Source of the DNA: an uncultured Pelagibacteraceae bacterium
GTDB taxonomy: Bacteria > Pseudomonadota > Alphaproteobacteria > Pelagibacterales > Pelagibacteraceae
Reading direction: 5' to 3'
DNA: 36,324 nt
Assembly (NCBI GenBank): GCA_902530635.1
Contig: CACABC010000008.1
Span: forward strand, 1 to 36,324
Part shown: in pieces, positions 1 to 36,324 of the stretch
How positions within the stretch are numbered: position 1 is the stretch's first letter
Layout of the letters: each line of letters begins with the position of its first letter
Made by a program: the position numbers and the translations under genes
Notes under the pieces: model-generated
Told to the model about the DNA's origin: nothing
What the model saw: the letters and a program-made list of their open reading frames with translations, nothing else
Database searches by the model: none

Positions 1-1
1 T

Positions 2-1363
2 AGTATGGGAACCGATCAGGGAAAAATTAGTAGTATTAATGCCCTTGGAATAGTTTCGAAAATTTTAAAAAAAGATATTTCTGAAGTTGGAACAACAACT
101 TATAGACCTCCTTACAGTCCCGTTAATTTTTCTGCCATAGCTGGAAGAAGCACATATGAATTTTATGATCCTGAAAGAAAAACACCTTTACATTCTTGGC
201 ATATAAATCAAAACGCTGTTTTTGAAAATGTTGGTCAATGGAAGAGGCCTTGGTATTACAAAAAATTTGAAGATGAAACTATGCATCAAGCTGTTCAAAG
301 AGAAGCTGAGCAAGTTAGAAAGACGGCTGGAATTTTAGATGGATCAACACTTGGTAAAATTGAAATTAAAGGTAAGGATGCTCTAACTTTTGTAAATCTA
401 ATGTACACAAATAGTTTTACAAAAATGAAACCTAAGACAGGAAGATACGCTCTTATGTTGGGAGAAGACGGAATGGTTAAAGATGATGGAATTGTTTGTA
501 AAATAAATGATCAACATTTTATAGTAACAACAACAACCGGTAATGCTGCAAGTGTATTAGCTCACATGGAAGAATATGCACAAACCGAGTGGCCGCATTT
601 GAATGTTTATATGAATTCAATAACAGAACAATTTGCAACATTTAATCTTAGCGGGCCGAAATCAAGAGTAATTATGAGCAGAGTTTTTAATGATATCGAT
701 TTTGCAAATGATCGATTTCCATTCATGAGTTTTAATAATTTTAAGTATCTTGATACAGAAATTAGAATTTTACGAGCAAGTTTTACCGGAGAATTAGGAT
801 ATGAAATTTATGTTCCCCCTAGTCATGCTTTAAAACTTTGGCAAAGAATTTTTTCATATAGTAGAGATTTTGATTTAGTTCCCTATGGAACAGAAACTAT
901 GCATCTTTTAAGAGCTGAAAAAGGATATATTATTGTTGGTCAAGATACTGATGGAACAGTAACTCCGCTTGATCTGAATTTAAGCTGGATGATTGGTAAA
1001 AAGAAAAAGGATTTTATTGGCAAGAGATCTTTAACTAGAAGTGATATTGTTAGAGAAAGTAGAAAACAAATCGTTGGACTTGTTCCCATTGATAAAACTT
1101 TAGGAATTGAAGAAAGTCAGCATGTTATCGAACAAAAGGATTTGTCTTTGCCAATTAAGGATCCTGTAGATATGCTTGGTCATGTAACATCGAGTTATTT
1201 TAGTCCAAATTTAAATCACTCAGTTGCTATGGCTCTTATAAGAGGTGGTAAAAGAAAAATTGGTAGCCGTCTTTTTGTTTCAACAGAGAATTTAAATACT
1301 ATTGCTGTTGAAGTAGTCGAACCTAATTTTATTGATCCTAAAAACGAAAGGATGATGTTATGA
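2..1363 (+). CDS. soxA: Sarcosine oxidase alpha subunit, C-terminal part (5' end outside window)
   Basis: This is the C-terminal ~450 residues of the alpha subunit of heterotetrameric sarcosine oxidase, which demethylates sarcosine to glycine and passes the methyl carbon to tetrahydrofolate as 5,10-methylene-THF. The frame is open to the window edge. The first ATG (5) sits inside the conserved segment GTDQGK, which in this family lies mid-protein, so the gene starts upstream of the window. Next comes TTTYRPPYSPV, a linker typical of SoxA, then an aminomethyltransferase (GcvT-like) folate-binding domain at visible residues ~75-370 and a GcvT C-terminal barrel to ~445. The FAD/NAD-binding N-terminal half is not visible. 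The stop overlaps soxG as ATGA. Other GcvT-fold proteins such as DmdA are less likely because of the SoxA-type linker and the soxG neighbour. Confidence 0.9.
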   Translation, partial: SMGTDQGKISSINALGIVSKILKKDISEVGTTTYRPPYSPVNFSAIAGRSTYEFYDPERKTPLHSWHINQNAVFENVGQWKRPWYYKKFEDETMHQAVQREAEQVRKTAGILDGSTLGKIEIKGKDALTFVNLMYTNSFTKMKPKTGRYALMLGEDGMVKDDGIVCKINDQHFIVTTTTGNAASVLAHMEEYAQTEWPHLNVYMNSITEQFATFNLSGPKSRVIMSRVFNDIDFANDRFPFMSFNNFKYLDTEIRILRASFTGELGYEIYVPPSHALKLWQRIFSYSRDFDLVPYGTETMHLLRAEKGYIIVGQDTDGTVTPLDLNLSWMIGKKKKDFIGKRSLTRSDIVRESRKQIVGLVPIDKTLGIEESQHVIEQKDLSLPIKDPVDMLGHVTSSYFSPNLNHSVAMALIRGGKRKIGSRLFVSTENLNTIAVEVVEPNFIDPKNERMML

Positions 1364-1881
1364 CAACATTAACCTACAAAGACGGTATTGAAATAAACCA
1401 AGTTACACGTCAGCAAATTACTTTAAGAGGTAAAGGAGATGGAGCGTTTGCATTTGCTGTTAACAAAGAAGTCTCACTTCTTCCACCTTCAGACAACTTA
1501 AGGATGGTTGATAATGATCGTTTTATCTTTGCTAAACAATCTTTTGACCAATGGGTATTGATTGCAAAAAATAAAGAGGATGATCAAGAAATCTTAAGAA
1601 TGGTTTCGGAGATTAATAAAAATGAGGCAATGCTAGCTTCTAATTACTCAGAAGGTCAGTCTTATTTTGAAATTAGTGGCGAAGATAAAGACCACTATTT
1701 AAATAAATTAACTCACTTTGATTTTAGAGATAAAAAGTTTCCAGTGTCTACAATGGTCCAAACCTTAGTAGCCAGAATTGATTGCTGTATATATAAACTT
1801 GAAGATAAATATTTAATAACTTGTGGTAAATCTTTTGAAGATTATTTAAGAGACCGCTTGTTAGACTCGGTAAATTTATAA
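1360..1881 (+). CDS. soxG: Sarcosine oxidase gamma subunit
   Basis: The 173-residue product matches the size and position of SoxG, the small non-catalytic subunit that completes the BDAG heterotetramer. It starts at an ATG overlapping the soxA stop (ATGA, 1360-1363), so translation is probably coupled. The sequence shows no cofactor motif, as expected for SoxG, which has a degenerate GcvT-like fold. The call rests on the soxA-soxG order, the length and overall resemblance in features such as LPPSDNLRM near residue 41. The next gene starts at TAATG over its own stop. Confidence 0.8.
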   Translation: MTTLTYKDGIEINQVTRQQITLRGKGDGAFAFAVNKEVSLLPPSDNLRMVDNDRFIFAKQSFDQWVLIAKNKEDDQEILRMVSEINKNEAMLASNYSEGQSYFEISGEDKDHYLNKLTHFDFRDKKFPVSTMVQTLVARIDCCIYKLEDKYLITCGKSFEDYLRDRLLDSVNL

Positions 1882-2252
1882 TGAAAAAACAAAAAAACGT
1901 ATTAGGAGAAATTTTAGAAAGCTGTTCAACTGATCCCATAACTGGTTGGTATAGAGATGGTTGTTGTAATACAGATGAAAATGACCGTGGACTTCATACC
2001 GTTTGCGTAAAAGTAAATGATGAGTTTTTGAAATGGTGCAAGGAGGCAGGTAATGACTTAATTACACCTCATCCAGAATTTGGTTTTCCAGGACTTAAAG
2101 ATGGAGACAAGTGGTGTGTGTGTGCGAGTTGGTATGCAAGAGCACTTGAAGCAGGAAAAGGTTGTCCGATTTATTTAAAAGCAACACACGAAAAAACTTT
2201 AGAACTAGTTAAAATAGAAAAATTAAAAAAATTTGCTGTAGATCTGTCTTAA
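1881..2252 (+). CDS. DUF2237 family protein
   Basis: This small soluble 123-residue protein belongs to the DUF2237 family. Visible family signatures are NVLGE near the N-terminus, the cysteine-rich stretch STDPITGWYRDGCCNTDEND, HTVCVKV, the central HPEFGFPGLKDGDKWCVCA, and ATHEKTLELV near the C-terminus. Seven cysteines in 123 residues is high. The biochemical function of the family is not known to me. The start overlaps the soxG stop (TAATG), so it is the last gene of the visible sox operon. Its stop is 2 nt from the convergent stop of the ATP-grasp gene. Confidence 0.85.
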   Translation: MKKQKNVLGEILESCSTDPITGWYRDGCCNTDENDRGLHTVCVKVNDEFLKWCKEAGNDLITPHPEFGFPGLKDGDKWCVCASWYARALEAGKGCPIYLKATHEKTLELVKIEKLKKFAVDLS

Positions 2253-2259
2253 ATCTACA
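2237..2259. terminator. Hairpin across two convergent stop codons
   Basis: TGTAGAT (2237-2243) and ATCTACA (2253-2259) form a perfect 7-bp stem with a 9-nt loop. The stop codons of both convergent genes lie within it. On the minus strand the stem is followed by a U-rich run (complement of 2223-2233), so it best fits an intrinsic terminator for the ATP-grasp gene. On the plus strand there is no U-run. Confidence 0.4.
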
Positions 2260-3697
2260 TATCAATTATCATTGTATCTTTAGAGCCACCACCTTGTGAA
2301 CTATTTACAATCGTACTTCCTTTTTTTAATGCCACTCTTGTTAATCCACCTGTCGTGACCCAAGTAGACTTTCCACTTAATATGAATGGTCTTAAATCTA
2401 AGTGTCGTGGTTCTATACTATTGTCTGTAATAGTTGGTGTCGTAGAAAGTATTTCTAAAGGTTGAGCAATATAATTTCTTGGATTTTTTAAAATATTTTT
2501 TTTCATCGCTTCTCTATTCTTTTTAGAAGCATGCGGCCCAATTAGGATACCATTACCACCAGAACCATTTGTAGGTTTTACTACAAACTTAGAAATATTT
2601 TCTATTACATGTTCTCTGTGAACTTTTTCACTACAAAGTAAAGTTTCAACTTGTTGTATTTTTGGTTGCTCCCCTAAATAATAAACAATCATTTTATCGA
2701 CATAAGAATATATCGCCTTATCATCTGCTATTCCTGTGCCAGGCGCATTTAAAATACCAACGTTACCTTTTCTCCAGGCTTTAAATAATCCTGGAACTCC
2801 AATCAATGAACCTTTGAAAAAGGCTTTAGGATCTAGAAAAGTATCATCGAGTCTTCTGTAGATACAATCAACTTTTAATTTTCCTCTAACTGTTTTCATG
2901 TAAACAATATCTTTTTCTACAAATAAATCTTTTCCTTCGACTAGCGCGATACCCATTTGCTCAGATAAAAATCTATGCTCAAAATATGCAGAGTTTGCTC
3001 TTCCTGGAGTTAAAACACACATATGAGGATCTTTAGTTTTTTTTGGAATGCACTCAAGCATGCAGTTATAAAGTTTGTTTGGGTATTGATGAATATCTGA
3101 AACTTTATATCTAGTAAATAATTCAGGGAATACATCTCGCATCACCATTCGGTTCTCTAACATGTAAGAGATCCCTGAAGGGACCCTTAAATTATCTTCT
3201 AAGACTAAAAAATCGCCCTTAATGTTTCTAATTAAATCAATACCAGAAATATTTGACCATGCTTTATGCTTTGGGGAAAAACCATCACATTCTTTTAAAT
3301 AATATGGAGAGTTAAAAACTAATTCTCTTGGAATTACATTATCTTTAAATATTTTTTTATCATTATAAACATCGTCTATGAAAAGGTTTAGAGCTTTAAC
3401 TCTTTGTAACAAACCTTTTGAAACTTTTGACCAATCTTTCTTTGGAATAATTCTTGGAATAATATCAAGTGGCCATTTTTTTTCTTGAGCTTTTTTTCCT
3501 GATGAATAAACACGAAAATTTATCCCTCTTGCACTGATTGTGCTTGCACAGTTTCTTTCGATTTCTTGAAGTTTTTTACTCCCTATTCTCTCAAGTATAT
3601 TTGAAATTATTTTAGCCTGTTTTCTTAATTTGTTATCTTCACCTAGATATTCATCGTAGGTGGTATCAGAATCGTATTTATCCCACAGTGATGCCAT
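2255..3697 (-). CDS. Circularly permuted ATP-grasp protein (DUF404/DUF407 type)
   Basis: The 480-residue product looks like the circularly permuted ATP-grasp family, proposed to be peptide or amide ligases and often encoded with an alpha-E protein, a transglutaminase-like peptidase and the Anbu peptidase. Visible features are the N-terminal YDEYLGEDN-type region, GINFRVYSSG, an acidic segment LVLEDNLRVPSGISYMLENR that is highly characteristic of the family, and the late motif VVKPTNGSGGNGILIGP resembling the ATP-grasp glycine-rich loop. The start is set at 3697 (MASLWDKY) because AGAGGA on the minus strand (3704-3709) lies 6 nt upstream; a longer frame to 3733 has no comparable site. The gene is divergent from the Anbu-like gene. 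The substrate is unknown. Confidence 0.8.
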   Translation of the reverse strand: MASLWDKYDSDTTYDEYLGEDNKLRKQAKIISNILERIGSKKLQEIERNCASTISARGINFRVYSSGKKAQEKKWPLDIIPRIIPKKDWSKVSKGLLQRVKALNLFIDDVYNDKKIFKDNVIPRELVFNSPYYLKECDGFSPKHKAWSNISGIDLIRNIKGDFLVLEDNLRVPSGISYMLENRMVMRDVFPELFTRYKVSDIHQYPNKLYNCMLECIPKKTKDPHMCVLTPGRANSAYFEHRFLSEQMGIALVEGKDLFVEKDIVYMKTVRGKLKVDCIYRRLDDTFLDPKAFFKGSLIGVPGLFKAWRKGNVGILNAPGTGIADDKAIYSYVDKMIVYYLGEQPKIQQVETLLCSEKVHREHVIENISKFVVKPTNGSGGNGILIGPHASKKNREAMKKNILKNPRNYIAQPLEILSTTPTITDNSIEPRHLDLRPFILSGKSTWVTTGGLTRVALKKGSTIVNSSQGGGSKDTMIIDM

Positions 3698-3760
3698 GAA
3701 CATTCCTCTATTCTTAACAATTAGACGAAACAAGCAATTGCATTAATTAGATAACAGTTA

Positions 3761-3769
3761 TGCTATTAT
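3761..3769 (+). promoter_or_regulatory. Possible extended -10 promoter of the Anbu gene
   Basis: TGCTATTAT matches the extended -10 pattern TGnTATAAT with one change. TTGCAT (3738-3743) could serve as a poorly spaced -35. Transcription starting near 3776 would give a leader of about 34 nt before the ATG at 3810. This also argues against a start at 3774, which would be upstream of the transcript. Confidence 0.35.
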
Positions 3770-3809
3770 TAATTTGTATATTTATAATTTTTTAATTAAG
3801 AATTCGTAC

Positions 3810-4532
3810 ATGACATATTGTATCGGTATTAAAACGAAAGAAGGTTTGGTTTTTGCTTCAGACTCAAGAACAAATGCCGGCATGGACAATGTTAATATCT
3901 ACTCCAAAATGTTTACACATGATGTTGGAGACAGAACAATAATTATTGTTACATCAGGAAATTTAGGTACATCGCAAGCTGTGTATAAGTCTATTGAAAA
4001 AGATTTAAAGAATAAGACGGGTCCGAATCTGAATACATGTAAAGATTTTGAACAGATAGCAACATATTTAGGCAAATTAAACATTAAACATTCATCTCCT
4101 GATGGAATAAATACGGATACACTCACTCTTGGATCAACTTTTATTGTTGGAGGACAAATTAAAGGCCAACCTCAAGAAATTTATTTAGTTTATCCTCAGG
4201 GAAATTTTATTAGACCAGCAGATAGTAAACCTTATTTAGTAATTGGCGAGGTTAAATATGGTAAGCCTATTCTTGATAGAGTAATTACACCAAGTGTAAA
4301 AATTGGTGATGCCTCAAGATGTGCTTTAATTTCAATGGACTCAACTTTAAAAAGTGATTTAACCGTGGGGCCACCAATTGATTTTGCTATTTACAAAAAG
4401 GATACAAATAAAATTACATCTTTAAAATGTTTAAATACTTCAGATGAAGACTATGCCAAAGTATGTAATCAATGGTCAGATAAAGTTATTAAATTATTCG
4501 ATACATTTCCAAGATTTGACTGGGAAATATAA
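3810..4532 (+). CDS. Anbu-type proteasome-like peptidase (ancestral beta subunit)
   Basis: The 240-residue product resembles Anbu, a bacterial self-assembling Ntn-hydrolase related to HslV and proteasome beta subunits. The start is placed at 3810 so that the protein begins Met-Thr (MTYCIGIKTKEGLVFASDSR). After Met removal, Thr1 would be the nucleophile, with Asp17 (in ASDSRT) and Lys32 (in YSKM) completing the proteasome-type triad. All three are visible at the expected spacing. An upstream in-frame ATG at 3774 would bury the Thr. The neighbouring divergent ATP-grasp gene is a known genomic partner of Anbu. Physiological substrates are unknown. Confidence 0.85.
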   Translation: MTYCIGIKTKEGLVFASDSRTNAGMDNVNIYSKMFTHDVGDRTIIIVTSGNLGTSQAVYKSIEKDLKNKTGPNLNTCKDFEQIATYLGKLNIKHSSPDGINTDTLTLGSTFIVGGQIKGQPQEIYLVYPQGNFIRPADSKPYLVIGEVKYGKPILDRVITPSVKIGDASRCALISMDSTLKSDLTVGPPIDFAIYKKDTNKITSLKCLNTSDEDYAKVCNQWSDKVIKLFDTFPRFDWEI

Positions 4533-4558
4533 ATATTAAATTTTCCAAATTTTAATTT

Positions 4559-5218
4559 ATGAAAACTGCAATAATATTTGGATCATCAGGTTTAATAGGA
4601 AATGAATTGTTTAAAACTATACTTTTAAATAATACTTACAGTAGCATTAAAATTTTTGTACGAAAAATTCCAGAAGTTAATAATCCAAAAGTAGAAATTA
4701 TTGAAACTGATTTTAGAAATTTAGAGAAATACGAAGATAAAATTAATGGTAATGACTGTTATTTTTGTATTGGTACTACAAAAAAAGATACTCCTGACAA
4801 TAATGAGTACAGAAGAGTTGAGTATGATATTCCTTTAAGTGTAGCAAAGATTGCAAAAAAAAATTCTATAAATTCTTTTTTTTATGTTTCTTCTATTGGT
4901 GCAAACCCAAATGCCTCAAGTAATTATTTAAAGAACAAAGGTCAAGTTGAAGAAGAATTAAAGAAACTAAATTTTCCTAAGCTTGGGATAATTAGACCTT
5001 CCTTACTAATTGGAAATAGAAAATCATTTAGATTGGGTGAAGTAATTTTTACACCTATTATGAATACACTTACAGCTTTTGCTTTTGGGAGTTTAAAAAA
5101 ATATAAGCCTATAAAGATCGAGAATGTTGTTAAAGCTATGCTTTATATTTCAAAAAAAGAATCTAACCAGATAATATTTGAGTCAGATGAGTTAGAGAGA
5201 ATTGCTAAATCAAATTAA
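4559..5218 (+). CDS. TIP30/HTATIP2-like atypical short-chain dehydrogenase
   Basis: The 219-residue protein has a Rossmann-type NAD(P)-binding N-terminus, IIFGSSGLIGNELF (residues 4-17), with the GxxGxxG pattern of atypical SDRs. Later motifs are CIGTTKKD (~75), FFYVSSIGAN (~107) and SNYLKNKGQVE (~121) with the Tyr-x3-Lys pair, followed by IIRPSLLIG. This combination fits the HTATIP2/TIP30-like NAD(P)H-binding subfamily (oxidoreductases or complex assembly factors). The substrate is unknown. It lies 26 nt after the Anbu gene on the same strand, so the two may be co-transcribed. Its end overlaps the convergent transporter gene by 4 nt. Confidence 0.75.
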   Translation: MKTAIIFGSSGLIGNELFKTILLNNTYSSIKIFVRKIPEVNNPKVEIIETDFRNLEKYEDKINGNDCYFCIGTTKKDTPDNNEYRRVEYDIPLSVAKIAKKNSINSFFYVSSIGANPNASSNYLKNKGQVEEELKKLNFPKLGIIRPSLLIGNRKSFRLGEVIFTPIMNTLTAFAFGSLKKYKPIKIENVVKAMLYISKKESNQIIFESDELERIAKSN

Positions 5219-6108
5219 TATCTGAAAAAATAGCGTCTAGTATTTAAACCGTAAAAGATAATTGCCAAAGAAATTATAACTCCTCCAATAATTGTATTAT
5301 TACTTGGAACCTCATTAATCCCCAGTAAAGGAAGCCAAACCCAAAAAATTCCACCCAAAATTTCTGTGAGTGATAGAAGAGTTAGATCGGCAGCTGGTAG
5401 ATATTTTGATTTTGCTGAATATAAAATAAGTGCTGAACAAACTATAAATCCATGTAGTGTCGAAAGTGAAGTATTTTTTAAAGTCATAAAAATATTACTG
5501 TCATTAAAAATTAAAACTAACAAAGAAATACCAGCTGCAAATAGTCCCGCTATAGATACAGTTGTAAGTTTTGGAGTATTTTTTTTATATCTAAGAGTAA
5601 CTGTAAATATCGCAAACCCTAAAGAAGATATTAAACCATTAATAAGACCAAACAGTGTTCCAGTTTGAATACTATCAAAACACATAAATATTATTCCAGC
5701 TGCTGCAATTATTATAGCTATCAAAGTCGTTTTAGATATTTTCTCGTTTAAAAATATATAGGCAATTACTGCAGCAATAAAAGGTAATGCACCTAACATC
5801 AAAAGAGTAACTGCAGCTGAAGTTGATGTTAATGAAAGAATAAAAGTTAAACTGGCAACACCAAGACTTATTCCTCCAATTAATCCTGATGTACCTATTT
5901 TATTATAATTATTAATAAACTTTTTGCCTTCAGCTAAAAATAAATAAAGATTTAAAATTAAAAATATTGCTAACCCTCTAATTAGAGAATACTGCCATGG
6001 AACTAGCTCAGCATTATCCATATTTCTAACCACCAATGGACCGAATGACCAGATTAAACCAGCTAATAAAACAAAAAACATAGCTGAGCTAACTTGTTTT
6101 TTTGACAT
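5215..6108 (-). CDS. EamA/DMT-family transporter
   Basis: The 297-residue inner-membrane protein has about ten hydrophobic segments in two repeated EamA halves. The first half opens with FFVLLAGLIWSFGPLVVRNM, the second with GTLFGLINGLISSLGFAIFT. The family consists of drug/metabolite exporters and permeases of varied substrates, and the sequence does not identify the substrate. The ATG overlaps the stop of the ETF-QO gene (TAATG at 6106-6110), so it is translated from the same transcript. Both ends overlap neighbouring genes, leaving no room for a separate terminator. Confidence 0.8.
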   Translation of the reverse strand: MSKKQVSSAMFFVLLAGLIWSFGPLVVRNMDNAELVPWQYSLIRGLAIFLILNLYLFLAEGKKFINNYNKIGTSGLIGGISLGVASLTFILSLTSTSAAVTLLMLGALPFIAAVIAYIFLNEKISKTTLIAIIIAAAGIIFMCFDSIQTGTLFGLINGLISSLGFAIFTVTLRYKKNTPKLTTVSIAGLFAAGISLLVLIFNDSNIFMTLKNTSLSTLHGFIVCSALILYSAKSKYLPAADLTLLSLTEILGGIFWVWLPLLGINEVPSNNTIIGGVIISLAIIFYGLNTRRYFFRY

Positions 6109-7715
6109 TACATATTTCCGTATTTAGGACCGCCGCCGCCTTCTGGAGCTACCCAATTGATATTCTGAGAAGGTTCTTTTATATCGCATGTTTTACAATG
6201 GATACAATTTTGTGAATTAATGACAAACTGATTTTGTTGGATTTCATAAACACCTACCGGACAATATCTTTGAGCAGGTTCGTCATATTCTTTTAATGTG
6301 TATTGGATTGGTAAATATTTATTTTTTAATTGAAGATGCACCGGTTGATTTTCAGTATGATTTGTACCTGTTAAATAAACCGAGCTTGTCTTATCAAAAG
6401 TAAGTTTACCATCAGGTTTCGGATATTCAATTTTTGGCATTTTACTAGCTGGTTTTAGGGCTTCATGGTCTGCATGTTTATGTTTTAATGTGAAAGGTAA
6501 TTTTCCTCTAAATAAAATCTGATCTATACCTGTAAAGATAATTCCAAATATTAAACCCCAACTAAAACTTGGTTTAACATTTCTAGCTGCGTGAAGTTCT
6601 TGGTATACCCAGCTTTTTTTAAATAATTCTTCATATAAAGATAGCTTTCTTTTATTTTTAATATGTTCAACAATAGTTTCGGCAGCAATCATTCCACTTT
6701 TCATTGCAGTATGAGTTCCTTTGATTTTAGGCATGTTTAATGTTCCAGCATCACATCCAACTAATAATGCTCCGGGCATATACATTTTTGGTAAACTTTG
6801 GAGACCCCCTTCAATTAAAGCTCGTGCGCCAAATGAAATTCTTTTTCCACCCTCTAACATTTTTCTTATTGCCTTATGTGTTTTAAATCTTTGAAACTCA
6901 TCAAATGGAGATAAGTGCGGGTTTTGATAATCAAGTCCAATAACATAACCAAGATAAATTTGTTTTTTCTCAGCATGATAAATAAAACTTCCACCGTATG
7001 TTTTGCTATCTAAAGGCCAGCCTGCAGTATGCATTACTAATCCTTCTTGATGTTGTTCTTCGCTAACTTCCCAAATTTCTTTAAGACCAATACCGTATTG
7101 CTGAGGATTTTTTCCCTCATCTAAATTAAATTTTTTAATTAATTGTTTACCTAAATGCCCTCTGCATCCTTCTGAGAATACTGTAACTTTGGCATGAAGT
7201 TCCATTCCTTCTTGGTATCCATCTTTTTTATTTCCCTCTTTATCTAAACCCATAGCAAGAGTTGCAACTCCTTTTATAGAACCATCTTCGTTGTAAAGAA
7301 CTTCGCTTGCAGGAAATCCTGGAAAAATTTCAACGCCTAATTTTTCAGCTTGTTCTGCTAACCAACGACAAAGATTTGCAAGACTAACTATATAATTGTT
7401 GTGATTTTTTTGTACTGTAGGTAAAAGCCAAGTCGGCCAACTTAAAGATGATTTTTTTCCCAAAAATAAAAATTTTTCTTTTGTAACTTTAGTTTTAATG
7501 GGAGCTCCCTGCTCTTTCCATTTTGGCAATAATTCATTTAAAGCTCTAGTTTCTAAAACATTTCCACTTAATATATGAGCTCCAACTTCAGCTCCTTTTT
7601 CTAGAATACAGACGTTTAATTTAGGTTCTAGTTGTTTTAATTTAATTGCAGCAGATAATCCTGATGGTCCAGCACCAACTATTACTACATCGTATTGCAT
7701 TGCTTCTCTAGACAT
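6108..7715 (-). CDS. Electron transfer flavoprotein-ubiquinone oxidoreductase (ETF-QO)
   Basis: This 535-residue membrane-associated FAD/[4Fe-4S] enzyme takes electrons from reduced ETF and passes them to ubiquinone. The N-terminus has the dinucleotide motif YDVVIVGAGPSGLSAAIKL (~8-26), then EKGAEVGAHILSGNV. The C-terminus has the cluster ligands: one Cys in RYCPVGVYE and three in NCIHCKTCDIKEPSQNINW. It ends with the typical EGGGGPKY. The start at 7715 (MSREAMQYDV) places the FAD motif where it belongs; longer frames run antisense into the divergent secreted-protein gene. The partner subunits etfA and etfB lie 2-4 kb away on the same strand. Confidence 0.95.
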   Translation of the reverse strand: MSREAMQYDVVIVGAGPSGLSAAIKLKQLEPKLNVCILEKGAEVGAHILSGNVLETRALNELLPKWKEQGAPIKTKVTKEKFLFLGKKSSLSWPTWLLPTVQKNHNNYIVSLANLCRWLAEQAEKLGVEIFPGFPASEVLYNEDGSIKGVATLAMGLDKEGNKKDGYQEGMELHAKVTVFSEGCRGHLGKQLIKKFNLDEGKNPQQYGIGLKEIWEVSEEQHQEGLVMHTAGWPLDSKTYGGSFIYHAEKKQIYLGYVIGLDYQNPHLSPFDEFQRFKTHKAIRKMLEGGKRISFGARALIEGGLQSLPKMYMPGALLVGCDAGTLNMPKIKGTHTAMKSGMIAAETIVEHIKNKRKLSLYEELFKKSWVYQELHAARNVKPSFSWGLIFGIIFTGIDQILFRGKLPFTLKHKHADHEALKPASKMPKIEYPKPDGKLTFDKTSSVYLTGTNHTENQPVHLQLKNKYLPIQYTLKEYDEPAQRYCPVGVYEIQQNQFVINSQNCIHCKTCDIKEPSQNINWVAPEGGGGPKYGNM

Positions 7716-7743
7716 TGAAAAACTTATAACATAGAATTTTACC

Positions 7744-8703
7744 ATGAAAAAGATTATTGGAGTTGTTGTGTTACTTGCGTTCATTTGTAGCGAAAGTTTT
7801 GCTTCCTCATGGAAAACAGGTTGGAGATTAAAAAGAGGAGACACTATTTCTGGAGAGTTTAAAATTTTTTCAAAATATTCGATACCTTTGCCTGAAGGGG
7901 AATTTACTGTTGTAGGAAAATATGGAGAAGATGTAGGATGGGGAATAGCAACAGAGGGTTTAACACTTGTACAAATGGATGAGAACAATGTTCCAATTAA
8001 AGCCTTTGAAATTGCAAGAGCATATGGCCTAACAAAATTTTCTGGATATTTAGAGGGTGCTATAAATCATGAACTTTTTGAACCAAAGTCAAAAGGCTGT
8101 AAAAAAAGAAGACAATATAGTTACTTAAATTTTTTTAAGCGTGGTGGTTCCCATAATTGTCTTTTTATTGAACACTGGGATATTCAAAGAGAAATTTATG
8201 GTGTTGGTAATACTGATCCTGATTTTCATGACGATAAAATTTTTTCATCACAACTTAGAAGATGGGTAAAAGAAGAAAACGTAAAACTAGCAGATATTTA
8301 TTTAAACTCTTCTCATTCATACATGTCTCTTTTAGTAAGAGATCAATGGATTGTAGTTACACACGCAGAAACACCAGAGTCATTTGCAAATTATAAAATT
8401 AAATTTAATACTCGTGACACCAGTGAATTTCATCCATCAAATATTAATAAATATCCAAAAGCAAAAAAAATAATGGATGATTGGAAAAAAGTTTCCGCTC
8501 AAAGACACAGGGACTTTGAAAATGCTCAAAGAATTAAAAAGCATCATATTTTAGATTTAAATGAATTTGCAAGTATTAGTCGTGCTCCTAAAAAGAATTC
8601 TGGTGATATAAGTGAGCAATTAAAAAAACTTCATGACCTTTATAAAGAAGGCGTAATCACTGGATATGAATATGAAAAGGCAAAGAAAAAAATTCTTGAT
8701 TAA
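7744..8703 (+). CDS. Secreted protein of unknown function with C-terminal SHOCT-like segment
   Basis: I do not recognise the main domain. The 319-residue product starts with a clear signal peptide (MKKIIGVVVLLAFICSESFA, then SSWKTG), so it is periplasmic or exported. The middle is rich in aromatic and charged residues and has two cysteines at ~113 and ~133. The last ~30 residues (LKKLHDLYKEGVITGYEYEK and following KAKKKILD) match the short SHOCT pattern, a small helical module with an L..L...G.I...E.E..K signature. The next gene carries the same kind of tail. The start lies only 28 nt from the divergent ETF-QO start, so its promoter must overlap one or both coding regions. Confidence 0.7.
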   Translation: MKKIIGVVVLLAFICSESFASSWKTGWRLKRGDTISGEFKIFSKYSIPLPEGEFTVVGKYGEDVGWGIATEGLTLVQMDENNVPIKAFEIARAYGLTKFSGYLEGAINHELFEPKSKGCKKRRQYSYLNFFKRGGSHNCLFIEHWDIQREIYGVGNTDPDFHDDKIFSSQLRRWVKEENVKLADIYLNSSHSYMSLLVRDQWIVVTHAETPESFANYKIKFNTRDTSEFHPSNINKYPKAKKIMDDWKKVSAQRHRDFENAQRIKKHHILDLNEFASISRAPKKNSGDISEQLKKLHDLYKEGVITGYEYEKAKKKILD

Positions 8704-8743
8704 ATGATATTTGTAGATTGTATTAGGTTTGTTAACTTCTAAA

Positions 8744-9790
8744 ATGAAATTTAAAATGAAAAAGTTACTAGCATTCACGGTACTAGTGTCAGCTTTTCTT
8801 ATAACTTTTGCTGTTAATGCAAAAGTGGTTGATGTTGGTCAAGGATTGTCAATTAATATTCCATCAAATACAAATTATTTCCAAATTCGTTTGGAAAAAA
8901 TTAGATTAGAATTTTCTGAAATATCTGACATGTTAGATGATTTTAAAAGTTTAGGCTTCGAAGGGAATTCACAGTTAACAATTATATCAGACAATAATAA
9001 ACATCTTAAACTTTGGAAACATCTGTCTAATAAAAAAGATTTTGAAAAGTTAAAAAAAAATTATTGGGACAAGTATATGGAAATTTTTACTAGTAAAGAA
9101 ATAGAAGATTACCTAGATGCTTATTTTGAAAAAAAAGGAAAAGATCCTTCCAAAATGTCGGAAAAACAAATAAAGAAGGAAATTGAAAAATTTATGAATA
9201 GTAAAGACTTTCTAAAAAAATTGGAGGACATGACAAGTTCTATTACAAATAAATTTAATAAAGAATTTGCTTATGAAATCGGCACAACTTTTTTAGTTTT
9301 AACATCTGATAAAGAATTTCCTATAAAAGACTTAGTAGGTAATAAAACACCTTCCATGTTAAAAAAAGATATTAAAGATCTTATAAAAGAGGCATCAAAA
9401 AATGACTCCATGATGAAACCTTATACGAAATGGAAATTTGAAATAAAAAAAAATCATAGTGGAGTTTTATACCTTTATTCAGATGACCCATTACCCCAAG
9501 CAATAGAAACTACAGAAAAAGGTTCCCAGTCTGAGGTGTTCATTACAACGAATAATAATAAGCTCTTTGCAATTAGCAGTTCTTGCTACACTAATTGTAA
9601 AAAAAAAGGAGAAATATTTAAAATGATAAGCGCTTCTGGCCTGTACGACAGAAAAATTAAAAAAAATATTGGTAAAGATAATTCATCTGATAATTTAGTT
9701 AATAGCTTAAATGAATTAAATCAACTTTACGAAAGTGGTGCATTAACTAAAGAAGAGTTTGAAAAAGCTAAAAAGAAACTGCTTAACTAA
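8744..9790 (+). CDS. Secreted lysine-rich protein of unknown function with SHOCT-like tail
   Basis: The 348-residue product has a signal peptide (MKFKMKKLLAFTVLVSAFLI.. to ..FAVNA) and is otherwise hydrophilic and lysine-rich, with helical stretches such as KMSEKQIKKEIEKFMN. Two cysteines sit close together in SSCYTNCKKK (~275). The C-terminus (LNELNQLYESGALTKEEFEK..) is a SHOCT-like segment matching that of the preceding gene, so the two may be functionally linked. No Shine-Dalgarno sequence decides between ATG 8744 and ATG 8756; the upstream TTG at 8729 is unlikely. The stop lies 1 nt from the convergent etfA stop. Function unknown. Confidence 0.65.
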   Translation: MKFKMKKLLAFTVLVSAFLITFAVNAKVVDVGQGLSINIPSNTNYFQIRLEKIRLEFSEISDMLDDFKSLGFEGNSQLTIISDNNKHLKLWKHLSNKKDFEKLKKNYWDKYMEIFTSKEIEDYLDAYFEKKGKDPSKMSEKQIKKEIEKFMNSKDFLKKLEDMTSSITNKFNKEFAYEIGTTFLVLTSDKEFPIKDLVGNKTPSMLKKDIKDLIKEASKNDSMMKPYTKWKFEIKKNHSGVLYLYSDDPLPQAIETTEKGSQSEVFITTNNNKLFAISSSCYTNCKKKGEIFKMISASGLYDRKIKKNIGKDNSSDNLVNSLNELNQLYESGALTKEEFEKAKKKLLN

Positions 9791-9791
9791 A

Positions 9792-10745
9792 TTATTTTTG
9801 TATAGTATTAAGTTTATTGAGTTCTGATAAAAATTCTGGAAGGGCTTTAAATAAATCTGCTTCTAAACCATAATCAGCAATACTAAATATCGGAGCTTCT
9901 CCGTCTTTGTTGATTGCGACAATTATTTTGCTCTCTTTCATACCAGCTAAATGCTGAATGGCTCCTGAAATTCCAACAGCAATATATAAATCTGGAACGA
10001 CTACTTTTCCTGTTTGTCCTACTTGATGATCGTTACTTATATAACCTGCATCAACAGCTGCACGTGATGCGCCTACTGCTGCATTTAATTTATCTGCAAT
10101 ATCAGTTATTAATTTAAAGTTTTCTCCACTTTCCAATCCTCTGCCGCCAGATACAACTATTCTAGCAGTTCCTAATTCAGGTCTTTCTGATTTAGTCTCT
10201 TCTCTTTTAATAAATTTTGAAAAATTCGGAACATCGACTGCTTCGGCCTTTTCAATTTGTGCAGATCCTCCTATTTTAGGAGCAGGTTCAAAAGAAGTTG
10301 GTCTAATTGTTACGCATCTTTTTTTATCATTGCTTTTAACTGTAGCAAAAGCATTTCCTGCATAAATTGGTCTGACAAAAGTATCAGGTCCATTTACTTT
10401 TATTACATCACTCACTTGTGAGATATCTAATGCAGCTGCAACTCTTGGCATAAAGTTTTTTCCAAATGTATTTGCTGATGCAACAATATGATCGTATTTT
10501 TCAGAATGCTTTGTTACGAGCGGCGCTAAGTTTTCAGGTAAATAATTTTGATAATTAGGAGAGTCACAATGTAAAACTTTTTTTACTGAAGGCACTGCAG
10601 CAACTTCTTTGGCTACGTTTTCAGATCCACTTCCAGCAACCAAAACATGAACTTCAGCATCGATTTTAGATGCTGCTGTTATTGCATTCAAAGTAAATGG
10701 TTTAAGATTTTTATTATTATGTTCTGCTATCAATAGTACTGACAT
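9792..10745 (-). CDS. etfA: Electron transfer flavoprotein alpha subunit
   Basis: The 317-residue FAD-binding alpha subunit forms a heterodimer with EtfB and shuttles electrons from flavin dehydrogenases to ETF-QO. The C-terminal FAD domain is plain: RIVVSGGRGL (~195), VGASRAAVDAGYISNDHQVG (~225), GQTGKVVVPDLYIAVGISGA and INKDGEAPIFSIADYGLEAD. The N-terminal domain opens with [11 protein letters not shown]. Length is normal (~310). Its ATG overlaps the etfB stop (TAATG). Together with the upstream dehydrogenase gene it forms a compact donor-to-ETF operon. Confidence 0.95.
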   Translation of the reverse strand: MSVLLIAEHNNKNLKPFTLNAITAASKIDAEVHVLVAGSGSENVAKEVAAVPSVKKVLHCDSPNYQNYLPENLAPLVTKHSEKYDHIVASANTFGKNFMPRVAAALDISQVSDVIKVNGPDTFVRPIYAGNAFATVKSNDKKRCVTIRPTSFEPAPKIGGSAQIEKAEAVDVPNFSKFIKREETKSERPELGTARIVVSGGRGLESGENFKLITDIADKLNAAVGASRAAVDAGYISNDHQVGQTGKVVVPDLYIAVGISGAIQHLAGMKESKIIVAINKDGEAPIFSIADYGLEADLFKALPEFLSELNKLNTIQK

Positions 10746-11494
10746 TAAATTACCTTCGCCTCATTTTTAAGTTTGCTTACTAATTCTGCAACATTTGCAA
10801 CTTTAATTCCTGCTTTTCTTTTTGGTGGTTCCTCTACTTTCAATTGCTGAACTCTATTTGCAATATCTACTCCTAAATCTTTTGCAACCAATTGGTCAAT
10901 TGGTTTCTTCTTCGCTTTCATTATATTTGGTAAAGATGCATATCGAGGTTCATTAAGTCTTAAATCACAAGTAACCACCGCTGGTAAATTTACCTCGACT
11001 GTTTCTAAACCTTCATCGATTTCTCTCACTATTTCCACGCTCTTATCTTTTAAAGTCACTTTTGAACTAAAAGTTGCTTGAGGCCAATTAAGCATTGCAG
11101 CTAACATTTGTCCTGTTTGATTGCAATCATCGTCAATAGCTTGTTTGCCTAAGAAAACCATATCAGGTTTTTCTTTCTCAACTATTTTTTTTAAAATTTT
11201 TGCAATACCTAGTGGCTCAATATAAGTATCAGATTTGACATGTATTCCTCTATCTGCTCCAACCGCCAATGCTTTACGAACAGTTTCTTGAGCTTTGTCT
11301 TCACCGATTGTAACAGCGACAACCTCTTTTACTTTTCCAGACTCTTTTAGTTTAACTGATTCTTCAGTAGCATTATCATCGGGAGGGTTAGTTGACATTT
11401 TTACATTGTCCGTATGAACTCCAGAGCCGTCCTCTTTAACTCTAATCTGAACGTTGTAATCAATAACTCTTTTTACTGCGACTAATATTTTCAT
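10745..11494 (-). CDS. etfB: Electron transfer flavoprotein beta subunit
   Basis: The 249-residue beta subunit binds AMP and provides the docking surface for dehydrogenases. Visible marks are the N-terminus [20 protein letters not shown], the segment [16 protein letters not shown], and the family signature [21 protein letters not shown] (~165-187) followed by NIMKAKKKP. Length is typical. The start codon directly abuts the stop of the secreted-protein gene upstream (TAA then ATG), and the stop overlaps the etfA start, so all are probably one transcript. Confidence 0.95.
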
Positions 11495-12028
11495 TTAGTG
11501 AGATACCATTTTGGTGAAACCTTTTTTTGGGCAATAAGTATAACTATTATCATCGACTATTTTTCCATCTAATTTAGCTTTTGACCATCTAAAAGTTAAG
11601 CATTTTTTTTCATTACCAATTTTTTTTATTTTAATAGTCTTTTTATAAGCTCTGGTTTTGCTTGAATAAATATAGGTAGATGTAAATTCTCTTTTTTCAC
11701 CCTCTTTCCAATTTCCTAAAGGAAATTTACAGCCATTTTTTATATAAATTAATCCTTTTTTTTCATATCTGCTATCCATCACTCTTCCTAAACATTGGCC
11801 ATCATTTGTTTTAGCAAATAATTGAATTTTCGAACCTCTTTTTCTTTCGTAAACTTGGACCACTTCACCGGTTCTTTTATTTTTCCAATCCATAGGACCA
11901 GTAACTTTAAGTTTACCACTGTGTTGTCTTTCCTTTGCGGTAAATAATTCTAGGGGAATGGATCTTTCATTTGCAAAAGACTTGTTTGGTAAAGCAAATA
12001 TTAGACAAATTAATATTAACTTTTTCAT
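11495..12028 (-). CDS. Small secreted protein of unknown function inside the ETF operon
   Basis: I do not recognise this 177-residue protein. It begins with a signal peptide (MKKLILICLIFALPNKSFA, then NERSIPLELF). The mature part is basic and probably beta-rich, with four cysteines (in DGQCLGR, NGCKFPLG, KKCLTFRW and YTYCPKKG) that could form two periplasmic disulfides. Its ATG overlaps the dehydrogenase stop (TAATG at 12026-12030) and its TAA abuts the etfB ATG. It is therefore embedded between a cytoplasmic flavoprotein dehydrogenase and its electron acceptor. The position may reflect only genome compaction. Confidence 0.7.
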   Translation of the reverse strand: MKKLILICLIFALPNKSFANERSIPLELFTAKERQHSGKLKVTGPMDWKNKRTGEVVQVYERKRGSKIQLFAKTNDGQCLGRVMDSRYEKKGLIYIKNGCKFPLGNWKEGEKREFTSTYIYSSKTRAYKKTIKIKKIGNEKKCLTFRWSKAKLDGKIVDDNSYTYCPKKGFTKMVSH

Positions 12029-14460
12029 TATGCTCTAAGTAATTTATTTTCAGAATCGTAAGGAGAGTCCTCGATAATCGAAACCTCGTGCATTTTACCC
12101 AATATATCTATTTTTAGTTTTTGTCCAACTTTAGCAAGCTCAGGTTTTACCATACCTAATGCAATTGATTTGTTTAATCTAAAACCAAAGTCTCCTCCGG
12201 TAGCTCTACCGACGACCGATCCGTTTTCATATATAGGATTGTTACCAAGTACATCAGCATCTGAAACACCATGAATTTCCATGGTTACTAATTTATTTGA
12301 AAAGCCTTTTGCTCTCCATTTATCTAATGCCGCACGACCAATAAAATCTCCTTTATTTGGGTGTATAAATCTATCTAACCCAGACTCGTAAGGGGCATAT
12401 TCAATTGAAAGTTCTGTACCAACTAGCTTATATGATTTTTCAACTCTCAAACTGTTCATAGCTCTTATACCATAAGGCTTTAGATTAAATTCTTTCCCAG
12501 CTTCCATTACTTTATCAAAGATATGATTTTGATATTCAATTGGATGATGCAATTCCCAGCCGAGTTCACCAACAAAATTTACTCTCATAGCATTACAAGG
12601 TGCTAAACCGATATTTATGTTTTGAGCACTTAGCCATTTAAATTTTTCATTCGAAAAATCTGTTTTAGAAACTTTTTGCATAAGTTTTCTTGCTTTAGGT
12701 CCAGATACAACTAATACACCCATGCTATTGGTTAAATTTTCAAATTGAACAGATCCATCTTTTGGCATCCACTTTTGGATCCAATCATGATCTAATCTTT
12801 GATAGGCACCGGCTGAAACTAAATAAAAACTATCTTCAGCTTCTCTCATTATTGTAAATTCAGAATGAACACCACCTTTTGTATTAAGTGCATGACAAAG
12901 ATTTATTCTTCCAATTTTTTTTGGGAGTTTATTGGCTACTAGTTTATCTAAAAATTCTTCAGCTCCAGGACCTTTAATTCTGCACTTGCCAAATGCAGAC
13001 ATATCCAATAGTCCAACATTTTCTCTGACGTTCTTACATTCTTTTTCAACACTTTTAAACCAATTCGATCTTCTGAATGACCAATCATCTTCTTGTTTTT
13101 CTCCATCAGTTGCAAAAAAATTTGGTCTCTCCCAACCAAACTTTTGTCCAAACACTGCTCCAAGTTTTTTCATTCGATCGTAACAAGGTGCCTGTCTTAA
13201 CGGCCTTCCTGCTTCACGTTCTTCATCTGGATAATGAATAGTAAATACATTTGCATAAGCCTCTTCATTTTTTTCCATTAAATAAGATTTAGTTACATAA
13301 GATCCATATCTTCTAGGATCTACGCCAAGCATATCTATTGTTGGCTCACCATCTATAATCCATTCTGCTAATTGCCAACCAGCGCCGCCTGCTGCGGTAA
13401 TTCCAAAACTGTGTCCGTCATTAATCCAAAAATTTTTCAATCCCCAAGCTGGTCCTACTAATGGACTTCCATCTGGTGTGTAACAAATGGCACCATTATA
13501 AACTTTTTTTACACCAACTTCGCCAAACGCAGGCACTCTTTTAATTGCACCTTCGATATGTGGTGATAATCTATCTAAATCCTCTTGAAATAATTCGTAT
13601 TCACTATCTTTTGATGGACCGTCTACATAACAACACGGTGCTCCTTTTTCATATGGGCCTAAAATAAATCCACCTGCTTCTTCTCTCATATACCATGAGT
13701 TATCACTATCTCTTAAAACTCCCATCTCTGGTTTTTTTTCTTTTTGTCTTTTTTGGACTTCCGGATGAGGTTCTGTAACAATATATTGATGCTCAACTGG
13801 TATAGCGGGTATTTCGATACCAACCATCTGTCCGGTTTGCCTTGCGAAATTTCCGCTGCAAGATACAACATGTTCGCATGAGATGGATCCTTTGTCTGTT
13901 TCAACAGTCCAACCATCTATTGTTTGTTTAATTCCAACAACTGTTGTGTTCCTATAAATTTCTGCTCCATAATTTCTTGCACCTGTTGCTAATGCTTGGG
14001 TTAGATCTGCAGGTTGAATATAACCATCTTCAGGATGTTGAATTGCGCCTTCAAGACCTTCAATATTACATAGCGGCCAAATTTCTTTTACTTGTTCTGG
14101 TTTTAAAAATTTTACTTTTACACCAATTGTTTTTGCAACTCCTGCATACTGATGATATTCGTCCATTCTATCTTTTGTTTGAGCTAAACGTATATTTGAA
14201 ACAACACTAAAACCAACTTTTTTACCTGTTTCTTTTTCTAAAGACTTATAAAGTTGAACGGCATATCTGTGCAACTGTCCTACAGAATAGCTCATATTAA
14301 AAAGTGGAAGTAAACCTGCCGCGTGCCAAGTTGAGCCTGAGGTAAGTTCTTTTCTTTCAACTAAAACAACATCCGTCCAACCTTTTTTAGCTAAATGATA
14401 CAGTGTGCTTACTCCTACTGCACCACCGCCTACTACTACAACTTTAGCTTTAGATTTCAT
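12028..14460 (-). CDS. Dimethylglycine/sarcosine dehydrogenase-type FAD protein with GcvT domain
   Basis: The 810-residue two-domain enzyme oxidatively demethylates an N-methylated glycine, with transfer of the one-carbon unit to tetrahydrofolate and electrons to ETF. The N-terminal DAO-type FAD domain (~5-370) has VVVVGGGAVGVSTLYHLAKKG and the STWHAAGLL motif, whose His46 matches the position used for covalent FAD in the DMGDH/sarcosine dehydrogenase family. A FAO_M linker (~375-430) is followed by a GcvT folate-binding domain (~450-700) and a GcvT C-terminal domain (~710-800, with GRATGGDFGFRLNKSIALG). The etfBA genes in the same operon fit this role. Sequence inspection cannot decide between dimethylglycine and sarcosine as substrate. 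Confidence 0.88.
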   Translation of the reverse strand: MKSKAKVVVVGGGAVGVSTLYHLAKKGWTDVVLVERKELTSGSTWHAAGLLPLFNMSYSVGQLHRYAVQLYKSLEKETGKKVGFSVVSNIRLAQTKDRMDEYHQYAGVAKTIGVKVKFLKPEQVKEIWPLCNIEGLEGAIQHPEDGYIQPADLTQALATGARNYGAEIYRNTTVVGIKQTIDGWTVETDKGSISCEHVVSCSGNFARQTGQMVGIEIPAIPVEHQYIVTEPHPEVQKRQKEKKPEMGVLRDSDNSWYMREEAGGFILGPYEKGAPCCYVDGPSKDSEYELFQEDLDRLSPHIEGAIKRVPAFGEVGVKKVYNGAICYTPDGSPLVGPAWGLKNFWINDGHSFGITAAGGAGWQLAEWIIDGEPTIDMLGVDPRRYGSYVTKSYLMEKNEEAYANVFTIHYPDEEREAGRPLRQAPCYDRMKKLGAVFGQKFGWERPNFFATDGEKQEDDWSFRRSNWFKSVEKECKNVRENVGLLDMSAFGKCRIKGPGAEEFLDKLVANKLPKKIGRINLCHALNTKGGVHSEFTIMREAEDSFYLVSAGAYQRLDHDWIQKWMPKDGSVQFENLTNSMGVLVVSGPKARKLMQKVSKTDFSNEKFKWLSAQNINIGLAPCNAMRVNFVGELGWELHHPIEYQNHIFDKVMEAGKEFNLKPYGIRAMNSLRVEKSYKLVGTELSIEYAPYESGLDRFIHPNKGDFIGRAALDKWRAKGFSNKLVTMEIHGVSDADVLGNNPIYENGSVVGRATGGDFGFRLNKSIALGMVKPELAKVGQKLKIDILGKMHEVSIIEDSPYDSENKLLRA

Positions 14461-14503
14461 GGATCGAGAATATGATATGTTGCTAAAGATTTAAATGATT
14501 AAA

Positions 14504-14528
14504 ATTGGCTATTTTTCCTTAGACCAAT
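14504..14528 (-). terminator. Weak hairpin at the end of the lipoprotein gene
   Basis: ATTGG (14504-14508) pairs with CCAAT (14524-14528) across a 15-nt loop that contains the lipoprotein gene's stop codon. On the minus strand it is followed by a short U-run (complement of 14501-14504 and neighbours). The 5-bp stem is weak. Confidence 0.22.
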
Positions 14529-14931
14529 AGGAATAACGCTGTTTGTTTGCTGGAAATGCATCTTTTTCATTTACACTTTTTATTTCTTTCAAATGTAAAA
14601 CCCATCGAGTTTTTGCTTTCACACCTTTGGATTGTAAATTATTTTTTCTCTCAATAACATTATTTTTTAACGAATTTGATTTATCTAAAACCGAAGTCTC
14701 AATTGAGTCAATTTTTTTGACTATTTTTTGTTTTTCTCTTTTAAAAATGTGTTCAATCGGAAACTTGCCGGTATGATGTTTTACCCCATAACTGAATCCG
14801 GTAGACGCCGCAGAATAAGCCAAATTTCCTTGAGATGCAGTTGCCGCTGGTCCAATCATTGGAGCTAAAGATGCTTGATAGCATCCGGGCAGAAAAAGTA
14901 ATAAAATTATAAAAGTTACTATTCTTTTCAT
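14509..14931 (-). CDS. Small lipoprotein, unknown function (paralogue of 15043-15420)
   Basis: The 140-residue product starts with a lipoprotein signal (MKRIVTFIILLLFLPGC) ending in the lipobox LPGC, so Cys17 should be lipidated. The mature N-terminus (YQASLAPMIGPAATASQGNL) and the following AASTGFSYGVKHHTGKFPIE resemble the neighbouring lipoprotein closely. A charged, lysine-rich and probably helical C-terminal half follows. The start is taken at the ATG 14931; an in-frame GTG at 14946 gives an implausible extension before the signal. Function unknown. Confidence 0.7.
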   Translation of the reverse strand: MKRIVTFIILLLFLPGCYQASLAPMIGPAATASQGNLAYSAASTGFSYGVKHHTGKFPIEHIFKREKQKIVKKIDSIETSVLDKSNSLKNNVIERKNNLQSKGVKAKTRWVLHLKEIKSVNEKDAFPANKQRYSYWSKEK

Positions 14932-15042
14932 AACTGTCGATAGCACAAAAGTTAAATTTTGAAAGAAAATATTTATGAATTTAGATTTCTAATTGTTACT
15001 TAAATATTAAAAATAAATTAAAAGTTGTATTTATATTTTTAT

Positions 15043-15420
15043 TTAGTTTTTATTTTTTGCAGGAAAAATTTTCTTATGTTGTTTTTCTATTCTTACTTGT
15101 AAGTTTAAACCCACAAGTTGTTTTCTTGTTTTGTTTAAGCTTTCAGCAACAATAGCGCAAAGCTTGTTGCTTTGTTTACATGGACGAATTTTTGCTTTAG
15201 TATTATCTAAAGTCTGTATTTGTTTTTCGCTTAAAACGTGTTCTAAGGGTGTTTTGCCAGTTTGTTTTTTAACAACATGATTAATTGTAGTTGAAGCAGC
15301 AGTTTGATGTAGTTTACCCGAAGCTACTCCCGTTGCTGGCCCCACCATTGTTAAAGAGTTGGTGTAGCAACCAGACAGAAAAAATCCAAAAAATAATAAA
15401 CTAATTACTTTCCTTAACAT
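15043..15420 (-). CDS. Small lipoprotein, unknown function (paralogue of 14509-14931)
   Basis: The 125-residue product has a lipoprotein signal (MLRKVISLLFFGFFLSGC) with lipobox LSGC. The mature start TMVGPATGVASGKLHQTAAS and KKQTGKTPLEHVLS align with the adjacent lipoprotein as GPA(T/A)..AS(Q/G)..L...AAST....V...TGK.P.EH. A purine-rich GGGAGAGGA just upstream of ATG 15420 supports this start over the longer frame to 15435. The C-terminal half differs from its neighbour and has two cysteines in RPCKQSNKLCA. The two genes look like an old tandem duplication. Function unknown. Confidence 0.7.
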   Translation of the reverse strand: MLRKVISLLFFGFFLSGCYTNSLTMVGPATGVASGKLHQTAASTTINHVVKKQTGKTPLEHVLSEKQIQTLDNTKAKIRPCKQSNKLCAIVAESLNKTRKQLVGLNLQVRIEKQHKKIFPAKNKN

Positions 15421-15505
15421 TTTCCTCTCCCTCAAAACGAATCAATCACAAAACTTTTCGTAAATATACAGAATTTTTGGACTTAAATACAACCTGAAGT
15501 TTATG

Positions 15506-16456
15506 CTAATTTAAAAGCCTTTTTGGTTTGCTTTTTAGACAGGAATCTAAATTTTCCATCATTTGATCAAAAAAAATAGAATAGTTTTCTTCTGTAACAT
15601 ACCCGAGATGAGGCGTAAGCAAAGCGTTAGGTAAAAATCTTAGTTTGTGATCTTGAGGCAGTGGTTCAATGTTATAAACATCGAGACCTGCACCAGCAAT
15701 ATAGTCTTCCTCCAATGCAATAATCAAATCTTTCTCATTTACAATTGGACCTCTTGAAGTATTAATTAAAAAACTAGTTTTTTTCATTATTTTAAATTCT
15801 TTTTCTGTAATAAGATTTTTGTATCGTTCACCCAAAACTACATGTAAAGATATTATATCCGATTGTTTCAAAAGTTCTTCTTTACTCATTGGCAGTACCC
15901 CAAGTTTGTTAGCCTCGGTTAAATTTAAATTTTCACTCCATGCTACAACTTGCATTCCAAATGCTTTTCCAATTTTTGCAACCTGAGACCCGATTTTTCC
16001 AAGGCCTATCAGTCCTAAGATTTTTCCTTTTAACTCTGAACCAATAGTATTTTGCCAATAACCTTGAAACATATTATCGATCTCTTGCTTCATATTTCTC
16101 ATTAGTCCGAGTATTAGAGTCCAAGTAATTTCTGCTGTTGGATTAGAATTAATATCTGTTCCACAAACAATAATTTTTCTTTTTTTAGCTTCTTCTAAAT
16201 CAATTGATTTATTTCTCATACCACTAGTCATAATATATTTTAGATTTTTCATGCTTTCTATTAAGGACTTTGTAATAGGTGTTCTCTCTCTCATTATAAA
16301 AATAGCATCAAATTCCTCTAAAGCTGTGGAGGCCTCATTTTCATTCATAAATGGATGATTAAAAATTGTGAATTCGTATTTATCTTTATATTGTGTTATA
16401 TCAACAAATTCTTTAAAAATATTTTGATAATCATCTAATACAGCTATTTTTATCAT
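15506..16456 (-). CDS. NAD(P)-dependent D-2-hydroxyacid dehydrogenase
   Basis: The 316-residue protein belongs to the D-isomer-specific 2-hydroxyacid dehydrogenase family, which interconverts 2-oxo acids and D-2-hydroxy acids. The nucleotide-binding motif is GLIGLGKIGSQVAKIG (~150). Catalytic residues are visible: Arg in INTSRGP, Glu in DVYNIEP and His in TPHLGY. The residue after the second beta strand lies in VAWSENL rather than the usual acidic NAD motif, so cofactor preference is uncertain. It directly follows the D-amino-acid dehydrogenase gene with no spacer, which suggests action on the 2-oxo acid that enzyme releases. The exact substrate cannot be read from sequence. Confidence 0.85.
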   Translation of the reverse strand: MIKIAVLDDYQNIFKEFVDITQYKDKYEFTIFNHPFMNENEASTALEEFDAIFIMRERTPITKSLIESMKNLKYIMTSGMRNKSIDLEEAKKRKIIVCGTDINSNPTAEITWTLILGLMRNMKQEIDNMFQGYWQNTIGSELKGKILGLIGLGKIGSQVAKIGKAFGMQVVAWSENLNLTEANKLGVLPMSKEELLKQSDIISLHVVLGERYKNLITEKEFKIMKKTSFLINTSRGPIVNEKDLIIALEEDYIAGAGLDVYNIEPLPQDHKLRFLPNALLTPHLGYVTEENYSIFFDQMMENLDSCLKSKPKRLLN

Positions 16457-17704
16457 CTAAATAAATCTTGATGAACTATAAGCTGATAAGTCCAAATTAG
16501 TTTTTTCATTTGTCAAAACTCCTGAAATTACTTTTCCTGTTATAGCTCCAAGTGTCCAACCTAAATGTTGATGACCAAAAGCATAAACTATATTTTTATT
16601 ATTTTTTGATGGTCCCAAAACCGGTAAAAAATCGGGAAGGGTTGGACGAAATCCTAACCATTCATCTTGATAATCCTTTAATTGTGGGAGTAGTTCTTTT
16701 GCGCATCTTACAATGTAATCAATTCTTTTTTTTGAGATGGGATTTTTTAAACCACCAAATTCTACAGTGCCTACCGCTCTTAATCCTTGATTCATTGGAG
16801 TCAAACCAAATCCTCTATCTAAAAAAATTACCGGTCTACTAATTAATTTTTCCATACCTTTAAAATGAACATGGTAACCTCTCTCAGTGTCTAGAGGTAT
16901 TTTTTCTCCAAGTTGATCGGTGAATTTTTTAGAAAAAGCTCCACATGCAATAACAGATTTTTCAAATTTGAATTGATTTTTTTCAGTTTTAATTAATGTT
17001 TCATTTAGATTTGTTTGTTTAACTAACTCAACATTTTCTTTAACAAATTTTCCTCCCTTCTTGATAAATAATTCAAATATTTTTTTTACAATACCTTGAG
17101 GATCTTTTGCATGGTAAGCATAGTCATAGTAAGCGCCGCCTGCAAAAACTGGTTTAAGGTTTGGTTCAAGTTCTAAAATTTCTTTAGTCGTCAATAATTT
17201 TTGTTTTACACCAAGATCTTCTCTAACCTTAATTTCCAATTCTCTGCTTTTTAAATTTTGATTTGTCCAAACATAGATGATTCCTTTTTTTTCAACTAAA
17301 TCCGATATATCGATTTCTTCAAAAATCTCATCGTACGCATCTAATGAAAGATTTAAAATTTGATGCATGTATTTAGCTGTATGTAACATTGATTTTTTAT
17401 TACAATTTTTTAGATATCCTAATATCCAAGGCAACATTTTTGGAACGTAATTCCATTTTAAAGCTAACGGTCCATAAGAACTAAGAAGCATTTTGGGAAT
17501 ATCGTATAAAATATCAGGTCTATTCAGTTGTAACACAGCGTATGGAGAAAAATGCCCTGCGTTACCGTAGGAAGCCATACTTCCTGGATCTTTTGAGTCA
17601 AAAATTGTTGTAGGAATATTTTTTTTTAATGTCTGAAGACCAATGCAAACCCCTTGGATACCTGCACCAACTATTCCAACTGATGAGCAACCATTAACAG
17701 ACAT
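16457..17704 (-). CDS. DadA-like FAD-dependent D-amino-acid dehydrogenase
   Basis: The 415-residue DAO-fold flavoprotein resembles DadA, which oxidises D-amino acids to 2-oxo acids and ammonia and passes electrons to the respiratory chain. The N-terminal FAD motif is VGIVGAGIQGVCIGLQTLKK, followed by PGSMASYGNAGHFSPYAVLQ, characteristic of the DadA group. The C-terminal motif WLGFRPTLPDFLPVLGPSK.. and FGHQHLGWTLGAITGK close the FAD site. It shares an operon with the D-hydroxyacid dehydrogenase. A related 4-hydroxyproline or N-methyl amino-acid oxidising role is possible given the other methylated-amine genes. Confidence 0.8.
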   Translation of the reverse strand: MSVNGCSSVGIVGAGIQGVCIGLQTLKKNIPTTIFDSKDPGSMASYGNAGHFSPYAVLQLNRPDILYDIPKMLLSSYGPLALKWNYVPKMLPWILGYLKNCNKKSMLHTAKYMHQILNLSLDAYDEIFEEIDISDLVEKKGIIYVWTNQNLKSRELEIKVREDLGVKQKLLTTKEILELEPNLKPVFAGGAYYDYAYHAKDPQGIVKKIFELFIKKGGKFVKENVELVKQTNLNETLIKTEKNQFKFEKSVIACGAFSKKFTDQLGEKIPLDTERGYHVHFKGMEKLISRPVIFLDRGFGLTPMNQGLRAVGTVEFGGLKNPISKKRIDYIVRCAKELLPQLKDYQDEWLGFRPTLPDFLPVLGPSKNNKNIVYAFGHQHLGWTLGAITGKVISGVLTNEKTNLDLSAYSSSRFI

Positions 17705-17766
17705 AATAAATAAGTCTTAAGATAATTTTTTCTTAATTTAACTGTGGTGAATTGTACTGCTTTTTA

Positions 17767-18231
17767 TTAGTTGCTAGCAACTATTTTAGGTCTGCCTTTT
17801 TTACTAGATTTTTCTCTTTCTTTTGCTTCTATCGCTTCTAATTTGAATTCGTCTTGAGCCGCTTCTAAACTTGTGCTCTCAGTTTTCTTGATATAACCGT
17901 TAATATCAGCACCTTCTTCTGTTTTTAGAGTCTCGCTAAAAAGTATATCGCCTTTTACAACGGCCGAACTTCCAATAACAATAGTTTTTGCAACTACTTT
18001 TCCCTCTAAATGTCCGTGAATTTCTATCTTATCGCTTTCTACAGGGCCAATTATAGAACCTGTTTCTTTTATAACTAAATCGTTTGTGTAAACTGGACCT
18101 TTAATTAAACCAGCTATATCAATAGCCCCTGAAGTTCTAAGCGTACCTTCTAATGAAAAGGTTTCGCTAATTAAAGATCTTCCGCTATCATTTAGCGGTC
18201 TAGGTGCATCTGCTTTTTTCTTTCCAAACAT
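17767..18231 (-). CDS. Bactofilin (polymer-forming cytoskeletal protein)
   Basis: The 154-residue product is a bactofilin, a beta-helical protein that polymerises into filaments at the membrane and helps localise cell-wall enzymes. The core (~20-115) shows the regular hydrophobic ladder of the family: LEGTLRTSGAIDIAGLIKG, VIGPVESDKIEIHGHLEGKV-like turns and VVKGDILFSETLKTEEGADI. A charged lysine-rich tail follows. The start at MFGKKK (18231) is usual for bactofilins; the frame extends to a TTG at 18249. It lies 86 nt downstream of rodA in the same direction, next to other shape genes. Confidence 0.88.
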   Translation of the reverse strand: MFGKKKADAPRPLNDSGRSLISETFSLEGTLRTSGAIDIAGLIKGPVYTNDLVIKETGSIIGPVESDKIEIHGHLEGKVVAKTIVIGSSAVVKGDILFSETLKTEEGADINGYIKKTESTSLEAAQDEFKLEAIEAKEREKSSKKGRPKIVASN

Positions 18232-18317
18232 AATTGTGTATATCACCAAATTATTATTAAGATTGCAACAACTGAAATAGTCTATTTTGGGTTGGTTTTT
18301 ATATATTTGAAGTTGTT

Positions 18318-19442
18318 TTATCCAATTGGTTGTTCTTTATGGATTTTACAACTCATCACTATACCTAAACCAAGCATTATTGCTAACATTGAAGATCCTC
18401 CATACGACATTATTGGTAATGGAGCTCCAACAATAGGTATCAAACCTAAGACCATTCCCATGTTAACTGTAACATAAACAAAAAAAGCAGTAGCAAAACT
18501 ATAACAATATAATTTTCCAAAGCTGCTTCTAACAGAGTGTCCAATATTAACTATTCTCCATGTAATTAAAATATAAAGTGAAAAAACTAACATAGATCCA
18601 AAAAAACCAAATTCTTCAGAGAATAATGTAAAGATAAAATCTGTGTGCTTTTCTGGTAAATAATCGAGATAGCTTTGTGAACCATTTAAAAACCCTTTGC
18701 CAAATAAGCCTCCGGAACCTATGGCAATTTTTGACTGGGTTATTTGATATCCTGCACCAAGTGGGTCTCTGGATGGATCTAAAAAAGTCAAAATTCTTGA
18801 TTTTTGGTAAGGTTTTAAAAAAGAAATTGCAATTGGAGCAGAAAATAAAAAAAGTGCTCCAAGATAAGTAAAAAATTTCATTTGAACTCCTGCAAGCCAA
18901 ACTACCACCATGCCTCCAAAAGCAATTAAAAATGATGTTCCTAGATCTGGCTGAGTTATTACCAATATTACTGGTATTAAAAGCGCTATTAGTGGCTGCA
19001 CTAGGTATCTGACTCTATTAACATCACCCGAGGAAATTCGATGATAATACTTAGCTAAAAATAAAATGAGACCAACTTTCATTAACTCTGAAGGCTGTAA
19101 ATTAATAAAATATAGACCAAGCCATCTTTGAGAGCCTGAGGAAGTTAAACCAAAATACTTTACAAGGACTAAAAGAAATAAAATTACTAAATAAATAGGA
19201 ATTGCAGAGTTATACCAGAAATTTAATTTGACAAACGAAACAATAAAAAACAAAGTGAAAAACACAACAAATCTAACAATATGACTTTTTGTATGGTATG
19301 CAAATTGTCCTCCATCCGTTGAGTACATTGCAAAAAAACTTATCACTCCAATTAAAAACATCGAAATTACTAAAGTTAAATCTAATCCAAAGATTTTATC
19401 TCTTAGAGTTAAGTGAGATTGAATAGAACCTGACTTAAACAT
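18318..19442 (-). CDS. rodA: Rod-shape-determining protein RodA (SEDS glycosyltransferase)
   Basis: The 374-residue SEDS-family integral membrane protein has about ten hydrophobic segments. RodA polymerises lipid II glycan strands together with PBP2 in the elongasome. Family marks are GSQRWLGLYFINLQPSELMK (~115), the KPYQKSRILTFLDPSRDPLGAGYQ region (~215), KIAIGSGGLFGKGFLNGSQ and YLPEKHTDFIFTLFSEEFGF (~275). The late PIMSYGGSSMLAIMLGLG is typical. Its ATG overlaps the mrdA stop (TAATG at 19440-19444), so PBP2 and RodA are translationally coupled. Confidence 0.93.
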   Translation of the reverse strand: MFKSGSIQSHLTLRDKIFGLDLTLVISMFLIGVISFFAMYSTDGGQFAYHTKSHIVRFVVFFTLFFIVSFVKLNFWYNSAIPIYLVILFLLVLVKYFGLTSSGSQRWLGLYFINLQPSELMKVGLILFLAKYYHRISSGDVNRVRYLVQPLIALLIPVILVITQPDLGTSFLIAFGGMVVVWLAGVQMKFFTYLGALFLFSAPIAISFLKPYQKSRILTFLDPSRDPLGAGYQITQSKIAIGSGGLFGKGFLNGSQSYLDYLPEKHTDFIFTLFSEEFGFFGSMLVFSLYILITWRIVNIGHSVRSSFGKLYCYSFATAFFVYVTVNMGMVLGLIPIVGAPLPIMSYGGSSMLAIMLGLGIVMSCKIHKEQPIG

Positions 19443-21370
19443 TATATATCCTTCCCTTCATTAAACATTTTTTCTCTAAAAGTATGCCTTTCTAATAATT
19501 TTTTAATTACTTTTTTAGCAATTGGAGCCGCAGACTTACTTCCAGATCCTCCATGCTCAACAACTACACTTATTGAATATCTTGGATCTTTGTACGGAGC
19601 AAATGCTACAAATAAAGCATGATCTCTTTGCTCATAAGGTAGATCTTCGTTTTTAATTTCAAGCTCTCTTTGACGTTGTGTAAATTTTCTAACCTGGGAG
19701 GTCCCAGTTTTACCTGCATAAATAAATTCTTTAGGAAGTCTTGAGCCATATGAGGTACCACCTGGTTCATTGGTTGCTCCGTAAAGTGCCTCTTTAACAA
19801 AATTAATGTTTTCTTGATTCTTAAATAAAGCTTTGTATCTAAAATTAGAATAAATATCTGATAGAAATCCTGTATCGTCCGTAAAATTTTTCTTATCCTC
19901 CACAAATTGTTCTAAAGATACAAAATCTTTTTCTTTATTTAAAACTAATCGAGGTTTTATTTCATATCCTCCATTTGCAACTTGAGCATTCATTAAACAG
20001 AGTTGTAAAGGGGTTGTTTGCCAATAACCTTGACCGATACCACTATGAAGCGTTTCGCCTAAGTACCAACTTTTACCAATCTTTTCTCGCTTCCACTTCG
20101 TATTCGGAACTACACCTCTTTTTTCCTCAACAAAACCATCAACCATAAGTTTTCCTAAGCCAAATTCTTTCGCTGTAACAGACAATCTATCAATTCCTAA
20201 TTTTCTAGCCACTTCATAGAAATATATGTCACAGGACTCTTTAATTGCCTTTCTCATATCAACAATTCCGTGACCTTTTTTCTTCCAACAGTGAAATTTT
20301 TCTCCGTATAATTCAATTGACCCTGTACATCTGTGAGTGGTTTTTGTATTTGTGATATCATTTTCCAACGCGCTTATTGCAACTATTGTTTTTATAGTTG
20401 AACCTGGAGGATATAACCCAGATATAGCTTTGTTTATTAAAGGTTTGTCTCTATGATTAATTAATTCTTTCCAATCTTTGTTATTAATTCCATGTACAAA
20501 TTTATTAGGATCATAAGACGGTGAAGAAACCATAGCAATTATATCTCCTCTATATATATCCATTACACAAACGGAGCCGGCTTTTCCTTTTAACAGTTCA
20601 GATGAAAGTTTTTGTAACTCTAAATCCAATGTAGTTCTAAAGCTTTTGCCTATTTTGCCTTGGTCAATTGAAACCTCTTTTATTCTTTTACCAAAAGCAT
20701 TTACTTCGTATCTCTTATGTCCAACGTTTCCAATCATGTCAGAGTCAAGTTTGTTCTCAAGACCCGTTTTGCCAACTCTAATACCTGCAGCTCTCATATC
20801 ACGTAGATATTCTTTTTTCTGTAAATCTCTTTTACTAATTTTTGATACATATCCAATAACATGTGCTGAAGAGTCTTCATGATAAATTCTTGCAACAGAT
20901 ACGATAGGTTCTACACCTTGTAATTCATGTAAAAATAAATTTATTCTAGAAAATTCTGACCAAGTTAAATTGTCAGAAATAATAACAGGGTCCCATGGTT
21001 TTTGAGATGAAATCTTTCTTTCAATTTTAAAAATTGCTTTATCAGATAACTTTAAAATATTTTTTAATCTAAAAATAAGAGAATTAAGATTTTCTGCATT
21101 TTCTGGTATGAGATGAAGTTGATAAACTTGTTTATTAGATGCAATTTCATTTCCAAAATAATCTTTAATAACTCCTCTTGGTGGTGCAAACTTCCATTCT
21201 CGAAATCTATTTTTGTCTGATAAAGTTTTATATTTTTTACTTTCATTAATTTGCAGTGAAATAAGTCTTCCTACTACACTGAAAACTACTATTGCTTTGG
21301 CAGCAGAAATTATAAACATTCTTCTTCCAATAAGTCTGATCTTGCTTCCTCCACCTGAACTACTAAGCAT
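19442..21370 (-). CDS. mrdA: Penicillin-binding protein 2 (elongasome transpeptidase)
   Basis: The 642-residue class B PBP has an N-terminal membrane anchor (~16-38) and a PBP dimer domain (~45-230). The transpeptidase domain follows, with active-site Ser in LYPPGSTIK (SxxK), SCD in IKESCDIYFYEVA (SxD/N) and KTG in YAGKTGTSQVR. It cross-links peptidoglycan during side-wall growth with RodA. Length is normal. It overlaps mreD by 8 nt at its start and rodA by 1 nt at its stop, in the order mreBCD-mrdA-rodA found in many Gram-negative bacteria. Confidence 0.95.
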   Translation of the reverse strand: MLSSSGGGSKIRLIGRRMFIISAAKAIVVFSVVGRLISLQINESKKYKTLSDKNRFREWKFAPPRGVIKDYFGNEIASNKQVYQLHLIPENAENLNSLIFRLKNILKLSDKAIFKIERKISSQKPWDPVIISDNLTWSEFSRINLFLHELQGVEPIVSVARIYHEDSSAHVIGYVSKISKRDLQKKEYLRDMRAAGIRVGKTGLENKLDSDMIGNVGHKRYEVNAFGKRIKEVSIDQGKIGKSFRTTLDLELQKLSSELLKGKAGSVCVMDIYRGDIIAMVSSPSYDPNKFVHGINNKDWKELINHRDKPLINKAISGLYPPGSTIKTIVAISALENDITNTKTTHRCTGSIELYGEKFHCWKKKGHGIVDMRKAIKESCDIYFYEVARKLGIDRLSVTAKEFGLGKLMVDGFVEEKRGVVPNTKWKREKIGKSWYLGETLHSGIGQGYWQTTPLQLCLMNAQVANGGYEIKPRLVLNKEKDFVSLEQFVEDKKNFTDDTGFLSDIYSNFRYKALFKNQENINFVKEALYGATNEPGGTSYGSRLPKEFIYAGKTGTSQVRKFTQRQRELEIKNEDLPYEQRDHALFVAFAPYKDPRYSISVVVEHGGSGSKSAAPIAKKVIKKLLERHTFREKMFNEGKDI

Positions 21371-21878
21371 TTACCCTCACAAAAATTAATTTTTTATAAA
21401 GCTCAAAAACTCCCCAAAAAACTGGGTAAAGTATAAAGGTAAAAAGGGAATTATAAAATATGTCATCATATTTAATATTTCCGTTTGAAAAATTACTAAT
21501 TAAAAAAAAGTAAATGAAGTTACCAATTAATATTGCAACCACAAAAGTAAACCAATCAGTAAATAAAGAGGACCTCACTGTTGCATTTCTTACGTAGGCT
21601 GCCACCAGTGAAACAAATAAGTAAGACATCGCACTAGTTGCAAGAGGTAAGCTTAGAATTACATCGTTAAATAGACCACATAAAAATATAAATCCATAAC
21701 CTAAAATACTTGGATCTCTTAAAATCCAGTAATAAATTATTATAAACTGCAGATTAAATGAAAATATTTCCCAGTAATAAAACTGAGTATGAAACTCAGA
21801 TATACAGATATAAACCAGTAAAATTAAAGGTCCTAATCTGAAGATATTCTCTTTAAAATTTTTAAATATTAAAGCCAT
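21363..21878 (-). CDS. mreD: Rod-shape-determining protein MreD
   Basis: This 171-residue, strongly hydrophobic protein has five or so membrane segments. MreD is an inner-membrane partner of MreC in the elongasome. Sequence conservation in the family is low. The call rests on LRDPSILGYGFIFLCGLFND followed by LPLATSAMSYLFVSLVA, which fit MreD, and on the position directly between mreC (no spacer) and mrdA (8-nt overlap). Confidence 0.85.
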   Translation of the reverse strand: MALIFKNFKENIFRLGPLILLVYICISEFHTQFYYWEIFSFNLQFIIIYYWILRDPSILGYGFIFLCGLFNDVILSLPLATSAMSYLFVSLVAAYVRNATVRSSLFTDWFTFVVAILIGNFIYFFLISNFSNGNIKYDDIFYNSLFTFILYPVFWGVFELYKKLIFVRVNA

Positions 21879-22736
21879 TTATCTTTCTCTCTCTTCCTTT
21901 GCTTGATCTAGTGCTACACTTACAAAAAATATTTGATCAGGATCGGAAAAAAGTTTAGCTAACACTTCATTCTCCTCTACAATTACTTGACCTACTGCAA
22001 TACCAGGAAAAAGTATTCCATCTTTACCTGATGTAAAAATTAAGTTTTCTTTATCATTAAGTTCAAAATTTTCAGGAAGATATTGTAGAGTTGGTTCTTT
22101 TTTGCCAACACCAGAAAGTATTGCTTGGAAACCATTTGGTGAAACTACAACTGGAATTCTGCTATTTAAATCATTTAAAAGTAAAATTCTAGATGAAGTG
22201 AAGTTTACTTCAACAATCCTACCGGCTAAAAATCCTTGATTTAATACTGGCATACCTAACTTAATTCCAGAATTGCTTCCTTTGTTAATAATTACTGAAT
22301 TTAAATAAGGACTACCTTTGTCTAAAATAACTTTGGCATTTACCAAAGTATACGGGGAATCTTTTTTTAATTGTAAAATATTTTGTAAGCTGTCGTTTTC
22401 AGTTTTTAAATACAGACTATTTAGGTTACTCTTCTTTAATTGTTCAAGTTCAGACTTTAATCTTTCATTTTCTTTATAAACAAATACCTGTTTAACAAAA
22501 AAATCTTTAGTTGTTTCAGAAAATTTTATTGGCGAAGATGAAATTGCAGATATTCTGTAAATCCCGTCGTTAATCAAACTTCTTAAGAAATTTATTGGTT
22601 TTAGGTTTGCATTATCTAATGTAAATATAAATATTGATACAAGTATTAGTACAAATAAAGAAAATTTTTGCTTAGCTCCCCTTTGTAAAAGAGCCGAACG
22701 AATAGCTATACCAAAATCATCTCGGCTTGTAGACAT
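21879..22736 (-). CDS. mreC: Rod-shape-determining protein MreC
   Basis: The 285-residue bitopic protein has a cytoplasmic N-terminus and a membrane segment at ~25-42 (FSLFVLILVSIFIFTLD). A periplasmic coiled coil follows at ~85-125 (KENERLKSELEQLKKSN and on), then the two beta domains typical of MreC, with VIINKGSNSGIKLGMPVLN (~150), GRIVEVNFTSSRILLLNDLN and FTSGKDGILFPGIAVGQV. It connects MreB with the periplasmic cell-wall enzymes. It sits 18 nt after mreB and abuts mreD. Confidence 0.93.
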   Translation of the reverse strand: MSTSRDDFGIAIRSALLQRGAKQKFSLFVLILVSIFIFTLDNANLKPINFLRSLINDGIYRISAISSSPIKFSETTKDFFVKQVFVYKENERLKSELEQLKKSNLNSLYLKTENDSLQNILQLKKDSPYTLVNAKVILDKGSPYLNSVIINKGSNSGIKLGMPVLNQGFLAGRIVEVNFTSSRILLLNDLNSRIPVVVSPNGFQAILSGVGKKEPTLQYLPENFELNDKENLIFTSGKDGILFPGIAVGQVIVEENEVLAKLFSDPDQIFFVSVALDQAKEERER

Positions 22737-22754
22737 TTTTTACTGCAATAACTT

Positions 22755-25356
<2,602 letters not shown>

Positions 25357-25452
25357 TATCTTTTGTAATTTTAGGTAATTAATATAATACAATTAATACG
25401 CTAATTTGCAAAATAATTATTGAAAAATTATTAAATTTCGAACTAGATTGGG

Positions 25453-26487
<1,035 letters not shown>

Positions 26488-27036
26488 TTATTTAAATATT
26501 TCTGGGCCCCTAGTCATTGCTACAGCACCAGTTCTTGATGTACTTACCAATCCGAGTGGGCCTAGTGTTTCTATTAGTTTATCAATATCTCTTCTTAAAG
26601 CAGTTACCTGAATAACAAAAGAGTTTTTTGATTTGTCTAGTATAGAAGAATCATATTTCTTACAAACTTTTCTAGCTTTTTCTCTATTTTTCTTTGAAGA
26701 AACAACCTTAAATAAAGCCAATTCTTTAAATAAAATATTTGGATCATTTCTCTTGAAATCTGCAACTTTATGAACTGGAATTAGTTTTTTAAGCTGGAGC
26801 TTAATTTGTTCTACAACTTGAGGTGTTCCTGATGTCACAATTGTAATTCTTGATATATGTTTTACTTTGTCAACTTCAGCAACAGCTAATGACTCTATAT
26901 TGTAACCCCTTCCAGAAAATAATCCTACTACTCTTGCTAAGACACCGGCTTCATTATCAACCCAAACAACGATAATATGATGTTCGGATTTTCCAAATTT
27001 TGTCGGTTCACTATAAGCTGACTTAGACTTTGCCAT
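26488..27036 (-). CDS. ilvH: Acetolactate synthase small (regulatory) subunit
   Basis: The 182-residue regulatory subunit of acetohydroxyacid synthase confers valine feedback. The N-terminal ACT domain is clear: HIIVVWVDNEAGVLARVVGL and FSGRGYNIESLAVAEV (~20-55), followed by ISRITIVTSG. The second ACT-like domain begins near ELALFKVVSS (~105) and ends with the GLVSTSRTGAVAMTRG segment typical of IlvH. Its ATG overlaps the large-subunit stop (TAATG at 27034-27038), which favours equal expression of the subunits. Confidence 0.95.
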   Translation of the reverse strand: MAKSKSAYSEPTKFGKSEHHIIVVWVDNEAGVLARVVGLFSGRGYNIESLAVAEVDKVKHISRITIVTSGTPQVVEQIKLQLKKLIPVHKVADFKRNDPNILFKELALFKVVSSKKNREKARKVCKKYDSSILDKSKNSFVIQVTALRRDIDKLIETLGPLGLVSTSRTGAVAMTRGPEIFK

Positions 27037-28805
27037 TATACTAAAGTTTTCCCCTCATCAGAAACTTCTTCTTTTTCGTCTTGAGGACCTAACAACATTT
27101 GATTATGGGGTTTACCTGATGGAATCATTGGGTAACAATTCTCATTTTTATCTACCACACAGTCAAAGATCACTGGTTTATTAACATTAATCATTTCTTT
27201 TATTTTTTCATCTAGTTCATTTGGTTTTGTTGCTCTAATTCCAACACAACCATAAGCTTCTGCTAACTTTACAAAGTCTGGTAAAGCTGCTGTATAACTT
27301 TCAGAATAATTTTTCTCATGCAATAATTCTTGCCATTGTCTTACCATTCCCATGTACTGATTATTTAAAATAAAAATTTTAATTGGTAGACTGTATTGAA
27401 CTGCAGTCGACATTTCTTGCATAGTCATTAAAACAGAAGCCTCTCCAGCTATATCTATCACTAATTTTCCTGGATTAGCGACCTGAACACCAACCGCAGC
27501 TGGTAATCCATAGCCCATAGTGCCTAATCCACCTGATGTCATCCATCGATTTGGTTTATCAAATTTATAATGTTGAGCAGCCCACATTTGATGTTGACCA
27601 ACTTCTGTTGTTACGTAAGTGTCTTTATTTTTTGAAAGTTCATAAAGTCTTTGTACGGCATACTGAGGTTTTATAATGTCTTTGCTATTTATATAATTAA
27701 GCGACTTCTTTTGTCTCCATTTGTCTATATCTTTCCACCACTTAGAAATATTTGACTTGTTTGAATTTAAAAAATCTTTATTTTTTTCTTTGAACCTTTT
27801 TATTAAAGATTTCAAAAAACTTTCTACATCACTTACAACTGCGAGATCTACTTTAATATTTTTTCCTATGGAAGATGGATCAATGTCCACATGAATTTTT
27901 TTGGATTTGGGCGAAAACTCATCTACTTTTCCAGTTATCCTGTCATCAAATCTTGCACCGATATTTATCATCAAATCGCAACTGTACATAGCGTTGTTAG
28001 CTTCAAAAGTTCCATGCATTCCAAGCATACCTAAAAACATTGGATCATCTCCTGGATAAGCACCCAAACCTTGAAGTGTAGAAGTGATAGGAAATCCTGT
28101 CAGAGAAATAAGTTCTCTAAGTAATTTGCTAGCTTCAGGACCAGAATTTATTACGCCACCACCAGTATAAAAAATTGGCTTTGATGATTTTTTCATCATC
28201 TTAATGACTTCGTCTATTTCGCTATTACTGATTTTTCCATTCGTCGAACCATTAACTTTTTTCTTTTTTTTACTATTCAATAATTTAAATTCAGTTTTAT
28301 TAAATTGTATATCTTTCGGTATATCTACTAGAACTGGTCCAGGTCTACCTGACGTCGCAACTTCAAATGCAAGATCAATTGTACGAGCTAAATCTTTAAC
28401 ATCTTTTACTAACCAGTTGTGCTTAGTGCATGGTCTTGTGATACCAGTGGTGTCACACTCTTGAAATGCATCTGTACCGATAAGATGAGTTGGAACCTGT
28501 CCTGTTATACAAACAAGAGGTACTGAGTCCATATAAGCATCTGTTAATGCTGTAACGGCATTTGTTGCTCCAGGACCTGAAGTAACTAACAATACACCAG
28601 GTTTGCCAGAGGAGCGTGCGTATCCCTCAGCTGCATGTCCAGCACCTTGTTCATGACGAACTAAAATATGTTTAATTGTTTTATGATTTTTTAATTCATC
28701 ATAGATAGGCAATACAGCTCCTCCAGGATAACCGAATATGTGTTCTACTTTATGATGCTCTAAAACCTTAAAAACAATTTCTGCACCTGAAAATAATTTC
28801 CCCAT
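27036..28805 (-). CDS. ilvB: Acetolactate synthase large (catalytic) subunit
   Basis: The 589-residue ThDP- and FAD-dependent enzyme condenses pyruvate with pyruvate or 2-oxobutyrate. The N-terminal ThDP domain has [19 protein letters not shown] and the catalytic Glu in [19 protein letters not shown]. The central FAD-binding domain spans ~200-340. The C-terminal ThDP/Mg segment (~430-470) reads [17 protein letters not shown] and ends in [14 protein letters not shown]. Here the usual acidic residue of the GDG motif is Glu rather than Asp. The gene could equally be named ilvI. It starts the ilvB-ilvH-ilvC-leuA cluster, 30 nt after miaA. Confidence 0.95.
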
Positions 28806-28835
28806 AAATGTAATCTATCGTAGGGAAATTTTGGG

Positions 28836-29729
28836 TCAAGTTTTAGATAAATAACTTAGAATTTTTTTTCTTAAATCAAGATAATTGGTATCATCAAAAC
28901 CCTTCCAATCCTTCATCTGACCCCTTTGCCAGGTATATTGTCTCTTAGCATATTGCCTTGTTCTAATAAGAACATTCTCTTTAAGCTTATCCAGTGAAAT
29001 TTTGTTATTCAAAAAATCTGATATTTCTCTAAGACCGATAATAAAATTAGAAGATTTTAAGGGACTTAATTTTATTTTTTCAAAATTCTCTGCTTCTTCT
29101 ATTGCTCCATCACGCAACATCTGTTCAAACCTTTTTTTTATTCTTAATTCTATTTGTGACTTATCAGGGCAAAGAGCAATCTTAATAAATTCTGAGTTTT
29201 TGAAAATTTTCTTATTTTTTTTTTGCCATTGCCATAAAGGTTTTTTTGTATATTTATAAACTGACAAAGCTCTTTGTAGTCTCTGAGTATCATTTAATGA
29301 TATCCCTTTGAATATTTTAGGATTTTTTAAAATAAACTTTCTATTTATTTTTAAATTCTTTTTATATTTAGGTATGTCGGGTATTTCAGACAAACCGTTG
29401 GTTAAAGCTTTGAAATAAAGACCTGTGCCACCAACAACTAAAGCTATTTTTCCTTTTTTGTTTATTTCCCTTATTTTTTTTGATGCCAATTTATACCAGG
29501 ATCCAGTTGAAAAATTTCGTTTTACTGAAAGAAACCCATATAAGTGATGTTGTATATTCTTATTATTTGGTCTTGCTGATAAAATTTTTACTTCTTTATA
29601 TACCTGCATACTATCAGCATTAATAATTTCACCGTTATACTCTTTTGCAAGATCTAATGCTAATCTTGTTTTCCCTGATGCAGTTGGACCAAACAGAAGT
29701 ATGATTTTTTTTTTAATTTTTGTTGGCAA
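28836..29729 (-). CDS. miaA: tRNA dimethylallyltransferase
   Basis: The 297-residue enzyme transfers a dimethylallyl group to N6 of A37 in tRNAs reading UNN codons. The P-loop is GPTASGKTRLALDLA (~14), followed by IINADSMQVYKEVKILSARP (~36) and HHLYGFLSV. Later motifs are VVGGTGLYFKALTNGLS (~97) and GLREISDFL with RTRQYAKRQYTW near residue 260, all diagnostic of MiaA. The gene starts 1 nt after the protease gene stop. Lysine-rich stretches in the middle fit the A+T-rich codon use of the genome. Confidence 0.95.
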   Translation of the reverse strand: MPTKIKKKIILLFGPTASGKTRLALDLAKEYNGEIINADSMQVYKEVKILSARPNNKNIQHHLYGFLSVKRNFSTGSWYKLASKKIREINKKGKIALVVGGTGLYFKALTNGLSEIPDIPKYKKNLKINRKFILKNPKIFKGISLNDTQRLQRALSVYKYTKKPLWQWQKKNKKIFKNSEFIKIALCPDKSQIELRIKKRFEQMLRDGAIEEAENFEKIKLSPLKSSNFIIGLREISDFLNNKISLDKLKENVLIRTRQYAKRQYTWQRGQMKDWKGFDDTNYLDLRKKILSYLSKT

Positions 29730-29730
29730 T

Positions 29731-30819
29731 CTATTTGTCTTTAAATTCTTTTGCAGATTCCATTCTACCGAGTATTAATTTTTTAGAAATCATTTTTTTA
29801 TCTCTCCATAGTTTAACAGTTACTCGCTTATTTGGTTTTGTGTTAGCAACTACTCTTGGTAGATTTCTCATAGTTTTAATTTTTTCACCATTAAACTCTA
29901 AAATAATGTCTCCACTTTTTATTCCACCTTTTTCTGCTGGTCCACCTTCGGATACACCGCCAATAAAAGCACCTTTAGGTTCGTTTAGACCAGCCAGTGA
30001 AGCAATTTCTTTTGTAACATCTTGAATTCTAACACCTAACCAACCTCTTTTGGTTTCGCCAAACTTTACAAGTTGATCAATAATAGTTGATGCATAATTT
30101 GCTGGAATTGCAAATCCTATTCCACTACTAGCTCCTGATGGACTTATTATTGCTGTATTAATTCCGATCACATCTCCATCCATATTAAATAATGGACCAC
30201 CTGAATTACCTTGATTGATTGATGCATCTGTCTGAATAAAGTCATCATAACGAGTAAGATTTATATCTCGATTTCTTGCAGATATTATTCCTGAAGTCAC
30301 TGTTCCTCCTAAACCAAAAGGATTACCAATTGCCATGACCCAATCACCTACTCTGGCTTTATCTGAATTTCCAAATTCTACAATTTTAAATGTTTCTGTT
30401 GAGTCAATTTTTAATACTGCAAGATCTGAATAAGGATCTGCTCCAATAACTTTTGCCTCATATTCTTTATTGTTAATTCTAACTATAATGTCTTCTGCGT
30501 TGGCTATAACGTGATTATTTGTAATTACTGTTCCATTTTTTTTTATAACAAAACCAGAACCAAGAGAGGTTGCTTTTCTTTCTGTTGGTTTGTCAAATTC
30601 TTTAAACATTTCTCCAAAGGGTGAACCTGGGGGAAACTGAAAAGGAAAAGGGTTTGCTTGAGTTTTAATGGTTTGAGTAGTTGAAATATTTACCACTGAT
30701 GGCATAAGTTCTTCAGCTAAATTTGCAAAAGATTCTGGTGCTGCTTTAGAAAATGCATTAGCATTTAATAAAAAAATTATTACTGAAACTTGAAATATTA
30801 TTTTTTTTAAAATTTTCAT
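29731..30819 (-). CDS. DegP/DegS-type periplasmic serine protease, single PDZ domain
   Basis: The 362-residue HtrA-family protease handles misfolded or signalling envelope proteins. An N-terminal signal or anchor (~1-28, MKILKKIIFQVSVIIFLLNA..) is followed by the trypsin-like domain with catalytic His in VITNNHVIANA, Asp in DPYSDLAVLKID and Ser in NQGNSGGPLF. One PDZ domain (~265-355, RGWLGVRIQDVTKE onwards) ends the protein. DegP proper has two PDZ domains and ~450-500 residues, so the architecture is DegS-like. The ATG at 30819 overlaps the DUF2065 stop (ATGA), which decides the start. Position after hflKC is usual for alphaproteobacterial degP. Confidence 0.9.
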   Translation of the reverse strand: MKILKKIIFQVSVIIFLLNANAFSKAAPESFANLAEELMPSVVNISTTQTIKTQANPFPFQFPPGSPFGEMFKEFDKPTERKATSLGSGFVIKKNGTVITNNHVIANAEDIIVRINNKEYEAKVIGADPYSDLAVLKIDSTETFKIVEFGNSDKARVGDWVMAIGNPFGLGGTVTSGIISARNRDINLTRYDDFIQTDASINQGNSGGPLFNMDGDVIGINTAIISPSGASSGIGFAIPANYASTIIDQLVKFGETKRGWLGVRIQDVTKEIASLAGLNEPKGAFIGGVSEGGPAEKGGIKSGDIILEFNGEKIKTMRNLPRVVANTKPNKRVTVKLWRDKKMISKKLILGRMESAKEFKDK

Positions 30820-31004
30820 TGTCCTTTGATATACCAAATTATTATAAATCCAATGATAGCAAAAAATAAACCTACTTTTCGTAAATTATTTGCAGAAATT
30901 GCCTCAATTAATTTAGACATATTCTTGATTTTTGTCGGAAACAAGGCGCATATTAGACCTTCTATAAAGAGGACTAAGCCAATAGCAATAATGAATTCTC
31001 TCAA
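30816..31004 (-). CDS. DUF2065 small membrane protein
   Basis: The 62-residue protein has two hydrophobic helices (~3-22 and ~43-59) and matches DUF2065 in length and pattern: FIIAIGLVLFIEGLICALFP, then the loop ending LRKVGLFFAIIGFIIIWYIKG. The family is commonly found just after hflC in proteobacteria, as here (8 nt after the hflC stop), so a role in the HflKC membrane complex has been guessed but is not established. It overlaps the protease gene by 4 nt (ATGA). Confidence 0.85.
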   Translation of the reverse strand: MREFIIAIGLVLFIEGLICALFPTKIKNMSKLIEAISANNLRKVGLFFAIIGFIIIWYIKGQ

Positions 31005-31012
31005 GCCTTAGC

Positions 31013-31879
31013 CTATTGTTTTTTTGATAATCCTGATTTTCCAAAAAATTTAAAGAAATCACTGTCTGGAGATAAAATAAGTGATGTGTCACCACCTATT
31101 AATGCTTTCTCATAAGATTGCATTGCACGATAGAACGCAAAGAATTGTGGGTCACGGCCAAAAGCGTTTGCAAAAATTCTATTCCTCGCACCGTCGCCTT
31201 CACCTTTCATTATCTCAGACTGTTTATTAGCTGTAGCTAGGATTACAGTTACTTCTTTATCAGCAGTTGATGTGATTTTTGCAGCTATCTCGGCACCTTG
31301 TGCTCTAAATTCCTTAGCTTCTCTCTCTCTTTCAGTTTGCATTCTTTTAAAAATCGCTTCACTGTTAGCTTGTGGTAAATCAGCTCTTTTTATTCTAACA
31401 TCAACAATTGTAATTCCAAAGTTTTGGGCTTCAACGTTAACATCATTTTGAATTGTTGCCATATGCTTAGATCTATCTATCGACAAAAGTGTAGCCAGGT
31501 TTTGAGTACCCAATACACCTCTAATTCTTGAATTTATAATTGTTGCAAGCCTTGATCTTGCAACAGCCTCGTTACCTACTGAAATATAAAATTTTAATGG
31601 GTCAACAATTCTGAAACGCGCGAATGCATCAACGATAAGTCTTTTTTGATCAGCGGCAATAACTTCTTCTGGTGGGGTATCTAAATTTAATACTCTTCTA
31701 TCAAGATAAGCAACATTTTGTATAAAAGGAATTTTAAAATTCAATCCAGGTTTTGTAATAATTTTTTTTGGGTCACCAAATTGTAAAACGATGGCTTGAT
31801 TAATTTCTTGAACAATAAAAAGACTCTGGTAACCAGTCACGGCTAAAACTACTATTAATGGTATTAAAAATTTTTTCAT
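31013..31879 (-). CDS. hflC: SPFH/band-7 protein HflC
   Basis: The 288-residue SPFH-domain membrane protein assembles with HflK into a periplasmic cage around the FtsH protease and modulates it. An N-terminal membrane segment (~3-20) is followed by the SPFH domain (~20-190): FGDPKKIITKPGLNFKIPFI, QNVAYLDRRVLNLDTPPEEV and DVRIKRADLPQANSEAIFKR. A helical region with repeated charged and alanine residues follows (ERERE.KEFRAQGAE). The ATG overlaps the hflK stop (TAATG at 31877-31881). ftsH itself is not in this window. Confidence 0.94.
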   Translation of the reverse strand: MKKFLIPLIVVLAVTGYQSLFIVQEINQAIVLQFGDPKKIITKPGLNFKIPFIQNVAYLDRRVLNLDTPPEEVIAADQKRLIVDAFARFRIVDPLKFYISVGNEAVARSRLATIINSRIRGVLGTQNLATLLSIDRSKHMATIQNDVNVEAQNFGITIVDVRIKRADLPQANSEAIFKRMQTEREREAKEFRAQGAEIAAKITSTADKEVTVILATANKQSEIMKGEGDGARNRIFANAFGRDPQFFAFYRAMQSYEKALIGGDTSLILSPDSDFFKFFGKSGLSKKQ

Positions 31880-32988
31880 TAGTTCGCTTTCTTCTTAATT
31901 TCTGGAAGAGGTAAGTAAGGTACAACTCCTGATCCTGAGTTTTTATCTATAATTACTTTATCAATATCAGCTAAAACTTTTTCCATTGTTTCTAAATACA
32001 TTCTTTCTTGTGTAACTTGTTTTGCTTTTGCGTACTCAGTATATATGGCTAAAAACCTGCTTGCTTCACCTTCTGCTTTGGCAACAACTTCTTTCTTGTA
32101 AGCTTCAGCTTGTTGTAAAATTTTTTCTGCTTCCCCACGTGCTCTTGGTATTACGTCGTTAGCATATGCTTCAGCTTCGTTTTTAGATCTTTCTCTGTCT
32201 GCTCTTGCAGCTTGGACATCTCTAAAAGCGTCAATTACTTGATCTGGTGGGTCAGCTTTTTGGGTTTGAACTTGTGTTACTTGAATACCTGAACCGTATT
32301 CGTCTAAAATTCCTTGGGTAATTTCTTGAACTTCAACTTCAATCTTTGATCTACCCTCTGTTAAAATAGATTGAATTTTACTTTTAGCTATTACTTCTCT
32401 CATTGCTGTTTCTGAGGCAGCTTTAACAGTCTCTAAAGGGCTTTGAATATTAAATAAAAATTTTCCTGCATCTTTAATTACCCAAAAAACTGAGTAATCA
32501 ATATCAACTATGTTTTCATCACCAGTTAACATCAAGCTTTCTTCAGAAACATCTCCGATGCCTGAAGATCTTCCACTATCACTTGCTGATCTAAAACCAA
32601 CATCAATACGATTTACTTTTGTAACTTTCGGTGTAAAAACTCTCTCTACGGGAAATGGTATGTGATAATTTAATCCTGGTTGAGTTGTCTTTTTAAATTC
32701 TCCAAATCTTAAAACAACACCTTGTTCGTCGGGTAGAACTCTATAAAGACCACTTAACGCCCAGAGAACTAATAAAACTAACAGCCCCAGATAAATTGGT
32801 TTATTACCGCTAGATCGTCCACCAGGGAATATTCTTCCAACTGAACCTTGTGCTTTCCTTATGAGATCGTCAATATTAGGTGGTTGTCTTCTTTCACCGG
32901 AACCATTGCCATTACCTCCGCCTCCTCCTCCGCCTGGAGGTGAGCCCCATGGAGATTCTCTCTTCAAAATGTTGTCATCTGATGACAT
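31879..32988 (-). CDS. hflK: SPFH/band-7 protein HflK
   Basis: The 369-residue partner of HflC carries a glycine-rich cytoplasmic N-terminus with a run of seven glycines near residue 20, a membrane segment at ~66-83 (IYLGLLVLLVLWALSGLYRV) and the SPFH domain. The domain has LRFGEFKKTTQPGLNYHIPF and the stretch QVQTQKADPPDQVIDAFRDV. A helical tail rich in Glu and Ala (~250-320) precedes the end. It is the first gene of the long minus-strand run and lies 54 nt from the divergent mrp-like gene, so a promoter should lie in or near 32989-33042. Confidence 0.94.
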   Translation of the reverse strand: MSSDDNILKRESPWGSPPGGGGGGGNGNGSGERRQPPNIDDLIRKAQGSVGRIFPGGRSSGNKPIYLGLLVLLVLWALSGLYRVLPDEQGVVLRFGEFKKTTQPGLNYHIPFPVERVFTPKVTKVNRIDVGFRSASDSGRSSGIGDVSEESLMLTGDENIVDIDYSVFWVIKDAGKFLFNIQSPLETVKAASETAMREVIAKSKIQSILTEGRSKIEVEVQEITQGILDEYGSGIQVTQVQTQKADPPDQVIDAFRDVQAARADRERSKNEAEAYANDVIPRARGEAEKILQQAEAYKKEVVAKAEGEASRFLAIYTEYAKAKQVTQERMYLETMEKVLADIDKVIIDKNSGSGVVPYLPLPEIKKKAN

Positions 32989-33042
32989 GACACTTTATAT
33001 AGTGACTTTTTAAATAAAAACAAGTTATGATAAAGCGATATA

Positions 33043-33867
33043 ATGTCCGAAAATAAAGCCAAATTGAACGATAGTTTAAAAGAAAAAGTCGCTCCAAAAA
33101 ATTTTAAGAAAAATCCAATAAAAGGAACAAAATTCACTTTAATGATTTCAAGCGCTAAAGGGGGTGTGGGTAAATCTACATTTGCTATTAATTTAGCATT
33201 TACTCTTCAAAAAAAAGGTAAAAAAGTAGGTTTATTAGATGCGGATATTCATGGACCTTCTTTACCAAAGATGATTGGATTAAACGAAAAACCAAAGACT
33301 GATGGAAAGTCTTTGTTTCCATTAGAGAAATATGGTGCACAATTTATGTCATTAGGATTTTTGGTTGATGAAAAAACTCCCATGATCTGGAGAGGACCTA
33401 TGGTTATTAGTGCAATAAAAACACTTACTGAAAAAGTTTCTTGGAAAGATTTAGATTTTCTTATAATTGATATGCCTCCAGGGACTGGGGATACTCAGCT
33501 TACTTTTGCTCAAGATATAAAAGTTGATGGAGCGATCATAGTTTCAACCCCGCAAGAATTGGCTTTAATGGATGTTCAAAGAGGTATTCAAATGTTCGAT
33601 AAAACTAAAATTAAAATACTCGGACTTGTAGATAATATGAGTTTTTTTAAAACAGAAGATGGAAAAAAGTACAATATTTTTGGTGAAGGTGGTGTTGAAA
33701 AAACTGCAAAAGAATTTAATAAAAAATTTTTAGGGAAAATTCCTATTAGTACGAAACTTAGAGAGTCGGGTGATTTAGGTCTGCCTTTAACTTATAAAGA
33801 ACCAGATCATGAAATATCCAAGGCATTTAATGAGATTGCTGACAAAATCATACTAGATGTTGTTTAA
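33043..33867 (+). CDS. Mrp/ApbC/NBP35-type P-loop ATPase without cysteines
   Basis: The 274-residue ATPase is of the Mrp family, implicated in carrying Fe-S clusters to apoproteins. Deviant Walker A is [18 protein letters not shown] (~36), followed by [17 protein letters not shown] (~64) and the Walker B region [19 protein letters not shown] (~145). [22 protein letters not shown] (~204) corresponds to the place where many Mrp proteins carry the cluster-binding CxxC. Here there is none, and the whole protein lacks cysteine. The N-terminal MIP18-type domain of longer homologues is also absent, replaced by ~30 lysine-rich residues. It overlaps convergent thyX by 20 nt. Confidence 0.9.
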
Positions 33868-34795
33868 AACCAAAAGAGCCCATTAATTCATTCCATTCTC
33901 TTTTTGAAAGACCCGAAGATCTAATATCACATTTTTCTCCTTTGATCATTTTTTGAATAACTAATTTACCCTTTGCAGAGAGTTCCATTCCTCCAACTCT
34001 ATAATCAATAAAAGCATCATAAGTTGTTGGAACCCATTTTTTTACAGTGTTTAACATCACTCTTGCGTACTCCCTAATTTCAAATTGGGCATGACTATCT
34101 GCTCTTAAAGCCAAAAAATTTAGTAAATTTAATAAATCTGTTTTCCAATACCATTGTGTGTATGAATTTAATGTAAGATTCATTCTTGCTAATTCTCTTG
34201 CTAACCCTTGTTTGTTGTCATCAATTATGCTTCCATCATACTTTTCATTGAGCATCTCTTCGTAATGTTGGTAATTTCTTTCGGCATCTTCTTTTAAAAT
34301 TTTCAATATATTGTCAGCTTGTTTTCCATTAATTAAATCACCTCTACCTTGTCTATTATTTGTTGATTGTGCTGCTAAGTTTTCTCTTTCCGGAACATAA
34401 AATTCTTTATCCATAATTGAATATCTTGCAGAATACTCGTTTACATTAGCCGTTCTATGCCTGATCCATTGTCTTGCAATAAAGATAGGAAGTTTAATAT
34501 GGTATTTAATTTCACACATTTCAAATGGAGTGCTGTGTCTATGTCTCATTAAGTATTTTATTAAACCACTATCTGTTGAAACTTTTTTAGTTCCCTTGCC
34601 ATAAGACACTCTTGCTGATTGAACAATTGAAGTATCGTCTCCCATATAATCAACAACCCTTACAAATCCATGATCAAGAATGGGCATTGCTTCATAAAGT
34701 ATTTTTTCTAACTCAGGAGAAGTTACCCTTTTTGTAATATTTTTTTGGGATTGTTGGTCTAAAATTTCCTGTTTTTGTTCTTTAGTGAGCTTCAT
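33848..34795 (-). CDS. thyX: Flavin-dependent thymidylate synthase
   Basis: The 315-residue ThyX makes dTMP from dUMP using methylene-THF and FADH2. The defining ThyX motif is visible as [15 protein letters not shown] (~119-133), preceded by [20 protein letters not shown] and IARQWI. The C-terminal half holds [18 protein letters not shown] (~227), which fits the dUMP/FAD site of the family. The protein is longer than compact ~220-residue ThyX forms. It uses methylene-THF, the same one-carbon pool that the sarcosine oxidase and dehydrogenase genes in this window would feed. Confidence 0.95.
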
Positions 34796-34807
34796 TTGAA
34801 ATATTTA

Positions 34808-34837
34808 TTGAATCTTTATTTTTTGATTTTATATTAT
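34808..34837 (+). promoter_or_regulatory. Possible sigma-70-type promoter for ssrA
   Basis: TTGAAT (34808-34813) and TATTAT (34832-34837) are separated by 18 nt. A transcript would begin near 34843, at the GTTGG-TTTT-CCAAC hairpin (34842-34855) just ahead of the tmRNA acceptor piece. The match is good but the region is A+T-rich, so chance matches are expected. Confidence 0.4.
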
Positions 34838-34841
34838 ATCT

Positions 34842-35099
34842 GTTGGTTTTCCAACTATGACGATAAACGAGTTTCGTAATAAACATTGCGGACGTGGGGG
34901 CAGTACCCACCACCTCCACCAATTACAACTTATGGGGGTGAATCAGAATCGACGAGTGTCTAAAGGCTATTCTTTCGTTCGAGATGGTTCCGACGTAACG
35001 GGCTAATTATAAATGCAAATGATAAATTTGCACTTGCTGCTTAATTAACTTGTTAATTAAGTAAACGGGGTTTGGGGCACCTGGCAACAGAACGCCCCT
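34842..35099 (+). ncRNA. ssrA: Permuted two-piece tmRNA (alphaproteobacterial type)
   Basis: tmRNA rescues stalled ribosomes and tags their product for proteolysis. The acceptor piece comes first and ends in encoded CCA at 34919-34921, with T arm GTGGG/CCCAC (34894-34898, 34906-34910). After a 12-nt spacer the coding piece begins at 34934. GGGGGTG (34934-34940) pairs with CACCTCC (34911-34917), giving a 7-bp acceptor stem with a G-U third pair, the alanine identity element. CGAGTGT (34953-34959) and ACATTGCG (34883-34890) can form the joining helix with one bulge. The tag frame 35015-35044 reads ANDKFALAA then stop. A 9-bp hairpin (35040-35048/35053-35061) follows, then the final hairpin 35074-35098. 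The T loop is GGCAGTA, not the usual TTCRANY. Exact processed ends cannot be read from sequence. Confidence 0.92.
35067..35099 (+). repeat. tmRNA-end repeat, copy 1 (within ssrA)
   Basis: This is the first of three direct copies of a 33-nt element. It starts with GGGGTTT, and its core GGGGC (35074-35078) pairs with GCCCC (35094-35098). Inside, CTG-GCAA-CAG (35081-35090) forms a short stem with a GNRA-type tetraloop. It directly follows the post-tag hairpin, so it is probably the 3' end of the tmRNA coding piece. It is identical over 33 nt to copy 3. Confidence 0.9.
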
Positions 35100-35144
35100 G
35101 CGTATTGGCGTTAACACTTATTAATTCACAACTTTTTTTATTTT

Positions 35145-35162
35145 GGGCACACATAGGGCACA
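35145..35162 (+). repeat. Paired GGGCACA motifs left of the HNH gene
   Basis: GGGCACA occurs at 35145-35151 and 35156-35162, 11 nt apart start to start, about one helical turn. A third copy lies at 35842-35848 on the far side of the HNH gene. The same GGGCAC is also within the tmRNA-end repeat. Short phased repeats next to a junction resemble arm-type recombinase sites, but this is inference. Confidence 0.35.
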
Positions 35163-35169
35163 GTGAAAA

Positions 35170-35814
35170 TTAAAATTTTGAACTTTTCTTTAAATTTTCT
35201 TTAGCCCACAAAGGTTGCAAATTTGAATAATGATTAGCCTTTAATACATCCTTATAATTTTTAGGATTAAACTTCGTTAATGGAATTATATGATCGATAT
35301 GCCACTCACCATGATTTTGCCAACTCATACCAGGTTTAAATCTTGTTTCTAAATGAGCTCTTAAAGTTTTTTTATCGCAGCCAACAATTGTTTGCATCTC
35401 ACTCCTAGTTCTAGCATTTTTTTTTCCGCACCAATTTTTTAACCTTATTCTTAACGTTGTCCACATTTTTGCGATTTCCCCTTTTTCGGTTTTAAAATAT
35501 CTCTTATATATAAGTTTTTGTTTCTCAGAGCCCTGGAAATTTTTAAGGGCCTTCTTTCTACTTTTTTTAAACTCTGCGGTTTGTTTGTAGTTCGCTAAAG
35601 TTTTTTTTCCTTTTTCAGAAGATTGATATTTTTTTAAAACTTTTTTGTATTTTTCACTTTTATGATATTTTTTTCGTATATCTAAATAACATTCGTGGCA
35701 TAATGCAGAAACAGTGATCCGTTTTGAAACGTGGCCTTTGTGGCATTTTTTTCCTGTGAAATAATAGTTTAAATTTTTAGCTAAGGCATTCTGTCTCGAA
35801 ATTATTTTATACAT
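35170..35814 (-). CDS. HNH endonuclease (phage/homing type)
   Basis: The 214-residue, strongly basic protein has an N-terminal possible zinc-binding segment, YYFTGKKCHKGHVSKR with LCHECYLDIRKKY (~17-48), as seen in many phage-encoded HNH proteins. A lysine-rich helical linker with repeated K(S/T)EK(G/Y) units follows (~50-110). The C-terminal HNH nuclease domain (~165-208) has WHIDHIIPLTKF with the catalytic His, then SNLQPLWAKENLKKS containing the Asn and later conserved residues. The start is ATG 35814; the longer frame to 35847 runs into a direct-repeat region. It is oriented against ssrA and flanked by copies of the ssrA end, which suggests a mobile or homing origin. Confidence 0.85.
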   Translation of the reverse strand: MYKIISRQNALAKNLNYYFTGKKCHKGHVSKRITVSALCHECYLDIRKKYHKSEKYKKVLKKYQSSEKGKKTLANYKQTAEFKKSRKKALKNFQGSEKQKLIYKRYFKTEKGEIAKMWTTLRIRLKNWCGKKNARTRSEMQTIVGCDKKTLRAHLETRFKPGMSWQNHGEWHIDHIIPLTKFNPKNYKDVLKANHYSNLQPLWAKENLKKSSKF

Positions 35815-35828
35815 ATTAATACAATATC

Positions 35829-35860
35829 CGGACTCACTGGCGGGCACAATACGGACTCAC
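35829..35860 (+). repeat. Direct repeats CGGACTCAC upstream of the HNH gene
   Basis: CGGACTCAC occurs at 35829-35837 and 35852-35860, 23 nt apart start to start, with GGGCACA between them at 35842-35848. The block is richer in G+C than its surroundings and lies 15-46 nt upstream of the HNH start, so it could be an operator for that gene or recombinase binding sites. Confidence 0.4.
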
Positions 35861-35923
35861 CCAGCAAAGAAATCAGGGCTTCTGGTTGTATTAGAATTGA
35901 TATATAACAATAAATAACGTTAA

Positions 35924-35956
35924 AAGGTTAAGGGCACCTGGCAACAGAACGCCCCT
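35924..35956 (+). repeat. tmRNA-end repeat, copy 2
   Basis: This copy matches copy 1 at 29 of 33 positions, and at 25 of the last 26 (35931-35956). The differences are in the 5' G-tracts. The stem is GGGC/GCCC with the same CTG-GCAA-CAG inner hairpin. It ends 5 nt before the Shine-Dalgarno sequence of the next gene, so it lies in that gene's leader. There is no U-run after it, so it is not a typical intrinsic terminator. Confidence 0.85.
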
Positions 35957-35973
35957 AAAGAAAGGATGTTGAT

Positions 35974-36270
35974 ATGCAAAAAGAAATGCTTGCAATAGCA
36001 AAGTTTAAATCTGGTGAAGGAAAATTTGAAAAATTCATGGGATGGATGCAATCAGATGAAGGAATGGGAGTAAGGAAAACTATTGCTCATGTTGAAAAAA
36101 CAGTTCCAGCAATAGCACCAAATAAAAGTTATGTTATGTTTAAAGTCTCAGTTCATAATGAAGAAAATATGAAGAAATTTGCTGCTGGTCAAAACCCAGT
36201 TGCAAAACCCATTTTCGATGAATGTATCGAAAGTGTTCAAATGTGGGAGATGAGTCCAGTTAAGCTTTAA
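35974..36270 (+). CDS. Small protein of unknown function, possibly dimeric alpha/beta-barrel fold
   Basis: I do not recognise this 98-residue protein. It is soluble with no signal peptide. Segments such as KEMLAIAKFKSGEGKFEKFMGW at the start, YVMFKVSVHNEENMKKFA in the middle and a C-terminal VQMWEMSPV strand give the beta-alpha-beta pattern of small ferredoxin-like or antibiotic-monooxygenase-like dimers, but this is only a fold guess. A good ribosome binding site AAAGGA (35961-35966) lies 7 nt before the ATG. The leader is repeat copy 2, and repeat copy 3 begins 19 nt after the stop, so the gene is bracketed by tmRNA-end repeats. Confidence 0.65.
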   Translation: MQKEMLAIAKFKSGEGKFEKFMGWMQSDEGMGVRKTIAHVEKTVPAIAPNKSYVMFKVSVHNEENMKKFAAGQNPVAKPIFDECIESVQMWEMSPVKL

Positions 36271-36289
36271 TTTTTAAATATTAAGTTAA

Positions 36290-36322
36290 GGGGTTTGGGG
36301 CACCTGGCAACAGAACGCCCCT
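36290..36322 (+). repeat. tmRNA-end repeat, copy 3 (at window edge)
   Basis: All 33 nt are identical to copy 1. Weak similarity continues upstream (TTAAGT then A-rich then GGGG in both). It is followed by CTTT at the window end, so whether a U-run, another gene or another repeat unit follows is not visible. Confidence 0.9.
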
Positions 36323-36324
36323 TT

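Follow-up and report, generated by a model that had tools for sequence, protein, structure and literature searches.

The window analysed here is a stretch of 36,324 nucleotides from an uncultured Pelagibacteraceae bacterium, corresponding to contig C8 of a genome whose 26 contigs total 0.985 Mb. Towards its end lies a tmRNA gene, behind which a 24-nt block present at the end of the tmRNA coding piece recurs twice in the same direction, delimiting two short units that we call cassettes 1 and 2:

34804-35102, plus strand: two-piece (permuted) alphaproteobacterial tmRNA gene (Rfam RF01849, 227.3 bits with a gathering cut-off of 50; also called by ARAGORN), with the tag peptide ANDKFALAA
35076-35099, plus strand: copy 1 of the 24-nt block GGCACCTGGCAACAGAACGCCCCT, attB-like, at the 3' end of the coding piece of the tmRNA
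35100-35932: cassette 1, of the armed type, with one endonuclease-like minus-strand gene and iteron arms at both ends
35145-35161, plus strand: left-arm iteron pair GGGCAC, at 35145 and 35156, 11 nt apart
35170-35847, minus strand: 225-aa ORF resembling phage endonuclease VII (HNH-type) (PHROG 1035, E = 6.4e-19)
35830-35860, plus strand: right-arm iterons GGACTCAC (35830), GGGCACAA (35842), and GGACTCAC (35853), repeat family D13
35914-35931, plus strand: AT-rich motif ATAACGTTAAAAGGTTAA, the left half-site at the far end of cassette 1
35933-35956, plus strand: copy 2 of the 24-nt block, the starting point of the analysis
35957-36298, plus strand: cassette 2, of the arm-less type, with a Shine-Dalgarno sequence and one gene; no iterons seen
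35974-36270, plus strand: 98-aa ORF of cassette 2
36299-36322, plus strand: copy 3 of the 24-nt block, 2 nt before the contig end (36324)

An earlier note on this DNA had described a repeated hairpin, and the repeat is real: the 23-nt sequence GGGCACCTGGCAACAGAACGCCC occurs exactly at 35075-35097 (within the tmRNA), 35932-35954, and 36298-36320, with a fourth exact copy in the same genome on contig C12 (18051-18073, minus strand), and 100 dinucleotide shuffles gave no match at up to 3 mismatches. The block sequence closes the Rfam tmRNA model and is, in the Rfam alignment, the last part of the coding piece. The surroundings of copy 2 are also as that note had them, with the copy ending (last T) at 35956, the Shine-Dalgarno sequence AAAGGA at 35961-35966, the ATG at 35974, 17 nt on, and an outer G-tract that has drifted.

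The 225-aa ORF has no match in Pfam, NCBIfam, or PADLOC, and its translation may in fact begin at an internal ATG near 35814; the 98-aa ORF has none in Pfam, NCBIfam, or PHROG. A homologue of the endonuclease-like gene is found between two tRNA-Met calls in another genome (G121:C4, L265:1641-2561), which suggests a different target site for similar cargo.

The genes beside the fourth copy on contig C12 are, judged by their sequences, presumably a mazG-like gene and fumC, and with these neighbours contigs C8 and C12 are probably two sides of a single unassembled array. This copy does not lead a gene, since the ORF behind it faces towards the copy. The same far side of the gap carries a cassette-like unit (G000:C12, L005:16758-18047) with CTATGTACCT-type repeats and a degenerate block at its end, followed by a methyltransferase-like gene.

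Allowing up to 3 mismatches, the block sequence is present in 164 of the 197 genomes of the family, with at least two copies in 92 and at least four in 24 (both hand tallies of the per-genome counts, which reproduce the 164), and a reversed control sequence yielded none among the matches listed for these 197 genomes. A scan of named genomes with the cassette form of the repeat gave 118 stretches, of which the 80 listed all belong to Pelagibacteraceae/Pelagibacterales (SAR11). We fetched 40 array regions, mostly from multi-copy genomes, so the cassette statistics describe regions picked for several copies and not random genomes. ARAGORN places a tmRNA in 34 of these 40 regions, where one copy lies at the tmRNA end and further copies in the same direction lie downstream, 2 to 7 copies following the tmRNA. 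The closed segments of less than 2.9 kb between copies (n = 91) have a median length of 822 bp, ranging from 75 to 2753 bp; segments of at least 2.9 kb, last open-ended segments and, in the repeat test on both ends, one 75-bp segment were left out of the cassette tests.

Cargo, identified in a sample of ten chosen proteins per profile library, is highly varied. The enzymes comprise HNH, Mrr-type, and type III restriction-like proteins and a superoxide dismutase, accompanied by the candidate defence protein PDC-S11, a caspase-domain protein, DUF2784, DUF805, and many nameless small proteins. The last block of the array lies 30 and 32 nt before a mazG-like gene in two genomes (G003 and G083, respectively), which suggests that the mazG-like gene was the original tmRNA neighbour; in many of the other genomes, no mazG turned up in the stretch that we fetched. 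The block is found, too, in stretches that lack a tmRNA (L057, L063, L067, L069, L070, and L078); the copy in L063 follows an apparent rnhA, and a diverged copy in L078 adjoins tRNA-Thr.

The 24-nt block is conserved with sharp edges on both sides in the 102 copies classed as non-tmRNA by their tag-end sequence, a number that includes the first copy of L058, which is a tmRNA copy according to ARAGORN and whose array is absent from the order tests. To the left of the block, cassettes carry an AT-rich motif (approximately TAAYGWWAAAARGTT) in place of the GGGG tract of the tmRNA, and the 34 copies classed as tmRNA keep this tract as their own left flank. Motifs of the ATAACGTTAAAAGGTTAA kind found in cassette 1 recur at the cassette ends of relatives and differ from the tmRNA sequence.

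The arrays are ordered. Armed cassettes make up 22 of the 33 first cassettes versus 15 of the 47 later ones (Fisher p 0.003). Block mismatches stand at 0.30 for copy 2 and grow to 0.98 in the copies farther out (p 0.017). Both p values are rough because the arrays of relatives are not independent. This polarity fits entry at the tmRNA and ageing outwards. In a genome of another genus with another tmRNA tag (G014), the tmRNA's own block is directly followed by the start of the 98-aa cassette, identical to that of the window at 129 of 137 nt outside the block up to the contig end; the cassette thus stands first in that array and second in the window. Because 252 aligned positions of tmRNA DNA are themselves 89% identical between the two genomes, the similarity of this cassette does not by itself prove a recent transfer.

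Comparing shared cassettes with the thyX-tmRNA flank of the same pair of strains, the identity of the cassette often exceeds that of the flank (97.7 versus 89.9%, 97.4 versus 86.6%, 94.7 versus 86.6%, and 93.8 versus 85.8%). Pairs such as one at 94.6 versus 83.5% are weak comparisons, with only about 250 nt of flank aligned; some cassettes show the reverse (for example, 90.5 versus 96.9%), and several pairs are about equal.

In many minus-strand cassettes, short direct repeats spaced 11 nt apart lie about 48 to 71 nt behind the block and recur 67 to 101 nt before the next one; the repeat word varies between cassettes. A strict scan detects left-arm iteron pairs in 40 of the 91 cassettes versus 0 of 66 interior controls (shuffled mean of 0.24), leaving 51 of the 91 without a pair by this test. 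The same 6-mer is shared over both ends, with at least 4 copies, in 21 of 90 cassettes, against a mean of 1.8 and a maximum of 7 in 500 permutations.

No integrase profile matches any of the 304 cassette ORFs. Integrases in relatives sit, at several loci, behind tRNA genes or the tmRNA with an iteron pair in between. In one genome (G223), two TGGCGTCA repeats lie behind the tmRNA block, and next comes an integrase of up to 343 aa, which belongs to the integrase family PHROG 1, read as tyrosine-type, and is the only integrase found adjoining a tmRNA block (397 genomes, one query). One query picks up such integrases in 16 of 397 genomes, a second in 11 of 297. Inspection of the other ten integrase loci by eye revealed iteron pairs in L204, L205, L207, L211, and L212 and no clear pair in L206, L208, L209, L210, and L214. 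With no integrase among the cassette ORFs and integrases elsewhere in relatives, mobilisation in trans appears likeliest. A weak integrase match in L110 was rejected on its sequence, the protein being one that we take to be phytoene synthase-like.

The window genome itself holds a satellite-like element at tRNA-Met (G000:C2, L083:5667-12805), which encodes a tyrosine integrase, an AAA_25 protein, and a terminase small subunit. Its arms consist of TGACACA-type repeats, two between the tRNA and the integrase and three at the opposite end; a cassette-like cargo unit with a SHOCT-domain protein follows the tRNA repeat. The block is absent from the 13.5-kb region of this integrase.

In three scans of viral contigs, no phage attP carrying the block came up; the eight exact viral matches are contigs with a tmRNA of their own (L035-L042). 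In these contigs, one of them 242 kb long, the tmRNA is permuted, has a tag of the ADENLALAA type, and ends in the same hairpin.

These comparisons show the array layout, exact 24-nt joints, a polarity, and one cassette at different positions in two genera. Copies 2 and 3 very probably arose by duplication of the 3' end of the tmRNA coding piece and serve as attachment sites that separate tandem mobile gene cassettes. A tyrosine integrase acting in trans, from a phage satellite or a similar element, would recombine the cassette site with the tmRNA block; each insertion would rebuild the tmRNA intact and push older cassettes outwards, so that the newest cassette would stand next to the tmRNA. 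The armed cassettes, with iterons at both ends and genes directed towards the tmRNA, have the look of satellite relatives that lack an integrase, and the arm-less one-gene cassettes, such as that of the 98-aa gene, may be older or captured units. The earlier note had considered that copy 2 could be merely an attachment-site relic; the evidence supports an attachment site, and one that is more than a relic, as the copies form the joints of a family-wide tandem cassette array. The tmRNA gene thus appears to be a docking port for acquired genes in SAR11.

A wider reading, which we hold to be less likely than not, takes the SAR11 tmRNA as a docking port that resembles an integron but has no integrase to itself: gene-sized cassettes whose iteron arms have many different sequences would exploit the integrases of various satellites or phages in trans, single-gene cassettes without arms would be carried along, and the tmRNA promoter would drive plus-strand cassettes by read-through. 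It draws on the layout, with no terminator-like site behind the tmRNA (none in 34780-36324) and ORF starts close to the block.

The array might alternatively be a chromosomal integron with unusual attC sites whose integrase lies elsewhere, perhaps the near-universal 325-aa tyrosine recombinase, an explanation that we consider unlikely. Like integron arrays, the SAR11 arrays consist of small tandem gene cassettes with one repeated joint site and, as their polarity indirectly indicates, insertion at the anchored end, and the 325-aa recombinase is encoded in 45 of 60 family genomes (in the window genome at G000:C6, L084:2568-3542). However, this protein scores far below the cut-offs of XerD (77.5 of 329.6 bits), XerC (66.4 of 335), and the integron integrase (28.3 of 265) and is encoded near sugar-type biosynthesis genes, away from the array; no integron integrase was found beside the primary site among the 304 cassette ORFs and this recombinase. 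Integron attC sites are conserved in structure rather than sequence. The block is conserved in sequence and shows no attC-like conservation of structure; moreover, unlike in integrons, most SAR11 cassette genes point towards the anchor, and many cassettes have iteron arms, which match those beside satellite integrases. An early survey of hypervariable regions in SAR11 describes no integron attC sites and an integrase in HVR2 (PMC2217521), which, judged by its neighbours, is probably the counterpart of the 325-aa recombinase.

The hairpin could instead be a cis-regulatory RNA leader of, or a processing site for, the gene behind it, as the earlier note had proposed from the position of copy 2 just before a Shine-Dalgarno sequence and an ATG. 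Of the 28 cassettes with plus-strand genes, 23 do have their first such ORF starting no more than 60 nt from the block, but every gene lies on the opposite strand in 62 of the 91 cassettes (all plus in 24, mixed in 4, and no gene in 1). Homologues of the 98-aa gene occur at 110 places in 108 of 297 genomes, the window's included, and among the 29 loci examined besides the window (30 fetched), none has an intact block upstream. Two of them (G267 and G087) show a degenerate right half upstream of the homologue, followed by nearly the same Shine-Dalgarno stretch, and in G087 a degenerate block also lies behind it. Copy 2 precedes the 98-aa gene because the gene is cassette cargo.

The stem itself is also not kept in the cassette copies, and such a lack of base-pair conservation in relatives is what the earlier note had named as grounds for refuting its reading. 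Across the 102 non-tmRNA copies, 491 of 510 positions match in the right arm and 389 of 510 in the left, where the outer pairs are lost, forming in 32 and 66 of the 102 copies; compensatory double changes amount to 5 cells versus 4 to 8 in shifted controls, with no excess. The inner pairs form in 89 to 99 of the 102 copies, and since their letters hardly vary, this pairing speaks neither for nor against a fold; the inner palindrome may be a pair of integrase core sites. As for the fold described as kept in copy 2, it can form, but the RNA fold z-scores of copies 1 to 3 (-0.37, -0.87, and -1.30) are barely beyond composition, and copy 3 is predicted to fold differently. With the stem not maintained, folding unremarkable, and the terminator-like site lacking in the stretch scanned, we rejected the leader and terminator readings and do not favour processing, and a role of the hairpin as leader or processing site is very improbable.

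There is equally little to recommend dispersed palindromic repeats that a REP-type transposase or similar copies and that are not attachment sites, an explanation to which we give a slim chance: some copies do lie in stretches without a tmRNA, but those in tmRNA regions are tandem, unidirectional, and downstream of the tmRNA, and they bound recurring cargo with recurring termini. An assembly artefact at contig ends, which the position of copy 3 might suggest, can be dismissed with near certainty, as two-copy arrays lie inside long contigs, including a genome in a single contig of 1.2 Mb (G003), and many related records are labelled as single-cell isolates.

Attachment sites that separate tandem mobile cassettes, the reading we prefer, have a parallel in Dehalococcoides, where the published account describes tandem islands downstream of ssrA with copies of the ssrA 3' end at their boundaries and, next to the repeat, an extra motif unlike ssrA; 15 islands lack an integration module and were proposed to be cis-mobilizable elements, and the islands are larger, with a serine recombinase and insertion at the T-loop (PMC3146451). 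Both systems have an intact ssrA at one end, 3'-end repeats at the other boundaries, and several units in tandem and in one direction. SAR11 differs from these descriptions in using the coding-piece end of a two-piece tmRNA, in the apparently tyrosine-type integrases of relatives, in closed units of gene size, in the iteron arms, and in the lack of an integrase match among the 304 cassette ORFs. A second parallel is an additive flexible genomic island of Methylopumilus at tRNA-Lys with repeats of the last 20 nt of the tRNA (PMC10872708), which shares a streamlined aquatic host, variable unit size, and mostly unknown proteins, and differs in the target, a tRNA-Lys and not a tmRNA; the section that describes it contains no analysis of arms or half-sites.

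Phage satellites resemble the cassettes in that the tRNA-Met satellite of the window genome has the same kind of iteron arms, together with a tyrosine integrase and a small terminase gene. Tycheposons are tRNA-flanked cargo elements with a tyrosine recombinase. Unlike phage satellites and tycheposons at tRNA genes, the latter as outlined in part in PMC10872708, the SAR11 cassettes show no integrase among their 304 ORFs and are flanked by a tmRNA.

By analogy with these systems, the SAR11 array would work like a tandem accretion of cis-mobilizable elements in an integron-like layout, and it fails the integron tests made. In the open literature, mainly openly available journal papers, we found no report of tmRNA cassette arrays in SAR11. 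Tandem ssrA islands are already known from Dehalococcoides (PMC3146451), and the gene-sized, iteron-armed form in SAR11 is new.

SAR11 bacteria, whose genomes are very small, count among the most abundant marine cells, and their site-specific uptake of genes is poorly known. A tmRNA-anchored array with exact joints, defence-like cargo including restriction-type proteins, and a plausible helper offers a concrete, testable mechanism for such uptake.
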